Below, one piece after another: positions 1 through 64,000 of a stretch of DNA of 64,000 bases. A program made the position numbers and the translations under genes. Location: assembly GCF_038397785.1 (NCBI RefSeq), contig NZ_CP151642.1, positions 2,542,001 to 2,606,000 on the forward strand. The letters run 5' to 3'. The DNA is from Salinibacterium sp. TMP30. GTDB taxonomy: Bacteria > Actinomycetota > Actinomycetes > Actinomycetales > Microbacteriaceae. The notes under the pieces are model-generated. The model did not search any database. It had not been told where the DNA came from and worked only from the letters and a program-made list of their open reading frames with translations. Within the stretch, counting starts at the first letter, position 1. The number at the start of each line of letters is the position of its first letter.

Positions 1-3000
1 TTGGGCTCAGAATCATCAGTAACCGCGGTGTCGTCGGGGTCGGAACCTTCCGCACTGGCGATATTGATGATCGAACCGGCATCCACGTCGGCCTGAGTGA
101 CGACGTAGGTGGCGCTCGCCGTCGCAACTTCGCCGGGTGCGAGCACATTCGGGCTCGCGGGCGTCGGCCACACGATGGCCAGCCCTGACAGGTCAGGAAG
201 CGGGTCGCTGAGCGTCACCGTATCTAGCGTGACGTTGCCCGAGTTGAGAATCTGGAACTCATAATCAATCGTGTCGCCAACCTCTGCAGATGCGCGAGGA
301 GTGCCCACCTTGGTAACCGTGATACTCGGTGCCGCCAAAACAGTCGGGACGATGACTTCGTTCGAGGTCTCAACCACCAACACCCGGTCCGGAGTTTCTG
401 CAGACATATCAGCGATATTCGAGATGAAGCCGCGATCAACATCTTCTTGAGTCAGCTGATACGTCGCAACGCCTACGACCGCTTCACCTACGGGCACCTC
501 ACCGGGCTTTGCCGGGTCTGGCCACGTGATGACGGGTACGGAGAGACCAGGCAGAGGGTCGAGCAAGCGGCCGTCATAAAGGGTGACGTTTCCGTTGTTT
601 GTCACAGTCAACGTGTATTGGATGGTGTCGCCGACTTCGCCAACACCACCATCAAGGTTGATGCCTGACTTCACCGGGGAGAGCACCGGAGCGGCGGCGA
701 CGATTACCGTCTCGCTCGCGGTGTCGCGAACGGTGCCCCCCGCGGGCATGTTGGCATCCGCAGTGACGGTGTTGTCGACGCCACCAGCGTCAACGTCCGC
801 TTGGGTGAGCACGTACGAGGCAACCGCGGTGGCGCTTTGGCCAGGCGCAAGTTCGCCATCTGTCGCCGTGGGCCAGGTGTAGGTGAGTGCGCTTAAGTTA
901 AGCAGCGGATCTGTGAGAGTGACATCGCTGAGCGTTACGTTTCCGCTATTGCGCACGGTGAAGGAGTAGTTGACCGTGTCGCCTTCGAATCCAGCAGCTC
1001 CCGGCGCAAGCTCGCCGTTCTTTGTCACAGTGACGGAACCACTCGCAGCTTCTGTTGCAACATCGATCGGACCGACCGAAGCGCTCACCGCGCCCGTTGG
1101 TGACGTCGCCACAACGTCCGCGCTGTTGCGCACATACCCAAGGTCAACATCATCCTGTGTTAGCTCATAGGTAGCGGTCGCCGTCGCAACCCCGTTGGGA
1201 GCAAGCTCCCCGGAGGCGCCAGGCCACGAGTAAGCCAGAGTGGAAAGTCCAACGAGCGGGTCGGCGATCGTCACACCGGTAACGGTCGTGTTGCCCGCGT
1301 TGCGCACGGTGAAGACGTAGCTCACGAGATCACCCAAGCGGGCGCCATCCGGAGTAGTGCCTGCTTTGTCGATCGTGATCGATGATTCGCGTGTTTCGGT
1401 GGGGGTCACCGCTGCAGCAGAGTACTCAAAGTATTCGGTTCCCGCGGGCGTCACACCAATTGCCTCAGCAGTGTTGCTGACTTCACCGGCGTCCACATCG
1501 GCTTGCGTGACCGTGTAGGTAGCTGTGGCACTCGCACTTTCGCCAGGGGCAAGCACCCGATCGACACCGGGCCACACGATCGCTGGAGCGCTTACGCCCG
1601 GGAGCGAATCGAGCAAGACCACACCGGTGAACGTGACGTTGCCGGAGTTAGTGATGCTGAACGTGTAGTCGATCACATCGCCGGCCTCGCCCGGCTGGCC
1701 ACCCAGCTTGCCAGTCTTCACCACGGTCAGATCCGGGGCCGGGGTTAGTGCAAGGGTCGCCGAAGCTGGCTCGAGTACCGCCGAACCCGTGGGCGGAAGC
1801 GCCGAAGCATTGACGGTGTTGACGAGCGATCCAGCGTCAATGTCACTCTGAGCGAGGGCGTACGTCGCAGTCGCTGTCACCACATCGGTCGGATTGAGGA
1901 GACCGGGCGTGCCACTCGGCCAGGTGCCGAAGGTGACCGCGGTGAGCCCCGGTAGTTGATCAATGAGGTCCACGGATGTCAGTGAGACGTTGCCATCATT
2001 CGTGACCGTGAAGCTGTACTCGACGGTATCGCCAGCAACCCCGGTCGCCCCCGTCGCCAGTGAACCACTCTTGGTGACAGCCACGGACGACGTTGGGTCA
2101 ACGGTTTTTGTGATGACCTTCGGAGAGTTTCCCGTGACGGCAGCACCCTGAGCGCCGGTTCCGCTCGCAGAAGCCGTGTTTGCCACCTGACCCGCGTTCA
2201 CGTCGTCCTGCGAAATCGTGTACGACGCGGTCGCGGTAACGCTTTCACCCGGAGCGAGCGACCGCGTCGTGTTCGCAACATCCCAATCAACGATGGGTGT
2301 GCTCAGTCCCGGCAGTGGGTCACTGAGCACGATATCGGAGATCGTGACATTTCCCAGGTTCGTAATGACGAACGTGTAAACGATTTCTTCACCACGTTCT
2401 CCGACACCGTTGCCCGCAGCATCAACGCTGGCCGATTTGTTGACGCCGAGCAGTGGGGCGGGCCGTACCGTCGAAATTACTACCGTGTTGGTGGGTGCGG
2501 TTACGGGTTGGTTATTGGGCGTCAGCGCGCCAACCTCTGCCGTGTTTTCGATGTATCCCAGATCGATATCGGCCTGAGTGAGCGCGTAGTCCGCCGTTCC
2601 CGTAACAGACTCGCCGACTTTCAGAAGTCCGGGTTGTGCAGGAGTCGGCCAGTCAATGACGGGATCGCTAATACCGGGCAGTGGGTCAAGGAGCTGGCCA
2701 TTGTGAACCGTGACGTTTCCGGTGTTCGTGACCGTCACGGCATAGTCGATGATGTCGCCAACCGCCCCGATGGCACCGGGGCGCAACGTTCCCGTCTTAA
2801 CCGCACTCAGGCTCGCAAGAGGTTCAACAACAACAGTCGAGACGGCCGTGCCATCAATCTCTGCAGCACCACCGGGGGGCTGCGCTGTTCCCGTAACGGT
2901 ATTCATCACGGCGCCCGAATCCACATCGGTCTGCGTGAGTGTGTAACTCGCTTGCGCGGTGACGACTGCACCGGGAGCTAGCTCGCCCGCGACCGAGCCG

Positions 3001-6000
3001 GGAGCCCAGGTGTAGGCGAGTGAGGTGATCCCCGGCAGAGAGTCGGTGAGCTCTACTGCCATGAGCGAAACATTCCCGGTGTTTGTCACGGTGAACGAGT
3101 ACACAATATCGTCGCCAGCACGCCCCGTAGCACCCGGCGCAAGCTCGCCAGATTTGGTAACCACAATGCTGGCACTCTGTGCGACCAATGACGTAACCGC
3201 GGAAGGTGAATCATCGCTGACGGTGGAGTCGTCTCCGGCGGACTCGCCGAAACCGGTTGCCGTGTTGCTCACAGAGCCGAAATCAACATCGGCTTGAGTG
3301 ATGGTGTAACTTGCCGTGGCGGCAATGAACTCTCCGGGAGCCAGCGCGCGGTCGGGCGACGGCCAAGACCCGTACGCGATTGCGCTGAGCCCCGCCAAAG
3401 TGTCAGCGATCGCGACATTCTTCACCGTGACGTTTCCATCATTAGTGACGGTGATCGTGTAGTTCACCGTGTCACCGACGTTGCCACTGCCGGAGAGAAT
3501 CGCCGCTTTAGTGGTCGTGAGCACCGGGTTCGCGGCCGCGGTAGTCACCCGGACCGTCGCAGAATCCTGATCGAGCAAAGCACCGCGCGGAGTCGACGCG
3601 GCCACTGATGAGGCATTGTCTACATACCCCCGGTTAACATCTTCCTGCGTGAGAACGTAGCTCGCGGTCGCAGTAAGCACATCGTTCGGGCCTAATGTTC
3701 CGGCGGCGTTGCCAGCCCAGTCGTCATAGCTGATCGCCGAGACCCCGGCCAACGGGTCATCAATACTCACGTCGCTGAGCGTGACATTTCCGCTGTTCGT
3801 CACAGTAAAAGTGAAGCCAACAGTGTCGCCAACAGCACGGCCAGTCGGCACCGCATTCTCTGCCTTCGTAATACTGATGGCGGGAGCCGCCACGAGCGGA
3901 ACCGTCGCCGATGTCGTCGCGCGGGCTACAGCGCCCCGCGATGGAGTGCCGGATGCGTCAACAGAGTTAATGACCGCACCGGCGTCAACATCCGCCTGGG
4001 TAACGACAGAGCTGGCCCGCGCGATCACGGACTCACCGGGGTTCAACTGCCCCGCTATACCGCTCGGCCATGGGTCGAATGCGGGAACGACTCCCGCGAG
4101 CGCGTCAACGAGCGCGACGCCACTGACGGTAACGTTTCCCGTGTTGGTGACCGTGAACGTCCAGTCAACGGTGTCTCCGGCGTGGCTCGCTGACGTTCCG
4201 CTCTTCGTCACCGTGATTCCCGGTCGAGCAATGTCGGTAGCGGTCGTTACCGACACAAGGGCACTCTCGACGGGAACCGCCGACAGCGTTGCCCCCTGCG
4301 ATTTCGCGGTATTGAGCACAGAACCCGCATCGACATCGATCTGGGTGATTACGTAATCTGCCGTGGCAGTCGCGATCTCACCCGGGTCAAGGACTGTTGT
4401 TGACAGCACGGGGGTCGAAGCACCTAAAAGCGGGTCATCGAGAACAATATTCTCCAGAGTGACATTGCCCGTGTTCTCAACGATGAACGAGTAGGTGATT
4501 GTTGTGCCGACCGCTGCAGGACTCGGAATAACACTCGCAGTTTTAGTAGTTCTCAGTTCGGGCCGCTGCGCACCGGTAGCAACGACAACTTCGCCAGACT
4601 CGCCAGATACTGATGCTGCTCCGCCCGGAGGTTGCGCGGAAACGAACGCCTCGTTGGTGACGCTTCCGACGTTAATATCTGCCAGTTGAATCTCATACGT
4701 CGCGGTGGCAATCGCGGTCTGACCTGGCGCGAGAACATTGTCTGCGCCTGGCCACGAAATGTTGGGCACGCTGAGATCGGCGAGGCTGTCGATCAGCGTC
4801 ACTGCGGTGAGTGTTTGATTTCCGGTATTGCGGATCGTCATTGTGAACGTGATGACATCGCCTTCAAGCCCGCTACCGCCGACGGCTGCCGTCTTTTCCA
4901 CGTTAATCCGTGGGGCAGCGGCGATCGACACGGTCGACGAATCATTCTTCGCAAAAGCAGCGCCCGACGGCGGGCTGGCTTGAGCAGTCGCCGCATTCAC
5001 GACGGACCCAGCATCAACATCCGCCTGTTTCACAACGTAGTTGGCGGTCGCCGTAACGGTCTGTCCCGGGGTGAGCGTTCCTGCAACTCCCGGCCAGGTG
5101 TAGGTAATGGTTCCGAGATCGGGCAGCGTGTCGGTGACACCCACGCTCGTCAGCGTCACATTGCCAGCATTTCTCGCGGTAAAGGTATAGGTGATGGTGT
5201 CGCCAGCGACTCCGAGCGAACCGGGCTGGAGAGCCCCAGCCTTTGAGAAGGTAAGCGTCGAATTAGTGGCGACGGTGGGAGTCTGAATCGGGTCCGAGGC
5301 GTCAGCGATTACGCCCGCCGCCGGCGCCGTTCCTTGGGCCGTAGCTGTGTTGTTGACGAAACCTGCGTCGACATCCGCCTGCTTAATGGTGTATCTCGCC
5401 GTTGCGACAACCTGCGTCGACGGTGGCAGCGTTCCCGTAACCCCACCGGGCCAGGCGCCGTAGGTGAGCGAACTGAGACCCACAAGCGGATCACTAGCCG
5501 AAACTGAAGTCAGAGTCACGTTGCCGATATTGGCCACGGTTATCGAATAGGTGATGATGTCGCCAACGGCACCGGTGCCGGCAACGCTCGCCGACTTCGT
5601 AGTGATAATACCCGGCGCCCGAGTCGCGGTATTCACCGAGACCGTCGGAGACGACGCAGTCGCGTTGGCGCCGACCGGCGGCTTGCCCGATACCGAGGCC
5701 GTGTTGGTGACGGTGCCTGCGTTTTGGTCAGACTGGAGGATGACGTAGTCAGCGGTCGCAGTGATGCTTTGCCCTGGTGCGAGGCGGCCGGCAGTCCCGC
5801 TCGGCCAGCCCGCGTAAGTGAGAGCACTGAGCCCCACGTGCGTGTCGACGATCGTCACACCCGTCAGAGTGACGTTTCCCGTGTTCTGGGCAGTGAAGGT
5901 GTAGCGGACGGTGTCGCCGACCACACCGGTTCCCGGTGAAACTATGGCTGCAGTCTTGTCGAGAGTCACGCTCGCGTTCGAAGCGAGTGTCAGCGTTGCC

Positions 6001-9000
6001 GGCGCCGTCGCGGATGCCGGCGAGCCCCGAGAAGGTGTACCCCGGGCAGTGGCCGTGTTCGAAACCGCGCCGGAATCAACATCTGTCTGCGTCAGCGTGG
6101 ACGTTGCTGTGGCGGTAACGCTCTGGCCGGGAGCAAGGGTGCCAGCACTCGACGGCCACGTTCCATAGGTGACAGCGGAAATACCCGGGAGCGAGTCGGA
6201 GACATTAACCGAGGTGAGCGTAACGTTTCCGGAGTTACTGAGGGTGATGCTCCACGTGACAATGTCACCCGCGACGCCCTGTGCACCACCGGCGAGAGCG
6301 CCCGACTTCGTGACGCCAATGCTTGGTGTGGCCGCTGCTGTCGGGGTGACGAGTTGCGAGGATGGAGCCGTGACGACGGCACCCGTGGGTGGCGTGCCAG
6401 ACGCGGTCGCAATGTTCTTCACCGAACCGGCATCGACATCCGCCTGGGTAATTGTGTACGTGGCGGTTCCGGTCACTGTTCCGCCGGGGTTCAGTTGGCC
6501 CGAGACACCGCCTGACCATGTCAGGCTCGGTGGTGAGAGCCCAGGAAGCGGGTCGGTGAGGGTGACTGCCGTCAGCGTGACGTTACCGGTGTTGCGCGCG
6601 GTGAGCGTGTAAGTGATGGTGTCGCCGACTCTTCCCGTTCCCGAAACGGTAGCGCTCTTGAGCGTCTCCAAAGACGGTGCCGCACCTACCGTCGGCACTA
6701 CCGCCGGCGTCGACGTTGCGGTTGCCACCGGCCCTGAGGGCGGGGTTCCGGATGCTGTGGCGGTGTTGCTCACTGAGCCCACGTTCACATCTGACTGCTT
6801 AATCGTGTATGTCGCCGTGGCCGTCACTTGGGCGTTCGGGGCAAGGGTTCCCGCGACTCCACCCGGCCAAGCACCGAAAGTGACCGCGGAGAGATCGGCC
6901 AAAGAGTCGGAGATTGCTGTGGACGTCAACGTCACGTTTCCCGTGTTGCGCACGACGAACGAGAAAGTGATCGTGTCACCAACGCGCCCAGTGCCTGCCG
7001 TGACTGCGCCGGACTTTGTCACGGTGAGCTTTGCGCTCGTCACCAGAGGGACGGTGGCGGCGTCAGTCGCTGAAACGCCGGTCCCGTTCGCGCCGGTTCC
7101 GGTTGCGCTCGCGGTATTCATGATCGACCCGGAGTCGACATCCTGCTGCTTCACCGTGTACGTCGCAGTTGCGGTCACCTGCGCGCCCGGAGCGAGCGTT
7201 CCGGCGGCGCCACCGGGCCACGTGCCAAAGCTGATAGCGGAAAGGCCGGACAGCGGATCAGTTATCGCCGCGCCTGAAACCGTGACGTTGCCCGTATTGC
7301 GCAGCACAAAGCTGTAGGTGACGACTTCATCCGCGCGCGCGTTTGACCCTGAGGGCAGCGCACCCGTTTTCGCGAGCGAAAGCGCGGGAGCCGCAACCAC
7401 CGTAGTCGTCACTACGTCGATGGAATCATCGCTGACCGCGACCGATCCGGGAGCTAGTCCATCCGAGGTGGCACGGTTGGTGATCGAACCAGCATCAACA
7501 TCCGCCTGTTTGATGGTGTAGTTGGCAAGCGCGGTGGCAGATTGCCCCGGAGCCAAACGACCTGCTACACCGGGCCACGTCACAGCCGGAGTCGACAGTC
7601 CAATAAGCGAGTCCGTCAGGCTGACGCCCGTGAGGGTTTGATTGCCAGAGTTTGAGATCGTGATCGAGTAGGTGACCGTGTCGCCAACCTTGGCACCAGA
7701 AGTAACATTTGCTGACTTCGTGGTTGTCAGCTGAGGGGCAGCCGGTGCGGTCGGAACAACCGCAGCAGACGGAATCGACGTCACCGTTGCGTTCGCCGGT
7801 GACCTTCCTGACACCGTTGCCGTGTTCGAAACGCTGCCGGAGTCAACATCGGCCTGCTTCACCGTATACGTTGCCGATGCTGTCGCCGCCTGACCCGGTG
7901 CGATTCGGCCAGCGGTGCCAGTGGGCCAGGTAAAAACGGGGGCCGAAAGACCGGCGAGGGAATCAGCGAGCGCGACACCGGTGAGGGTCACGTTTCCCGG
8001 GTTGGTGATTGCGAACGCAAACGTAATCGTGCTGCCAACTCCGCCGCTGCCCGAGGTGACCGCACCCGTCTTGGTCACCGCGATTGCACCATTAGGGGCG
8101 ACGACCACGGTCGCGGGAGCGGTAGCGACAACTGCCGCACCGGTTGGCGGAGTACCGCGAGTTGTCGCGCTGTTGGCAACTGAACCGGCGTCGACATCCG
8201 ACTGCTTCAGGGTGTATGTCGCGCTTGCCGCTACCTGTGTGTTCGGCGCCAACGTGCCGGCGGCACCTGGCCAAGCACCAAAGGCGACAGTCGAAAGTCC
8301 GGGGAGCGGGTCGGTCAGCGTCACACCCGTCAACGTCACGTTGCCGGTGTTTCGAACAACGAAGTTATAGGTGACCACGTCACCGGCAACGCCGGTGGCT
8401 CCCGCAGCCAGAGCACCAGATTTCGTAAGCGAGATCGTGCGTGTGGCGGCGACCGTCGGTGTCGTTACCTGCGGCGACGGGTTATTCACCGTTGTGGCAC
8501 CGAAAGAGCCCGTCGAGGTTGCGGTGTTTTTTACCGAGCCGGCATCGACATCAGACTGCTTTATCACGTAGGTCGAGGTTGCGGCGATCTGCGAGTTGGG
8601 CTGGAGGGTGCCGGATGGAGCATTCGGCCAGACTCCATAAGCCAACGGTGAGAGCCCCGCCAGGGGATCGGTGATCGCCACGCCGGTGAGCGTGACGTTT
8701 CCGGTGTTTCTCGCCGTGAAGGTATAGGTGATGGTGTCGCCGACTGCGCCCGTTCCGCTGACGCTCGCGGACTTGGTGGTGGCAATCGCGGGAGACGATG
8801 CCACTGTCGGCACGACTGCCTGGGGCGACGTTGCCGAGACGGAACCGGCAGCGGGCGTGGTTCCGGATGCCGTAGCCGTGTTCTTCACGGAGCCAGCGTT
8901 AACGTCAGCCTGCTTGATCGCGTAGGTGGCTGTCGCGGAGACCTGAGTGTTGGGTGCGAGCTGGCCCGAGGTGCCGCTCGGCCAGGCACCAAAGTTCACT

Positions 9001-12000
9001 GCCGAAAGGTCGACAAGAGAATCGGCAATTGCGACGCCTGAGACGGTGACATTTCCCGTGTTACGGACGATGAAAGTGAAGGTGATTGTGTCGCCGACTG
9101 AGCCATTTCCTGTGGTAACCGCTCCCGACTTTGACACTGTCAGCGCGGGGCCGGAAGTGATGGGCACTGTTGCGGGACTCGTGCTCGTCACTGCGGGTCC
9201 GACGGGTGGGGTGCCCGCGCCCGTGGCGGTGTTGGAGACTGACCCGGCATCCACGTCGGACTGCTTGAGCACGTAGCTAGCGGCAGCGGTAACCGATTCA
9301 CCAGGTTTCAGCGTGCCGGCTACCCCAGACGGCCACGTTCCGTAAGCAAGCGCTGAAAGATCGGACAGAGAGTCAGTCGCGGCTACGGAGGTCAGGGTGA
9401 CGTTTCCGGAGTTCGTGAGCTTCACCGAGAAGTTGACGGTGTCGCCCGCACGGCCGGTTGCGCCAGCAGCAAGAGCACCAGACTTGAGGGTGGTGATTCC
9501 CGGGCTAGCGGCGACGGTCGGCACGGTGACCTGATCGGAGGGGTCGGTTGCGGTGATACCGGCGTGCTTTCCTGAACCAGTCGCGATGTTATTGACCGTG
9601 CCAGCATCCACATCAGATTGCTTGATCGTGTATGTCGCTTGCGCTGTGACCGATTGTCCGGGAGAGAGAACGCCGGTCGCGCCGGGCCATGTGTACACGA
9701 GAGCCGAAAGTCCAGTAAGCGGATCGGTTATGGTAACCCCACTTAGGCTCACGTTTCCGGTGTTTTGCGCACGGAACGAGTAGTTGATGACATCGCCGAC
9801 AGCTCCGGTGCCAGAACCCGCAATCGTCGCTGACTTGGTCGTCTCGACACCACGAACGGCCGTGATGGTCGGCACCACAACCTGGGGAGAAAGCTGCGTT
9901 ATTGTGCCGCCGGTTGGTGTTCTTGCAGTCGCGCTGGCCGTGTTCTTTACGGAGCCAGCATCGACATCTGACTGCTTAATCGTGTACGTCGCCGTTGCTG
10001 ACGCGGTCTGGCTTGGAGCCAGAACTCCGGATGCTCCGGGCCAGGTCACTGAGATCGGGCTGATCCCGGACAATGGGTCGGCCAGCGCGACCTGACTGAG
10101 GGTGACATTTCCGTTGTTCTTGACGCTGAAGGTATAGGTTACGGTGCTTCCCACGGCTCCGCTGCCCGTGGTGATGGCGCCCGATTTTGTGACTACTAAT
10201 TTCGCGTCAGCAGTGATCGGAACGGTCGCTGGAGTGGTCCGGGTGACATCGGCGCCTGACGGCGGCGTGGCTTTCGCGGTCGCGCTGTTGACCACTGCTC
10301 CCGCATCCACATCGGACTGCTTCACGGTGTATGTGGCAGTCGCGCTCACCGATTGACCAGGGTTGAGCAAACCAGTACTGCCGTTTGGCCACGCGCCGTA
10401 CGAGATTACCGATAGGCCAGGGAGGGGGTCAGTGATCCCCGCGTTCGTGAGAGTGACGTTTCCGGAGTTGCTGAGAACGAACGAATAGTTGATCGTGTCG
10501 CCAGCAGCAGAACCTCCAGCGAGTGCACCGGACTTCGTCAGAGAGACCGCGGGCGTTCGCGGCTGAAGGGGAACGTCTACGCGAGGAGAAGCTGCCGTAA
10601 CAATGATTCCCTTGGGGGAAGTTCCTGAGCTGGATGCGGTGTTACGCACGCGGCTTAAATCAACATCTGCCTGAGTGACTGTGTACGTCGCGGTCGCGGT
10701 CACCGTCTGTCCAGGCGCCAGAACGCCTGCGGTTGACGGCCATGTGTAGTTCAGCGCAGAGAGGCCGGGGAGCGGATCAGAAATCGAGACGCCAGCGAGA
10801 GTGACGTTTCCGGTGTTCTTGGCGCTGAGTGCATAGGTGACCGTATCGCCAACTCCCTTCGGAGCGGGGACCGTTCCAGACTTCGTGGTGGTGATAGCCG
10901 GGGCCGCAGGCGTGGTCGCGAGGGTTGCTGCGTTGCTGACGCCCGTCACCGCAACATTCTTGGGGGTGCGCCCTGAAACCGAGGCTTGGTTGACGATGTT
11001 TCCTGCGTCCACATTTGCCTGAGTAACGGTATACGTCGCCGTCGCCATCGCCGTCTGACCTGGCGTGAGGGTTCCCGGCGTTCCCGGCCAAGTGACGGCG
11101 AGCACCGAAAGGCCCGGGAGCGGATCGGTAATCGCGACGGATGTCAGAGTAACGTTTCCGGAGTTCTTGACCGCGAAGGTGTAGTTGACGGTGTCGCCAA
11201 CATTGCCAACGCCCGCACCCGCATAGGTGGCCGTTTTGGTGGTTTCGAACGCTGCGCTGACCGGAATCGGTGTCGTGCGGCTCGAAGTGGAGCGCGGCTT
11301 TACGCCACCATCCGCGTCGGTGCCTGTCGCCGTCGCGATATTTGCAATTGACCCCGCGTCCACATCCGCCTGCGTCAGCGTGTAGGTAGCGCGCCCGGTC
11401 GCGGTTGCTCCGGGCGCGAGTGCCCCCGCCGTCCCTGTCGGCCACGTATAGGTGATCGCCGAGAGTCCGGGCAGTGGGTCCGTAACAGCCACCGCGGTTA
11501 GGGGTGAGTCGCCGTTGTTGCGAACCGTAAAAGTGTAGTTGAGCGTGTCGCCCCCACGACCAGTGGCACCACCAGCCAGTGCGCTGGTTTTTGTGAGTTC
11601 AACGGAAGACAGCAGCACTCGGGTTGAGTCGCTGCCGTTCGCCGAATTGGCGCCCACCACGGTCGACGCGGTTGCATCAGCCGTGGTGTCGTATGACGCG
11701 GTAGTCAGTCCATTGGCCACGCACGTATAGGTGTACGACTCAAGAGGTGCCAGAGTGACTCCGGAGAGCGTGCGCGCACAGTTGGTTTGATCGTCAGTTA
11801 CCACGATGTTTTGAAGTGTTCCCACGCCAGAGTTGGTAACTTTGATCGTGAAAGTACCGGCTTCGGCCGCGGTGCGCGATTGAACGTCAAGGGCGCCATC
11901 GAAAGTTTTTTGCACGTTGATTCCGGCACTGGGAACCGAAAGGATCACATTGCGCAGTAGATACGAATCGCCGCTCGTGCTCATCCGCATGTTGACGGAG

Positions 12001-13151
12001 GTATCACCTTGCTGAACGTTGGGCAGCTCGGTGGTTGCGACATCAACGCTTTGATTGGTAAAGGTCGAGAAATCTGAGGTGTTCGTGTAGCGAATAGAGC
12101 CCTCGCCCCGACCGATTCCGATGTTACTGAAGGAGTTCGCGCTATTGCGTAGTTGGGAGTAGCCGCCGCCGCCGCGGGAGTACTCCGCGATGTCACCCGC
12201 AATATTGCGGTCGCCCTCAAAGAGTGTGTAGCCCGCGCGTGCGCCGGAACTTACCGACTTAAAGCCCGTAAACGCGACCGTTAGGGGAGCGTCGCTCGCG
12301 CCTTCTCTGACATGACCCTCATAGAAGATAATCCGCTTTGGGTACGAATCGGAGTTGGACGGAATGAACTTCCCAAAATCGTAGATCACCGTCAACGACC
12401 AGCCTGCGAAGCAGCCCGCTCCCTGCGGTGTCCAAATGTTTCCCGCAGAAACCGTAAGGGGTGAACCTGCCGTAGCCCCGGAGAACGCCGATGTTACGTC
12501 CGAACCTGCACTGTAATAGAGGCTCGTAGATGTCCCCGCGGGGTCTTCGAGGATGCTTGCAGGAGCGAAGGAAGAGACCGGGGATGAACCGACTTTCAGT
12601 TGTACCGCCTGAGTTCGATAACCCGTCGCCGACCCCGGAGGCATAGTGGCGGTTCCTCGGTTGCCACCGGGTGAGGCGCAATACGCAGCCGATTGGCCGG
12701 TGAACGCACCCGTATTTGCACTCCAACTGAGGAAGGCTTTCGTTACGGTCGAGCCGGAAGGGATCGTTATGTTGGCTGAACTTGAGTTAGTAGTGAAACC
12801 GCCGACGGTGTTCGAGTTCTGCAGGTAGAAGTTGTCGTTGACGTTGTTGCCGTTTGACGACGAAGCCGAATGAAGGTCTGCACACGATCCAGTGCCCGAC
12901 TGAAACGCACCGAGGCACTCAAGAACACCGTTGCCCGCCATGACGAAGTCACCATTGACGGTGGTCTGATAGTTGGGAGCAGTGCCGCTGTTGGTACCCC
13001 ACTGAACAATTGCCGCTTCCGCTGGTGCTGCGGGAATCACGGTGAGCCCGGCGACCAGTAACCCGAAGGTGACGATACTCGCGATACCACTTATCACAGC
13101 ATTTCGAGGTCCCCGCTGGGAGCGCTCTGCCGCGATACGACCGTCTCGCAC
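1..13151 (-). CDS. Giant secreted DUF11/DUF7507-repeat surface protein (5' part; runs off left edge)
   Basis: This is one open frame of at least 4,383 codons. Codon phase is the same at the points I checked (for example 13151, 8930, 6110 and 110), and there is no stop before the left edge. I chose the GTG at 13151 because a GGGGGAG ribosome site lies 6 nt upstream. It begins a signal peptide: positively charged N-terminus, hydrophobic core near residues 20-38, and an AEA-type cleavage motif near residue 46. Residues about 47-400 form a Gly/Ser/Thr-rich all-beta head. An atypical DUF11-like module with a Cys pair follows (about 408-504), then 33 repeats of about 117 residues. Each repeat has GDT-Y-F, NTGNVTLT, DPLPGLS, WP, LAPGQ and QADVDAGS-type blocks. 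The family is associated with cell-surface or adhesive proteins. The C-terminal anchor is outside the window, so anchoring and function are unknown. Confidence 0.9.
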   Translation of the reverse strand, partial: MRDGRIAAERSQRGPRNAVISGIASIVTFGLLVAGLTVIPAAPAEAAIVQWGTNSGTAPNYQTTVNGDFVMAGNGVLECLGAFQSGTGSCADLHSASSSNGNNVNDNFYLQNSNTVGGFTTNSSSANITIPSGSTVTKAFLSWSANTGAFTGQSAAYCASPGGNRGTATMPPGSATGYRTQAVQLKVGSSPVSSFAPASILEDPAGTSTSLYYSAGSDVTSAFSGATAGSPLTVSAGNIWTPQGAGCFAGWSLTVIYDFGKFIPSNSDSYPKRIIFYEGHVREGASDAPLTVAFTGFKSVSSGARAGYTLFEGDRNIAGDIAEYSRGGGGYSQLRNSANSFSNIGIGRGEGSIRYTNTSDFSTFTNQSVDVATTELPNVQQGDTSVNMRMSTSGDSYLLRNVILSVPSAGINVQKTFDGALDVQSRTAAEAGTFTIKVTNSGVGTLQNIVVTDDQTNCARTLSGVTLAPLESYTYTCVANGLTTASYDTTADATASTVVGANSANGSDSTRVLLSSVELTKTSALAGGATGRGGDTLNYTFTVRNNGDSPLTAVAVTDPLPGLSAITYTWPTGTAGALAPGATATGRATYTLTQADVDAGSIANIATATGTDADGGVKPRSTSSRTTPIPVSAAFETTKTATYAGAGVGNVGDTVNYTFAVKNSGNVTLTSVAITDPLPGLSVLAVTWPGTPGTLTPGQTAMATATYTVTQANVDAGNIVNQASVSGRTPKNVAVTGVSNAATLATTPAAPAITTTKSGTVPAPKGVGDTVTYALSAKNTGNVTLAGVSISDPLPGLSALNYTWPSTAGVLAPGQTVTATATYTVTQADVDLSRVRNTASSSGTSPKGIIVTAASPRVDVPLQPRTPAVSLTKSGALAGGSAAGDTINYSFVLSNSGNVTLTNAGITDPLPGLSVISYGAWPNGSTGLLNPGQSVSATATYTVKQSDVDAGAVVNSATAKATPPSGADVTRTTPATVPITADAKLVVTKSGAITTGSGAVGSTVTYTFSVKNNGNVTLSQVALADPLSGISPISVTWPGASGVLAPSQTASATATYTIKQSDVDAGSVKNTASATARTPTGGTITQLSPQVVVPTITAVRGVETTKSATIAGSGTGAVGDVINYSFRAQNTGNVSLSGVTITDPLTGLSALVYTWPGATGVLSPGQSVTAQATYTIKQSDVDAGTVNNIATGSGKHAGITATDPSDQVTVPTVAASPGITTLKSGALAAGATGRAGDTVNFSVKLTNSGNVTLTSVAATDSLSDLSALAYGTWPSGVAGTLKPGESVTAAASYVLKQSDVDAGSVSNTATGAGTPPVGPAVTSTSPATVPITSGPALTVSKSGAVTTGNGSVGDTITFTFIVRNTGNVTVSGVAIADSLVDLSAVNFGAWPSGTSGQLAPNTQVSATATYAIKQADVNAGSVKNTATASGTTPAAGSVSATSPQAVVPTVASSPAIATTKSASVSGTGAVGDTITYTFTARNTGNVTLTGVAITDPLAGLSPLAYGVWPNAPSGTLQPNSQIAATSTYVIKQSDVDAGSVKNTATSTGSFGATTVNNPSPQVTTPTVAATRTISLTKSGALAAGATGVAGDVVTYNFVVRNTGNVTLTGVTLTDPLPGLSTVAFGAWPGAAGTLAPNTQVAASATYTLKQSDVDAGSVANSATTRGTPPTGAAVVATAPATVVVAPNGAIAVTKTGAVTSGSGGVGSTITFAFAITNPGNVTLTGVALADSLAGLSAPVFTWPTGTAGRIAPGQAATASATYTVKQADVDSGSVSNTATVSGRSPANATVTSIPSAAVVPTAPAAPQLTTTKSANVTSGAKVGDTVTYSITISNSGNQTLTGVSLTDSLIGLSTPAVTWPGVAGRLAPGQSATALANYTIKQADVDAGSITNRATSDGLAPGSVAVSDDSIDVVTTTVVAAPALSLAKTGALPSGSNARADEVVTYSFVLRNTGNVTVSGAAITDPLSGLSAISFGTWPGGAAGTLAPGAQVTATATYTVKQQDVDSGSIMNTASATGTGANGTGVSATDAATVPLVTSAKLTVTKSGAVTAGTGRVGDTITFSFVVRNTGNVTLTSTAISDSLADLSAVTFGAWPGGVAGTLAPNAQVTATATYTIKQSDVNVGSVSNTATASGTPPSGPVATATSTPAVVPTVGAAPSLETLKSATVSGTGRVGDTITYTLTARNTGNVTLTAVTLTDPLPGLSPPSLTWSGGVSGQLNPGGTVTGTATYTITQADVDAGSVKNIATASGTPPTGAVVTAPSSQLVTPTAAATPSIGVTKSGALAGGAQGVAGDIVTWSITLSNSGNVTLTSVNVSDSLPGISAVTYGTWPSSAGTLAPGQSVTATATSTLTQTDVDSGAVSNTATARGTPSRGSPASATAPATLTLASNASVTLDKTAAIVSPGTGVVGDTVRYTFTAQNTGNVTLTGVTIVDTHVGLSALTYAGWPSGTAGRLAPGQSITATADYVILQSDQNAGTVTNTASVSGKPPVGANATASSPTVSVNTATRAPGIITTKSASVAGTGAVGDIITYSITVANIGNVTLTSVSASDPLVGLSSLTYGAWPGGVTGTLPPSTQVVATARYTIKQADVDAGFVNNTATAQGTAPAAGVIADASDPIQTPTVATNSTLTFSKAGALQPGSLGVAGDTITYTFTARNAGNVTLTSVGVTDTLPDLGTITYTWPGVAGTLTPGQTVTATANYVVKQADVDAGSVVNAATAQASPPSGAAFAKNDSSTVSIAAAPRINVEKTAAVGGSGLEGDVITFTMTIRNTGNQTLTAVTLIDSLADLSVPNISWPGADNVLAPGQTAIATATYEIQLADINVGSVTNEAFVSAQPPGGAASVSGESGEVVVATGAQRPELRTTKTASVIPSPAAVGTTITYSFIVENTGNVTLENIVLDDPLLGASTPVLSTTVLDPGEIATATADYVITQIDVDAGSVLNTAKSQGATLSAVPVESALVSVTTATDIARPGITVTKSGTSASHAGDTVDWTFTVTNTGNVTVSGVALVDALAGVVPAFDPWPSGIAGQLNPGESVIARASSVVTQADVDAGAVINSVDASGTPSRGAVARATTSATVPLVAAPAISITKAENAVPTGRAVGDTVGFTFTVTNSGNVTLSDVSIDDPLAGVSAISYDDWAGNAAGTLGPNDVLTATASYVLTQEDVNRGYVDNASSVAASTPRGALLDQDSATVRVTTAAANPVLTTTKAAILSGSGNVGDTVNYTITVTNDGNVTVKNVAIADTLAGLSAIAYGSWPSPDRALAPGEFIAATASYTITQADVDFGSVSNTATGFGESAGDDSTVSDDSPSAVTSLVAQSASIVVTKSGELAPGATGRAGDDIVYSFTVTNTGNVSLMAVELTDSLPGITSLAYTWAPGSVAGELAPGAVVTAQASYTLTQTDVDSGAVMNTVTGTAQPPGGAAEIDGTAVSTVVVEPLASLSAVKTGTLRPGAIGAVGDIIDYAVTVTNTGNVTVHNGQLLDPLPGISDPVIDWPTPAQPGLLKVGESVTGTADYALTQADIDLGYIENTAEVGALTPNNQPVTAPTNTVVISTVRPAPLLGVNKSASVDAAGNGVGERGEEIVYTFVITNLGNVTISDIVLSDPLPGLSTPIVDWDVANTTRSLAPGESVTATASYTISQDDVNAGQVANTASASGTGAQGAAVTGNSPKVITKTVDPTSSVAVTKSGSLATGATGVAGDTVEYSFTVTNDGNVSLTSVDLIDQLPGLTAVTFGTWPSGTPGLLNPTDVVTATATYALAQSDIDAGSLVNTVNASALPPTGSAVLEPASATLALTPAPDLTVVKTGKLGGQPGEAGDVIDYTFSITNSGNVTFTGVVLLDSLPGVSAPAIVWPGVDRVLAPGESASATATYTVTQADVDAGEVSNTAEAIGVTPAGTEYFEYSAAAVTPTETRESSITIDKAGTTPDGARLGDLVSYVFTVRNAGNTTVTGVTIADPLVGLSTLAYSWPGASGELAPNGVATATATYELTQDDVDLGYVRNSADVVATSPTGAVSASVGPIDVATEAASGSVTVTKNGELAPGAAGFEGDTVNYSFTVRNSGNVTLSDVTLTDPLLNLSALTYTWPTATDGELAPGQSATAVASYVLTQADVDAGGVDNTVTADANMPAGGTVRDTASETVIVAAAPVLSPVKSGINLDGGVGEVGDTIQYTLTVTNNGNVTLYDGRLLDPLPGLSVPVITWPDPAKPGEVPVGEAVVGVATYQLTQEDVDRGFISNIADMSAETPDRVLVVETSNEVIVPTVLAAPSITVTKVGTPRASAEVGDTIDYEFQILNSGNVTLDTVTLSDPLPDLSGLAIVWPTPASPNVLAPGEVATASATYVVTQADVDAGSIINIASAEGSDPDDTAVTDDSEP
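60..11640 (-). repeat. 33-copy array of ~352-bp DUF11/DUF7507 coding repeats with a 3-repeat super-period
   Basis: The QADVDAGS-type block recurs 33 times, near plus-strand positions 81, 434, 798, 1141 and so on to 11012 and 11360. Mean spacing is about 352 bp (117 codons). The linker and first strand come in three types in fixed order. One type carries SGALAxGATGxAGD; it recurs about every 1,055 bp, near 11560, 10510, 9460, 8400, 7340, 6280, 5220, 3125, 2045 and 990. A shortened version lies near 4180. The other two types are a T-K-S-G-A-V form after a VPI linker and a T-K-S-A form after a VPT linker. Repeats are diverged at nucleotide level, so this is an old array, not a recent tandem duplication. 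Confidence 0.85.
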
Positions 13152-13157
13152 TTTCCA

Positions 13158-13164
13158 CTCCCCC
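13158..13164 (-). promoter_or_regulatory. Ribosome binding site deciding the giant gene's GTG start
   Basis: A GGGGGAG purine run on the minus strand sits 6 nt before the GTG at 13151. The frame stays open upstream to about 13290, with further GTG codons. This is the only one with a good ribosome site, and the only one placing a normal signal peptide at the N-terminus. Confidence 0.6.
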
Positions 13165-13383
13165 GGATAAATCCCTTCAACTTTGTGGGTCACCACACTG
13201 CTGAAAAATTGCTCTTCGGGTGAGCGCGTCACCCTCAACCCTAGACAAGAAATCGAACTCTGGGGCGAGAACCTCAGGAAAGAGTGCTAATGGAACACCC
13301 CAGTGCACGGGTGGAACCACTCGTCCCATCGCTTAGACGGGCCGGCGCGGCAGCACAAGCGCTACGACTGTTAATCTCAGAGC

Positions 13384-14244
13384 ATGCAGCCAATGTGGAG
13401 TCCTGATGGCCCCGATCTTGTCGTTCACGGAGACAACCTCCACGCGATCGGTACCCTCCCTGACGAGAGTTTCAGGTTGATCTACATTGATCCACCGTTC
13501 AACACGGGTCGCACACAGTCACGTCAGGGCATAGCGACCAAACGATCCACGGATGGTACTCGGGTCGGGTTTGGGGGAAACACTTACGAGACCGTCAAAG
13601 GCGCCCTCTACTCGTACGACGACCGGTTCGCCGACTATTGGGAGTTTCTCGAACCCCGACTCCAGGAGGCCTGGCGCCTGCTTGATGACCGCGGCACCCT
13701 CTACCTACACCTTGATTTCCGCGAAGTTCACTACGCGAAAGTTGCCCTAGACGCACTTTTCGGTCGCGAGAGTTTTCTCAACGAAATCATCTGGGCCTAC
13801 GACTACGGTGCCCGTGCCACCAAGAAGTGGCCCTCAAAACACGACACGATCCTCGTTTACGTGAAAAACCCGAAGAACTACTACTTCAACAACGAAGAGG
13901 TCGACCGCGAACCGTATATGGCTCCGGGACTCGTCACTGCCGAAAAGGCGGCGCGAGGCAAGCTGCCAACGGACGTCTGGTGGCACACCATCGTCTCCCC
14001 GACTGGCAAAGAGAAGACCGGCTACGCGACCCAAAAACCGGAAGGAATTCTGAGGCGCATCATTCAGGCATCCAGCCAGCCTGGCGACTGGGTGCTCGAC
14101 TTCTTCGCCGGCAGTGGCACGACCGGGGCCGTCGCGCAGGCACTACATCGGCGCGTCGTGCTCGTCGAGCAGAACCCGGCCGCGATCGAAATCATCGCCC
14201 GTCGTCTCTCCCACGAGACCGTATTCGCTAACATGAGCGCATGA
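13384..14244 (+). CDS. Orphan site-specific DNA methyltransferase (adenine-N6/cytosine-N4 type)
   Basis: A 286-residue SAM-dependent DNA amino-methyltransferase. The catalytic motif IV appears as DPPF at residues 36-39, and the SAM-binding motif FAGSGTT follows near residues 241-247. Motif IV ahead of motif I is the beta-class order, with the target-recognition region between them. No restriction endonuclease gene is adjacent, so it looks like a solitary methyltransferase (regulatory, or an orphan of a restriction system). Its last codons overlap the next gene by an ATGA junction, implying translational coupling to the HAD phosphatase. No clear Shine-Dalgarno precedes the ATG. The recognition sequence cannot be read from the protein. 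Confidence 0.85.
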   Translation: MQPMWSPDGPDLVVHGDNLHAIGTLPDESFRLIYIDPPFNTGRTQSRQGIATKRSTDGTRVGFGGNTYETVKGALYSYDDRFADYWEFLEPRLQEAWRLLDDRGTLYLHLDFREVHYAKVALDALFGRESFLNEIIWAYDYGARATKKWPSKHDTILVYVKNPKNYYFNNEEVDREPYMAPGLVTAEKAARGKLPTDVWWHTIVSPTGKEKTGYATQKPEGILRRIIQASSQPGDWVLDFFAGSGTTGAVAQALHRRVVLVEQNPAAIEIIARRLSHETVFANMSA

Positions 14245-15017
14245 GAAATCGCGGCGAAATCGAATGCTGGCTCACCGACATGGATGGTGTGCTCGTTCAT
14301 GAGAACAACCCGGTGCCGGGCGCGGCAGAACTGTTGCAGCAGTGGCGCGAAGAAGGCAAGCCCTACCTGGTGCTCACCAACAACTCGATTTTCACCCCGC
14401 GCGACTTGAGTGCGCGCCTCAGAGCGTCGGGACTCGAGGTTCCAGAATCAGCCATCTGGACCTCAGCGCTAGCAACGGCAGATTTCTTGAAGGAACAGGT
14501 CCCGGGCGGCAGCGCCTTCGTCATCGGGGAGGCCGGCATCACCACCGCTCTCCACGAAGCCGGGTTCATCATGACCGAAACCGACCCTGACTATGTCGTG
14601 ATCGGCGAGACCCGCAATTACTCGTTCGAAGCAATCACCAAGGCGATTCGCCTGATCGGCAACGGCAGTCGGTTTATTGCAACTAACCCGGATGCCACCG
14701 GCCCCAGCGCAGACGGCCCCATGCCCGCAACGGGAGCCGTGGCCGCTCTCATCACTAAAGCCACAGGCCGACAACCCTATATTGTGGGAAAGCCGAACCC
14801 GATGATGTTCCGTTCTGCGCTGAACAAGATTGGTGCGCACAGCGAGACCACCGGAATGATCGGTGACCGCATGGACACCGACATCGTTGCCGGCATCGAG
14901 GCAGGACTCCACACCGTGCTGGTGCTCACAGGCATCAGCGATCAAAAAGAGATTGACCGCTACCCTTTCCGTCCCCACGAGGTGCTCGACAGCGTGGCCG
15001 ACCTGCTCAACAAATAG
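14241..15017 (+). CDS. HAD-IIA family sugar/nucleotide phosphatase (NagD-like)
   Basis: A 258-residue HAD hydrolase of subfamily IIA. The nucleophile motif DMDGVL lies at residues 13-18, a TNNS motif II near residue 50, and a GKPNP motif in the C-terminal half. A GDRMDTDI motif IV supplies the metal-binding acidic residues. NagD-like enzymes dephosphorylate small phosphomonoesters in the cytosol; the substrate is not readable here. The start ATG overlaps the stop of the upstream methyltransferase (ATGA), so the two are co-translated. That pairing may be only positional. Confidence 0.85.
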   Translation: MRNRGEIECWLTDMDGVLVHENNPVPGAAELLQQWREEGKPYLVLTNNSIFTPRDLSARLRASGLEVPESAIWTSALATADFLKEQVPGGSAFVIGEAGITTALHEAGFIMTETDPDYVVIGETRNYSFEAITKAIRLIGNGSRFIATNPDATGPSADGPMPATGAVAALITKATGRQPYIVGKPNPMMFRSALNKIGAHSETTGMIGDRMDTDIVAGIEAGLHTVLVLTGISDQKEIDRYPFRPHEVLDSVADLLNK

Positions 15018-15053
15018 AGCGGGCTGCTCAAGCTTCTACTGGTCAAGCGTCGG

Positions 15054-16205
15054 CTATTCGCCATCGGCTTCAGCAGCTACTTGAGGTTGCGCAACAGACT
15101 CCGTGAGTGCTTCGCTGCCGCTTCGGGTAGCAAAGCAGTAATAGTCGCGCTGACCGGCATCCCAACTTTGGGCGGTCGGTGCGAAACTTGCCACCAGTTC
15201 AAGATCAGCAAAAGACTCGGCCGCCGCGTAGTTGATGACCGCATCGGTGGAGCACAAGGAAGTCGTTCGGGATACGAGGTCGTCAACCTCCGGAAAAGGC
15301 GCCGAGACTGCGTCGTCGAACTGGCCTCGTTTCAGAAGCTGCGCTGCGTGCGGTTGCGCACACTCGATGACGGTGTACTCGTCTTGCCACGCCGAATCGA
15401 ACGGCTCAAGACATTCTCCACCGAGGAGCTCGTTCCACGCATAGGTTCCCCCGGGGAGCGGACCAATCGTCGGCGCTGCGCTTGCGGTATCAGTCGGTGA
15501 CGGCGTCGCGACCGCAGCGGGAGTAATCGAATCGCCAATCCGTGTGCCTGCCAAGAAGAGGGCGGTGAGCGCGAGCGCCGCCACAAGTCCGGTGGCGATA
15601 GAGATCGCGAAAAGCTGCCCGCGCGGAATGGGAGGACGGGGCGCTTGAGGTGCACGCGGACGGGTGATCGCCGCGGGAACCAGAGCTCCGCGCGGTTGGT
15701 CTTCGTACTCAACAAACTGTTCGTCGCCGAAGAGCGCACCAACGGCATCATGCTCGACAGATTCATCTTCTGGCCCCGCAGCCGACACCGAGTGTGCACC
15801 AATAATCTCGGTTGCGCCCTCAAGATCAGAATCCACTGCTGCAGGCATCCGGAGTTGGCGCCGAGTCGGTAGGTCCATGGCTGCCGTGGGCAGGTCAGCT
15901 GCGGTAATTGCCGCAGTCGGCAGGTCGGCAGCGTCGATCGCCGCAGTGGGCACATCGCTGGCATCTGAGCTGCCCTGGGGAATGTCCGCGACGTCCATGA
16001 GACCCGTCGGCATGTCCTCGACGTTGAGCGCCTCGGTTGCGGGCGGCTCGGAGACGGGCGGCTCGGTTGCGGGCGGCTCGCTGTCTGGCAGCACGAGTTC
16101 GGGCAACTCAGGCTCGGGTTCAGTCGGCGTCAAGCCCCAACTGAAGGCAGGCTCGTGCGGCTGTTGCTCGTCGTCGGAGCCGGAAGAATGGTCTCCCGGG
16201 GTCAC
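15054..16205 (-). CDS. Septum-formation-like membrane protein with acidic, Pro-rich repeat N-terminus
   Basis: A 383-residue protein. A long acidic, proline-rich cytoplasmic part (residues 1-195) precedes one transmembrane helix (about 197-220) and a Ser/Thr/Pro linker. The extracellular domain (about 250-365) has four Cys and a G-E-C...ECAQPH pattern like the actinobacterial Septum_form family. Residues 61-110 are five imperfect decapeptides of the form D-x-A-D-x-P-T-A-A-I. The ATG overlaps the pyrE stop (ATGA), so it is the second gene of a pyrE operon. It is convergent with the HAD gene. A role at the division septum is inferred from family resemblance only; it may be a general envelope protein. 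Confidence 0.65.
   Translation of the reverse strand: MTPGDHSSGSDDEQQPHEPAFSWGLTPTEPEPELPELVLPDSEPPATEPPVSEPPATEALNVEDMPTGLMDVADIPQGSSDASDVPTAAIDAADLPTAAITAADLPTAAMDLPTRRQLRMPAAVDSDLEGATEIIGAHSVSAAGPEDESVEHDAVGALFGDEQFVEYEDQPRGALVPAAITRPRAPQAPRPPIPRGQLFAISIATGLVAALALTALFLAGTRIGDSITPAAVATPSPTDTASAAPTIGPLPGGTYAWNELLGGECLEPFDSAWQDEYTVIECAQPHAAQLLKRGQFDDAVSAPFPEVDDLVSRTTSLCSTDAVINYAAAESFADLELVASFAPTAQSWDAGQRDYYCFATRSGSEALTESVAQPQVAAEADGE
15876..16025 (-). repeat. Five 30-bp in-frame tandem repeats (decapeptide)
   Basis: Codons 61-110 of the septum-formation-like protein encode five consecutive ten-residue units: NVEDMPTGLM, DVADIPQGSS, DASDVPTAAI, DAADLPTAAI and TAADLPTAAM. The last three are close to identical, so copy number could vary between strains. 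Confidence 0.75.
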
Positions 16206-16753
16206 GGGGTCAGTCCCAGATCACCAAGCCCGATCGCAGAAAAATATGGGTAGCCGGCCGCTTCAATGCGCTCTTTCGCGCCCGTGTCACGATCGACGAC
16301 GACGGCAACCCCGGCGATGATCGCGCCAACCTTCTCCAGCGCCTCAATCGCAGCTAGGGGCGATCCGCCCGTGGTCGACGTATCCTCAAGCACAATCACT
16401 CGCTTGCCCTCAAGCTCAGGCCCCTCAACCTGACGGCCTCGGCCGTGGTCCTTGGGCTCCTTGCGCACAACGAAAGCGTCATAGCTGGCGCCACGGGCGG
16501 CACCCTGGTGAAGGATCGCCGCCGCGACAGGATCAGCGCCCATCGTCATCCCACCAACAGCGGTCACGTCGGGGATGTCAGCGATTAGATCAAGCATCAC
16601 CTGACCAATCAGCGGAGCAACGCGGTGGTCAAGGCTGACGCGGCGCAGATCCACGTAGTAGCTCGCCTGCTTGCCGCTGGTCAACGTGAAGTCGCCATGG
16701 AAGACGGCATCGGCGGAAATGAAGTCAATGAGCTGCTGCTTGGCGTCGGTCAC
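16202..16753 (-). CDS. pyrE: Orotate phosphoribosyltransferase
   Basis: Transfers phosphoribose from PRPP to orotate in pyrimidine synthesis. The PRPP-binding signature VIVLEDTSTTGGS is present. Conserved N-terminal elements (DFTLTSGKQASYYVDLR) and the AVGGMTMGADP loop are also visible. The frame opens at 16810, but the extra 19 residues are atypical, would run into the divergent xth promoter, and match no family extension. I prefer the GTG at 16753, which begins V-T-D-A-K-Q and gives 183 residues. The stop overlaps the ATG of the downstream septum-like gene. Confidence 0.9.
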   Translation of the reverse strand: MTDAKQQLIDFISADAVFHGDFTLTSGKQASYYVDLRRVSLDHRVAPLIGQVMLDLIADIPDVTAVGGMTMGADPVAAAILHQGAARGASYDAFVVRKEPKDHGRGRQVEGPELEGKRVIVLEDTSTTGGSPLAAIEALEKVGAIIAGVAVVVDRDTGAKERIEAAGYPYFSAIGLGDLGLTP

Positions 16754-16773
16754 GAGTACACAATACCCATGCG

Positions 16774-16801
16774 TTGCCCAATCCGGGGGTAGACCTATTA
16801 G
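16774..16801 (+). promoter_or_regulatory. Candidate sigma-70-type promoter for exonuclease III (near-leaderless)
   Basis: TTGCCC (16774-16779) and TATTAG (16796-16801) are separated by 16 nt. The predicted start of transcription falls about 2 nt before the ATG at 16811. There is no Shine-Dalgarno, so xth may be translated from a leaderless mRNA, which is common in actinobacteria. Confidence 0.45.
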
Positions 16802-16810
16802 CGTTGACAT

Positions 16811-17647
16811 ATGCGTATTGCTACATGGAACGTGAATTCAATTCGAACCCGCGTCAGTCGCGTCGTTGATTGGATGCTTCGGGAAGACATTGACGTTCTG
16901 GCAATGCAAGAAATCAAGTGCAAGCCCGAGCAGTTTCCTCATGACGCGTTCGCCGACGCGGGCTACGAGGTAGAACTCCACGGCCTGAGCCAGTGGAACG
17001 GGGTCGCATTCGCCAGTCGACTGCCCATGGATGACGTCAGCATCGGTTTCGACACCCAACCCGGCTTCGGTAAGCCGCTCGACGACGGCACGATTCCCAT
17101 CGAGGCACGCGCTCTCGGAGTCACCGTCGAGGGTGCCCGCTTGTGGAGCCTGTACGTTCCCAATGGCCGAGAACTCGACAACCCGCACTACCCATACAAG
17201 CTGGAGTGGCTGGCCAATCTCGCCACGCAAGCAAGCAACTGGATGCGCGATAACCCCGAACAACCACTCGCCCTCATGGGTGACTTCAATATTGCACCAC
17301 TCGACGTCGACGTGTGGGACATTGCGGCGTTCGAGGGGAAGACCCATGTGAGCGCACCCGAGCGCGCCGCTTTTACGGCGTTTGGAGATTCCGGTCTCAT
17401 TGATGCGCTGCGCAGTCGCGGCATCGAGGGATACACCTACTGGGACTACCAGCGGCTCCGGTTTCCGCGCAACGAGGGCATGCGCATCGACTTCATTCTG
17501 GGCTCGCCACGGTTTGACGAGCTCATCACCGGTGCATCAATTCACCGGGAAGAGCGCAAGGGCGACGGACCAAGCGACCACGTTCCTGTTGTCGTCGACC
17601 TCGCGATCGACACCGAGAACGACGACGATCGGCCCATGTTCCTGTAG
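16811..17647 (+). CDS. xthA: Exodeoxyribonuclease III / AP endonuclease
   Basis: A 278-residue enzyme of the exonuclease-endonuclease-phosphatase fold, acting in base-excision repair by cutting at abasic sites and trimming 3' ends. Visible motifs are the N-terminal ATWNVNSIRTR, the metal-binding QEIKC, the catalytic GDFNIAP and the C-terminal SDHVPV. Length matches XthA. It is divergent from pyrE and convergent with clpB, with a shared hairpin terminator between. The ATG start has no ribosome site, in keeping with a leaderless transcript. Confidence 0.93.
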   Translation: MRIATWNVNSIRTRVSRVVDWMLREDIDVLAMQEIKCKPEQFPHDAFADAGYEVELHGLSQWNGVAFASRLPMDDVSIGFDTQPGFGKPLDDGTIPIEARALGVTVEGARLWSLYVPNGRELDNPHYPYKLEWLANLATQASNWMRDNPEQPLALMGDFNIAPLDVDVWDIAAFEGKTHVSAPERAAFTAFGDSGLIDALRSRGIEGYTYWDYQRLRFPRNEGMRIDFILGSPRFDELITGASIHREERKGDGPSDHVPVVVDLAIDTENDDDRPMFL

Positions 17648-17669
17648 TCGTGGCGCGAAGGTCGCCGCT

Positions 17670-17698
17670 TCCGGCCACTAGGTTTCTCGGTGGCCGGA
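17670..17698. terminator. Hairpin between convergent xthA and clpB
   Basis: TCCGGCCAC at 17670-17678 pairs perfectly with GTGGCCGGA at 17690-17698 around an 11-nt loop, in the 81-bp gap between convergent genes. There is no strong U tract. It could serve both directions. Confidence 0.6.
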
Positions 17699-17728
17699 GC
17701 TTCTGGGTGGCGGCAGCTTCTCGGTAGC

Positions 17729-19897
17729 CTAAGCCTCAGTTTCTTCGGGCTTCATTCGCGACACCACTAGGGCGTCGCCATCTGATGCGAGCGCCACAAG
17801 CACGGTATCTCCATCGCGAATGTCACCAGCAAGCAACGCTTTCGCGAGCCTGTCGTCAATCTCGCGCTGCATGAGCCTGCGCAGCGGACGCGCACCATAG
17901 ATCGGGTCGTAGCCGCGTTCGGAAAGCCACGTGCGCGCATCCGGAGTCACTGCCAACTGGAGGCGGCGGTCGGTAAGGCGCTTACTCAGCCGGTCGATGT
18001 CGAGCTCAACGATTTGACTGAGGTCATCGGTCGACAGCGGCTGGAACACGACGATGTCGTCGAGCCTGTTGATGAACTCGGGCTTGAACGATTTGCGCAC
18101 AAGATCGTGCACCGCATCTTTGCGCGCCTCCCAAGGCAGTGCCTGCTCGGTAATGAACTGGCTGCCCAAATTGCTGGTCAAGATTAGGATCACGTTGCGA
18201 AAGTCGACCGTGCGACCCTGGCCATCGGTGAGGCGTCCGTCATCGAGCACCTGCAAGAGAACATCGAAGACTTCGGGATGCGCTTTCTCTACCTCATCGA
18301 GCAGGATCACCGAATACGGCCGACGTCGCACCGCTTCCGTCAGCTGCCCGCCTTGCTCATATCCAATGTATCCGGGAGGGGCGCCCACGAGTCGTGAGAC
18401 GGAAAACTTCTCCCCATACTCACTCATGTCGATCCGAACGAGCGCTTTTTCGTCGTTGAAGAGATACTGCGCGAGCGCCTTAGCAAGCTCGGTCTTGCCG
18501 ACGCCGGTCGGGCCAAGGAAGAGGAACGAGCCAGTCGGACGGTCGGGGTCGGAGATCCCGGCTCGCGTGCGGCGCACCGCTTCGGAGACGGCCTGCACTG
18601 CCTCTCGTTGCCCGATGAGACGCTTGCCCAGTTCGGCTTCGAGGTGGAGCAACTTTTCCGTTTCGCCCTCGGTAAGGCGATCAACGGGGATGCCAGTCCA
18701 GGCGGCGACAACGGCGGCGATGTCTTCTTCCGTCACCTGATCGTTGACCATCCGCGGACCTGTCGGCTCGTTACTCTCTGCCGTCGCAATTGCCTCCTCG
18801 ATTGAGGGGATGGTCTCGTAGTTAAGCTTGGATGCTTTCTGGTATGCGCCGTCGCGCATGGCCCGGTCGAGCTCAATTCGAGCGTCGTTGAGGCGCGTCT
18901 TGAGGTCACCAACACCGGTGAGGCTCGCCTTCTCGATCTTCCAGCGCGCTTCAAGTTCACTGAGCTTCTTGCTTTGCACAGTAAGGTCTTCGCGCAGTTT
19001 CGTAAGGCGAGCTTTAGACGCGTCGTCTTTCTCCTTTTTGAGAGCCAATTCTTCGATGCGTAGCCGGTCGACGGCACGCTTCAACTGGTCGATCTCGACG
19101 GGCGAGGAGTCAATTTCCATCTTGAGGCGGCTGGCAGCTTCATCGATCAGGTCAATGGCTTTGTCGGGAAGTTTGCGCCCGGAGATGTAGCGGTTGCTGA
19201 GGGTTGCGGCAGCAACGAGCGCTGAGTCGGCAATCGCGACCTTGTGGTGCGCTTCGTAGCGCTCTTTCAGGCCGCGCAGGATTGCAACAGTGTCTTCGAC
19301 CGATGGCTCGCCAACGAACACTTGCTGAAAGCGTCGTTCGAGAGCGGCATCTTTCTCAATGTATTGGCGGTATTCGTCGAGAGTGGTTGCACCTATCAGA
19401 CGCAACTCTCCGCGCGCAAGCATCGGCTTGAGCATGTTGGATGCAGCAACAGAACCTTCTCCGCCACCCGCCCCCATGAGGGTGTGGAGTTCGTCGATAA
19501 AGGTGATGACCTCACCGTCAGACTCTTTGATCTCCTTGAGCACTGCTTTGAGTCGCTCTTCGAATTCGCCTCGGTACTTTGCGCCGGCAACCAGAGCAGC
19601 AAGGTCGAGAGAAATGAGTTGCTTGCCCTTGAGCGAATCGGCGACGTCACCAGCGATGATGCGCTGGGCGAGACCCTCGACAACGGCAGTCTTACCTACA
19701 CCGGGTTCGCCGATGAGCACAGGGTTGTTCTTGGTGCGCCGAGTCAATACTTGGCTAACGCGGCGGATCTCTGAATCGCGCCCGATTACCGGGTCCAACT
19801 TGCCACTTCGTGCGATCTCCGTGAGATTGACACCGTACTTCTCGAGAGCACTCTCTTGCTCTTCGTCAGTACTTGGGGCACCCTGCATGTTTGCCAT
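17729..19897 (-). CDS. clpB: ClpB-type disaggregase lacking the N-terminal Clp_N domain
   Basis: A 722-residue Hsp100 AAA+ ATPase that, with DnaK/DnaJ/GrpE, threads aggregated proteins. The first AAA module has Walker A GEPGVGKT at residues 63-70 and Walker B ITFIDE. A charged coiled-coil M domain follows (roughly 300-400), typical of ClpB rather than ClpC. The second AAA module has GPTGVGKT and [10 protein letters not shown]. Typical ClpB has about 860 residues. Here the first AAA domain begins almost at once, so the substrate-binding Clp_N repeat domain is absent. GGAGGG lies 6 nt before the ATG, so the short N-terminus looks genuine. A HAIR element just upstream predicts HspR repression. 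Confidence 0.92.
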
Positions 19898-19915
19898 TGC
19901 AAACCCTCCACAAAA

Positions 19916-19936
19916 GTTGAGTTAAGTCGACTCAAG
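19916..19936 (-). promoter_or_regulatory. HAIR element (HspR operator) upstream of clpB
   Basis: GTTGAGT-N7-ACTCAAG, against the HspR-associated inverted repeat consensus CTTGAGT-N7-ACTCAAG: 13 of 14 arm positions match and the spacer length is exact. It lies 19 bp upstream of the clpB start. hspR itself is at 47043-47477. Confidence 0.85.
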
Positions 19937-19987
19937 TTTATACCGGGGAGTATGCGCATGGCTAGCGAAATACAGCGCGCTCACAGA

Positions 19988-20024
19988 GAACCACCCCGCG
20001 CTCATACGAGACGCGGGGTGGTTC
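19988..20024 (-). terminator. Strong hairpin terminator after the aldehyde dehydrogenase gene
   Basis: A perfect 13-bp inverted repeat: GAACCACCCCGCG (19988-20000) against CGCGGGGTGGTTC (20012-20024), with an 11-nt loop. It begins 20 bp beyond the dehydrogenase stop and separates that gene from the clpB promoter. Confidence 0.75.
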
Positions 20025-20043
20025 GAAAGTGCAGCCTCAGGCG

Positions 20044-21408
20044 CTATGGGCGCTTGACGAGCTTGCGGTTCATAAACTCGTCAATACCGTGAGAGCCAAG
20101 CTCGCGACCGGTGCCGGAGTTCTTGACTCCACCGAATGGCAGCTCGGGAGCATCCGCGCCCACCTCGTTGATGTACACCATGCCGGCGTCGATGCCGTCA
20201 GCGATGCGGTCAGCCTGAGCGGCATCCGTCGTGAACACGTACGAGCCAAGCCCAAACGGTGTTGCGTTGGCCAGCTCGATTGCCTCTTCTTCACTGCTCA
20301 CGCGGTGCAACTGGGCCACCGGACCGAAGAACTCTGTGCTGTATGCAGGGTTCTCGGGGCTGATGTTCTCCAACACGGCGGGGGCAAACTTCGTGCCGTC
20401 GCGCTTGCCGGTTCCGACGCGGAGGGTTGCGCCAGCGGCGACCGCTTCAGTGACCTGTTCTTCCAAGTTCTTCGCAGCGTCCACCGAGCAGAGCGGGCCC
20501 AGTTCGGTGCCCTCGTCCATGGGGTCGCCCACGGTGATCGCGCCCATTGCGGCGCTGAATTTCTCCGCGAATTCTTCGTAAAGCGAGTCGATCACGACAA
20601 AGCGCTTTGCCCCGTTGCAGGCCTGACCGTTGTTATCGATACGCGCTGCAACTGCGGCCTCGACTGTGGCATCCATGTCGTCTGTCGACATCAGGATGAA
20701 CGGGTCTGAGCCGCCCAATTCGAGCACGCTCTTCTTGAGGTTCGCACCGGCGGCCGCGCCAACAATGCCTCCCGCGCGCTCGGAGCCCGTGAGCGAGACT
20801 CCCTGGATGCGGGGGTCCTCAACCATCTTCGCGATTTGGTCGTTATCGGCGAGCACGTTTTGGTAGCCACCGATCGGCAAACCGGCCTCATGGATGAGAG
20901 CTTCAAGCGCGGCAGATGACTCTGGGCACTGCTGGGCTGGCTTCACCAAAACGGGGTTGCCGAGCACAATGCTGGGGCCGGCAAAACGGGCGATCTGGTA
21001 GATAGGAAAGTTCCATGGCATGATTCCCAGGATGGGGCCGATGGGGCTCTTGCGAATCCAGGCGGTGCCGGAACCGGCGGAGATTTGCTCATCGGCGAGG
21101 AACTCTTCAGCGTTGTCGGCGAAGTACCGGAAAATGTCGGCCGAGAATTCAACTTCTCCCACGGCTTGAGCCAGTGGCTTGCCCATTTCGCGCACGATAA
21201 TTTCGCCGAATTCGGCCGAGCGCTCGGCAAGAAGATCGGCAATTCGCGTGACGATTGCGGCACGCTCTTTTACCTGATCACGGTTCATTCCGCCCGCATA
21301 TTCAGAGTGTGCTGCGGCGACGATCTGCTCGATCGCTTCGGCGCCAACGGCGGGGTGTGCCGTGCCCTCTTCGCCGGTGTAGGGATTGATCAACTGATAG
21401 GTCTTCAT
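20044..21408 (-). CDS. NAD(P)-dependent succinate-semialdehyde-type aldehyde dehydrogenase (Sad/YneI-like)
   Basis: A 454-residue aldehyde dehydrogenase that oxidises an aldehyde to its acid in the cytosol. The PWNFP motif, the ELGGSDPF motif with general-base Glu, and the catalytic Cys in GQACNGAKRF are present. The compact length and N-terminal INPYTGE match the YneI/Sad-type succinate-semialdehyde dehydrogenases, a different subgroup from the GabD at 24598. It is transcribed in the same direction as the adjacent pucR, 85 bp downstream of it, and ends at a strong hairpin. Location in the GABA island supports succinate semialdehyde as substrate, but that is inference. Confidence 0.85.
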   Translation of the reverse strand: MKTYQLINPYTGEEGTAHPAVGAEAIEQIVAAAHSEYAGGMNRDQVKERAAIVTRIADLLAERSAEFGEIIVREMGKPLAQAVGEVEFSADIFRYFADNAEEFLADEQISAGSGTAWIRKSPIGPILGIMPWNFPIYQIARFAGPSIVLGNPVLVKPAQQCPESSAALEALIHEAGLPIGGYQNVLADNDQIAKMVEDPRIQGVSLTGSERAGGIVGAAAGANLKKSVLELGGSDPFILMSTDDMDATVEAAVAARIDNNGQACNGAKRFVVIDSLYEEFAEKFSAAMGAITVGDPMDEGTELGPLCSVDAAKNLEEQVTEAVAAGATLRVGTGKRDGTKFAPAVLENISPENPAYSTEFFGPVAQLHRVSSEEEAIELANATPFGLGSYVFTTDAAQADRIADGIDAGMVYINEVGADAPELPFGGVKNSGTGRELGSHGIDEFMNRKLVKRP

Positions 21409-21493
21409 GAGAGGCTCCTCGCTGTTCGAAAATGACCGGCGACGCCGCCGAGATTCGTTCGTAGGCTACATCCGAAATCCTGTGAGTTGGAAG

Positions 21494-23002
21494 TCAAGAT
21501 TTTTCATTGAGGTCGATTGCCGCCAACATTGCCCACAATTCGGCACGGCCTTGGAAGCTGTCGAGGCTCAGGTTTGTTAGCTCAGCAAGTCGCTGCATGC
21601 GGGTTTTGAGACCGTGTCGGTGGATGCCCAATTCGCGTGCCGCCGGATCCCACTGCCCATTGTGGCGAAGCCAAACTTGCGCGAATCGCAGCAGACCCAA
21701 TCCCTCGTGTGACTCGATGACACTCGCGAGGCGCGCATGGGCGATATCGGCAACAGAACTCGATGCGAGAAGCCCAAAGAAGCTTTGGCCAACAAGCTTA
21801 GCGAATTCGGTGATGCTACCGGGCGGTGCCGCCTCAAGGGAACGCACCGCCTGAGTGATCGCAACGGTGAGTTCGTCCCACCCAACTTCAGCCGACAGCC
21901 CAACGGTGAGATGGTTGATGTCGAAGAAGCGGCGCTCGGCAACCAGTTGGCTTGCATCAATGAGCACAAGCAGGTGCCGACCATCCGCAACCGCAAAGAA
22001 TCTGCTTTCGGGGCGTGCCGCCCGTCGCTCAAGTACGTCGCGAACGCTCGCACTGGTGTCGTTCAGATCGAGCGCGGCGACTGCGAAACGCGTGTCGGGA
22101 AGTTCGATACCGGCGACCCGCACGGCGCGACGAACGCTATCCACACGCCCGTCTTTGAGCAGCTGAAACAGTTGTTCGAGAATCGCGCGATGCCCGACGC
22201 GCTGGTTCTCCGTCTGCTCAAGCGACACCTCGGCGAGCGCTGCAAGAACAGTCATGACCGAACGATCGAGGGAATCGAATTCTGTGTCGCGCGACCACGC
22301 CACCGCCCCGCACAGTTGACCGCTCGGCCCCAGGGTCTGAATAATGCGGTGCTCACCAGGGGTGTCGTCGGCAACGCGGGCTCGGCGGGCTCGGCCCAAG
22401 AGTTCATCCACTGACGAGCGCACGTCGGCCGGGCACTCTGACGCGCTGTTTTCGGGGCGGTCGCTCACGACTTCGCCATCGGCATCGAAGAGCCAGACTT
22501 GGCAGTCGAGGTGTTCGGCGGCTCTGGCCGTTGCAGCGCTCAACCGCCCTTTGCCCACGGCGGCACGAGCGATGTCGTTCTGGGCGGCGAGCGCGCGGTC
22601 GAATCCCGCTCTGGTCTGTTCGGCTTCGTTATCGGCGACGAGTCGGCTGATGGCGATGAACGGTATTCGGTACGGCACCTCGAAGAGCGGTAGCCCGACG
22701 GCGGCGCACGCTGTGACGAGCCCGACGGGAACACCGTGGGTGATGACTTCGGTTCCGAAACCGAGAGCGGCAACGCCCGCCGCCGTGAGTCGGGCAACGT
22801 AGCAATCGAAGTCTGGCTCGGGGTTATCGACGAATTGGCGGCCGGTAGTCAGCAGCAGTTGGCCCTCGGCAAGAAAGGGTGTTGGGTCGTCGAGGTCAGA
22901 GTTGTGCACCCAGTTCACTGAGCAGTCGAACGTCGTTCGCGGAGTGAGCGGGTGCAACGCTAGGTGAGGCGTTGAGACGATGTCCCAGAGCGATGTTGGC
23001 AT
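21494..23002 (-). CDS. PucR/CdaR-family transcriptional regulator
   Basis: About 502 residues: an N-terminal PucR ligand domain (LWDIVSTPHL, with an ALGFGTEVITHGVP segment), a middle CdaR GGDEF-like region, and a C-terminal HTH_30. The last contains LGIHRHGLKTRMQRLAELTN as recognition region. I start at the ATG at 23002, preceded by AAGGAGG with 7 nt spacing, not at the upstream in-frame ATG at 23023. The gene is divergent from gabT and leads into an aldehyde dehydrogenase gene, so it probably senses a GABA-pathway metabolite and controls both sides. A palindrome directly upstream may be its operator. Confidence 0.85.
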   Translation of the reverse strand: MPTSLWDIVSTPHLALHPLTPRTTFDCSVNWVHNSDLDDPTPFLAEGQLLLTTGRQFVDNPEPDFDCYVARLTAAGVAALGFGTEVITHGVPVGLVTACAAVGLPLFEVPYRIPFIAISRLVADNEAEQTRAGFDRALAAQNDIARAAVGKGRLSAATARAAEHLDCQVWLFDADGEVVSDRPENSASECPADVRSSVDELLGRARRARVADDTPGEHRIIQTLGPSGQLCGAVAWSRDTEFDSLDRSVMTVLAALAEVSLEQTENQRVGHRAILEQLFQLLKDGRVDSVRRAVRVAGIELPDTRFAVAALDLNDTSASVRDVLERRAARPESRFFAVADGRHLLVLIDASQLVAERRFFDINHLTVGLSAEVGWDELTVAITQAVRSLEAAPPGSITEFAKLVGQSFFGLLASSSVADIAHARLASVIESHEGLGLLRFAQVWLRHNGQWDPAARELGIHRHGLKTRMQRLAELTNLSLDSFQGRAELWAMLAAIDLNEKS

Positions 23003-23016
23003 GGTCGAACCTCCTT

Positions 23017-23031
23017 GTGCCATTGTGGCAC
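23017..23031. promoter_or_regulatory. Candidate PucR operator, 15-bp palindrome
   Basis: GTGCCA-TTG-TGGCAC is a perfect inverted repeat overlapping the pucR ribosome-site region, in the 121-bp divergent pucR-gabT gap. A further TGCCAC half-site lies near 23056. The match to this regulator is inferred from position only. Confidence 0.4.
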
Positions 23032-23123
23032 TAAAACCTTATAGACGGGCCAATCTGCCACTATTCTCGCCAGCATCCGCAGACTAGGTTGATCCAAACG
23101 CATTCTTCACAGATTGGATATCG

Positions 23124-24491
23124 GTGGCCATGACTACTTCTTCCCTTGCCCCCACGGCCCCGATCGGCGGCCCCACCCTCACGCAAAAGCGTGAGCTCGT
23201 CACGGCAATTCCCGGACCCCGCTCGCTCGAACTGCTTGAGCGCAAGAAGCAGTCCGTCGCAGCCGCAATCGGCATCACACTCCCCGTGTTCGTTGAAGCC
23301 GCCGGCGGCGGAGTCGTACGTGACGTTGACGGCAACACTCTCATCGACTTCGGTTCCGGCATCGCTGTGACCGGTGTCGGCAACGCGGCCCCCGCCGTCG
23401 TGGAAGCCGTCACCCAGCAGGTCGCCCAGTTCACCCACACCTGCTTCATGGTCAACGGCTACGAAAGCTACATCGAAGTTGCCGAGAAGCTCAACGAGAT
23501 CACCCCCGGTGACCACGAGAAGCGCACCGCCCTCTTCAACTCGGGCGCCGAAGCCGTCGAGAACGCCGTAAAGATCGCCCGCTACTTCACCGGCAAGCAA
23601 GCCATCGTCGCCTTCGACCACGCCTACCACGGCCGCACCAACCTCACGATGGGCCTCACCGCCAAGTCGATGCCGTACAAGAGTGGCTTCGGACCCTTCG
23701 CCTCCGAGATCTACCGCGCCCCCATGTCGTACCCGTTCCGCGATGGCGGAATCAGCGGCGAAGAAGCAGCCGCACGGGCAATCCTGCTGATCGAAAAGCA
23801 GATCGGCGCAGCCAACCTCGCTGGAATCATCATTGAGCCCATCCAGGGTGAAGGTGGATTCATCGAACCTGCCCCCGGATTCCTGCCCGCACTCAGCGAA
23901 TGGGCCACCGCCAACAACGTGATCTTCATCGCTGACGAAGTTCAGACCGGATTCGCTCGCACCGGAGACCTCTTCGCCTCCAACCACGAAAACCTAGTGC
24001 CCGACATCATGGTGACCGCCAAAGGCATCGCCGGCGGACTCCCCCTCTCAGCCGTCACCGGACGCGCCGACGTCATGGATGCCGCCCACGTTGGTGGCCT
24101 CGGAGGAACCTACGGCGGAAACCCCATCGCCTGCGCGGCAGCGCTCGCTACCATCCGCACCTTCCAAGAAAGTGGCGCAATCGAACGCGCCCGCGAGATC
24201 GGAACAATCTTCCGTGGCCGCCTCAACGGACTCCGTGCCGGCGACCCCCGCATCGGAGACGTACGCGGCCGAGGAGCCATGATCGCCATGGAACTCGTCG
24301 ACCCCACCACGAAGCAACCCGACGCCGCCCTCACCTCGAAAGTTGCGGCTGCAGCGCACGCCGCCGGCGTCATCCTGCTGACCTGTGGAACCTACGGAAA
24401 CGTCATCCGCTTCCTGCCGCCGCTGTCGATCTCCGATGAGCTGATCGCTGACGGCCTCGACGTCGTTCGCGACGCGCTCGCCAACGCTTAG
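23124..24491 (+). CDS. gabT: 4-aminobutyrate aminotransferase
   Basis: A 455-residue class-III PLP aminotransferase that moves the amino group of GABA to 2-oxoglutarate, giving succinate semialdehyde and glutamate. Visible are NSGAEAVENAVKIAR (cofactor phosphate contacts), DHAYHGRT, and the ADEVQTGFARTG block with its PLP-ring Asp. The Schiff-base Lys is in the TAKGIAGGLPL segment. The frame can start at the GTG at 23124 or the ATG at 23130; neither has a strong ribosome site. gabD follows 106 bp downstream, and the regulator gene is divergent. Beta-alanine is an alternative amino donor in this family, which matters given the pyrimidine operon at 38.6-46 kb. Confidence 0.92.
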   Translation: MAMTTSSLAPTAPIGGPTLTQKRELVTAIPGPRSLELLERKKQSVAAAIGITLPVFVEAAGGGVVRDVDGNTLIDFGSGIAVTGVGNAAPAVVEAVTQQVAQFTHTCFMVNGYESYIEVAEKLNEITPGDHEKRTALFNSGAEAVENAVKIARYFTGKQAIVAFDHAYHGRTNLTMGLTAKSMPYKSGFGPFASEIYRAPMSYPFRDGGISGEEAAARAILLIEKQIGAANLAGIIIEPIQGEGGFIEPAPGFLPALSEWATANNVIFIADEVQTGFARTGDLFASNHENLVPDIMVTAKGIAGGLPLSAVTGRADVMDAAHVGGLGGTYGGNPIACAAALATIRTFQESGAIERAREIGTIFRGRLNGLRAGDPRIGDVRGRGAMIAMELVDPTTKQPDAALTSKVAAAAHAAGVILLTCGTYGNVIRFLPPLSISDELIADGLDVVRDALANA

Positions 24492-24597
24492 CTCACGCTC
24501 CCCACCCAGCATTGCCACACGCCGCGCCAAGCCGAAGTTCAGCTAGCGCTGATTGACTAGCGTCGCCGTTTTCATCAACCTGAAAGGTGCACCCCGC

Positions 24598-26064
24598 ATG
24601 ACTAACTCCACCGAAACCCAGCTTCTCGAAGCAGTTCCGAATCAGCTCTTCATTGGCGGTCAGTGGGTCGCAGCTTCAGGCAACAAGACGCTTGACGTGA
24701 CCGACCCCGCTACCGGAAAGGTCATCCGCAGCATTTCGGATGCCTCAGCCGATGACGGAATGCGGGCGCTCGACGCGGCCGTTGCTGCTCAGGATTCGTG
24801 GGCCGCAACCCCCGCTCGTGAGCGTGGTGAGATTCTGCGTCGCACCTTCGATCTCGTGCAGAAGCACCGCGATGACATCGCCCTACTCATGACACTCGAG
24901 ATGGGCAAGCCGCTCGCGGAGGCCAACGGCGAGGTCACCTATGGCGGCGAGTTCTTGCGCTGGTTCAGTGAAGAGGCCGTGCGTATTTCGGGTCGCTTCG
25001 GCGATACCCCTGAGGGCACCGGCCGCATGATTGTGTCGCAACGCCCGGTGGGGCCCAGCTTCCTGATTACGCCGTGGAACTTCCCGCTCGCGATGGCAAC
25101 CCGCAAGATTGCTCCAGCGCTGGCCGCCGGCTGCACGGTCGTCGTGAAGCCTGCAGCACTCACTCCGCTCAGCACCCTGTTCCTTGCGAAGCTGTTCGAG
25201 GAGGCTGGCCTTCCCCCCGGTGTGCTCAACGTTGTGACGACCTCCAGCTCGTCTGCCGTGTCGGAGCCGATTATCGCCGACTCGCGCCTGCGCAAGCTCT
25301 CGTTCACCGGCTCGACCCCGGTGGGCAAGGCACTCATCAAGCAGGCTTCCGAAAACGTTCTGCGCACGTCGATGGAACTCGGTGGCAACGCCCCGTTCGT
25401 TGTCTTCGACGATGCCGACCTCGACAAGGCCGTTGACGGTGCGATTGCAGCGAAGTTCCGCAATATCGGCCAGGCCTGCACCGCAGCAAACCGCTTTATT
25501 GTGCACAGCTCAGTTGCGGCCGAGTTCGCCGAAAAGGTCGCCGCCCGCGTCGCCGACATGAAGATCGGTCGCGGCACCGAAGACGGCGTCAACATCGGCC
25601 CGCTCATCAATGACAAGGCAGTCGACAAGGCTGACGAGTTGGTTCAGGATGCCGTGAAGCGCGGCGCAACCCTCGTCGCCGGCGGCAAGCGCGTCGCGGG
25701 CGAGGGAAGCTTCTATGAGCCCACTATTGTCAGCAGCGTTCCGGCCGACAGCGACATCCTCCGTGAAGAAATCTTCGGACCGGTCGTCTCCATCGTTGAG
25801 TTCACCGACGAAGCTGACGCCGTGAAAATTGCCAACGACACCGAATATGGTCTGATCTCCTATGTGTTCACCGAAAGCTTGGCTCGAGGGAATCGGATGA
25901 TTGACGCCCTCGACACCGGAATGATGGGCCTCAACGTTGGAGTCATCTCCAACGCAGCCGCCCCCTTCGGTGGTGTCAAGCAGTCCGGTATCGGTCGCGA
26001 GGGTGGCTCGGAGGGTATCCACGAGTACCTCTCCACCAAGTACACGCTCGTACCCAATAGCTAA
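24598..26064 (+). CDS. gabD: Succinate-semialdehyde dehydrogenase
   Basis: A 488-residue aldehyde dehydrogenase converting succinate semialdehyde to succinate, the second step of the GABA shunt. TPWNFPLAM, the ELGGNAPF general-base motif, the catalytic Cys in GQACTAANRF and the EEIFGPV motif are all present. The length equals GabD. I start at the ATG at 24598 (M-T-N-S-T), preceded by GAAAGG. The upstream in-frame ATG at 24553 adds 15 atypical residues. It is co-directional with gabT and ends at a U-tract hairpin. Confidence 0.92.
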   Translation: MTNSTETQLLEAVPNQLFIGGQWVAASGNKTLDVTDPATGKVIRSISDASADDGMRALDAAVAAQDSWAATPARERGEILRRTFDLVQKHRDDIALLMTLEMGKPLAEANGEVTYGGEFLRWFSEEAVRISGRFGDTPEGTGRMIVSQRPVGPSFLITPWNFPLAMATRKIAPALAAGCTVVVKPAALTPLSTLFLAKLFEEAGLPPGVLNVVTTSSSSAVSEPIIADSRLRKLSFTGSTPVGKALIKQASENVLRTSMELGGNAPFVVFDDADLDKAVDGAIAAKFRNIGQACTAANRFIVHSSVAAEFAEKVAARVADMKIGRGTEDGVNIGPLINDKAVDKADELVQDAVKRGATLVAGGKRVAGEGSFYEPTIVSSVPADSDILREEIFGPVVSIVEFTDEADAVKIANDTEYGLISYVFTESLARGNRMIDALDTGMMGLNVGVISNAAAPFGGVKQSGIGREGGSEGIHEYLSTKYTLVPNS

Positions 26065-26155
26065 TGTGCAACTGCATCCCGTCGGCGCACATCGTGGAAT
26101 GCCCTCTGTGCGTTGACGAGCCGCACATCACGCGCGGCTACAACTAGATTCCCGT

Positions 26156-26193
26156 GAGCGAGTGGCCCCACTAGTGCCGGGGCTGCTCGCTTT
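26156..26193 (+). terminator. Rho-independent terminator after gabTD
   Basis: GAGCGAG then GGCCCC on the left pairs with GGGGC then CTCGC on the right around a short loop, followed by TTT at 26191-26193. It lies 92 bp beyond the gabD stop. Confidence 0.7.
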
Positions 26194-26288
26194 CTGGGTT
26201 AACGCGGGGGGCTGCTGCGGGGTGCTCGGCTACGATTGGCCTCAGCCGCTCAGCTTTTCTGCGGCGCCGCGCCACCGAAAGAGCCCCC

Positions 26289-27425
26289 ATGTCTGAGCAC
26301 CTGTTCGCCACTTTGCGACGCTGGCCCGACGTGGAAGCTCCTAACCTTTTTGCGGTGGATGCCAGCGACCGCCTCATTCTTGATGAGGCTGCTCCGCAGT
26401 TGACCGACATCCAACCGGGTGAACTGGTGGTGATGGGTGACAACTATGGGGCGCTCACTCTGGGCGCGGCTACCGTGTACGACTGCCGCCGCATCCGCGT
26501 GTTCCAGGATTCCCTGGTGTCGGAGCTGGCTCTGGCCGAGAACGCGGGCGATATTGCCCCACGCTACAGTTCACACACGCTGGGCGCCGAGTTGCTCGAG
26601 GGCGCCCGCCTGGTGTTGATGCAGTTGCCGCGCAGTCTGGCCGAGCTGGATGAGTGGGCTCAGGCCATTGCCCGCTTCGCGTCGCCTGACGTGGTGGTTA
26701 TTTCGGGTGGCCGCATCAAGCACATGACGTTGGCGATGAACGAGGTGCTGGCGCGTTCCTTCGATGATGTGAACGCCGGTCGTGCCCGCCAAAAATCGCG
26801 CACCCTCACCTCGCTGGGCGCGCGACGCGGCGCTATCGAGGCTCGCTACCCGATGATGTCGGTGCTGCGCGAACCCGAGCTTCCCGTCGATGAACTGACG
26901 GTTAGCGCCCACGGTGGTGCTTTCGCCGGCGCCGCCCTCGACATGGGCACCCGCTTCCTGTTGACGTTCCTACCGGAGATGAAACCGGACGCCGCCACCG
27001 CTGTCGACCTGGGCAGCGGCACCGGGGTGCTCGCCGTCTCTCTCGCTCTTGTCCGCCCCGACCTGCGCGTGGTTGCCGTTGACCAGTCCAGTGCCGCCGT
27101 GGCGTCGACCCGCGAAACAGCCGACGCGAACGGTGTCGGAGCGCGCGTTGAGGCCGCGCGCGAAGATGCCCTCACCGAACGGCCGACGGCCAGTGCTGAT
27201 CTGATTGTGTGCAATCCGCCGTTCCACACGGGCGCGACTGTGCATGCCGGCGTTGCTTTGCGGATGCTGGCTGACGCACGCCGCGTGCTCAAACCCGGCG
27301 GAGAACTGTGGGTAGTTTTCAACACCCACCTTGGGTACCGCGACTACCTGAACCGCACCGTCGGCCCCACCCGCCAGGCCGGACGCAACAGCAAGTTCAC
27401 CGTGACGGTGTCGGTGCGGGAGTAA
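26289..27425 (+). CDS. RsmC/RlmG-type rRNA guanine-N2 methyltransferase
   Basis: A 378-residue class-I SAM methyltransferase with two tandem Rossmann-like halves, the architecture of RlmG/RsmC. The N-terminal half is degenerate. The C-terminal half has the SAM motif VDLGSGTGVLAV near residue 240 and the catalytic NPPFH near residue 310. The NPPFH form is typical of guanine-N2 methyltransferases acting on 23S or 16S rRNA. It stands alone after the gabD terminator and before the accessory patch. Target nucleotide is not decidable from sequence. Confidence 0.82.
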   Translation: MSEHLFATLRRWPDVEAPNLFAVDASDRLILDEAAPQLTDIQPGELVVMGDNYGALTLGAATVYDCRRIRVFQDSLVSELALAENAGDIAPRYSSHTLGAELLEGARLVLMQLPRSLAELDEWAQAIARFASPDVVVISGGRIKHMTLAMNEVLARSFDDVNAGRARQKSRTLTSLGARRGAIEARYPMMSVLREPELPVDELTVSAHGGAFAGAALDMGTRFLLTFLPEMKPDAATAVDLGSGTGVLAVSLALVRPDLRVVAVDQSSAAVASTRETADANGVGARVEAAREDALTERPTASADLIVCNPPFHTGATVHAGVALRMLADARRVLKPGGELWVVFNTHLGYRDYLNRTVGPTRQAGRNSKFTVTVSVRE

Positions 27426-27484
27426 TTCAACCCCGAAGCCACTCACCGACTTCGGACAGGAATCTGCGGCATCGCGCGCATCGA

Positions 27485-27599
27485 CGAATTCCGCATGCCG
27501 TGCCCCTCGAAATCCGCAGCCCGACTGGTTCGAAATCCGCAGCCCGGCTGGTTCGGAATCCGCAGCTCAAGTGCCTCGAAATCCGTAGAACGCCGGGCC
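27485..27599. repeat. 23-bp tandem repeat, five units
   Basis: Units start at 27485, 27508, 27531, 27554 and 27577. The consensus begins CGAAATCCGCAGCCCG and the second and third units differ at one base. The first unit is diverged and the fifth decays after about 12 bp. The array lies between the rRNA methyltransferase gene and the ATPase pseudogene and forms the apparent 5' end of the latter's frame. Confidence 0.8.
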
Positions 27600-28705
27600 A
27601 TCAGCGTAATTCGCGAACGGATGACCGAAGAGCCAGTGGTTCTGCTGGAAGGCCCCAGTTCCGTGGGCAAGTCCACCTTGCTGAAATCTTTGGCTGATGC
27701 CCACAATGCGGAGGTCATCGATCTGGATGATTTAGCGACCCGAGACGCCGTCCTGGCGGACCCGGGGCTATTCATGGCGGGCACGCCCCCGGTGTGTGTG
27801 GACGAACACCAGAAAGCACCTCTAGTGTTGGATGCGATCAAAGCCCAACTCAATAAGAGCACACGTCCGGGCCGTTTCCTCTTGGCCGGGTCAACCCGAC
27901 ACTGTGCGTTGCCCCAAACGGCGCAGTCGTTGACCGGGCGGCTGAACCGGATCACCATCTATCCTCTGGCACAGGCAGAGATCGAGGGGCACACCAGCAG
28001 CCTCGTCGCAACCCTCTTCTCCTCCCCCGCGACCGCAATACAAGCGCCCACGCCGAAGACGACCCGCGACGAGTACATACAACGCATTGCCCACGGCGGG
28101 TTACCGATGGCGCTCGAACGCGACGCTCGGGAACTGTCCAACATCAGACAATCCGCCATGCTGCCTCGCCTTTTGGGGAGGCTTACCAGCCAAACAGCCC
28201 AAGTGCTCAACATCGCCAGCGCTGCAGCTGACATCACGCTCGATGAACGAATCGCCGCCACGCCTAAACTCCACATCATCGATTCGGGCGTGGCAGCACG
28301 ACTGCTACGCCTCACCCCTGAGAAACTGGCCCGCCGCGACGCCACATCGCTGACTGAGTTCGGGCACCTCCTTGAGACATTCGTCGTCGGAGAACTACAA
28401 CGAGAAGCGTCGTGGATGGACGGAATCGCAGGGATCGGGCACTGGCGAACCCACGACCACGATGAGGTCGACCTTGTTATCGAACGCGACGACGGCGCAA
28501 TCATCGCGTTCGAAGTCAAAGCAGGAAGTCGAGTCCCCGGTGAAAGCTTCTCTCCTCTGCGCAAAAATTGCGTGACAAAGTAGGAGACGCTTTCATCGCA
28601 GGAGTGGCTTTCATCGCAGGAGTGGCTTTATATCTGGGAGAGCGGTCCTACACATTTGAGGACCGTTTGCACGTGATGCCCGTGGATCGTCTCTGGTCTG
28701 CGTAA
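27495..28705 (+). pseudogene. AAA_14/DUF4143 ATPase, disrupted
   Basis: A remnant of the prophage- and accessory-associated ATPases with an AAA_14 N-domain and a DUF4143 C-domain. Walker A GPSSVGKS and Walker B VCVDE are intact. Three lesions are visible. First, roughly 30-40 residues are missing before TPKLHIIDSGVAARLL, where the family has a conserved leucine/tryptophan segment. Second, a frameshift in the A5 run at 28563-28567 truncates the frame at 28583, whereas the shifted frame continues with family-like sequence (ERSYTF, LHVMPVDRLW) to a TAA at 28703. Third, an 18-bp duplication lies in that tail. The apparent first 30 residues are encoded by the 23-bp repeats, so the native start is uncertain (27621 is an alternative). 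Probably non-functional. Confidence 0.75.
28591..28626 (+). repeat. 18-bp perfect tandem duplication in the ATPase pseudogene
   Basis: Two exact copies of an 18-bp unit (28591-28608 and 28609-28626) would duplicate the residues F-I-A-G-V-A in the frame-restored C-terminus. This is a typical slippage lesion in a gene no longer under selection. Confidence 0.85.
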
Positions 28706-28852
28706 CGCAGGCCGTTACGAACTCGCGCAAGATTTCCACATCCCTCTCGACCGCCAGCGCTGACCTGCTCGCCTGCATTCGGCCCTTCCACAACGGCGGA
28801 ACCGATCGTGCCGGTGTTGCTTGGCGTAGATAATGCACAACCGTCGGCTCGA

Positions 28853-29538
28853 TCAACCCAGGTCGAGGTGTTTCTCGGTTTGTAGGCTCAAGGCCCGCCA
28901 GCCCAATTCACTCTTTCGGAACCGAGTGACGTTGTAGATGAGGGGACGTTCAGGCATCGACACTGTTGCTGATTCTCGGATCGGCTTCAGCCGCACCGGC
29001 CGCCACGCTCGCGGCACCTTTCGCCCGGGCCGGTCCAACCATTCGAGGTATGGAAAATCTCCGAGCCGCGAGCGCTGAGTGTCAGCAACACGAAACAGTG
29101 CCATCCGATTATTTGTCGCTGTGTAGGCAAGCACGTCCCCCGCCGTCAACTCCGTCTCATCGTGACGCCATGGTGGGCGGAGTTTCTTGGGCGCCGACTG
29201 CGGTCCGGTCAGCTGGTCGCGCAGTTTCTGGAGGACCGCGACACGCTTCGCTAGTGCGGCGAACCCGCATCAGCCCACAACTCAAGGCCCGCGCCGTGAT
29301 CAATCGCTGCCAGCGCAGCCGTCTTTACTTCCGGGTCCAGTCGGCCAACCTGAGTCTGCGCAGCGGCTAGGGCTACCCGCAGCTCCCCCATGTCATTGGG
29401 TCGAAGATGAGCGAATGACTCGATGACGAGTCGAGTTACTTCCGCATCCGGTATCCGGTCTTCGAGGTATTCACGGTACTCACTGTGGATGTCCGCCGCA
29501 GTGTCGTTAGCGAAGACATCTGTCCCCCATGCGCCCAT
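28853..29538 (-). pseudogene. DUF4259-like protein, frameshifted
   Basis: The 5' part (29538-29251) starts MGAWGTDVFANDTAAD, the usual opening of DUF4259-type proteins, and stops at 29251. Shifting frame there gives A-L-A-K-R-V-A-V-L-Q-K-L and runs without a stop through TAGDVLAYTATNNRMALFRV to 28853. Both parts read like one actinobacterial protein of about 225 residues. A one- or two-base indel near 29250 therefore splits the gene. Function of the family is unknown. Confidence in the family name is moderate; the frameshift itself follows directly from the two frames. Confidence 0.7.
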
Positions 29539-29658
29539 CTGGGAAATATGCCAGCTAATGCCAGCCCTGCGATCTTGAGAAGATACTGAAGCCGCGACCC
29601 ATTCCGGTTTCGGTGCGCGAGTAGCTAGTTGTGCGGAGAAAGTCGTTCGAGTTGGAGA

Positions 29659-30035
29659 TCATGGGCGCTGTGCGATGAGTTTGATTTCGATGTTGGACCC
29701 TAGCGGGGGTGACGCGACCCCGATCGTCGTGCGCTCCGGAAACGGTTCGCTGAACTGGGCCGCGTAGATCTCGTTCATCGCGGCAAAGTCATTCATGTCA
29801 GTGAGGAAAACGTTGACTTTCACCACATCGTCGGGCCCGAGTCCAGCGGCGGCAAGCACGCCGAAGAGATTGTCGAAGCACTGCTGAGTTCGCCGCTCAA
29901 TGCCGCCGTCGACGAGCTTGCCGGTTGCGGGATCTATGGGGTCTGCCCCGAACAAAACACCAATCCGCTGGCATCGATGCCGTGGCTATAGGGCCCAACC
30001 GCAGCCGCGGTGGGGCTGGTGACGGGCTGGCGCAT
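29659..30035 (-). pseudogene. ridA: RidA/YjgF-family enamine deaminase, frameshifted
   Basis: The 5' frame starts at the ATG at 30035 (GGAG upstream) with M-R-Q-P-V-T-S and reaches the conserved SGQTP, then hits a TAG. In the next frame the conserved continuation IDPATGKLVDGG follows and runs to 29659, including the DMNDFAAMNEIY and PERTTIGVA blocks. Restoring one base in the G4 run at 29938-29941 (plus strand) joins the two into a normal RidA of about 125 residues, which hydrolyses reactive enamines and imines. This is either a real single-base deletion or a homopolymer sequencing error. Confidence 0.8.
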
Positions 30036-30051
30036 GGTGTGCTCCAATTCG

Positions 30052-30099
30052 TTGATGGGGTTGATGGGGTTGAGGCGGGTTGAGGCGGGTTGAGGCGGG
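30052..30099. repeat. G-rich 9/10-bp tandem repeat upstream of ridA
   Basis: Two copies of TTGATGGGG (30052-30069) followed by three copies of TTGAGGCGGG (30070-30099). The array sits 16 bp upstream of the ridA start and would be in or near its leader. Confidence 0.85.
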
Positions 30100-30289
30100 T
30101 TGCGCCGACAGGAAGAGGGAAGTGTTGGCGACTGCTTACGCAAGATCTTGCCTTACTGCGACTCCATGTCCTTAGCTTGACGCAGCTGGGCGACGAACCT
30201 TCGACGGCTCATCCGGAGCGCCGCGCACATATCGTCTGGGCAGGATCAAAAATCGAGCCGGCCAGCCATAAGGACCTTAGGATCGATAC

Positions 30290-31021
30290 ATGTCTTTTAC
30301 TCCTCTTTGGCTCTCCGACTCAGGCGACGGTGAACCACTGGTGTTTCTCCATCCCGGTGGCACTGATTCACGGGCGATGACTGCGCTGAAAAATGAGTTG
30401 CCCGAATACCGGCAAATACTCATTGATCGAGCCGGCCACGGTCATTCCGCTGACACCGACGATCCGTGGTCGTTCGCGGGCATGGCGGACGCCGTTGCGG
30501 CAGTACTCGACCAGCTTGAGATCCCCAGCGCTCACATCGTGGGATGGAGCGATGGGGCTATCGTCGGCCTCCATTTAGCTTTGCGGCGTCCCGACTTGAC
30601 GCGAACGCTCGTGTTCGGCGGTGCCGCCTACCATTTCACCGGCTGGCTCGATGGCGTGCTAGACGGTGATCCGCCGCAATTCATGTCAGACGCCTATGCG
30701 GAAGTCTCGCCAGACGGCGCACTGCACTGGCCAATCGTCGTCGACAAGGCCGCAGAACTCCATCGCGGTGAGCCGGATGTGTCGCCCACTCAACTCGAGA
30801 CGCTCGCGGTGCCGGTGCTTATCGTGGTTGGCGACGATGATCAGGTCAGATTCGATCATTTGGTACAGATGTATGACGCACTCCCAGACGCCGAGCTGGC
30901 GGTCGTCCCCCGCGCCACCCACGGGCTCATCGTGGAGAAGCCGGAGCTGCTCGCGCGCATGATTCGCGATCTGCACCAGACCGATCGCACCAACGGCGTC
31001 GCCCCAATCCGGCGGAACTAG
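30290..31021 (+). CDS. Alpha/beta-fold hydrolase
   Basis: A 243-residue alpha/beta hydrolase of the small esterase or lactonase type. An oxyanion-hole HPGG near residue 21 precedes the nucleophile elbow G-W-S-D-G. The acid Asp lies in the VVGDDDQV strand-end and the catalytic His in ATHGLIVEKP. There is no signal peptide, so it is cytosolic. Substrate cannot be told from sequence. It is intact although three disrupted genes lie directly upstream and another lies beyond the next gene. Confidence 0.8.
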   Translation: MSFTPLWLSDSGDGEPLVFLHPGGTDSRAMTALKNELPEYRQILIDRAGHGHSADTDDPWSFAGMADAVAAVLDQLEIPSAHIVGWSDGAIVGLHLALRRPDLTRTLVFGGAAYHFTGWLDGVLDGDPPQFMSDAYAEVSPDGALHWPIVVDKAAELHRGEPDVSPTQLETLAVPVLIVVGDDDQVRFDHLVQMYDALPDAELAVVPRATHGLIVEKPELLARMIRDLHQTDRTNGVAPIRRN

Positions 31022-31164
31022 CTCCCCGGGCATCCTCAAACGGCGAACGACCTCAACGACTGCGATCCCGTTTGGGGACGCTGGGTCGAAGCCGGTGTAG
31101 CCGGCAGTGACCGCTGCCTTCCCGGTCCCGTCAAACCCTTCGCCCGCCGTGCGAGACTTTGGCG

Positions 31165-31920
31165 ATGCGTACTTATGCCGTGCTCCTGATCGCTTTTGCT
31201 CTCCTGCTCAGCGGGTGCAGCATCCTCGGTTTCACGCCCTCCCCAACGACCACCAACACCGACGAGACAGGCACCGAGGTCACGGTGGACTGGGTCAACT
31301 ACCCCGCGTACGAAGGATACGACGGAGAGAACCTACTCGGGTACCCGGATCAGGCAGAGCTGGAGCCCGGCGCACGCGAGCTGGTCGAGCAATTGCAGAC
31401 CGTGATTGCTGACACTTCCGGGTTCGCGCTGACCTCCGGCGAACCCGAACGGGACTGGTTCGCTGACAATAACTGGCACCCCCAGGACGACAATGGGTAC
31501 GGCGGAGACTCAATTCTCACCACGGTTAACTGTTGCGACTTCTCATCAGACGGAGCCCCAATGTCGAGCGAATGGCAGCGGGTTCTCGATGCAGCAAGCC
31601 AAGTCACGCAGGATGCGGGGCTCGGAAAGTTCGTGCTCGACGATGAACGCGAATGGTGCGGCGACACCGGTGAACAGTGCTGGCGGTGGGCAGGTACCGC
31701 GACCGACGGCGTGCAATGGATATTCATCACGATCCAAGACGGGGCGCTAGACCCGACCGGCGACGCGGTGAATGAGGCGAAAAGGTTCGGATGGCCGGTG
31801 GCCAGCATCAGCTTCGGATACGGCGCCACAGTCGTGCCGACCGGGCAGGTCGATGAATACACCCGCGCACTCGATCCATTCCTAGGACTGGAACAACCCG
31901 CGTCGACGTCTTCGGATTAA
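31165..31920 (+). CDS. Predicted secreted lipoprotein
   Basis: About 252 residues from the ATG at 31165 (a TTG at 31159 is also in frame). A type-II signal peptide with lipobox L-S-G-C puts the lipidated Cys at residue 18. The mature part is acidic and rich in Trp, Asp and Gly, with two Cys-containing segments (NCCDF; CGDTGEQCW) that may form disulfides. I do not recognise a family. Its stop overlaps the frame-restored stop of the convergent ASCH pseudogene. Confidence 0.7.
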   Translation: MRTYAVLLIAFALLLSGCSILGFTPSPTTTNTDETGTEVTVDWVNYPAYEGYDGENLLGYPDQAELEPGARELVEQLQTVIADTSGFALTSGEPERDWFADNNWHPQDDNGYGGDSILTTVNCCDFSSDGAPMSSEWQRVLDAASQVTQDAGLGKFVLDDEREWCGDTGEQCWRWAGTATDGVQWIFITIQDGALDPTGDAVNEAKRFGWPVASISFGYGATVVPTGQVDEYTRALDPFLGLEQPASTSSD

Positions 31921-32461
31921 CGAAATCGCAAATGGAACTTACCGCAGCCGGCGTGCTGATCGCGTGGGTCGGCGTGTTCCGGAGGCCAAACGACACTAAA
32001 CCGTTCGAATACGATCTCGTCGCTTTCATCCCACACCGCACCGCGAGCGGCACACCCCCGTTCCAATATTTGCGATGTTCCGTGCGCCAACTGTCCAACG
32101 ACCGATCGTCTTCACCCTCATCCCAAGCAAATGCTTCATCCGCAGAATCGAAAGGCCCCAACCTCAACTCGGTCGTACGCAAGATCACCGTCGGCGTTCC
32201 GGCACTATCGCAGGCAATCCAGTGGGATCCAACCCGAGGAATCGACTCACCTCTCGCTATGAACTCGGCGCCTAGCTCCGACGTGGCGCGCTTGGAACCG
32301 TGGGTCACTTCGCGCAAGAGCGCATCAGCCAACAGCCCGGAGTCGCCAAAATGCTCAACCGTGTACTCAGCACACAGTGCGACAAACTCCGGACGGCTCA
32401 TCGAATACTGGGCCCACATGCGCTGAGCAGCAGGTAAATCTAGTTCGGCGACTACCTGCAC
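31917..32461 (-). pseudogene. ASCH-domain protein, frameshifted
   Basis: The frame encodes an ASCH fold with GSKRATSEL, GSHWIACD, TELRLG and the FAWDEGEDDRSLDSW signature typical of the domain. It is in register up to KYW near 32065, then diverges. In the neighbouring frame the expected ending continues as AVWDESDEIVFERFSVVWPP to a TAA at 31917. One missing base next to the C5 run at 32055-32059 explains this. ASCH proteins are proposed RNA-binding or nucleoside-modifying factors. The start is uncertain: a GTG at 32461 with GGAGGG upstream, or a GTG at 32479. Confidence 0.72.
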
Positions 32462-32697
32462 GGAGTCGGGTCCCTCCACATTGTCGTGACCGCTGGCCGT
32501 CCAGAGGCAACCAGGATGCTGCCGTGCACCGTGAATCCGGCTGCTTCATAACGGTTCGGAGCATCCACCGCGCGAGCATGCTCAAACCGCTCGAAGAGCC
32601 CGTTAACCGCCTCGGCGTGATCTCCGAGAAGATCACCAAGAACAGTCGGGAACCGTTTCGCATCCGACATCTCGTCGACGACGAAAGTGCACATCAT
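32452..32697 (-). CDS. Small hypothetical protein
   Basis: An 81-residue frame opening with two ATG codons and no good ribosome site, overlapping the start of the ASCH remnant by a few bases. The sequence looks protein-like (V-V-D-E-M-S-D-A-K-R-F, A-A-G-F-T-V-H-G) but I recognise no family. It may itself be a fragment, or a small gene translationally coupled to the ASCH gene. Confidence 0.3.
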   Translation of the reverse strand: MMCTFVVDEMSDAKRFPTVLGDLLGDHAEAVNGLFERFEHARAVDAPNRYEAAGFTVHGSILVASGRPAVTTMWRDPTPCR

Positions 32698-32723
32698 TCG
32701 TGAATTCGGGCCGGCTAGAGGAA

Positions 32724-33452
32724 CTATTCGGCGATGATCTCGAGCGCGAGCCCATCACACGGCGTGCGCGGAAGATCTGCCAGTGGCCCACCGCGCACAG
32801 CATCACCGGTAGCGTGACGCGGATTAGTGGAGACCACTACGCGACCAACGCTGTTGATGACGGTGACGTTATCGCCGAGTTCAGAGAGCAAGGGCAACAG
32901 TTGGCGTTCGACGGAATCGATCAGCAGATCGAGGCCGGCGACACCGACGAACCGGCCGCCAATGTGCACGGGAGCGGCGACGGTGATCGTGTATTCGTCA
33001 CTGCAGAGGTAGTCAACGTAGGGCCCGGCAACGTGTCCGCGGCCTGTCTCCATCGGCACTCGAAACCACTCAAGTTCGCTGTAATCGATGAGTGCTTTGT
33101 TTACGGATTGTGCGGCCAACAGGAGCTTGCGGGGGTCGTCGCCCTGCCACCATGACAGGTGATTTCGTTCGTCGGTCAGCAGCCCGATTGCGGCGATGAA
33201 TCCTGCGCCGTAAATCTGTGGGTCGGGGAGCCCAAGGATGCGATGGGCATGCGGTTCAACTAGCGCATCGAGGCGCTGCGCCGAGAGTGCGCCGACGTGC
33301 GGTGACGAGGCGAGTTCCATTCCGAGCTCTGCTGCCGTCGCATCCAGAGTCTCGATCGGGCCCCTCAGGTACTCGGAGACAATCTCGGCTGCGCGCGCCG
33401 CGGTTGTTTGCGCCGCGATTCCGGACGCCTGCGCACTGGTTGCCGTCACCAT
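32724..33452 (-). CDS. Stand-alone Cache-domain sensor protein, apparently soluble
   Basis: A 242-residue protein. An N-terminal amphipathic helix (about 1-50) is followed by a Cache/PDC-type ligand-binding fold. The segment YVDYLCSDEYTITVAAPV and the next segment, HIGGRFVGVAGLDLLIDSV, are the usual Cache signature. No signal peptide, transmembrane segment, HAMP, kinase or methyl-accepting domain is present. A sensor module thus stands alone, in the cytosol as far as can be seen. It lies just downstream of, and co-directional with, the GntR regulator gene, beside a polyamine transporter. It may bind the same ligand as that system; this is inference. Confidence 0.7.
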   Translation of the reverse strand: MVTATSAQASGIAAQTTAARAAEIVSEYLRGPIETLDATAAELGMELASSPHVGALSAQRLDALVEPHAHRILGLPDPQIYGAGFIAAIGLLTDERNHLSWWQGDDPRKLLLAAQSVNKALIDYSELEWFRVPMETGRGHVAGPYVDYLCSDEYTITVAAPVHIGGRFVGVAGLDLLIDSVERQLLPLLSELGDNVTVINSVGRVVVSTNPRHATGDAVRGGPLADLPRTPCDGLALEIIAE

Positions 33453-33549
33453 GGGGTGATGCTGTCGGTCGAAATCATGGGTGCCTCGCCTGCTGGTTGC
33501 GTGGTTCTATCTGTCGCATCCTACGCACGGGATGGCATGCACCGCTAGT

Positions 33550-34353
33550 TCACCGATTTTTGGACTGAAGTTCAATGAGCGCATTGATCACACTGTCGAC
33601 CATGCGTTCCGTGGCATTCACTGCAGCTTGGTCATCGCCCGCTTCGACAGCATCCACCACGGTCACGAGCAGTTGATGCTGCGTTGCGCGGGAGTCACTT
33701 TCGGCGTCGATGAGCCGAAGGAGCGGAGAGATCTCTGCTTGCAGTCGCATCTGCTCGCGAGTTAGGCGCGCGGACTGGCTCAGCGAGACGAGTTCGACCT
33801 GAACATCGTCGAGGGTGCTGCGCCATTGGGCAAGGTCGGTGTCATCCAATCGCACCAGGCGCGAACGAATTTGTTGCGCTTCTGAAGGCGCTGCGCGGCG
33901 GGCCGCAAGGCGAACACAGGCGGCGGTGATGGCCGAATAGTGGGCGCCCAAATCGCGCAACGCGAGGCGAGAAGTTTCGGCCAAGGCGGTTCGTGCGTGT
34001 GCCACAGGGTCGGCGGAGTCTGCAACGAAACTGCCTCCGTTGCGTCCGCGCTTAGTGACAACGAGTCCCTGGCTGCGCAGCGCAAGAAGCGATTCGCGCA
34101 CGGTTGTCGGCGCTACCCCAAAGGTGCGCGCGAGGTCGTTTTCTGAGGGAAGTCGTTCTCCCGCGCGGAGGTGTCCCCCAGTGATTGCCCCGGCAAGGCG
34201 ACGCTCGACAAGCTCCGCACGGCCGGCATCACCGATGGATTGAAAGAGAGAACCATGGAGGCGGCCCGGTCGCGTGGCATCGCGGAATCGTGCGGCGTCG
34301 CTGTCAACTGCCGCACGGTGTTCCGGCGCGTCAGTCGATTCGGACGGGTGCAT
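33550..34353 (-). CDS. FadR/GntR-family transcriptional regulator
   Basis: A 267-residue regulator with a 45-residue N-terminal extension and a winged HTH (residues about 48-115: AGERLPSENDLARTFGVAPTTVRESLLAL). A helical FCD-type ligand-binding C-domain follows. It is divergent from the potADBC-like operon with a 131-bp gap. It is probably the local regulator of that transporter and of the Cache gene. FadR-subfamily effectors are usually small acids; a polyamine-related effector would be unusual and is only inferred from position. Confidence 0.85.
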   Translation of the reverse strand: MHPSESTDAPEHRAAVDSDAARFRDATRPGRLHGSLFQSIGDAGRAELVERRLAGAITGGHLRAGERLPSENDLARTFGVAPTTVRESLLALRSQGLVVTKRGRNGGSFVADSADPVAHARTALAETSRLALRDLGAHYSAITAACVRLAARRAAPSEAQQIRSRLVRLDDTDLAQWRSTLDDVQVELVSLSQSARLTREQMRLQAEISPLLRLIDAESDSRATQHQLLVTVVDAVEAGDDQAAVNATERMVDSVINALIELQSKNR

Positions 34354-34414
34354 TGCTCAATTCTCGCACTGTTCGACTGAACCGTTGCTGATTTGTGACG
34401 ATTTGGACACACGC

Positions 34415-34443
34415 TTGAAATATGAACTCTGGTTCTATAGGTT
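34415..34443 (+). promoter_or_regulatory. Candidate promoter with internal GntR-type operator for the pot operon
   Basis: TTGAAA (34415-34420) can act as a -35, with TATAGG or TAGGTT (34436-34443) as the -10. Between them lies GAAC-TCTG-GTTC (34424-34435), a perfect 4-bp-arm inverted repeat where a repressor would block polymerase. Assignment to the divergent GntR regulator is by position. Confidence 0.35.
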
Positions 34444-34484
34444 TAGATCCACTCAGTGATCAATGTCGTTCCAAGGAGTCCACC

Positions 34485-35543
34485 GTGCACGCGTCCGCCC
34501 AGCAAGCCTCGTCCGAATCGGACTCCCTGTCCGCGCCCGGTGCAGTAAGCCTCACTGAGGTCTCCAAACAGTTCGGCGACTTCACTGCAGTCGAAGCGCT
34601 CAACCTCGACGTCAAGCCAGGGGAGTTCCTCTCAATGCTCGGTCCGTCCGGCTCGGGCAAGACGACCGTGCTGCGGATGATCGCAGGCTTCGAGAACGTC
34701 ACGAGCGGCAGCATCCACCTCTCGGGCACCGACGTAACCGACGTGCCACCGCACGCCCGCCAAGTGAACACCGTCTTTCAGGATTACGCGCTTTTCCCGC
34801 ACCTGACCATCGCCGAGAATGTTGGCTACGGCCTTCGCGTTGCCGGAGTCGACCGCACCACACGTGCCGCTCAAGTTGGCCTCGCCCTCGAGCAAGTTCA
34901 ACTATCTGCCGTGGCTGACCGCCTTCCCCACCAGCTTTCCGGTGGCCAACGGCAACGCATCGCCCTAGCCCGCGCGCTCATCTTGCGCCCCCAAGTTCTC
35001 CTTCTCGACGAGCCGCTCGGCGCCCTCGACAAGCAACTCCGCGAAGAAATGCAGATTGAGCTCAAACAGATCCAGCGCGATGTTGGAATCACCTTCATTT
35101 TCGTCACCCACGACCAAGAAGAAGCGCTAACCCTCAGCGACCGTGTCGCCGTCTTCAACAAGGGGCGAATCGAGCAGGTAGGCACCGCTCGCGAGGTCTA
35201 CGAGTTTCCTGCCACCGAGTTCGTCGCCCAGTTCTTGGGGCTTTCCAATCTCGTCCCCGCTGAACTCTCAAGCGATGGCGCTCAATCGAGCGTGCGGCCC
35301 GAGCGCGTGCGCCTCCGTGCTGCCGACTCTGCGGCGAGCGCCGGCGCAATCTCGCTACTCGGCACGATCTCCGAAACGGTCTACACCGGGCCAACCACCC
35401 GATTCCTCGTCGACACCGAAGGAGGCGTTCGCATCATCGCCGAACGCGCCAACGACCACCACCCCTCCGCCGAATCCGCCTTCGCTCGCGGAGATCGGGT
35501 GCGCGTCGAGTGGACAAAAGACCACGCCTCTCGCATCGGCTAA
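34485..35543 (+). CDS. potA: Spermidine/putrescine ABC transporter ATP-binding protein
   Basis: About 352 residues. Walker A GPSGSGKTT is at residues 53-61, with the signature LSGGQRQR, Walker B LLDEPLGALD and the switch His in FVTHDQEEA. A C-terminal TOBE-like domain follows, as in PotA. I start at the GTG at 34485 because AAGGAG precedes it by 6 nt; the in-frame ATG at 34422 lies inside the predicted promoter. It is the first gene of a four-gene operon (ATPase, binding protein, two permeases). Confidence 0.88.
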   Translation: MHASAQQASSESDSLSAPGAVSLTEVSKQFGDFTAVEALNLDVKPGEFLSMLGPSGSGKTTVLRMIAGFENVTSGSIHLSGTDVTDVPPHARQVNTVFQDYALFPHLTIAENVGYGLRVAGVDRTTRAAQVGLALEQVQLSAVADRLPHQLSGGQRQRIALARALILRPQVLLLDEPLGALDKQLREEMQIELKQIQRDVGITFIFVTHDQEEALTLSDRVAVFNKGRIEQVGTAREVYEFPATEFVAQFLGLSNLVPAELSSDGAQSSVRPERVRLRAADSAASAGAISLLGTISETVYTGPTTRFLVDTEGGVRIIAERANDHHPSAESAFARGDRVRVEWTKDHASRIG

Positions 35544-35645
35544 CCAACCACCCCCGCACGACCGGCGCTACCGGCACAACCGGGCCAGCCGCATCCAGAG
35601 TCACCCACAGAACGCACCACATACAACAATCACAAAGGAGACACC

Positions 35646-36824
35646 ATGAGATCCAAGATCATGACCAGCGCAGCATTCCTTGCTGTTGCTGCTCTCACCC
35701 TCACCGGCTGTACGGCCGCGACTGACGGCACCGCCACCGGCGGCCTCTCGATCGACGTTCCTGACGTTCCCATGCTCGAAGAGCTGGGCGAGATGGAAAG
35801 CGAAGTCAACATCGTCGCGTGGAGTGGCTTCGTGGAGCCAGCCTGGACCGACGAATTCACCGCCGAGACCGGATGCACTGTCAACCGCCGTGTTGCCGGC
35901 ACCAGTGACGAAATGGTTCAGCTCATGCGCACGGGCGACTACGACGTCGTCTCCGCTTCGGGTGACGCCAGCCTTCGCCTCATTGCGGGTGGCGATGTTC
36001 AGCCCATCAACCTCGACCTCGTTCCCAACTTCGGTGACGACATCGTGGAAGGCATGAAAGGTCAGATCTACGACACGATCAACGGCAAGTCCTACGGTGT
36101 TCCGATCGGCCGTGGAGCCAACATCCTTCAGTACAACAGTGAAGTTGTCACCGAAGCACCCACGAGCTGGGATGTGGCGTGGGAGGCCGACAGCCCCTAT
36201 GCCGGGCAGATCATCGCCTATGATGCACCGATCTACATCGCTGACGCCGCCGTGTACCTGATGGCTCACGAGCCTGACCTCGGCATCACCAACCCGTATG
36301 CGCTCGACCAGACTCAGCTCGATGCTGCGATCAATCTGCTTCAGCAGCAGAACAAGATCGTCTCCGAGTACTGGGCTGACCCCGCCGCACAGATCACGTC
36401 GTTTGCCGGTGGAACCAGCACAATCGGTACCTCATGGGAGATCCTGCGCAAGCTGACGGAAGACGAGAAATTCAAGAGCGTTCTTCCTGAAGAGGGTTCG
36501 ACCGGATGGTCAGACGCCTGGATGATCGCGACTGAGTCGAAGTCACCCAACTGTGCTTACGCCTGGGTTGACTACACGAGCGAAGCTGAAGTTAACGGTG
36601 CAATCGCCATGAACTTCGGTATGGCTCCCGCCAACGGTGCCTTCTGCGAAACGAGCGACGAAGCAGCCGCACACTGCGAGTACTTCAACGCAACCGACGA
36701 AGAGTACTTCAGCAATGTCTGGTTCTGGACCACCCCCATCGAGCAGTGCATCGATGGTCGCACTGACGTCACTTGCACGAACTTCCAGCAGTGGACGGAT
36801 GCCTGGCTCACTGTCAAAGGCTAG
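35646..36824 (+). CDS. potD: Polyamine ABC transporter substrate-binding lipoprotein
   Basis: A 392-residue periplasmic-binding-type protein. A lipoprotein signal has the lipobox L-T-G-C (Cys22), so it is membrane-tethered outside the cell. The fold resembles PotD (bacterial extracellular solute-binding family). It has NIVAWSGFVEPAW near the mature N-terminus, the GDYDVVSASGD hinge strand and a GRGANILQYN segment. Several Cys pairs occur in the C-terminal half (NCAY, FCET, HCEY, QCID, TCTN), which is unusual and may indicate disulfides. AAGGAG precedes the ATG. Substrate is inferred from the subunit family set. Confidence 0.85.
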   Translation: MRSKIMTSAAFLAVAALTLTGCTAATDGTATGGLSIDVPDVPMLEELGEMESEVNIVAWSGFVEPAWTDEFTAETGCTVNRRVAGTSDEMVQLMRTGDYDVVSASGDASLRLIAGGDVQPINLDLVPNFGDDIVEGMKGQIYDTINGKSYGVPIGRGANILQYNSEVVTEAPTSWDVAWEADSPYAGQIIAYDAPIYIADAAVYLMAHEPDLGITNPYALDQTQLDAAINLLQQQNKIVSEYWADPAAQITSFAGGTSTIGTSWEILRKLTEDEKFKSVLPEEGSTGWSDAWMIATESKSPNCAYAWVDYTSEAEVNGAIAMNFGMAPANGAFCETSDEAAAHCEYFNATDEEYFSNVWFWTTPIEQCIDGRTDVTCTNFQQWTDAWLTVKG

Positions 36825-36834
36825 CTAACTGACC

Positions 36835-36865
36835 AGAGGGGTGGGCTTCACCAACCCGCCCCTCT
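36835..36865 (+). terminator. Intercistronic hairpin between potD and potB
   Basis: AGAGGGG-T-GGG pairs with CCC-G-CCCCTCT around a short loop, 10 bp after the potD stop. It has no U run, so it more likely protects the 3' end of potAD mRNA or gives partial termination, raising binding protein over permeases. Confidence 0.55.
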
Positions 36866-36896
36866 ACCTCTTCACCCCCCAACCGAACGGAACACC

Positions 36897-37724
36897 ATGA
36901 ATCGCCGCGCGCAACTCTCGGCACTGCTGGCGCTGCCCATGCTGTGGCTCATCGGGATCTATATTTTCTCGCTCATCATGCTTCTCGTGACGGCGTTCTG
37001 GGTGACCGACCCCTTCACGTCGAAGGTGAAGCCCGGCTTTACTCTGCGCAACTTTGAGCAGATCATCGCGAACCCCGCATACGCGTCGACCTCGCTGCGC
37101 ACTCTCGGTATCGCCCTCGCGGTCACGGTGCTCAGCATCCTGATCTCGGTTCCACTGGGTATCTTCATGGCTAAGGTCGCGTCGCCCAAACTGCGCGCCA
37201 TTCTGGCCGTCGCCATCACCCTCCCGCTCTGGGCCGGCTACCTCGTCAAAATTTTGGCCATGCGCATCACCTTCACTGAAGAAGGCTTCTTCAACTCGAT
37301 GCTCGGCCCCCTCGGCATCAGCGGCCCCGGCTTTAGCCTCGTCACCGTCGTGCTGACCCTCACGTACCTGTGGTTGCCGTACATGGCGGTGCCCGTGTAC
37401 ACCGCGATCCGGCAGTTGCCACCAAACCTGTTTGACGCATCATCCGACCTCGGCGCGGGTGCCGGGTTCACGATTCGCACCGTCGTGCTTCCTCTTATCA
37501 AGCCAGCCATCATCGCCGGCTCGATCTTCACGTTCTCGCTCAGCCTCGGTGACTATATCGCCGCCAAGTTTGTGGGCGGCTCAACCCAGATGATCGGAAG
37601 CATCATCGCCTCCAACATCAACCTCAACCCTCCGATCGCCGCCGCGTTCTCGCTAGTGCCGATCGCTTTCGTCGTCATTTACCTTGTCGTTGTGCAACGC
37701 ACCGGCGCTCTAGAACGGATGTGA
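36897..37724 (+). CDS. potB: Polyamine ABC transporter permease (PotB-like)
   Basis: A 275-residue inner-membrane permease with about six transmembrane helices. The cytoplasmic coupling loop contains the EAA-like motif (NLFDASSDLGAGAGFTIRTVVLPLIKP without a true EAA triplet). It is 7 bp upstream of potC, with which it forms the channel. The start ATG has only a weak GGA ribosome element. Confidence 0.88.
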   Translation: MNRRAQLSALLALPMLWLIGIYIFSLIMLLVTAFWVTDPFTSKVKPGFTLRNFEQIIANPAYASTSLRTLGIALAVTVLSILISVPLGIFMAKVASPKLRAILAVAITLPLWAGYLVKILAMRITFTEEGFFNSMLGPLGISGPGFSLVTVVLTLTYLWLPYMAVPVYTAIRQLPPNLFDASSDLGAGAGFTIRTVVLPLIKPAIIAGSIFTFSLSLGDYIAAKFVGGSTQMIGSIIASNINLNPPIAAAFSLVPIAFVVIYLVVVQRTGALERM

Positions 37725-37731
37725 TGCGACC

Positions 37732-38544
37732 ATGCTGAGACTCTCCCTCGGGGCCAAATTCACCCTCGGAACAATCGTCGCGATCGCCCTCGCGTTCATG
37801 TACATCCCGCTGTTTCTCGTCGTCATCAACTCGTTTAGCGCCGCCCGCATCTCGAGTTGGCCGATCACCTCGTTCTCTACCATTTGGTGGGAGAAGGCCT
37901 TCGTAAGCGAACCGATCCGCGCAGCACTGCTCAACTCGGTGATCGTCGGACTCGGGGCGACCGCGATTGCGCTCATCCTAGGCACTCTCGTCGCCTTCGC
38001 CCTGCAGCGTTACACTTTCTTCGGAAAACAGAGCGTCAACCTGCTCGTCGTACTCCCCATCGCGCTCCCCGGCATCGTGACCGGTGTTGCTCTCAACAAC
38101 ACCTACAACCGGGTACTTGAACCAATCGGCATTGATGTCGGATACTTCGGGATGATCATCGCCCACGGCACCTTCTGCATCGTCATGGTCTTCAACAACG
38201 TGCTCGCGCGATTACGCCGCATCAACCCCAGCATCGAAGAAGCATCCCGCGACCTCGGCGCGACGCCGCTGCAAACCTTCCGCCTCGTGACGTTCCCGCA
38301 GTTCCGCAGCGCTTTCGTCGCTGGCGCTATCTTGGCCTTCGCGCTCAGCTTCGATGAGGTCGTTGTCACCATCTTTACCGCCCCGCCCGGGGTCGACACC
38401 CTGCCGCTCTGGATCATGAACCAGATGGCACGACCCAACGAAGCATCCCTGGTGAACGTCGTCGCGACCGTCGTGATCCTCGCCTCGTTCATCCCCGTGT
38501 GGGTCTCACAGCGCCTCGCCCGCGGCGCCGACGAACGCGAATGA
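37732..38544 (+). CDS. potC: Polyamine ABC transporter permease (PotC-like)
   Basis: A 270-residue permease with about six transmembrane helices and a clear EAA loop (IEEASRDLGATPLQTFRLVTFPQ). This loop docks on the PotA ATPase. It is the last gene of the operon and ends 40 bp before a bidirectional hairpin terminator facing the convergent pyrimidine importer genes. Confidence 0.88.
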   Translation: MLRLSLGAKFTLGTIVAIALAFMYIPLFLVVINSFSAARISSWPITSFSTIWWEKAFVSEPIRAALLNSVIVGLGATAIALILGTLVAFALQRYTFFGKQSVNLLVVLPIALPGIVTGVALNNTYNRVLEPIGIDVGYFGMIIAHGTFCIVMVFNNVLARLRRINPSIEEASRDLGATPLQTFRLVTFPQFRSAFVAGAILAFALSFDEVVVTIFTAPPGVDTLPLWIMNQMARPNEASLVNVVATVVILASFIPVWVSQRLARGADERE

Positions 38545-38583
38545 TCGCCAACCCGCGCGTACGCTGAAAACGCCAGTTAACGA

Positions 38584-38621
38584 ACGGATGCCGCCCTCGC
38601 AGTTGCGAAAGCGGCATCCGT
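38584..38621. terminator. Bidirectional hairpin between pot and pyrimidine operons
   Basis: A perfect 11-bp inverted repeat: ACGGATGCCGC (38584-38594) and GCGGCATCCGT (38611-38621), in the 96-bp gap between two convergent operons. Confidence 0.7.
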
Positions 38622-38640
38622 CAGTCGGTATTCGGTTCGC

Positions 38641-39792
38641 CTAGTTGCCGCCTTCCAGAAGGGTGACGTCGATCGGCGAATAGCTCGAACCCGTAGTGTC
38701 GACGCCCTCAGCTTCGAGTTCGTCAAGTGCCTTCATGATCCAGTCATTCGACCAGGCACTGGCCGGTGGTGCTTCGGTGATGGGGCTCGCGCCTGTTTCG
38801 TTCACGGCGCTGATCGCACCGTCAACAGTGCGCTGCCACGCTGCTTCATCGATCACTCCGATGCCGTTGGGTGCTGGCCAGATGAGCTTGTTGGTCTCGT
38901 TGACCATCCAGAGCTCGTGGCTTGGGCCCCACCCGGAGCCGGCGCCGATAGTGATGTTTGCGGCTTCTTCAGGGTTCTCGGCCGAATAAATCCAGCCCTT
39001 GACGACGGCCTTCAGGAACTTGACCGTGGTTTCTTGGTAAGCCTCATCGCTGTCGAGGCGCCCAGTATCAGCCCAAATTGCATCCTGCAGCATCGCGCCA
39101 ACGGTGTCTTCATAGCTAATGACGTTGAAATCCGAAGGCTGGTAAAGCTCGCCCGTCTCCGGATCCGTTGACTCGAGCAGTTGCGCGTACTCGTTGTACG
39201 TCATCGCCTGAGCGGCATCGATGTCACCCTGCAGGAAGGCGTTCATGTTGAAGTCTTGCGTGATGATCTGCACCGTCGACGAATCGAGGCCCTCAGCGGC
39301 CATTGCGGCGAAGATTTCCCATTCGTTTCCGAAGCCCCACGAGCCAATCTTCTTGCCCTCGAAGTCGGCAACAGAGTTGATACCCGAGTCGGCCCATGAC
39401 ACTTGGAGAGTTCCCGACGTCTTGAAGATTTGGGCGATGTTCGTCAGGTTGGCCCCTTGCTCAATTGAGCCGAGCACCTTAGGAACCCACGCGACGGCGT
39501 AATCAACGTCACCGTTGGCGAGCGCATCCTGCGGAACGATATCGCCACCGGAGGGGATGATCTCGACGTCCAGACCTTCCTCCTCAAAGTAGCCCTGATC
39601 GGCTGCAGCGAAGTAGCCAGCGAACTGACCCTGTGGGAGCCATTGGAGTTGGAGCTTCACCGGGGTGAGTTCGCCAGCGGATCCGCCATCTCCCCCGTTT
39701 CCGCCATCGCTCGGTGAGCAGGCTGCTAGAAGGAGCGCTGCCGAGACGGCGAACGCTCCGGCCGCAAGTACGCGGCGTGTGTTGTGCTTCAT
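38641..39792 (-). CDS. NMT1/THI5-like ABC substrate-binding lipoprotein
   Basis: About 383 residues from the ATG at 39792 (GGAAGG upstream); the longer frame from 39819 has no support. The lipobox L-A-A-C puts the lipid Cys at residue 25. The mature part begins with a Gly/Asp-rich linker and then VKLQLQWLPQGQFAGYFAA, the NMT1/THI5-like opening. This family binds pyrimidine-like rings, such as hydroxymethylpyrimidine precursors, and related amides. It is last in an operon with dihydropyrimidinase and ureidopropionase, so a pyrimidine, dihydropyrimidine or hydantoin ligand is likely. Confidence 0.82.
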   Translation of the reverse strand: MKHNTRRVLAAGAFAVSAALLLAACSPSDGGNGGDGGSAGELTPVKLQLQWLPQGQFAGYFAAADQGYFEEEGLDVEIIPSGGDIVPQDALANGDVDYAVAWVPKVLGSIEQGANLTNIAQIFKTSGTLQVSWADSGINSVADFEGKKIGSWGFGNEWEIFAAMAAEGLDSSTVQIITQDFNMNAFLQGDIDAAQAMTYNEYAQLLESTDPETGELYQPSDFNVISYEDTVGAMLQDAIWADTGRLDSDEAYQETTVKFLKAVVKGWIYSAENPEEAANITIGAGSGWGPSHELWMVNETNKLIWPAPNGIGVIDEAAWQRTVDGAISAVNETGASPITEAPPASAWSNDWIMKALDELEAEGVDTTGSSYSPIDVTLLEGGN

Positions 39793-39849
39793 GTCAGTCC
39801 TTCCAGATTCTCGGTGCAAGTGGATACTGCGGGTAAAGCGGTGTGGTCA

Positions 39850-40713
39850 TCAGGCGCCCCCAACCGGAACACGACGCAGCACGAGTCGTTCGAGCGCAAG
39901 CGTCGCAAGGTAAAAGAGCAGACCGAGGGCGATGGATGCCGCGACATACGCCCAGGCGCGGGCATACGCGCTTGAGGCGGCAGAGGTAGCAATGAGGCTG
40001 CCAAGGCCACCTCGCGGCCCACCGAAGTATTCGGCGACGAGCGCTGAGATGACGGCGAGCGACGATGCGATGCGGATGCCCGTGAGAATGAAGGGGCGCG
40101 CCGTGGGGAGGGTGAGCGCGCGCAACATTTGTGTGGAGTTGGCCGCATACGCCTTCATGAGATCACGGTGCACGGGCCTCGTCTGCCGGAACCCCCGCAG
40201 GGTGTTGAGAAAGACCGGCACGAACGAGGCGATTGCCGCAATCGCTTGGCGCCCAAACTGGCTGTCGGCCCCAAACATCGAGTTGAGAACGGGTGCGAGG
40301 GCGACAATGGGCACGACAGCGAGTGCCGCAATGATCGGGGCACTCATCTGATCGGCGATGTGCCACCGGGCGGCAATCGCCGAGAGCACAATTCCGAGCA
40401 CCGAACCGACGAGAAGGCCAAGCAGAGCATTTGTTCCCGTGAGCATCGTCGCGGAGACTACCGCCGGCCAGAACTCGACAAGTTCCCCGACGATCGATGC
40501 CGGACTCGGCAGCAGATAGTCGGAGACCCCTCCCACGGTCACGAGAAGCTGCCACACGCCAAGCACAATCAGGCCCAGAGTGATGGGCGCCGCGATGCGC
40601 AGCGTCGATTCAGTTCGAGGGCTCCACGCCCGCTTTCGGCTCGTGCCTGATCCGCCCCCCGGGGCCACCACCGAGTTCGCGGCCGTGCTGGTGCTCATCG
40701 AGACTTCGCTCAT
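39850..40713 (-). CDS. ABC transporter permease (SsuC/ThiX-like), second of two
   Basis: A 287-residue binding-protein-dependent permease with about six transmembrane helices. A cytoplasmic loop around KAYAANSTQMLRALTLPTARP takes the EAA-loop position. The ATG overlaps the stop of the upstream ATPase gene (ATGA), giving coupled translation. With the homologous permease at 41603 it probably forms a heterodimeric channel, less common than the homodimers of the Ssu/Tau family. Confidence 0.82.
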   Translation of the reverse strand: MSEVSMSTSTAANSVVAPGGGSGTSRKRAWSPRTESTLRIAAPITLGLIVLGVWQLLVTVGGVSDYLLPSPASIVGELVEFWPAVVSATMLTGTNALLGLLVGSVLGIVLSAIAARWHIADQMSAPIIAALAVVPIVALAPVLNSMFGADSQFGRQAIAAIASFVPVFLNTLRGFRQTRPVHRDLMKAYAANSTQMLRALTLPTARPFILTGIRIASSLAVISALVAEYFGGPRGGLGSLIATSAASSAYARAWAYVAASIALGLLFYLATLALERLVLRRVPVGGA

Positions 40714-41606
40714 CGAGACTCCACTCCTCGAGCGGATCGCGCTTCGAGACCGGGCTGGTCTGCTGCCCCGCCGTGCAGAGCTTCGCGCACCTCGGTCACC
40801 ATTTCGAAGAAGGCTGTGTCTTCACGCAACTCGTCGGTGCGATCCTCACGACCGGCAGCAGCGCCGAGTCGCATCGGCACTATCTCACTGATTCGGCCAG
40901 GTCGCGGCGACATGACAACGACACGGTCGGAGAGAAACACCGCTTCGGGAATGGAATGTGTCACGAAGACCACTGCTGCCCCGGTATCAGCCGCGATACG
41001 CACGAGATCGGTTTGCATCTTCTCTCGGGTCATCTCATCGAGCGCCCCGAACGGCTCATCCATCAGTAGTAACCGTGGTTCTTCAGCAAGTGACCGTGCA
41101 ATCGCAACACGCTGCTGCATGCCGCCAGAGAGCTGATCGGGAAAACGATCGGCAAACTCGTTGAGGCCGACCATATCGAGCAACTCGGCGACACGAGACC
41201 GACGAGCTGCGGATGCCACACCATGAAGTTCGAGCGGTAATGCAACGTTCGCGGCGACCGTGCGCCACGGCAGTAGCCCGGCCTGCTGGAACGCGATTCC
41301 GTAATCCTGGTCAAGACGAGCCTGCGTGGCGGTCTTGCCAAAAACGGTGAGTTCGCCAGCACTGGGCGTATCGAGGTCAGCGATCAGCCTCATGAGCGTC
41401 GACTTGCCGCAGCCCGACGGGCCGATGAGAGACACAAATTCGTCATCGGCGACGGTGAGGTTGATCCCCTCAAGCGCGTTCACAATCCCCGACGCGGTCT
41501 CGAAGTGTTTGTCGACGCCGCGCACCTCAACCGCGGCAACTTTTTCGGGGGCTACGGCATCCGTCTGGTCGTTCTGTAGTGCTGAGTGGGGAATGTGATC
41601 GCTCAT
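40710..41606 (-). CDS. ABC transporter ATP-binding protein (SsuB/TauB-like)
   Basis: About 298 residues with Walker A GPSGCGKST, the Q-loop FQQAGLLPW, the signature LSGGMQQRVAIAR, Walker B LLLMDEPFGALDE and the switch His in FVTHSIPEAV. I start at the ATG at 41606 because GAGGAG precedes it; the frame extends to 41711 without support. It overlaps the next permease by ATGA at both ends, so the importer genes are tightly coupled. Confidence 0.88.
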   Translation of the reverse strand: MSDHIPHSALQNDQTDAVAPEKVAAVEVRGVDKHFETASGIVNALEGINLTVADDEFVSLIGPSGCGKSTLMRLIADLDTPSAGELTVFGKTATQARLDQDYGIAFQQAGLLPWRTVAANVALPLELHGVASAARRSRVAELLDMVGLNEFADRFPDQLSGGMQQRVAIARSLAEEPRLLLMDEPFGALDEMTREKMQTDLVRIAADTGAAVVFVTHSIPEAVFLSDRVVVMSPRPGRISEIVPMRLGAAAGREDRTDELREDTAFFEMVTEVREALHGGAADQPGLEARSARGVESR

Positions 41607-42556
41607 GCGGTCTCCTCGGTTCGTCGGTAGTCCTTGAGAATCACGCCGAGCACAGCAACGGAACCGGCCGCTACGAGCCCAAGCACGATGGCGCCGAATA
41701 TCGGACCCCACGCTTTCGCGGGGTCACCAGACGCCTGCCCGGCGAATTGGATGAGAAGGCGCCCAAGCCCTCCTTGGAGCCCGGTCGAAACTTCCGCAAC
41801 GACAGCACCGATAACGGCGTTGGCAGCTCCGAGTCGAAGCGCCGGCAGAAGGTAGGGCACTGCTGCGGGAAGTCGAAGACGCGTAAGTGTCGCCCAATAG
41901 CCCGAGGCATAAGTCTCGAATAGCTCGACGTGGATGCGGTCGGGAGACTGCAGACCTTTGAGCGCGCCGACCGTGATCGGGAAAAACGCAAGATAGCTAG
42001 CGATGAGGGCAACCGACATCCAGTCCTGCCACTCGAAGCTGCCAATCTCCACACGCGAACCCCAACTTTTTACAACGGGGGCGAACGCGATAAGGGGCAC
42101 GGTTTGGCTGATCACGATCCACGGCAGCAGGCCAAACTCGGCAAGCCGCCACCGCTGCATCAGGAGTGCAAAACCGACACCCACGACGACCCCAACCAAC
42201 CAACCCGCCGCAGCAATGCCCAGAGTGGTTATTGCGGCAAGCGCAACGACCGCCCACAGCGGTAGCGCACCATCAGCCCGCGTGACGGGTTCACCGAGAC
42301 GCGTCATCATGTCCCAGAGGTGCGGCATTGCCAGATCGGTTGTGCGCGGCAGCACGCGGAGTTCGCCAATCAGCACGCCGTTCTCGGGGCCGATGAACTT
42401 ATAGCCCTCCCAGATCAACGCGATCAGCAGCACTCCGGCAATACCCCAGCCGAAGCCACGGAGAAGTCGAGTGCGCGCGGGGTTAGCCACCGCCCCCGGA
42501 AAACTCACGGGGCGGACAGCAACCTCCCCACGCTCATCGTTTCGGGTTGCCGTCAT
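41603..42556 (-). CDS. ABC transporter permease (SsuC/ThiX-like), first of two
   Basis: A 317-residue permease with about six transmembrane helices and a long periplasmic loop after the first helix. The coupling loop contains VELFETYASGYWATLTRLRLP, the EAA-loop region. It starts 4 bp after the LLM oxidoreductase stop without its own ribosome site, so translation is probably coupled. It is a partner of the permease at 39850. Confidence 0.82.
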   Translation of the reverse strand: MTATRNDERGEVAVRPVSFPGAVANPARTRLLRGFGWGIAGVLLIALIWEGYKFIGPENGVLIGELRVLPRTTDLAMPHLWDMMTRLGEPVTRADGALPLWAVVALAAITTLGIAAAGWLVGVVVGVGFALLMQRWRLAEFGLLPWIVISQTVPLIAFAPVVKSWGSRVEIGSFEWQDWMSVALIASYLAFFPITVGALKGLQSPDRIHVELFETYASGYWATLTRLRLPAAVPYLLPALRLGAANAVIGAVVAEVSTGLQGGLGRLLIQFAGQASGDPAKAWGPIFGAIVLGLVAAGSVAVLGVILKDYRRTEETA

Positions 42557-42560
42557 TGGG

Positions 42561-43577
42561 TTAGGCCTTCGCCGTCACAGTGTCGGTGAGGGCCGGGATC
42601 ACCGTCTCGCCATAAACCCGCAATGTTTCTTCCTTATTGTCGTGCTGCAGGTAGCCAGCGAACTGGTCGACACCGAGGGCCCGCAGTTTCTCGAGCTTCT
42701 CGATATGCTGCTCCGCGGTGCCCATCACGCAGAAGCGGTCGACGATCTCGTCGGGAACAAACGCGGCGTGCGAGTTGCCTGCGCGACCATGCTGGTTGTA
42801 GTCGTAGCCTTCGCGTTCCTTGATGTAGTCGGTGAGGGCCTCCGGCACAGAGCCATCCGCACCGTACTTCTTCACGATGTCAGCGACGTGATTGCCGACC
42901 ATGCCACCAAACCAGCGGCACTGGTTGCGCATGTGCTCCCAGTTGTCGCCGATGTACATCGGGGCGGCGACGCAGAACTTAATCGCCATCGGGTCGCGCC
43001 CGACCGCTTCAGCAGCGTCGCGCACTTTCTTGATCATCCACTCGGCAATGTCGAGGTCGGCAAGCTGCAGGATGAAGCCATCTCCGACTTCACCGGTGAG
43101 CTTGAGAGCGAGCGGGCCATACGCCGCCACCCATATTTCGAGCTCAGAACCTTTACTCCAGGGCAATTGAAGCTGAGCCCCGCCGTATTTCACCGATCGC
43201 GAGTTCGCAAGTTCCCGGATGACGTGGATCGAATCCCGAAGTTCCTTCAGTGTCGTGGGCTTGCCGTTGGTCACCCGCACCGCCGAGTCGCCACGGCCGA
43301 TGCCGCAGATGGTGCGGTTGCCATACATCTCGTTGAGGGTTGCGTAGGTGGATGCCGTCACAGTCCAGTCGCGCGTGGCCGGGTTCGTCACCATTGGCCC
43401 AATCGTGATCTTGCGCGTCTCGGCCAAGATCTGACTGTATATCACATAGGGTTCTTGCCACAGAATGTGCGAATCGAAGGTCCACACATGGCTGAAGCCG
43501 TGGGCTTCCGCAAGCTTCGCAAGCTGGACCGTTCGTGATGCGGGCGGGTTGGTCTGAAGTACTGCTCCGAAATCCAT
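42561..43577 (-). CDS. LLM-class F420-dependent oxidoreductase (TIGR03842-like)
   Basis: About 338 residues of luciferase-like monooxygenase fold; start at the ATG at 43577 with GAGGAG 4 nt upstream. Typical blocks are AKLAEAHGFSHVWTFDSH, LAETRKITIGPMVTNP, and GRGDSAVRV in the phosphate-binding region. It resembles the subfamily found beside hydantoinase genes in actinobacteria. These enzymes use deazaflavin F420 or FMN. No PreA/PreT-type dihydropyrimidine dehydrogenase is in the window, so this protein might carry out a ring redox step. That idea is inference. Confidence 0.82.
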   Translation of the reverse strand: MDFGAVLQTNPPASRTVQLAKLAEAHGFSHVWTFDSHILWQEPYVIYSQILAETRKITIGPMVTNPATRDWTVTASTYATLNEMYGNRTICGIGRGDSAVRVTNGKPTTLKELRDSIHVIRELANSRSVKYGGAQLQLPWSKGSELEIWVAAYGPLALKLTGEVGDGFILQLADLDIAEWMIKKVRDAAEAVGRDPMAIKFCVAAPMYIGDNWEHMRNQCRWFGGMVGNHVADIVKKYGADGSVPEALTDYIKEREGYDYNQHGRAGNSHAAFVPDEIVDRFCVMGTAEQHIEKLEKLRALGVDQFAGYLQHDNKEETLRVYGETVIPALTDTVTAKA

Positions 43578-43610
43578 GGTGCTCCTCGTTCGTGGTGGAG
43601 GTAGGCCGAG

Positions 43611-43645
43611 GCAGCATCCGCTGGCTAGTGCCGAACGGATGCTGC
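43611..43645 (-). terminator. Intercistronic hairpin between dihydropyrimidinase and LLM genes
   Basis: GCAGCATCCG (43611-43620) pairs with CGGATGCTGC (43636-43645) around a 15-nt loop. It begins 11 bp after the dihydropyrimidinase stop. It may partly terminate the operon, separating a catabolic two-gene transcript from the LLM and transport genes. Confidence 0.55.
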
Positions 43646-43656
43646 ACAAGAACCGT

Positions 43657-45120
43657 TTAGGTCAGGTACTGGCTGAGGCCGCGCTTCATAAAGCGGCCAT
43701 CACCCTTAGACCCGAGGTACTGGTCGTCGGCGACGATGACCTTGCCGCGTGAGATTACGGTGTCGACGCGCCCATCAATTTCGAAACCTTCCCACGCCGC
43801 GTGGTCCATGTTCATGTGGTGCTTTTTTCCGGTGGGGTTGCCATCGTCGTCAACGGGCATTCCAATCGACGTGTGACCGTTGGGGTCGTAGACAACGATG
43901 TCGGCGTCGGCCCCGGGCTGAATCACGCCTTTTCTGCCATAGATGCCAAACATTCGCGCAGGCGTTGTGCTCGTGAGTTCGACCCAACGCTCGAGGGTGA
44001 TCTCACCGGTGACGACACCCTGATACATGAGGTCCATGCGGTGCTCAACCGAGCCGATGCCGTTCGGAATCTTGCGGAAGTCAGCGAGGCCCAACTCTTT
44101 CTGGTCCTTCATGCAGAACGGGCAGTGATCGGTAGATACCATTTGCACATCGTTCGTGCGCAGCGACTGCCACATGGCATCCTGATGCCCTTCTTCACGC
44201 GAACGCAGTGGCGTAGAGCACACCCATTTCGCGCCCTCGAAGTGCCCGTACTCCTCACTTCGCGCACCGAGCTGTTCCTCGAGGCTCAAGTAGAGATACT
44301 GCGGGCAGGTCTCGGCGAAAACGTTCTGGCCCCGGTCGCGAGCACCAGCGATTTGCTCGACGGCCTGCTTCGCGCTCACGTGCACCACATAGAGGGGGGC
44401 ACCGGTGAGCTTTGCGAGCATGATCGCCCGATGGGTCGCCTCCTCTTCCATCTCCCAAGCGCGAGCGACACCGTGATAGTACGGGTCAGTCTTGCCCTGC
44501 TCGACCAACTGCTCAGCGAGAACATCGATCACCGGACCGTTCTCGGCGTGCATCATCGTCATCATGCCGGTGTCGCGCGACACCTGCATGGCCTTCAGAA
44601 TCTGCGCGTCATCCGAGTAGAAAACTCCCGGGTACGCCATGAACATTTTGAAGCTTGTGATGCCCTCGTCGGGCAGCTTCGCCATGGCCTTGAGCGACTC
44701 GGGCGTAACGTCTCCCACGATCTGGTGAAAGCCATAGTCGATGGCGCAATTGCCCGCAGCCTTCGCATGCCACGCGGCGAGAGCGTCCTCGATGTGAGTT
44801 CCGTAGGTCTGCACGGCGAAGTCGATGATCGAGGTCGTGCCACCCCACGCCGCAGCGCGAGTGCCCGTCTCGAACGTATCGATTGCCGCGGTGCCACCGA
44901 AGGGCAACTCCATGTGAGTGTGCGCGTCAATGCCGCCCGGAATGACGTACTTTCCGGTGGCATCAACAACATGATCGACGGATGCCGCGACATCCGTTCC
45001 CAAAAGCGTGCTGCCCGGTGACAACACAGCTTTGATTACTTCGCCGTCGATGAGTACGTCGGCTGGGGCTCGCCCCGTTGAACTAACAACTGTTCCGCCG
45101 GAAATGAGAGTGGTGGCCAT
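43657..45120 (-). CDS. hydA: Dihydropyrimidinase / hydantoinase
   Basis: About 487 residues; start at the ATG at 45120 preceded by GAGGAG. A zinc amidohydrolase that opens the ring of dihydrouracil, dihydrothymine or hydantoins to the carbamoyl-beta-amino acid. The metal ligands HTH are at residues 67-69 in DAHTHMELPFGG. The carbamylated bridging Lys is at about 158 in TSFKMFMAYPG. His ligands lie in YVVHVSA and the TDHCPF loop. Length and motifs match HydA. It lies 67 bp downstream of the ureidopropionase gene, whose product acts on its product. Confidence 0.93.
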   Translation of the reverse strand: MATTLISGGTVVSSTGRAPADVLIDGEVIKAVLSPGSTLLGTDVAASVDHVVDATGKYVIPGGIDAHTHMELPFGGTAAIDTFETGTRAAAWGGTTSIIDFAVQTYGTHIEDALAAWHAKAAGNCAIDYGFHQIVGDVTPESLKAMAKLPDEGITSFKMFMAYPGVFYSDDAQILKAMQVSRDTGMMTMMHAENGPVIDVLAEQLVEQGKTDPYYHGVARAWEMEEEATHRAIMLAKLTGAPLYVVHVSAKQAVEQIAGARDRGQNVFAETCPQYLYLSLEEQLGARSEEYGHFEGAKWVCSTPLRSREEGHQDAMWQSLRTNDVQMVSTDHCPFCMKDQKELGLADFRKIPNGIGSVEHRMDLMYQGVVTGEITLERWVELTSTTPARMFGIYGRKGVIQPGADADIVVYDPNGHTSIGMPVDDDGNPTGKKHHMNMDHAAWEGFEIDGRVDTVISRGKVIVADDQYLGSKGDGRFMKRGLSQYLT

Positions 45121-45187
45121 GATTCGCTCCTCTGCGATGTCGGGTGCCTGCTGATCCCCAGGTGCAAAAACAACCCGGAGGCTGTCG

Positions 45188-46036
45188 TTATGGCTTCGGG
45201 ATCGAGGTGTAAGACTCCGGGCGACGATCACGGTAGAACTGCCAGTCATCGCGCATCTGTCGAATCATGTCCATATCGAGGTCGCGAATCATGATCTCTT
45301 CGTCAGTACCCGATCCGCGCTCGCCGACGAAATTTCCGCGCGGGTCGATGACCTGGCTGGTGCCATAGAAGTCGACCGCTAGGTCGCCATATTCGTTATC
45401 CTCGCGTCCAACGCGGTTCGGCTGAAGCACAAAATAGCCGTTGGCCACGGCCGCTGCCGGACCTTCAACCTCCCACAGCCGATTAGAAAGCCCCGGCTTC
45501 GTGGCGTTCGGGTTGAATACAATCTGGGCACCATTCAGGCCAAGCTCGCGCCAACCCTCAGGGAAATGGCGGTCGTAACAGATGTAGACGCCGATCGGGC
45601 CGACAGCAGTGTCGAAGACCGGGTAGCCCTTGTTGCCGGGGCGGAAGTAAAACTTCTCCCAGAATTTGTCGAGGTGAGGGATGTGGTGCTTGCGGTACGA
45701 ACCGAGGTTCGTACCATCGGCGTCAACAACAACCGCGGTGTTGTAATAAACACCCGGCATCTCCTCTTCATAGATCGGCAGAACCATCACCAGATCGAGT
45801 TCTTTCGCGAGCGCCTGAAAGCGCTGCACGATGGGGCCATCAACGGGCTCCGCATAGGCGTAATACTTTTTATCTTCCGTGATTCCAAAGTAGGGGCCGT
45901 AGAACAGCTCCTGAAAACAAATGACCTGAGCACCCTGCTCTTTCGCATCACGAGCGAACTGCTCGTGTTTTTGGATCATCGACTCTTTGTCGCCGGTCCA
46001 AGTGGTCTGGGTAATTGCTGCGCGAACCGTCGTCAT
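45188..46036 (-). CDS. N-carbamoyl-beta-alanine amidohydrolase (beta-ureidopropionase), nitrilase type
   Basis: A 282-residue carbon-nitrogen hydrolase releasing CO2 and ammonia from N-carbamoyl-beta-alanine to give beta-alanine. The catalytic triad is visible: Glu43 in FQELFYGPYF, Lys116 in YRKHHIP and Cys153 in YICYDRHFPE. The PYF and DRHFPE context is characteristic of the ureidopropionase and carbamoylputrescine-amidase branch. AGGAGG stands 4 nt before the ATG. It is the first gene of the seven-gene operon. N-carbamoylputrescine is an alternative substrate, of interest given the polyamine genes nearby, but adjacency to dihydropyrimidinase favours the first reading. Confidence 0.88.
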   Translation of the reverse strand: MTTVRAAITQTTWTGDKESMIQKHEQFARDAKEQGAQVICFQELFYGPYFGITEDKKYYAYAEPVDGPIVQRFQALAKELDLVMVLPIYEEEMPGVYYNTAVVVDADGTNLGSYRKHHIPHLDKFWEKFYFRPGNKGYPVFDTAVGPIGVYICYDRHFPEGWRELGLNGAQIVFNPNATKPGLSNRLWEVEGPAAAVANGYFVLQPNRVGREDNEYGDLAVDFYGTSQVIDPRGNFVGERGSGTDEEIMIRDLDMDMIRQMRDDWQFYRDRRPESYTSIPKP

Positions 46037-46072
46037 GGTGCCTCCTGAGTCGTTCGGCGTCGTTGCCGTCGA

Positions 46073-46099
46073 CTCGGTGGGCGCTAAGCGCTCACCGAG
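46073..46099 (-). promoter_or_regulatory. Hairpin in the 5' leader of the pyrimidine operon
   Basis: CTCGGTG (46073-46079) pairs perfectly with CACCGAG (46093-46099), enclosing a second inverted repeat GCGCT-A-AGCGC. The 27-bp dyad is 37 bp upstream of the ureidopropionase start. It may be an operator or a leader RNA structure. No adjacent regulator gene is seen. Confidence 0.4.
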
Positions 46100-46255
46100 C
46101 GCTGCTCAGATGCCGAAAAAGTGATAGCCACATGGGCCAGTCACCCGAATTAACATTTTCCAGCGTGAACATTTCAGTTGTGTTGTGCAGATGTGAAGTT
46201 GTGGTTACTCATCATGTCGCTTTGACAGCAAGGAGGCAATGGTAGAGGCGCGAAT

Positions 46256-47029
46256 CTAGACCGCTCGTAAGCGCGCTTGCCAAACGCGACCGTGCTGCTG
46301 ACTCTGCTGCGGAGCCGCAAATACGGTCGTCACTTCGCTCGCGTACATCACTGAGTCGGGGACACGATCAGCGAGGCCCTCAAAACCCGCAGCGGCAAGT
46401 AACCCGTCATCGAGGTGCACGAGCTCGGCAGGCTGCAGCGGCCACGGTTCGTGGTGATTGCGACAGTAGATCGTGCGTCCACGGCAGGTCTCGTGGAACC
46501 CCCAGCGCGCAGTCAAGAACATCGCCAGAGGGTCAGCCGCGAGCGCAACACTCGCCACGGGATCATCAATCGGCTGCACGATGATGTGGGATGCGGCATC
46601 CGGTTGACCGTGCCGTTTGGTTCGGTAAGCGATCTTGCCGTCACGCTCGCCAATTTTCATGGAAGCCCAGCGGTACGGCAATGCGAACACCGCCTGCGCT
46701 GTGAGCACCGGGATGAGGTGCGATGCTTCGAGAGAAAGAAACACAACTCCGCGGCGACCCTGCGCGTCAATTGAATACAGTCGCACATTCACTTCAGGAA
46801 AGTCACCCAACCACGGGATGCGGGGCCCGCCAAAAAATGAGCTGCGTGACATCTGAAACGCTATGAGCCCGACCCACGTGCTGCCGTCAATGGTGTCGGG
46901 GCGGCACCCGGCGGGCATGTACTGCTCGACGACGTTGGGGTCAACGCGCCAATGCAGAAATGTCACCTCGCTCCAGCGCTGCCGCAAGATCGCGGAGCTG
47001 CCGAGAGGGGGCGCGTCTGATGACATCAT
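46256..47029 (-). CDS. DUF2071 (YqjF-like) protein
   Basis: A 257-residue protein of the DUF2071 family. Recognisable are WSEVTFLHWRVDP near the N-terminus, GLIAFQMSR, PEVNVRLYSI and the GVVFLSLEA segment that usually defines the family. Function is unknown; no transmembrane segment or signal is seen. Two ATG codons start the frame, 14 bp after the hspR stop. It may therefore ride on the end of the dnaK operon, although its product has no known link to heat shock. Confidence 0.8.
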   Translation of the reverse strand: MMSSDAPPLGSSAILRQRWSEVTFLHWRVDPNVVEQYMPAGCRPDTIDGSTWVGLIAFQMSRSSFFGGPRIPWLGDFPEVNVRLYSIDAQGRRGVVFLSLEASHLIPVLTAQAVFALPYRWASMKIGERDGKIAYRTKRHGQPDAASHIIVQPIDDPVASVALAADPLAMFLTARWGFHETCRGRTIYCRNHHEPWPLQPAELVHLDDGLLAAAGFEGLADRVPDSVMYASEVTTVFAAPQQSQQHGRVWQARLRAV

Positions 47030-47042
47030 CGTGGCTGCCGCA

Positions 47043-47477
47043 TCAGGAGAGAAGCTGGTTGTCGCGTCGAGTGAAGGGGCGCCACAGCACTACTTGATCG
47101 GAACGTTCGCCCCGAGTTCCCGCCTTAATCGAGATCACTTCACCGGCAGTGCCGGCCGCAAACACACGTCGACCGGGCTTCGCGAGCAGTTCATCCGCGA
47201 GTGCCGCTTCTAATTCGTGCACTCGCGAAGTCAGCTCACTCACCCGATTTTCAAGATCGAGGATGCGCTTGATGCCTTCGAGGTTGAGTCCTTCAGCACT
47301 CAATGCTGCGATCTCGCGCAATTGCATCACGTCGTGCATCGAATAACGCCGCGACCGACCGCTGGTTCTCGTGGGTGACACGAGACCCAGACGGTCGTAC
47401 TGTCGCAGCGTCTGCGGATGCATGCCTGCCAGCTCTGCCGCGACGGCAATAGCAAAGGCGGGCGTGAACTCATCCAT
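47043..47477 (-). CDS. hspR: HspR, MerR-family heat-shock repressor
   Basis: A 144-residue MerR-type regulator. The N-terminal winged HTH has AAELAGMHPQTLRQYDRLGLVSPTR followed by RRYSMHDV. A helical dimerisation region with ENRVSELTSRVHELEA comes next. HspR represses dnaK and clpB by binding HAIR sites, with DnaK as co-repressor in Streptomyces. It is last in dnaK-grpE-dnaJ-hspR, so its expression is autoregulated through the operon promoter. HAIR sites are present before both dnaK and clpB in this window. Confidence 0.9.
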   Translation of the reverse strand: MDEFTPAFAIAVAAELAGMHPQTLRQYDRLGLVSPTRTSGRSRRYSMHDVMQLREIAALSAEGLNLEGIKRILDLENRVSELTSRVHELEAALADELLAKPGRRVFAAGTAGEVISIKAGTRGERSDQVVLWRPFTRRDNQLLS

Positions 47478-47482
47478 GATTG

Positions 47483-48466
47483 TCAGCTCCTGGCTTTAGC
47501 CATTAGGTCGTCTCGCGGGTTCTCTGCGGGCATAGCTTTAGCGAAAGCTTCGAGGTGTTCGAGGGCCGCCTCCGGGATGCGGTTGGGCACCGCCACTTGC
47601 ACTTCGGCAAGAAGATCTCCAGTTGCTTTAGCCGTGGCTACCCCACGACCCTTTACTCGTAATACTCGTCCACTCGGAGTTCCCGGCGCGACCTTCAGTT
47701 TCACCGGGGCCCCACTCAGCGTTGGTACCTCGATGGTGGCGCCAAGCACTGCTTCCGCAAACGTCACGGGCACCACAACCCGAAGGTTGTTGCCGTCTCG
47801 TTCGAATACCGGATGCTTGCGTACCGAAACAGTCAGCACCAGATCGCCTGGTTCCCCACCGTTCGGGCTCGGTTCACCCTTTGCCTTGAGGCGGATCTTC
47901 TGCCCGTCGCTAACTCCCGCAGGAATCTTCACGTTCATCGGGCGACCGCCCGAGGGCTGGAGTTTGATCGTTTCGCCGTTAATGGCTGTGCCGAAATCAA
48001 GCGTTGTGGTTGCCGCTAGGTCGCGACCCTTCGCCGGACCACCGCGGAACCCAGCAGGACCGCGAGCACCGCCAGCTGGCCCACCGAACATTCCGCCGAG
48101 GAGGTCTTCGAAGCTTGCGCCCGACTGCCCGCCAGCGTACCGCTGACCCCCTGCGCCGCCAGCGCCAAACATGCCCCCAAAGACATCTTCGAAGCCGCCG
48201 GATTGGCCGCCCGCTTGAAAGCGAGCGCCCGACCCCATGGCACGAACCTGATCGTACTCTTTGCGCTGTTCGGGATCTGAAAGCACCGAATGCGCTTCGC
48301 TGATCTCTTTGAAGCGAGACTCCGCTTTCGGATCTCCTGGATTGGAGTCCGGATGAAATTGACGCGCGAGTTTACGATAAGTCTTTTTCAGATCGGGCGC
48401 TGTGACATCTTTCGATACCCCCAGCACCGCATAGAAGTCCTTATCGAACCAATCTTGGCTAGCCAC
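47483..48466 (-). CDS. dnaJ: DnaJ-type co-chaperone without zinc-finger domain
   Basis: A 327-residue J-protein. The J domain (residues about 9-75) has the essential HPD in RQFHPDSN. A Gly-rich linker (about 80-150) holds two similar blocks with FEDVFGGMFG and FEDLLGGMFG. The two substrate-binding beta domains follow. The four CxxCxGxG zinc-finger repeats of type-I DnaJ are absent, so this is the CbpA or actinobacterial DnaJ1-like form. It stimulates DnaK ATPase and delivers substrates. It begins 17 bp after the grpE stop and ends 5 bp before hspR. Confidence 0.9.
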   Translation of the reverse strand: MASQDWFDKDFYAVLGVSKDVTAPDLKKTYRKLARQFHPDSNPGDPKAESRFKEISEAHSVLSDPEQRKEYDQVRAMGSGARFQAGGQSGGFEDVFGGMFGAGGAGGQRYAGGQSGASFEDLLGGMFGGPAGGARGPAGFRGGPAKGRDLAATTTLDFGTAINGETIKLQPSGGRPMNVKIPAGVSDGQKIRLKAKGEPSPNGGEPGDLVLTVSVRKHPVFERDGNNLRVVVPVTFAEAVLGATIEVPTLSGAPVKLKVAPGTPSGRVLRVKGRGVATAKATGDLLAEVQVAVPNRIPEAALEHLEAFAKAMPAENPRDDLMAKARS

Positions 48467-48483
48467 TACACGCCACCCCCGGC

Positions 48484-49194
48484 CTAATCAGTGGGGCCTG
48501 AGACAGCAACCTTCGCGGCGCGCACAACGCGCTCACCAAGAATGTAGCCAGGCTCGACCACGTCAGCGATCGTGTTTTCGCTCGCTTCCGGGTCGTTCAA
48601 GTGCACAACTGCTTCATGGAAGGCGGGATCAAACAGTTCGCCCTTCTCACCAATCTTGCGAAGGCCGAACCGCTCAAAACTGGAGTGAATCTTCTGAGCG
48701 ACCAGAGCCAGAGGGCTGCCTTCGATGATGTCGCCATGCTTGTCTGCACGGTCTAGATCGTCGAGAGCAGGCAGCATCGAGCGAATGACGTCAGCGATGA
48801 CAGCTTCACGGTTGGCGACTCGATCGCGCTCAACGCGCGTGCGGAAGTTCACCAATTCGGCCTGAGAGCGCAACATTTGGTCACGCATTTCAGACACGAG
48901 GTCGCGGCTCGCGTCATCGAGTAGTTGCTGATCTTCTGCACTCAGCTCGTCTGGGTTCTTTTCGGACTCGGCATCCATTGTGGCCTCATCGGACTCCTCG
49001 CCTGAGCCGGATGACTCATCGACTGTCTCCTCGGCGGCATCCTCGCTCTCAGCGGGCTGCCCCCCGGCTGCTGCAGATTCCCCCGCAGCAGCCGAGTCAG
49101 CGGAACGAATGTCGCCAGTTTCCGGATCAACGCGACGTTTGTCGCGGATCACCGGCTCTCTGGGCTCGTCGTGGTCTTTATTTTTGTCTGACAT
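48484..49194 (-). CDS. grpE: GrpE nucleotide exchange factor
   Basis: A 236-residue GrpE. A long acidic, low-complexity N-terminal tail (about 1-80, rich in Glu, Asp, Ser and Ala) precedes a coiled-coil helix (LRSQAELVNFRTRVERDR). The C-terminal beta-wing includes the conserved FDPAFHEAV and GYILGERVVRAAKV. It releases ADP from DnaK. The ATG directly abuts the dnaK stop codon, so translation is coupled. Confidence 0.92.
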   Translation of the reverse strand: MSDKNKDHDEPREPVIRDKRRVDPETGDIRSADSAAAGESAAAGGQPAESEDAAEETVDESSGSGEESDEATMDAESEKNPDELSAEDQQLLDDASRDLVSEMRDQMLRSQAELVNFRTRVERDRVANREAVIADVIRSMLPALDDLDRADKHGDIIEGSPLALVAQKIHSSFERFGLRKIGEKGELFDPAFHEAVVHLNDPEASENTIADVVEPGYILGERVVRAAKVAVSGPTD

Positions 49195-51066
49195 CTACTT
49201 CTTGTCCGTAGCCGAGTCAGCCTCGTCGTCGTCAACAACTTCTGCATCAACGATGTCCTCGTCAGAGTTCTCGTCGGTGGGAGCTTCGGTTCCTTCTGCA
49301 GGCTCAGGATTTTCTTCCTGGTGCTTGTAGATTGCTTCGCCGATCTTCTGCTGGCTCTCGCTCAGCTTGTCGAATGCGGTCTTCACCGCCGCTTCGTCAT
49401 CGCTGGCAAGCGCCGAGTTGAGCGCGTCGACGTCGGCCTGAACCTCAGTCTTGACGTCTTCTGGGAGCTTCTCTGCGTTGTCGGTGATGAGCTTTCCGGT
49501 GGAGTACGCGAGCTGCTCGGCATTGTTGCGAACCTCTGCGGCTTCACGACGTGCCTTGTCTTCTGCAGCGTGCTCTTCACCTTCACGAACCATGCGCTCG
49601 ATGTCATCCTTCGACAGGCTTGAACCGCCCGTGATAGTCATCGACTGCTCCTTGCCGGTGCCCTTGTCTTTAGCAGACACGTGCACAATGCCGTTGGCGT
49701 CGATGTCGAAGGTGACCTCAACCTGCGGAATTCCGCGCGATGCTGGCGCGATGCCGGTGAGCTCGAAGGTTCCGAGGTTCTTGTTGTCGCGAGTGAACTC
49801 ACGCTCACCCTGGAACACCTGAATCGAGACGGAAGGCTGGTTGTCATCCGCGGTGGTGAAGGTTTCGCTTCGCTTGGTCGGGATGGCGGTGTTGCGGTCG
49901 ATGAGCTTGGTCATCATTCCGCCCTTGGTCTCAATGCCGAGGCTCAGGGGGGTGACGTCAATGAGCAGAACGTCCTTGCGCTCGCCCTTGAGTACACCGG
50001 CTTGAAGTGCTGCACCGACGGCAACAACCTCGTCGGGGTTGACGCCCTTGTTGGGCTCCTTGCCACCGGTGAGCTTCTTGACGAGCTCAACAACAGCAGG
50101 CATGCGAGTGGATCCACCGACGAGCACCACGTGCGCTACGTCGCTGAGCTTCACGCCAGCTTCTTTGATTACGTCGTTGAAGGGCTTCTTCACGCGCTCG
50201 AGTAGGTCGGCGGTGAGCTCTTCAAACTTTGCACGTGAGAGCGACTCGTCGAGGTTGGCGGGGCCGTTCTCAGTGAGCGAGAGGTACGGAAGCTGGATGC
50301 TTGCCGACGTCTGTGAGGAGAGTTCCTTTTTCGCCTGCTCGGCAGCTTCCTTCAGGCGCTGCTTAGCGATCTTGTCGCCAGAAACGTCGACTCCAGTGGA
50401 GTCCTTGAAGCGCTGGATTAGGTAGTCAACGACGCGGGCATCCCAGTCGTCACCACCGAGGCGGTTGTCACCCGAGGTGGACTTAACCTGGATGGTCGAG
50501 AAGTCGTCGTCTTTGCCCACTTCGAGCAGCGAGACATCGAACGTTCCACCACCGAGGTCGAACACGAGAATGAGTTCGTCTTCTTTGCCCTTGTCGAGGC
50601 CGTAGGCGAGTGCGGCAGCGGTGGGCTCGTTGATGATGCGCAGAACGTTGAGGCCCGCGATCTCACCAGCTTCCTTCGTTGCCTGACGCTCAGCGTCGTT
50701 GAAGTAGGCGGGAACGGTGATTACCGCGTCGGTGACGTCTTCACCCAGGTACTGTTCGGCGTCGCGCTTGAGCTTGGCAAGCGTGCGGGCCGAGATTTCC
50801 TGCGGGGTGTACTTCTTATCGTCGATCTCCACCTTCCAGTCAGTACCGATGTGGCGCTTGACGGATGCGATGGTGCGGTCAACGTTAGTGACGGCCTGAC
50901 GCTTTGCGGTTTCACCAACGAGGACTTCGCCATCCTTGGTGAATGCGACGACGGATGGCGTAGTGCGCATTCCTTCGGCGTTTGCGATGACGGTGGGTTC
51001 TCCACCTTCGAGTACGGCAACCACTGAGTTTGTGGTTCCGAGGTCAATACCTACTGCTCGAGCCAT
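49195..51066 (-). CDS. dnaK: DnaK (Hsp70) chaperone
   Basis: A 623-residue Hsp70. The nucleotide-binding domain (1 to about 380) has [10 protein letters not shown], the phosphate-2 loop [13 protein letters not shown] and the adenosine motif [10 protein letters not shown]. The hydrophobic linker and substrate-binding domain follow ([13 protein letters not shown]). An acidic C-terminal tail lacks a classic EEVD, as in bacteria. AAAGGAG precedes the ATG. It is the first gene of the HspR-controlled operon, with two HAIR-type repeats upstream. Confidence 0.97.
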
Positions 51067-51101
51067 GTGCTCTTACTCCTTTAAGCGTTTGGGTGTGCGA
51101 A

Positions 51102-51122
51102 CTTGAGTCGCTTACTGTCAAG
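51102..51122 (-). promoter_or_regulatory. HAIR element 1 (HspR operator) of the dnaK operon
   Basis: CTTGAGT-N7-TGTCAAG; the left arm matches the HspR consensus exactly and the right arm at five of seven positions, with correct N7 spacing. It lies 36 bp upstream of the dnaK start. Confidence 0.75.
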
Positions 51123-51164
51123 TTTCCACCTCTGCGGAGCGAGAGTCAAGCTGCGTAGCTGAAA

Positions 51165-51185
51165 GTTGAGTGTGTATGACTCAAC
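51165..51185 (-). promoter_or_regulatory. HAIR element 2 (HspR operator) of the dnaK operon
   Basis: GTTGAGT-N7-ACTCAAC is a perfect palindrome with N7 spacing, differing from the consensus only at the outermost base of each arm. It is 63 bp from HAIR element 1 (start to start), which gives roughly six helical turns. Confidence 0.75.
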
Positions 51186-51234
51186 TGTCTATGTACCAGC
51201 TGGGATCTATGACTGAAGTGGAGCGTTCTGTTAT

Positions 51235-51300
51235 TGCGAAAACGTGTGACCCGCGCTGGTTTACGATTTCGTAATAAAATGATATCTTTACGAAAACGTA
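51235..51300 (+). promoter_or_regulatory. Three evenly spaced hipBA operator-like palindromes
   Basis: Three 12-bp sites of the form ACG-N4-CGT: 51235-51246 (TGCG-AAAA-CGTG), 51262-51273 (TACG-ATTT-CGTA) and 51289-51300 (TACG-AAAA-CGTA). Their starts are exactly 27 bp apart. A possible -35 TTTACG (51260-51265) and -10 TATCTT (51283-51288), 17 bp apart, overlap sites 2 and border 3. Binding by HipB is inferred from position; HipBA-type modules are autoregulated by multiple operators. Confidence 0.6.
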
Positions 51301-51340
51301 GTAGGTTGTGTCAACCTCGAAACGCAGCAAGGGGAAGTCG

Positions 51341-51574
51341 ATGCGATACACCACACGGGTCACCGGGCCGGACTCGCTTGGTCAACTCATCCAGCAAGCC
51401 CGTGTGGCTTCCGGGCAGACTCAGGCTGAGCTCGCGGACGAACTGGGCATATCCCAACGAACGATCACCGAAATCGAAACCGGGAAATCGACCAAGCAAA
51501 TGCGACGGGTGTTTCAGCTGCTCACGACAGTCGGCGTAACTCTCAATGGCGAGTGGGAAGTGAGCGATGGTTGA
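51341..51574 (+). CDS. hipB: HipB-like HTH antitoxin/repressor
   Basis: About 77 residues from the ATG at 51341 (GGGGAAG upstream); a GTG at 51308 would add 11 basic residues. It is a single Xre-type HTH (LIQQARVASGQTQAELADELGISQRTITEIETGKS). It overlaps hipA by 8 bp, the usual antitoxin-first arrangement. It should bind and neutralise HipA and repress the operon through the palindromes upstream. Confidence 0.85.
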   Translation: MRYTTRVTGPDSLGQLIQQARVASGQTQAELADELGISQRTITEIETGKSTKQMRRVFQLLTTVGVTLNGEWEVSDG

Positions 51575-52796
51575 GCTCGCTGTAGAGCTTTACGGCCAGC
51601 GGTTCGGGGTTATCTCGGGAGATAACTACCGCTCGTTCGACATCACTTTCGACCCCTCCGCCATCGCAACGTTCGGCGCAAATAGTCGCATGCTCTCAAT
51701 GGCAGTCCCGCTGGCATTGCAGCCTAAACGCAGTCTTGCGAGACGGCGCCGCAACTATTTTGCAGGTTTGCTGCCGGAGGGCACCCAACTGGAGAGCATG
51801 GCGAGGAACGCCCAACTCAACGAGTTTGATGTGCTGGGCTTGCTGGCTCGGTATGGCCGCGATGTCGCTGGGGCAATCCAGATCTGGGATATCAATGATC
51901 CCAGCGAACCGCGCACACCAAAAGCTGTGCCCGTGACTGCCAGCGAGGTAAGCCACATGCTCAAAGACTTTGCCGGGCAGCCACTCGGCAATGCCCGACG
52001 GGGCGGAAAGACGTCACTTCCCGGCGTTCAACCCAAGATTGTGCTCGCACAAACCACAACAGGGTGGGCACGGGTTGAAGACGGGTACCCGTCGACACAC
52101 ATCCTCAAGCCGGTCGTAGAAAAATATCCGACCATGATCTTCGACGAAGAGTATGGCTCCCGGTTCGTGAGGGCTCTCAAGCTTGCCGGATTTGGTTCCA
52201 CGCTTCAACAGTTTGATGGCACCGAGGCGTTGGTCATCGAACGCTATGACCGCAGTACCTCAGCACCCGACGGTCGCATCCATCAGGAAGATCTTGCTCA
52301 GGCGCTCGGAGTTCCCACCATTGAGAAGTACGAAAAATATGGCGCGGTGACTCTGGAACGCCTCAGCCGTTTATTGGCAGAGACCGACGAACGAAACCCG
52401 TGGCTCACGCTCGCGAAGATGCTCACGCTGAGTGTGGCTGTCGGCAACCTCGATATGCACGCCAAGAACATGTCGCTGCTGCATCCGGCAGACGGCACCG
52501 TGACTATTGCACCCATGTACGACGTGGTTCCGCAGACACAGTACGACACGGATGGAGAATTCGCGTTCCGTGTCAATGGCAAGCTCGACCACGCCTCCAT
52601 CACCAAAGCTGACATTGTTGACGAGGTGACGAAATGGGGAACAGGGCGCGCCGAAACGGTCGTCAACGAAACTTTAGAGTTCGTGCGGGATATGGCTGCG
52701 ACAGAGACGCCACACCCCTCAGCAGAGCCATCCCTGCAGGAGCGTATTCACCGATTCAGCCAGAACCTGCTCGACAATCGCATGGTGGGCGCATAG
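51567..52796 (+). CDS. hipA: HipA-like serine/threonine kinase toxin
   Basis: A 409-residue HipA with all key elements. The N-terminal Couple_hipA domain (about 40-120) includes NYFAGLLPEG. The Gly-rich ejectable loop reads GGKTSLPGVQPK. The ATP-binding Lys is in STHILKP. The catalytic loop is NLDMHAKNMS and the metal-binding motif MYDVV. In Escherichia coli HipA phosphorylates glutamyl-tRNA synthetase and induces dormancy; other family members use other targets. No truncation or missing catalytic residue is seen, so the module looks active. It lies divergent from the dnaK operon. Confidence 0.9.
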   Translation: MVELAVELYGQRFGVISGDNYRSFDITFDPSAIATFGANSRMLSMAVPLALQPKRSLARRRRNYFAGLLPEGTQLESMARNAQLNEFDVLGLLARYGRDVAGAIQIWDINDPSEPRTPKAVPVTASEVSHMLKDFAGQPLGNARRGGKTSLPGVQPKIVLAQTTTGWARVEDGYPSTHILKPVVEKYPTMIFDEEYGSRFVRALKLAGFGSTLQQFDGTEALVIERYDRSTSAPDGRIHQEDLAQALGVPTIEKYEKYGAVTLERLSRLLAETDERNPWLTLAKMLTLSVAVGNLDMHAKNMSLLHPADGTVTIAPMYDVVPQTQYDTDGEFAFRVNGKLDHASITKADIVDEVTKWGTGRAETVVNETLEFVRDMAATETPHPSAEPSLQERIHRFSQNLLDNRMVGA

Positions 52797-52904
52797 CGGC
52801 CCTCTCCGCGCCCACGTATCCCCACTCGAGCGGACACGCCCCAATGTGGCTGATATGACTCTTTGTTGTACCAATTGTTTACCGCGCACCACTAGCCTGA
52901 TCGC

Positions 52905-54362
52905 ATGACGGACAAGAATCCCGACAACGAAGTCCCGAGGTCTCCCGCTGTTCCCCGCGTCGCCAACACGCGCGCGATAGGAACGGTGGGGCAAGGTCTG
53001 ATCGCGGACGCACCCATCCCGAAGAGTCGCGTTCGCGCTTGGGCTTTATGGGATTGGGGCTCGGCAGCATTCAATGCTGTCGTCACGACATTCGTCTTCA
53101 GCACCTACCTCGCGAGTGGGTTGTTCATCGATCCGGAGATCGTTGCCGCCGCTGGCGATGACGCCAAAAACCCCGCCCTCGTGCTTGCCGGAGCCAACAA
53201 CACCACCATTATTTCTGGCGCGCTCACCATTGCCGGAATCCTTGTCGCACTCTTGGCGCCCATCCTGGGCCAGCGTTCCGACGGCTCAGGTCGTCGCAAA
53301 CTGTGGCTCGCCATCAACACCGGACTCGTCGTGGTCGCTATGGGCGCCATGTTCTTCGTGGCACCGATCCCCTCGTATATTTATCTTGGTGCCGCACTGC
53401 TTGCGGCAGGAAACGTCTTCTTCGAGTTTGCGAGCGTCAACTACAACGCCATGCTTGTGCAGGTCTCAACACCCACAACAGTAGGCCGGGTGTCGGGCTT
53501 CGGTTGGGGCATGGGCTACATCGGCGGCATTGTTCTGCTGATCATCCTGCTCGTACTGTTCATTCAAAACTTTGGCAGCGACACCGGCAACGGGCTATTG
53601 AACGTGCCCTTCGGCACTGAGGGCGGCGCGCTTGATGTGAGGTTCGCGATTCTTGCTTCCGCAGCGTGGTTCGCAATCTTCGCAATTCCCGTTCTCATCG
53701 CAGTACCCGAGATTCCGGCTGGGGCGCGAGAAAATCGGGTGAGCTTCTTCGCGAGCTACGCCAAACTCTTTGGCACCATAAAGGCACTCGCCAAGAAGAG
53801 TCCCCAGGTGCTCATGTTCCTGCTCGCCAGCGCGGTGTTCCGTGACGGACTCGCAGCGGTATTTACCTTTGGCGCGATCATCGCGGCGCAGGTATTTGGG
53901 TTCAGCCCGAGCGAAGTCATCTACTTCGCCGTCGCCGCCAACCTCGTAGCCGGTATCGGAACCTTTATTGGTGGCTGGCTCGATGACAAACTCGGCGCCA
54001 AGAATGTCATCATCGGCTCACTCGTCGGACTCGTGCTCGCGGGGCTCGCAGTGCTCTTAATCGGTGACGCCAAAACCGGGTTCTGGATTGCTGGGCTCTT
54101 CCTGACCCTCTTCGTCGGCCCAGTTCAAGCTGCCAGCCGCAGCTTCCTCGCCCGCATCACGCCGGCCGGGCGCGAAGGCGAAATCTTCGGGCTCTATGCG
54201 ACCACAGGCCGTGCCGTCAGCTTCCTAGCCCCTGGACTGTTCACTCTCTTCGTCGCCCTCACCGGAGACACTCGCTTTGGCATCATTGGCATCGTGATCG
54301 TCTTGCTGGCCGGGCTCGCCCTCATGCTCCCCGTCAAAGCGAAACAGTCCGTAATCGACTAG
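52905..54362 (+). CDS. MFS transporter, UMF1/Atg22-like
   Basis: A 485-residue membrane protein with about 12 transmembrane helices. A hydrophilic N-terminal extension leads into SRVRAWALWDWGSAAFNAVVTTFVF, the characteristic opening of the UMF1/Atg22-like branch of the major facilitator superfamily. The loop-2/3 motif is present as GQRSDGSGRRK. In eukaryotes Atg22 exports amino acids from vacuoles; bacterial substrates are unknown. It stands as a single transcription unit between hipBA and the marR gene. Confidence 0.85.
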   Translation: MTDKNPDNEVPRSPAVPRVANTRAIGTVGQGLIADAPIPKSRVRAWALWDWGSAAFNAVVTTFVFSTYLASGLFIDPEIVAAAGDDAKNPALVLAGANNTTIISGALTIAGILVALLAPILGQRSDGSGRRKLWLAINTGLVVVAMGAMFFVAPIPSYIYLGAALLAAGNVFFEFASVNYNAMLVQVSTPTTVGRVSGFGWGMGYIGGIVLLIILLVLFIQNFGSDTGNGLLNVPFGTEGGALDVRFAILASAAWFAIFAIPVLIAVPEIPAGARENRVSFFASYAKLFGTIKALAKKSPQVLMFLLASAVFRDGLAAVFTFGAIIAAQVFGFSPSEVIYFAVAANLVAGIGTFIGGWLDDKLGAKNVIIGSLVGLVLAGLAVLLIGDAKTGFWIAGLFLTLFVGPVQAASRSFLARITPAGREGEIFGLYATTGRAVSFLAPGLFTLFVALTGDTRFGIIGIVIVLLAGLALMLPVKAKQSVID

Positions 54363-54437
54363 CCAGCGGTCCGTACAGCGGGAGCCCCCACGCGTTTCGC
54401 CCGGTCGCGCAATCGAGGAGAGGAGTACTGTCAGTTT

Positions 54438-54914
54438 ATGGACACGCAACAACCCATCGGTTACTGGGTGAAACTTGTTGACCGGCTCATCGACGGCCTA
54501 TTCGCCACCACCCTCGAAGAACACGGAATAACCAGAAGACAGTGGCAGCTGCTGAACGTACTGTCGCAGGATGCGGCGGGGGTTGAGCGGCTCGACAGAG
54601 AGATCGCACCCTTTCTCAGTCCCGCGAACGCCGCCGTGCCTCCGGAGACCCCTGGTGCACACATGAGTTCGCTGGAGTCGTTGACCGAACTTGTCGAAAG
54701 CGAGTGGCTGACAACCGACGGCTCCCTCTACGACCTGACTGATCGCGGGCGTGCGGTCGTAGAGCGGCTCACGGCCGTCATCGCAGACGAACGCACACGG
54801 GCGACTGTTGGCGTGACTCTTGAACAGTACGAAACTGCCGTGACCGTCCTCGAGACGATGGCCCGCAACCTGAACCCCGAAGGCTTTACAGGGCCGCCAC
54901 CGCCCACACCATAG
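54438..54914 (+). CDS. MarR-family transcriptional regulator (possible crt regulator)
   Basis: A 158-residue winged-HTH protein of MarR type: an N-terminal dimerisation helix (VKLVDRLIDGLFATTLEEHG), the recognition region with TRRQWQLLNVLS, and the wing around LYDLTDRGRAVVE. An insertion of Pro/Ala-rich residues (FLSPANAAVPPETPG) enlarges the region before the recognition helix. It is convergent with crtEb, 5 bp away. In corynebacteria a MarR-type CrtR represses the crt operon. By position this could be the counterpart, but no operator was identified. Confidence 0.75.
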   Translation: MDTQQPIGYWVKLVDRLIDGLFATTLEEHGITRRQWQLLNVLSQDAAGVERLDREIAPFLSPANAAVPPETPGAHMSSLESLTELVESEWLTTDGSLYDLTDRGRAVVERLTAVIADERTRATVGVTLEQYETAVTVLETMARNLNPEGFTGPPPPTP

Positions 54915-54919
54915 CGGCT

Positions 54920-55777
54920 CTAGCGGATCAGCGCCCACCAGATCAGGAGCATCGTCACGAAAAACCCGGTGACGAAATTGAGGGCCAAGAACTTGCGCCA
55001 ACCGCGATTCGCTGACGCTGCTGTGGCATCCGTGATGGTCCAGAACGGCGCGCACATCGCGGCATACGGCAGGACCAGAATTGCTGCGAGTGGGCCAGGC
55101 CAGGCAGCAAAGAGTAAAAACACCCCACCGGCAAGGTAGGCGAGAACCGCAAATCGCGTCGTCGCGCGAGCGCCGATCACGGTGCCAATCGATGAGATGT
55201 CGGCGGCGCGGTCAGCCAGCACATCCTGCACCGCTCCGAACGCGTGCGATGCAATCCCCCACAAGAAGAACGCGGCGAGCACCGCCCACAGTTGCGGCGT
55301 AAACGCAGCCCCCGCCAACACCAGTGCGTAGATTGCTGGCGACACAAAGTGCGTACTTGAGGTCACAGAATCGAGGAAGGGACGCTCCTTGAAACGCAGG
55401 CCCTTCGCCGAATACGCCACCACGGCGAACATGCTGACGAGCAACACGAGCCAAGACAACGGGTTGCCGACAACCACGAGATACGCAATGAACGGGAGTG
55501 GCGTGACCGCAGCGGCAATGAGCGTCGGCCGGTGCATCCGCGGGGCAAGCAACGCACCCTCAACCCCGCCCTTGCGCGGGTTTCGGAGGTCAGATTCATA
55601 GTCGAACACATCGTTGATGCCATACATCGCCAAGTTGTAGGGCACGAGAAAGAAAATCGTGCCCAACACAAATGTGAGATCGATCGTGCCCGTCGTCAAG
55701 AAATACGCTGCCGCGAAGGGGAACGCAGTGTTCACCCAGCTGAGCGGGCGAGACGACAGGAAGAGATCCTTAAGCAT
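54920..55777 (-). CDS. crtEb: Lycopene elongase / UbiA-type prenyltransferase
   Basis: About 285 residues; start at the ATG at 55777, overlapping crtYf by 8 bp. The longer frame to 55903 is out of context. About eight transmembrane helices and the two Asp-rich prenyl-diphosphate motifs are visible: NDVFDYESD in the first and DVLADRAAD in the second. CrtEb adds dimethylallyl units to both ends of lycopene, giving the C50 chain of flavuxanthin and decaprenoxanthin-type carotenoids in the membrane. It is the last gene of the crt operon. Confidence 0.88.
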   Translation of the reverse strand: MLKDLFLSSRPLSWVNTAFPFAAAYFLTTGTIDLTFVLGTIFFLVPYNLAMYGINDVFDYESDLRNPRKGGVEGALLAPRMHRPTLIAAAVTPLPFIAYLVVVGNPLSWLVLLVSMFAVVAYSAKGLRFKERPFLDSVTSSTHFVSPAIYALVLAGAAFTPQLWAVLAAFFLWGIASHAFGAVQDVLADRAADISSIGTVIGARATTRFAVLAYLAGGVFLLFAAWPGPLAAILVLPYAAMCAPFWTITDATAASANRGWRKFLALNFVTGFFVTMLLIWWALIR

Positions 55778-56087
55778 TGGTGCCTTTCCGGGAGTCGCGC
55801 GAACCGAGCAGTGTCCACAAGCACGGAAGTGCAACAACGGCCGCGATTGTGTAGGCGAAGTCTTCAAGCGGGGCGACTCCGATGAAGGCACCACTAATGG
55901 CATCCGCGCTGTACCCGACGAGACCGACCGAGATCATTATGTTGTCGAAGACCGCAGTCATGATCAGGAGGATGCCCGCAGTGATCGCGATTGCGTGCCA
56001 CTGCGGAGTGCGCCGAGTGGCGACCGCAGTGATCGCAAGCGCGACAACGAGAGCGAGAAAGACCGCGTTGAGCAACCAGTAGGTCAT
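55770..56087 (-). CDS. crtYf: C50 carotenoid epsilon/gamma-cyclase subunit, CrtYf-like
   Basis: A 105-residue membrane protein with three predicted helices and the lycopene-cyclase-domain motif A-P-L-E-D-F-A-Y in its second half. These short heterodimeric cyclases need both subunits. Its ATG overlaps the crtYe stop (ATGA). Whether the product is an epsilon (decaprenoxanthin) or gamma (sarcinaxanthin) ring cannot be decided by eye. Confidence 0.85.
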   Translation of the reverse strand: MTYWLLNAVFLALVVALAITAVATRRTPQWHAIAITAGILLIMTAVFDNIMISVGLVGYSADAISGAFIGVAPLEDFAYTIAAVVALPCLWTLLGSRDSRKGTNA

Positions 56088-56401
56088 GCTGCGACCACCT
56101 TGGTGCGGGTCAGGGCGCCGTAAACGTTCATGGTGAGGTAGCAGAGCAGAGTCAAGAAGAAGACTTCTTCGAGCGGCACCTCAGGGGCGATTAATAGACC
56201 GGTCATAAAGTCCGTTTCACCGCGGAAGAAGATGCCGAGCCCCACCCCGAAGAAATCCCACACGAGAAAGAACACAACCCCCGCGACCAGAACGATCGTT
56301 GCGCGACGTGCATCTCGCCAAAAGAACAGCGTGAACCGTCGATCAAGCACCACCATGCCCGTCAGCGAAATTAGCAGCGCAACAAGGTAGAGAACGATCA
56401 C
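56084..56401 (-). CDS. crtYe: C50 carotenoid cyclase subunit, CrtYe-like
   Basis: A 105-residue membrane protein with three helices and the cyclase motif V-P-L-E-E-V-F-F. It starts with a GTG two bases after the crtI stop codon. It is homologous in pattern to CrtYf (P-L-E-[DE]) and is its obligate partner. Length and order crtI-Ye-Yf-Eb match known C50 clusters of Micrococcales and Corynebacterium. Confidence 0.85.
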   Translation of the reverse strand: MIVLYLVALLISLTGMVVLDRRFTLFFWRDARRATIVLVAGVVFFLVWDFFGVGLGIFFRGETDFMTGLLIAPEVPLEEVFFLTLLCYLTMNVYGALTRTKVVAA

Positions 56402-56403
56402 GG

Positions 56404-57981
56404 CTACCCTCGCGGCCCAGACTCAACCTGCGCAGCGAGTGGCTCAGGAAGCGGACCAGGAGAGGTATCGCCGCGCAATCGCTTAACGAGTACCTCGGCA
56501 CTGATAAGACACATCGGCAGTCCGATACCGGGAATCGTCGAGCCGCCAACATAGTAGAGGCCCTTGACCTTTTTACTCACATTGCCCGCGCGGAAGAAAG
56601 CACTCTGCTTAAGCGTGTGTGCTGGGCCCAGCGCGGTACCGCGCCAGGCGTTAAGGTCATCGGCAAAGTTGCCCGGGCCAACCGTGCGGCGAACCGTGAT
56701 TCGCTCGGCAAAATCAGGGATGCCGGTCCAGTCACCGATTTGAGCGATCACGTTGTCGGCGAGCATTTCGATTCGAGTGTCCCCATCACCATTGAGCTCA
56801 CCGCGACCGATGCTCGGGTCGGCAGGAATCGGAACCAGCACGAAGACGTTTTCGAAGCCATCCGGTGCAACATTCGGGTCAACACCACTGGGCTTGCAGA
56901 TATAGAGGGAGGCTGGCTCGGGCACGGTCGGGTTGTCTCCGAAGATCGCCTCGAAGCCTTCTTGCCAGTCCTTCATAAACAACAGTGTGTGGTGCTCGAG
57001 TTCGGGCAGTTCTCCCTTGACCCCCAGATACAACAGCAGCGCGCTAGGGCCAGGGATCTTCGTGTCCCAATACGACGCCGGATAGGTCTGTTCCTCAGCG
57101 GCGAGCAACTGGGTTTCGGTGTGGTGGAGGTCCGCGGCCGATACAACAATGTCGGCGTCGGCGAACTGGATCGCGCCGTGAGCATCAACGTATTCGACTC
57201 CCGTGGCAACACCATTGGCGGTCACGATGCGAGTGACCTTAGCGTTGGTGCGGATCTCAACACCGGCGCCCCGAGCAACGTCGGCGATGCTCTCGATCAC
57301 ACGAGTGAACCCACCCATGGGGTAAAGAACGCCGTCGGCGAGGTCGAGGTGGCTCATGAGGTGATACATGCTGGGCGTGAGATACGGCGACGATCCCAGG
57401 AAGACCGCCGGGTAGCCCAAAACTTTGCGCAGGCGGTCATCTTTTACCGTGCGGGCCACGAGCCGCGAGAGCGGTTCAATCAGCAAGCGGATGAAGCGGG
57501 CTGCCTTAGCGAGCACCGGTTTTGTCGCGCTCGTGCGTAGGTCAGCGAACGTCGTGTAGAGGAAGTACTGCTTAGCGAGTTCGTAGGTTTCTTCCGCCGA
57601 CTTCAGGTACTTCTTCATTCGAACAGCTGAGCCAGGCTCGATGCTTTCGAACAGCGCAAGGTTCTCGTCAAGGTCTGTCGAAATATCGATTGGCGCGGTT
57701 TCGTCCTCGAAGTAGACCCGGTAACCAGGATCGAGGGTTACCAGCGATAGTTGCTCTTCAGCACTCGTACCCATGAGCTTGTAGAAGTGGTCGAACACTT
57801 CTGGCATCAGATACCACGAAGGGCCGGTGTCGAACCGGAAACCATCATGCTCCCACGATCCGGCACGACCGCCTACCGCAGGCAAACCTTCAAGGAGCGT
57901 GACCCTGTGGCCTTCCTTAGCGAGCAAAGCAGCACTCGCAAGTCCTGCAATACCTCCACCAATAACAACGACGTCACTCAT
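56404..57981 (-). CDS. crtI: Phytoene desaturase
   Basis: A 525-residue FAD-dependent desaturase turning phytoene into lycopene. The N-terminal dinucleotide fold has VIGGGIAGLASAALLAKEG and then PAVGGRAGSWE. RFDTGPSWYLMP follows, and the C-terminal CrtI signature around YYVGGSTIPGIGLPMCLIS closes the protein. It is complete. The ATG overlaps the crtB stop (ATGA). Confidence 0.94.
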   Translation of the reverse strand: MSDVVVIGGGIAGLASAALLAKEGHRVTLLEGLPAVGGRAGSWEHDGFRFDTGPSWYLMPEVFDHFYKLMGTSAEEQLSLVTLDPGYRVYFEDETAPIDISTDLDENLALFESIEPGSAVRMKKYLKSAEETYELAKQYFLYTTFADLRTSATKPVLAKAARFIRLLIEPLSRLVARTVKDDRLRKVLGYPAVFLGSSPYLTPSMYHLMSHLDLADGVLYPMGGFTRVIESIADVARGAGVEIRTNAKVTRIVTANGVATGVEYVDAHGAIQFADADIVVSAADLHHTETQLLAAEEQTYPASYWDTKIPGPSALLLYLGVKGELPELEHHTLLFMKDWQEGFEAIFGDNPTVPEPASLYICKPSGVDPNVAPDGFENVFVLVPIPADPSIGRGELNGDGDTRIEMLADNVIAQIGDWTGIPDFAERITVRRTVGPGNFADDLNAWRGTALGPAHTLKQSAFFRAGNVSKKVKGLYYVGGSTIPGIGLPMCLISAEVLVKRLRGDTSPGPLPEPLAAQVESGPRG

Positions 57982-58844
57982 ACGCGAGGACTCACCCCAA
58001 TCGCGGCGGCCGCAGCCAACCGAAGTTTGACAACATCAGGAACGCGCACACGGGTGCGCACCAGGTCACTAGCCGGAGTCGCCCGGATGCGCTTCGACAG
58101 CTGTGCAAAGAGGGAGTGCGCGAGCGCAACCGCCTTCTTGCTGCTGGAGGGAAGTTGTGAGCCGATTACAGCATCCCGCAGGTCGGCATCTAGGTCATCG
58201 AGAAGTCGAACTTTTTCTTCCTCGGTGAAGGTCGCAATATCGATGCCAGGGAAGTAGCTTCTGCCGAGTGTTTCGAAGTCGTCGGCCAGATCGCGCAAGA
58301 AGTTAACTTTTTGGAACGCTGCACCGAGCGCGCGTGCGCCGTGTTCGAGTTTGGCGCGCTGCTCGTCGCTGACATCATGCCCGTGGAGGAATGCGCACAG
58401 ACACATGAGACCAACGACCTCGGCCGACCCGTAGACGTAGCGCTCGAAGCTTGACTGATCGTGCACCTTCTGGCTGAGATCCATGCGCATCGACTCAAAG
58501 AAGGGGGCCGTCAGCTCGGCACCGAATGACACTTCGCGGGCGGTCAAAGCAAAAGCGTGAACGATGAGATTCGAGCTGAAACCGAGCTCCATCGCGTTCT
58601 CGGTTTCGCGTTCGAGTTCGTTAAGTTGGCGCGTAGTGGCAACTAGGTCAAGGCCAGCCTCCTCAGCACCGCCGTCAACAATTTCGTCAGCGATCCTCAC
58701 GAGTGCATAAATGTTCTCAACGTGCTGACGAACCTCCATCCCCAACAGGCGGGAGGCAGCAGAAAATGACGTCGAATAGCTGCGGATGACAATGCTCGCA
58801 GCGTCTTCAGCGACCCGATCGTAAAGCTTGAGGCGTGTGCTCAC
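57978..58844 (-). CDS. crtB: Phytoene synthase
   Basis: A 288-residue squalene/phytoene synthase joining two geranylgeranyl diphosphates. The first Asp-rich motif is DEIVD at residues 53-57. The second metal-binding region is QKVNFLRDLADD near residue 190, and YSTSFSAASRLL is the usual N-terminal block. It starts with a GTG at 58844 and is first in the crtB-I-Ye-Yf-Eb operon. crtE, expected upstream in related clusters, is missing; idi is divergent instead. Confidence 0.93.
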   Translation of the reverse strand: MSTRLKLYDRVAEDAASIVIRSYSTSFSAASRLLGMEVRQHVENIYALVRIADEIVDGGAEEAGLDLVATTRQLNELERETENAMELGFSSNLIVHAFALTAREVSFGAELTAPFFESMRMDLSQKVHDQSSFERYVYGSAEVVGLMCLCAFLHGHDVSDEQRAKLEHGARALGAAFQKVNFLRDLADDFETLGRSYFPGIDIATFTEEEKVRLLDDLDADLRDAVIGSQLPSSSKKAVALAHSLFAQLSKRIRATPASDLVRTRVRVPDVVKLRLAAAAAIGVSPRV

Positions 58845-58950
58845 GCGCGCCGACTTTCTGACTGCCAGCGCACATTAGTTAGGCTGTGTTCACGGCGGCA
58901 CAGCGCGTGCGTCGTTCCGAATCTATCCACATAGGCAGACTATCGCGATC

Positions 58951-59484
58951 ATGACTGAATTCTCTGAGCAGGTCGTACTCCTCTCCAACGCAGGCGAGCA
59001 CATTGGGGTCGCTGATAAAGCCCTCGTGCACACGACCGACACCGCACTTCACCTCGCGTTCTCCTGCCACGTCTACAACGCTGACGGCCACGTGCTCGTC
59101 ACACGACGCGCGCTCAGCAAACTCACCTGGCCCGGAGTGTGGACCAACTCCTTCTGTGGGCACCCGGCCCCCGGTGAAGACATGGCTGACGCACTTATTC
59201 GGCGGGCACGTTACGAACTGGGAATTACCATCAGCGACGTCGAGCTTGTGCTGCCCGACTTTCGCTACCGTGCCGTCGATTCCTCCGGCATTGTCGAGAA
59301 CGAGATCTGCCCCGTGTACCGTGCAGTGACCGCGGATCACGCCGCCCCTAACCCCGACGAGGTTGCCGAATTCGAGTGGGTTGACCCACAATCGCTGCAT
59401 GCCGCCGTGGCCGCAACGCCGTTCGCGTTCAGTCCTTGGCTGGGGTGGCAGTTGGAGCAGCTCGATAAGCTCGGCGCGAACTAG
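58951..59484 (+). CDS. idi: Isopentenyl-diphosphate delta-isomerase, type I
   Basis: A 177-residue Nudix-fold isomerase interconverting IPP and DMAPP. The active-site Cys is in TWPGVWTNSFCGHP and the catalytic Glu in VENEICPVY. His and Glu metal ligands are also seen (HTTDTALHLAF; EDMADALIRRARYELG). It supplies the DMAPP needed by CrtEb and by GGPP synthesis, and is divergent from crtB with a 106-bp shared promoter gap. No ribosome site precedes the ATG, so a leaderless transcript is likely. Confidence 0.93.
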   Translation: MTEFSEQVVLLSNAGEHIGVADKALVHTTDTALHLAFSCHVYNADGHVLVTRRALSKLTWPGVWTNSFCGHPAPGEDMADALIRRARYELGITISDVELVLPDFRYRAVDSSGIVENEICPVYRAVTADHAAPNPDEVAEFEWVDPQSLHAAVAATPFAFSPWLGWQLEQLDKLGAN

Positions 59485-59526
59485 CCCCATCCGCTAGGTG
59501 CGGCAAACGCGAACCCTCGACGCCCC

Positions 59527-60132
59527 CTAGCCCCCGATAGACCCGGCGTCGTTCGCCCGCACGTCGGTGAGGTGGAAGTTCTTAAAGCTGCGGCTCGCCG
59601 TCGGGCCACGCTGACCCTGATAGCGCGAACCGTACTGGCCAGAGCCGTAGGGCGATTCAACGGGGGAGGTCGTTTTGATGAAACACAACTGCCCGATCTT
59701 CATCCCGGGCCAGAGCTTAATCGGCAGGGTCGCCACGTTGCTGAGTTCGAGCGTGACATGACCCGAGAACCCGGGATCGACAAAACCCGCGGTGGAGTGG
59801 GTGAGCAAGCCGAGTCGCCCGAGCGAGCTTTTGCCCTCAAGGCGCGCGGCGACATCATCGGGCAGCGTCACGAGTTCGAAGGTGGAGCCGAGCACAAACT
59901 CTCCGGGGTGAAGAATGAACGGCTGGTCGGCATCCACCTCCATCAGATGAGTGAGATCGGGCTGATCTTCTGACGGATCGATGAAGGGGTATTTGTGGTT
60001 ATCAAAGAGTCGGAAGAAGCGGTCTAGCCGCACATCAACGCTCGATGGTTGAACCATGTCGAGATCGAGAGGTTCGAGGCCAATGCGACCAGACTTGAGT
60101 TCGGCCCGGATGTCGCGATCACTGAGAAGCAT
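59527..60132 (-). CDS. dcd: dCTP deaminase (dUMP-forming type likely)
   Basis: A 201-residue trimeric enzyme of the dCTP deaminase/dUTPase fold. Key elements are [11 protein letters not shown], the catalytic region [19 protein letters not shown] with its general-base Glu, and the C-terminal [14 protein letters not shown], which closes over the nucleotide. Actinobacterial Dcd proteins are often bifunctional, turning dCTP to dUMP directly. Convergent with idi. Confidence 0.92.
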
Positions 60133-60187
60133 GGCCTAAGACTAGCGAGTCGCTGGAGCCAAAGAGAGGCCCCGCACGCAAAGGAGT

Positions 60188-60220
60188 GAAGCTGCGAGCA
60201 CTAAGTGAGCACGCAGCTTC
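60188..60220. promoter_or_regulatory. Dyad in the dcd-padR divergent gap
   Basis: GAAGCTGCG (60188-60196) pairs perfectly with CGCAGCTTC (60212-60220), with an inner CACT-A-AGTG dyad. It lies 40 bp upstream of the padR start. Without a U run, it is as likely an operator for PadR as a terminator. Confidence 0.4.
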
Positions 60221-60259
60221 CTTCCGTCTGGGGCTCATGCTTGCCCTACGATTAGGGGC

Positions 60260-60832
60260 ATGTCGACGACAACTCGCTTGGTCGTGCTCGGCGCTGTGCA
60301 TCAGTTTCAGCCTGTTCACGGCTACTTTCTCCGCCGCGAGCTCACGGCTAGGCACATCAACGAATGGGCGAACATTCAGCCTGGCTCCATCTACAACGCG
60401 CTTCGTTCGCTCAAGAACGATGGCTACCTGGCGGAGAATGGAACCGAAACCGCCGGCAATCGCCCTGAGCGCACCACCTACCGCATGACAGACGAGGGCG
60501 AAGTCGAGTTGCTGCGGATGCTGCGCAACGCGCTCTGGAACGTCGAAGTCTTCGACACCAAACCTGTCATGGTGCTCACGTCATTCATGTATGCCCTGCA
60601 GCGTGAAGAAGTCCTTGCGGGGTTGTTGCACCGAGTAAGTGAAATCGATGTTCGAATCACCAGCAACACCCGCCACATTGGAGATGTCGCGACCTCGACA
60701 TCGACGCCCCGCTATGTGCGCGAAATTTTCGAACTCGCCACCGCCCGCCTGCGCGGCGAGCAGCAGTGGGCCCGAGACATGATCGAACGTATCCGTGGCG
60801 GCGACTATGTCTTTGCCAGTGAAGAGGACTAG
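60260..60832 (+). CDS. PadR-family transcriptional regulator
   Basis: A 190-residue PadR: winged HTH (GAVHQFQPVHGYFLRREL...NIQPGSIYNALRSLKNDGYL), then an Arg-rich wing and a C-terminal coiled-coil dimerisation region (Vir_C-like, about 95-180). PadR proteins usually repress a neighbouring transporter or detoxification gene; here neither neighbour is an obvious target. Its stop overlaps the convergent lipoprotein stop by 4 bp. Confidence 0.85.
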   Translation: MSTTTRLVVLGAVHQFQPVHGYFLRRELTARHINEWANIQPGSIYNALRSLKNDGYLAENGTETAGNRPERTTYRMTDEGEVELLRMLRNALWNVEVFDTKPVMVLTSFMYALQREEVLAGLLHRVSEIDVRITSNTRHIGDVATSTSTPRYVREIFELATARLRGEQQWARDMIERIRGGDYVFASEED

Positions 60833-61494
60833 TAGGTGCGTGTGGGGTTCGCGAGGCGCACCTCATCGAGAGCCGCGTTGGCAACGTCGGTGGTAAGGCT
60901 GAGACTCGTTCCTGAGGCGTGAATCCACAGGTCACCAACAAGGTAATGGGTGTCTGCGGTGGTGCTCACCATGTTCTCGCCTGATAACTCGAGCGTTGTG
61001 ACCCCGCCGCTGGTAGCACCAAGGAAGCCCGAGGCGAGAAGTGCGGCTTTGAGGTTTGCTGCGTCGGTGTCAGTGATATCGGTGACGGTGAGGCTGAAGC
61101 CACCATCAGAGTTAGGCACACCCCAGACACAGTTTTTGGCAATCGATGCGTTTGAGGCTGCTGTGCCGATCTCGGGTAGTTCGTCACCACGGATCGGCAC
61201 CGAGTCATCATCACCCAGCACTTGAGTGCTGTCCGAGAACAAACTCTTGGCAGAGCTCAACGGCAGCATGGTGTCGCAACCCGGAATAATGAGCGGCTCA
61301 ATTGTGGGGAGCGGCGTTGAGGTTGCCGTTGTGGTGTTCGTGGGGGTCGGAGCTGAACTCGACGCTGTTTGCGCAGTCCCGCCACCGCATCCGGCGAGCG
61401 CAACTAGCAGCAGCACTGCGGATGTCGCAGCCGCTGTCACCGTCGGGCGACCCTGCGTCGCAGCCACCCTGTTGCTTGCGCTCCTAGCGTTCAT
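60829..61494 (-). CDS. Predicted lipoprotein of unknown function
   Basis: About 221 residues from the ATG at 61494; the frame extends to 61584 without support. The signal peptide ends in the lipobox L-A-G-C with lipid Cys36. A Ser/Thr linker follows, then a globular part with two Cys (PGCDTML; NCVWG) that could form a disulfide. The domain resembles small extracytoplasmic DUF-type lipoproteins of actinobacteria; I do not name a family. Confidence 0.7.
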   Translation of the reverse strand: MNARSASNRVAATQGRPTVTAAATSAVLLLVALAGCGGGTAQTASSSAPTPTNTTTATSTPLPTIEPLIIPGCDTMLPLSSAKSLFSDSTQVLGDDDSVPIRGDELPEIGTAASNASIAKNCVWGVPNSDGGFSLTVTDITDTDAANLKAALLASGFLGATSGGVTTLELSGENMVSTTADTHYLVGDLWIHASGTSLSLTTDVANAALDEVRLANPTRTY

Positions 61495-61595
61495 GCCTGA
61501 AGCGTAGCCCTGCCCAGTGTCGCAGGGGAAGAGAGTAGTTTCTACTGTGGAGAATCTGGTTCGTGGCCTGACGAGAACTCGCAACTATTCGTCGA

Positions 61596-62291
61596 TCATG
61601 ACTCGGGCTGCTCCCCGCTCGGTTCAGGGGCCACCTGGTGTGGGGTTGTCTGGTCTGCGCGCAATCGGTGCGCTACAACAATTCCGCCAATGGTGAGCAC
61701 GCCGAGCGCGCCGAGCGCAATAAAGAATCTGCCGTCGAGCGCCGCTCCATAGGCGCCGACGGCGACATACGCGATCGTTCCGGGGATGATCCCGATGACC
61801 GTACCGAGGGCATAGTCTCGAATGCGCACAGCCGTGAGCCCGGCCGTGTAGTTGATAAACGTGAATGGGATCACCGGAATAAGTCGCACCCCGATCACCG
61901 AGAGCAGACCCCGCCGCCGCAACATCTCGTCTACCGCCCGTACTCGCCCGCCGGTAAATCCTTCGACGGCATCCCGGCCAAGCAGCCTGCCAAGAACGAA
62001 GGCGAGCGTTGCCCCAAGAAGGGCCCCCAGTATTACGACGACAATCCCCACGGCCAGTCCCCAGACCGCCCCGGCAGCAATGCTGATGACGGTCTTCGGA
62101 ACTGGGGCGAGAGTGAGCAGGGCGAAACCGACGATGAATCCTGTCACGCCCAAAATCCCCGCACTCTCGGTCCACGAATGAATCTGTTCCAAGGACGGAA
62201 GGTGAAGGGTAAGCGCCACGACGACAACGATGAGGAGAAAGACGGCTAGCGCGCCAGCTCGCCACAGGATCGCCGCGCGGGTCTTATTCAT
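61596..62291 (-). CDS. TVP38/TMEM64-family (DedA-like) membrane protein
   Basis: A 231-residue inner-membrane protein with about five to six helices and the SNARE-associated/VTT domain. The signature region is ATLAFVLGRLLGRDAVEGF, followed by LLSVIGVRLIPVIPFTFINY. Members are linked to lipid scrambling or export and envelope maintenance. It is apparently a single gene, 101 bp upstream of the lipoprotein. Confidence 0.85.
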   Translation of the reverse strand: MNKTRAAILWRAGALAVFLLIVVVVALTLHLPSLEQIHSWTESAGILGVTGFIVGFALLTLAPVPKTVISIAAGAVWGLAVGIVVVILGALLGATLAFVLGRLLGRDAVEGFTGGRVRAVDEMLRRRGLLSVIGVRLIPVIPFTFINYTAGLTAVRIRDYALGTVIGIIPGTIAYVAVGAYGAALDGRFFIALGALGVLTIGGIVVAHRLRADQTTPHQVAPEPSGEQPES

Positions 62292-62430
62292 TGGCCAATG
62301 CTACGTCCGCGACGGCTACTGCGCCTGGGGTGTGGCGCGCTGAGCCCAGCCAGCTCGTTGACGTTCGAGATGCTGCCGCCACCGGAGTGATCGGGAATGT
62401 TCATGCCAGCAGGCTAAACCCACCTACCTG

Positions 62431-62459
62431 TTGCCCTAGGGAATAGCGGTGCGTAAATT
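62431..62459 (+). promoter_or_regulatory. Candidate promoter of tRNA-Gly
   Basis: TTGCCC (62431-62436) and TAAATT (62454-62459) with an optimal 17-bp spacer place transcription about 16 bp before the tRNA. The same TTGCCC -35 hexamer appears before xthA. Confidence 0.55.
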
Positions 62460-62482
62460 GTATTGAACGGCTGCTGCCGTGT

Positions 62483-62553
62483 GCGGATGTAGTTCAGTGG
62501 CAGAACTTCAGCTTCCCAAGCTGATAGCGCGGGTTCGATTCCCGTCATCCGCT
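62483..62553 (+). tRNA. tRNA-Gly, anticodon CCC
   Basis: The cloverleaf is clear. The acceptor stem GCGGATG pairs with CATCCGC and the anticodon stem TCAGC with GCTGA. The loop T-T-C-C-C-A-A has anticodon CCC (reads GGG), and the T arm GCGGG-TTCGATT-CCCGT has one G-T pair. The discriminator is T and no CCA is encoded. Confidence 0.93.
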
Positions 62554-62599
62554 CCGAGTGTTCGTGTTCCCCGTTAACGACGGATGAGCTCAGGGCCAC

Positions 62600-63586
62600 C
62601 TAGTCGGTGAACTGGACCCCACCGTTGTGTCGGCGGCGATCAACGCTGAGGGTGAGCACGTCGGGGCGCGAGTAGTGGCCCGCGACATCGAGGTCATGGC
62701 TGTGTGCGTTTCGCGCACCCAAATCTAGGGTCGCAATGATGGTGCACGCTTCGCCAACAACGGGCTCGACAACCCAAGACCCGTCGGGGCCGACCACGCC
62801 AGAACCGCCACTGAAGAGGAGACCCTGCTCGGGAGCATCCGGCCCAACCCCCTGCCGGTAGGCGGCACGAAGCTCACTAGGCACATCATCCGTCGACAGG
62901 TATTGGCCAGCACAGATCACGAAACAGCGACCCTCAAAGGCGTACGAACGCGACGCGATGTGATGCATCTCGGGAACGTCAGGCCACGCCGCAATATGGA
63001 TCTGCTCATCCTGCGCATGCAGTGCTTGGCGCGCGAGCGGATTCCAGTGCTCCCAACACACCAGCCCACCCACACGCCCAGCGGGAGTATCAACAACCCG
63101 AAGACCGGCACCGTCCCCCGCGCCCCACACAATTCGTTCGGTGTGCGTTGGGGTGAGCTTGCGATGCAGATTCAGCGTGCTGCCGTCGGGGCCAATGGTG
63201 ATGAGCGAGTTGTACAGCGTGCCCGACTCGCGCCCGGCACGCTCATTCAGGCCCATCACAACAGTGACCGCATTACTGCGAGCAGCTTCTCGCACAGGCT
63301 CGAGATCATCCTCAGCAGACCCCGGCTCGCCAACAACGGGGCTCTCTTCTAGCAAACGTCGGTACCAGCCCTGAGCGACCTCGTCGCGCCACCCGGCCAG
63401 CCCAAACACCCACGCGGGGTAACAGGTCAACCACGTCTCGGGAAAGACCACCAACTGCGCGCCCTGCGCTGCGGCATCCGCAATGTGCGTCACCGCACGG
63501 CGGAACGACTCTGCAAGATCAAGAACGGCAGCAGGATGTTGGATGATCGCCACTGTCGTCTCGGTCCCAGAACTATGCGCTGCCAT
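62600..63586 (-). CDS. Nitrilase (aliphatic/arylacetonitrilase-like)
   Basis: About 328 residues from the ATG at 63586. The frame extends to 63676, but that would overlap the upstream gene fully in its C-terminus. The triad is visible: Glu50 in VVFPETW, Lys143 in HRKLTPTHTE and Cys177 in GLVCWEHWNPLAR. The CWEHWNPL form marks true nitrilases, which convert nitriles to acids and ammonia, rather than amidases. It overlaps the upstream nitrilase-superfamily gene by 14 bp, so they are co-translated. The tRNA-Gly lies 46 bp past its end, on the other strand. Confidence 0.88.
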   Translation of the reverse strand: MAAHSSGTETTVAIIQHPAAVLDLAESFRRAVTHIADAAAQGAQLVVFPETWLTCYPAWVFGLAGWRDEVAQGWYRRLLEESPVVGEPGSAEDDLEPVREAARSNAVTVVMGLNERAGRESGTLYNSLITIGPDGSTLNLHRKLTPTHTERIVWGAGDGAGLRVVDTPAGRVGGLVCWEHWNPLARQALHAQDEQIHIAAWPDVPEMHHIASRSYAFEGRCFVICAGQYLSTDDVPSELRAAYRQGVGPDAPEQGLLFSGGSGVVGPDGSWVVEPVVGEACTIIATLDLGARNAHSHDLDVAGHYSRPDVLTLSVDRRRHNGGVQFTD

Positions 63587-64000
63587 GAGCACGCCTTTCG
63601 GCCTCGAAATACAGTTCCGGGCGCCGGTCGGCATGAACGTCATTAAGTTCACTGATTTTTTTGTTGCGCGCGTCACTCAGGTCAAGCTGGGCAACATGCA
63701 TGCCGGCCTCGCCCAGTTCGAGTGTTGTGAGGGGGAAGCCATCAGCATCCACGATCACGCTGCCCCCCAGCCAGTCCTGCCCGCGTTCACGCCCGGCACG
63801 ATCCGCTGCGGCAACAAACATGCGGTTCGTTGCCGCCGCGGCCTGAACTTTGACGACCTCAATGGGCCGCTCACCCTCTGGTGCGGGATAGAGCGGCCAA
63901 TTCACCGGGCAACACAGCAGCTCTGCGCCCTCTAACGCGGCTGTGCGAACCCACTCAGGGAACTCAAGGTCGTAACACACCATCACACCGATACGTCCAA
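63573..64000 (-). CDS. Nitrilase-superfamily amidohydrolase, 3' part (cut by right edge)
   Basis: The C-terminal 142 codons of a carbon-nitrogen hydrolase; the start lies beyond 64000. The catalytic Cys region is at the edge, G-V-M-V-C-Y-D-L-E-F-P-E-W, followed by the typical NWPLYPAPEG and AAATNRMFVAAADRAGRE segments. CYDLEFPE suggests an amidase or omega-amidase-like branch, so with the true nitrilase downstream it could act on a related nitrile or amide. Glu and Lys of the triad are outside the window. Confidence 0.8.
   Translation of the reverse strand, partial: GRIGVMVCYDLEFPEWVRTAALEGAELLCCPVNWPLYPAPEGERPIEVVKVQAAAATNRMFVAAADRAGRERGQDWLGGSVIVDADGFPLTTLELGEAGMHVAQLDLSDARNKKISELNDVHADRRPELYFEAERRAHGSA

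Follow-up and report, generated by a model that had tools for sequence, protein, structure and literature searches.

A giant, probably wall-anchored surface protein of Salinibacterium with 47 CLIPPER_2 modules, an apparently inherited super-period and, in relatives, a largely in-phase loss of the predicted isopeptide triad

Does the regular order of modules in a giant repeat protein reflect the architecture of a fibre or the history of its gene? This question is raised by a locus of Salinibacterium sp. TMP30, of which a stretch of 64,000 nucleotides (the window) was analyzed. The initial annotation had described a protein of more than 4,380 residues with 33 repeats, which runs off the left edge of the window and is built with a period of three modules. 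The gene and its parts inside the window are as follows:

1..13151, minus strand: giant surface-protein gene, window part (residues 1-4383 of 6073; continues past the left edge to genome position 2536930)
13158..13164, minus strand: GGGGGAG, a plausible ribosome-binding site by its sequence, 6 bases before the GTG start
13014..13151, minus strand: signal peptide predicted from reading the sequence (residues 1-46, ...PAEA)
11907..13013, minus strand: head region (residues 47-415), no Pfam/NCBIfam family of its own, beta-rich model with a mean pLDDT of 85
11613..11906, minus strand: degenerate DUF7507-like module (residues 416-513), Pfam 19.8 bits, cut-off 27
4227..11612, minus strand: zone 1, modules r1-r21 with a period of 3; all 21 have the complete predicted K-D-N isopeptide triad
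1..4226, minus strand: zone 2, window part, modules r22-r33, leaning to period 6 (r34-r47 lie outside the window)

The minus-strand frame is open from window position 13238 through the left edge, and the GTG at 13151 is the likely start of the gene. From this GTG, 4,383 residues follow within the window without an in-frame stop. In the whole genome, a single contig of 2,685,429 bases, the continuation past the left edge was confirmed, and the full frame comprises 6,073 residues and ends at position 2536930. The order of parts is signal peptide, head (about 370 residues), one degenerate module, 47 full modules (r1-r47, 113-123 residues each, as cut) and an LSYTG anchor. The Pfam profile DUF7507 / CLIPPER_2 has 47 matches above 27 bits within the gene and one more below this cut-off; HMM matches had to exceed 20 bits to count as modules, and all counts exclude the degenerate module that precedes r1. 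The window holds the domain cores of r1-r33, and the last 22 bases of the r33 linker as well as r34-r47 lie beyond its left edge; therefore, the count of 33 was right for the window. An assembly artefact was ruled out, because the 47-module array recurs in ten genomes of the genus and in other genera. Upstream of the giant gene lies a divergent gene for an N6/N4-type DNA methyltransferase (window 13384-14244, plus strand), which has a counterpart in the same position next to the giant gene in the relative G167 and in those Salinibacterium loci that were searched. The genome encodes a second, smaller DUF7507 protein (C1:1529097-1531511, plus strand, frame of 1,364 residues).

Inspection of the C-terminus for an LPXTG or other anchor revealed the tail LSYTGSDPRG...ARRRQRQENS, i.e., LSYTG, a hydrophobic stretch and a basic end. 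LSYTG is a variant of the canonical LPXTG-like motif, and LxxTG recurs in relatives. The genome encodes a class E sortase (227 bits, cut-off 160), which would accept the LSYTG motif, and a second, class-F-like sortase (122 bits, below the cut-off of 166). Searches with the head against Pfam and NCBIfam returned no family and no known adhesive domain. A PNGase fold was considered for the head and not accepted (best solved match PNGase Bb, TM 0.21, rmsd 24). The combination of signal peptide, head, lockable stalk, sorting signal and sortase makes a wall-anchored fibrillar adhesin the best reading. We regard it as probable that the giant is a fibrillar adhesin which is anchored by class E sortase and has a covalently locked stalk, and that its array has grown by block duplication and was frozen at 47. 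After export directed by the signal peptide, the N-terminal head would be carried outward on a rod of 47 DUF7507 (CLIPPER_2) domains, and the class E sortase would fix the protein to peptidoglycan via the LSYTG signal. An Ig-like module measures about 4 nm, and a stalk of 47 would thus be near 0.2 micrometres.

How regular is the array? One repeat type, here called phase 0, had been annotated to return about every 1,055 bp in some 11 triplets, with one degenerate copy. Indeed, the window contains 11 triplets with a spacing of 1,038-1,083 bp and phase-0 starts at 11612, 10556, 9506, 8444, 7391, 6329, 5264, 4226, 3176, 2093 and 1043, of which 4226 is the degenerate copy. Modules average 40-45% identity to one another. 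An all-against-all comparison of the 47 modules showed the anticipated maxima at +3, +6 and +9, and the mean pairwise identity was up at every multiple of 3 through lag 30. The identity of same-phase pairs was 0.433 versus 0.405 for other pairs, a difference that was reached in none of 5000 permutations, and the best match was in phase for 35 of the 47 modules. In each of ten arrays of the genus the period-3 excess was likewise reached in 0 of 2000 permutations. However, the period is not uniform. While lags 3, 6 and 9 are all prominent in modules 1-21, the Salinibacterium average for modules 22-46 is higher at lags 6 and 12 (0.449 and 0.435) than at lags 3 and 9 (0.427 and 0.425). The same modules of the relative PS02344 are at background for lags 3 and 9 (0.422 and 0.427) and reach 0.494 and 0.508 for lags 6 and 12. 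The hexad excess on r19-r45 was reached by 235 of 5000 triad shuffles for Salinibacterium and by 23 of 5000 for PS02344. The annotated period of three is thus real in the whole array, but the second half leans to a period of six.

The identity, best-match and shuffle tests support the earlier proposal that a three-module unit was duplicated and that its copies later diverged while staying in register. The array would have grown by three-module block duplication, followed by duplication of six-module blocks in the wall-proximal half. These duplications are old, because Tandem Repeats Finder did not detect an array in the array DNA and codon choice at identical residues had no phase memory (0.382 in phase versus 0.385 out of phase in G000, the genome of the window). 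Codon memory was therefore discarded as a means of dating the duplications. The two results also bear on in-phase gene conversion, by which same-phase modules would overwrite one another, so that the phase is kept and the number fixed. With flat codon identity and no array seen by Tandem Repeats Finder, there is no sign of recent conversion in G000. On the other hand, the triads r25-27 and r37-39 of PS02344 are unusually alike, and in the Salinibacterium array G001 the proximal phase-0 modules are nearer to the distal phase-0 modules (0.525) than to each other (0.490). The opposite is true for the relative G078, in which they form a type of their own (0.555 among themselves versus 0.511). The resemblance to the distal modules suggests conversion in phase, which we consider a possible, though somewhat doubtful, contribution to the history of the array.

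The head was found in 10 of 27 genomes of the genus, including that of the window, and each of these arrays has 47 modules; it was not found in the other 17, some of which are drafts, and the gene is therefore not universal. For G017, 48 matches were obtained, one of them at 6 bits, and the array was counted as 47; the 47 modules of G015 are the sum of 5 and 42 over two frames. Frame breaks occur in two of the ten arrays, inside the head of G009 (L036) and after module 5 of G015 (L037). Altogether, exactly 47 modules are present in 16 of 19 arrays of what we call the triad clade, and outside the genus these are G167, G078, PS02344, G174, G228 and G276. The other counts are 46 in ACAM257 (at a 20-bit threshold), 35 in G105, and 74 in two frames in the basal G191. 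The G191 array (L081, L085), the largest seen, ends beside its lipoprotein gene. Depending on the species pair, the best cross-species match has the same module index in 89-100% of the modules, and the six 47-module arrays from outside the genus align to G001 from 1 to 47 without a gap, at a mean identity of only 49-55%. G105 is devoid of one 12-module block and has kept the phase; period 3 is still present in G105 (2/500) and in the first frame of G191 (0/500). Judged from these alignments, the array is old, and its number appears to be frozen in most of the clade. Divergence may have become so great that copies rarely recombine, and the number would then have frozen at 47.

Yet a number that is fixed across several genera may point to selection on length rather than to plain freezing. 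The number 47 would then be a ruler, because the fibre must clear the envelope or match the distance to a target, and the constancy in 16 of 19 arrays, in spite of an identity of only 48-55% between genera, is in agreement with this. The deviating counts of G191, G105 and ACAM257 and the 37-38 modules of the sister clade described below are not, and loss of DNA similarity alone could freeze a number. We therefore entertain a ruler only tentatively, next to freezing of an array that has grown by block duplication.

The sister clade consists of Curtobacterium and Frigoribacterium-type arrays with homologous heads, which contain 38 modules in five records (two of them from strains of one species) and 37 modules in one. 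All six arrays have a period of 2 and no period of 3, and they are called the doublet clade below. The period sits in modules 12-36, and modules 1-11 do not clearly show it. The 37-module array CurtMCBA was left out of the doublet-clade statistics because its indices shift, and its own period was tested. In the head tree the sister clade (96/95) stands beside the triad clade (91/90), inside which the forks are weak. Among further arrays, G229 has 33 modules, a more distant head and a period of 2, and a Brevibacterium array exhibits a weak period of 3 (66/2000; second test 31/1000). Neither period was found in PS02067, MbSCN70, G040 and the partial arrays G192 and L057.

Is the phase maintained or inherited? 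The phase-keeping had been taken to suggest a structural period of three along a rod-like fibre or a constraint on which modules may touch. In the former case a rod or bundle would complete one turn or one contact period every three modules, and the phase would be under selection. Of 120 alignment columns 20 carry phase (z > 3), and 13 of these cluster at module ends (columns 11-20 or 100-120), which an interface or contact rule would also predict. The scores of phase columns correlate between Salinibacterium and PS02344 (rho 0.44), and the sole large deletion, that of G105, keeps the phase. However, in-phase recombination alone would be expected to give phase-keeping deletions. The scores do not correlate between the triad clade and the sister clade (rho 0.13, p 0.15), which shares the partner gene, has a homologous head and uses a period of 2, and the lean of the second half to a period of six is also at odds with a fixed register. 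Substitutions argue in the same direction. Standing non-modal residues at phase-diagnostic columns prefer their own phase (delta +0.044, 0/100 permutations), but derived substitutions confined to one species lack this preference (delta -0.018, null 0.002 +/- 0.012, N=158; -0.063 in the close clade, N=36, and -0.005 on long branches, N=122). With a stricter ancestral definition the delta was -0.070 (null -0.002 +/- 0.018, N=81), with all 300 permutations above this value, which we read only as absence of an own-phase preference and not as avoidance. A first count of polarised singletons (329 sites, all columns, close clade), the definition of which was later tightened, had the same direction. 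The flux out of and into phase was uninformative, because 88 losses and 26 gains at phase-diagnostic columns are the same ratio as 276 and 85 at control columns. Taken together, a selected structural register seems improbable.

A further reading is selection against like neighbours, according to which unlike types are interleaved to avoid misfolding of adjacent similar domains. Periods of 2 and of 3 would both separate the closest relatives, but in G000 neighbouring modules do not have a lower identity than the remaining pairs out of phase (identity of 0.422 at lag 1 versus 0.417 at lag 2 and 0.412 at lag 4), and the PS02067 array even peaks at lag 1 (0.584). Such selection is, in our estimate, very improbable. 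Therefore, neither the structural period of three nor the rule on touching modules found support, and the best reading of the sequences is that the period is an inherited trace of growth by duplication rather than a maintained structure. Even if it began as history, the phase has chemical consequences, because a predicted crosslink is lost largely in phase.

DUF7507 has been renamed CLIPPER_2 and has been assigned the triad Lys-Asp-Asn (accessible parts of PMC12617251). A profile of 21 modules of the window weakly matches the crystal chain 9IFR (E 0.048), the solved CLIPPER domain of that study, for which Lys715, Asp748 and Asn806 are given in the accessible parts; the K and N columns fall on Lys715 and Asn806, and the Asp column is one residue off Asp748. 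Here, K-D-N is complete in 42 of the 47 modules (missing in r34, r40, r43, r45 and r47), and for the nine further arrays of Salinibacterium the count is 41-43 of 47. Modelling of the consecutive modules r7-r10 resulted in beta-sandwich folds with a mean pLDDT of 95.7, in which the strands 4-12, 38-45 and 89-99 hold K8, D45 and N92. In the model, the first strand thus carries Lys and a late strand carries Asn, as expected of DUF7507 / CLIPPER_2. Modules with the full triad are predicted to form a Lys-Asn bond between these two strands, and the rod would thereby resist stretching.

Triad losses were counted for r19-r42 at the Asn column, and Asp replacing Asn (r19) was scored as lost. The five relatives compared were G078, ACAM257, G174, G228 and G276, the last three of which belong to one genus. 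In G078, 7 of the 8 phase-0 modules lack Asn (Ser in six of them, Asp in r19), as against 0 of the 16 others (p 2.3e-5); in the other four the numbers are 7 of 8 versus 1-2 of 16 (p 1.8e-4 to 7.5e-4). The pattern is weaker in PS02344 (4/8 versus 0/16, p 0.0066), in G167 (3/8 versus 1/16, p 0.09) and in the three Salinibacterium arrays tested (1-2/8 versus 0-1/16, p 0.1 or more). Lys is replaced by Asp in five of the six Ser modules of G078 and in four each of ACAM257, G174, G228 and G276. In the latter three Lys is also gone from the phase-2 modules 27, 30, 33 and 36, and ACAM257 has further triad losses besides those in phase. Complete triads number 36 of 47 in G078, 31 of 46 in ACAM257 and 32 of 47 in each of G174, G228 and G276. 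The modules predicted to be unlocked are r25, 28, 31, 34, 37 and 40, every third one, in the five relatives, and r22, 28, 34 and 40, every sixth one, in PS02344. In modules r1-r18, none of the 18 has lost Asn in eight of ten arrays, one has in PS02344 (Asp) and two have in ACAM257.

The doublet clade has kept the triad in modules 1-11, and its even modules from 12 to 34 or 36 are devoid of Asn; in Curtobacterium there are a few further losses of K or D. Within modules 12-36 of this clade (L069-L073), the Asn-less modules often have Gln two columns past the conserved Asp, at column 47, a position that is mostly Leu in the other modules; this might possibly represent an alternative chemistry. 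By the residues at the triad columns, the predicted triad is thus lost largely in phase, from every third proximal module in five relatives and from every second in the sister clade. The forks inside the triad clade are weak, so that some lineages may have lost their locks, or Salinibacterium may have regained them. It is conceivable, but speculative, that the super-period encodes mechanics, with nearly all distal modules locked and a regular subset of wall-proximal modules unlocked.

The same partner accompanies arrays of both clades. Directly 3' of the giant gene, outside the window, lies a gene for a lipoprotein of 150 residues (genome 2536484-2536933, L009:2481-2933, minus strand), which overlaps the stop codon of the giant as ATGA. 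In a survey of 32 loci, equal to 31 distinct arrays, this overlap was kept in 25 arrays, i.e., the ten of the genus, G167, G078, ACAM257, G174, G105, G228, G276, six of the doublet clade, PS02067 and MbSCN70. In PS02344 the lipoprotein gene starts 39 or 108 bases later without an ATGA overlap, in G040 a divergent version starts 28 bases later, and in G191 it comes after the second frame; no copy was found next to the G229, Brevibacterium and Okibacterium arrays. Within the genus, the 10 of 27 genomes with strong matches are exactly those that have the giant, and weak matches occur in four others (E 8.5e-8 to 5.3e-4). Among 249 genomes of the family, 20 have the head (E up to 1e-40) and 22 the lipoprotein (E up to 1e-10), and 15 share both. 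Heads without the lipoprotein are those of G028, G113, G117, G229 and G237. Of the seven lipoproteins without a head five are weak matches, and the two strong ones, in G181 and G262, adjoin other DUF7507 arrays. The protein is unnamed in Pfam and NCBIfam, its best weak Pfam match being DUF7927 (16 bits versus 31). In 12 rows 25 residues are invariant, and the YRIYVSLL and CVLRVER regions contain many of these. The lipoprotein probably aids export, folding or anchoring of the giant at the membrane.

Several features are known from other stalks. As in the CLIPPER_2 / DUF7507 (PF24346) and CLIPPER / DUF11 stalks covered by the accessible parts of PMC12617251, the giant has a tandem array between signal peptide and sorting signal, with Lys, Asp and Asn in the same order and 47 modules that pass the Pfam cut-off. 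Irregular locking and alternation as such are already known, because the same parts report DUF11 domains without the bond and a frequent alternation of DUF11 with DUF7507. In contrast to the stalks described there, the giant has 47 modules, a lineage-specific super-period and a number that is fixed across genera in most arrays, and its relatives show a largely phase-locked absence of the triad. A description of periodic lock loss or of this protein was not found among the listed titles and abstract openings of openly licensed PMC papers. With Gram-positive fibrillar adhesins, as far as excerpts of PMC9210967 and PMC8286594 describe them, the giant shares an export signal, an N-terminal head, a long repeat stalk and a sorting signal; its differences are a head without a known adhesive domain and the coupled lipoprotein gene.

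Structural matches of the modules include the RTX extenders 6xi1 and 6xi3. The ice adhesin MpAFP uses the RTX export route, whereas the giant has sortase anchoring. In excerpts of the literature on MpAFP (PMC4083281, PMC3492233, PMC7493085) a very long Ig-like rod is likewise described, the repeats of which have about 104 residues and are identical, calcium-dependent copies, in contrast to the divergent and predicted covalently locked modules of the giant. Zones with different super-periods are also a feature of titin. The likeness extends to the Ig-like modules, but the titin pattern is tied to the thick filament in the accessible parts of PMC10665226 and PMC7427331, while no partner lattice is known for the giant and the tests favour inheritance.

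The arrays form a series provided by nature, in which the heads are homologous but the fibres differ in super-period and in their pattern of covalent locks. Therefore, it becomes directly testable whether the order of tandem domains is history or design. Attention is also drawn to the lipoprotein that goes with the giant arrays. The triad provides a sequence rule by which the modules expected to unfold under load can be predicted in a giant adhesin. If the mechanical reading is true, the fibre would consist of a stiff spear and a shock absorber beneath it, the unfoldable links of which are evenly spaced. Two sister clades would have arrived at this design with different periods, the fibre would be mostly locked in Salinibacterium, and the dedicated lipoprotein would serve a shock-absorber class of fibre.
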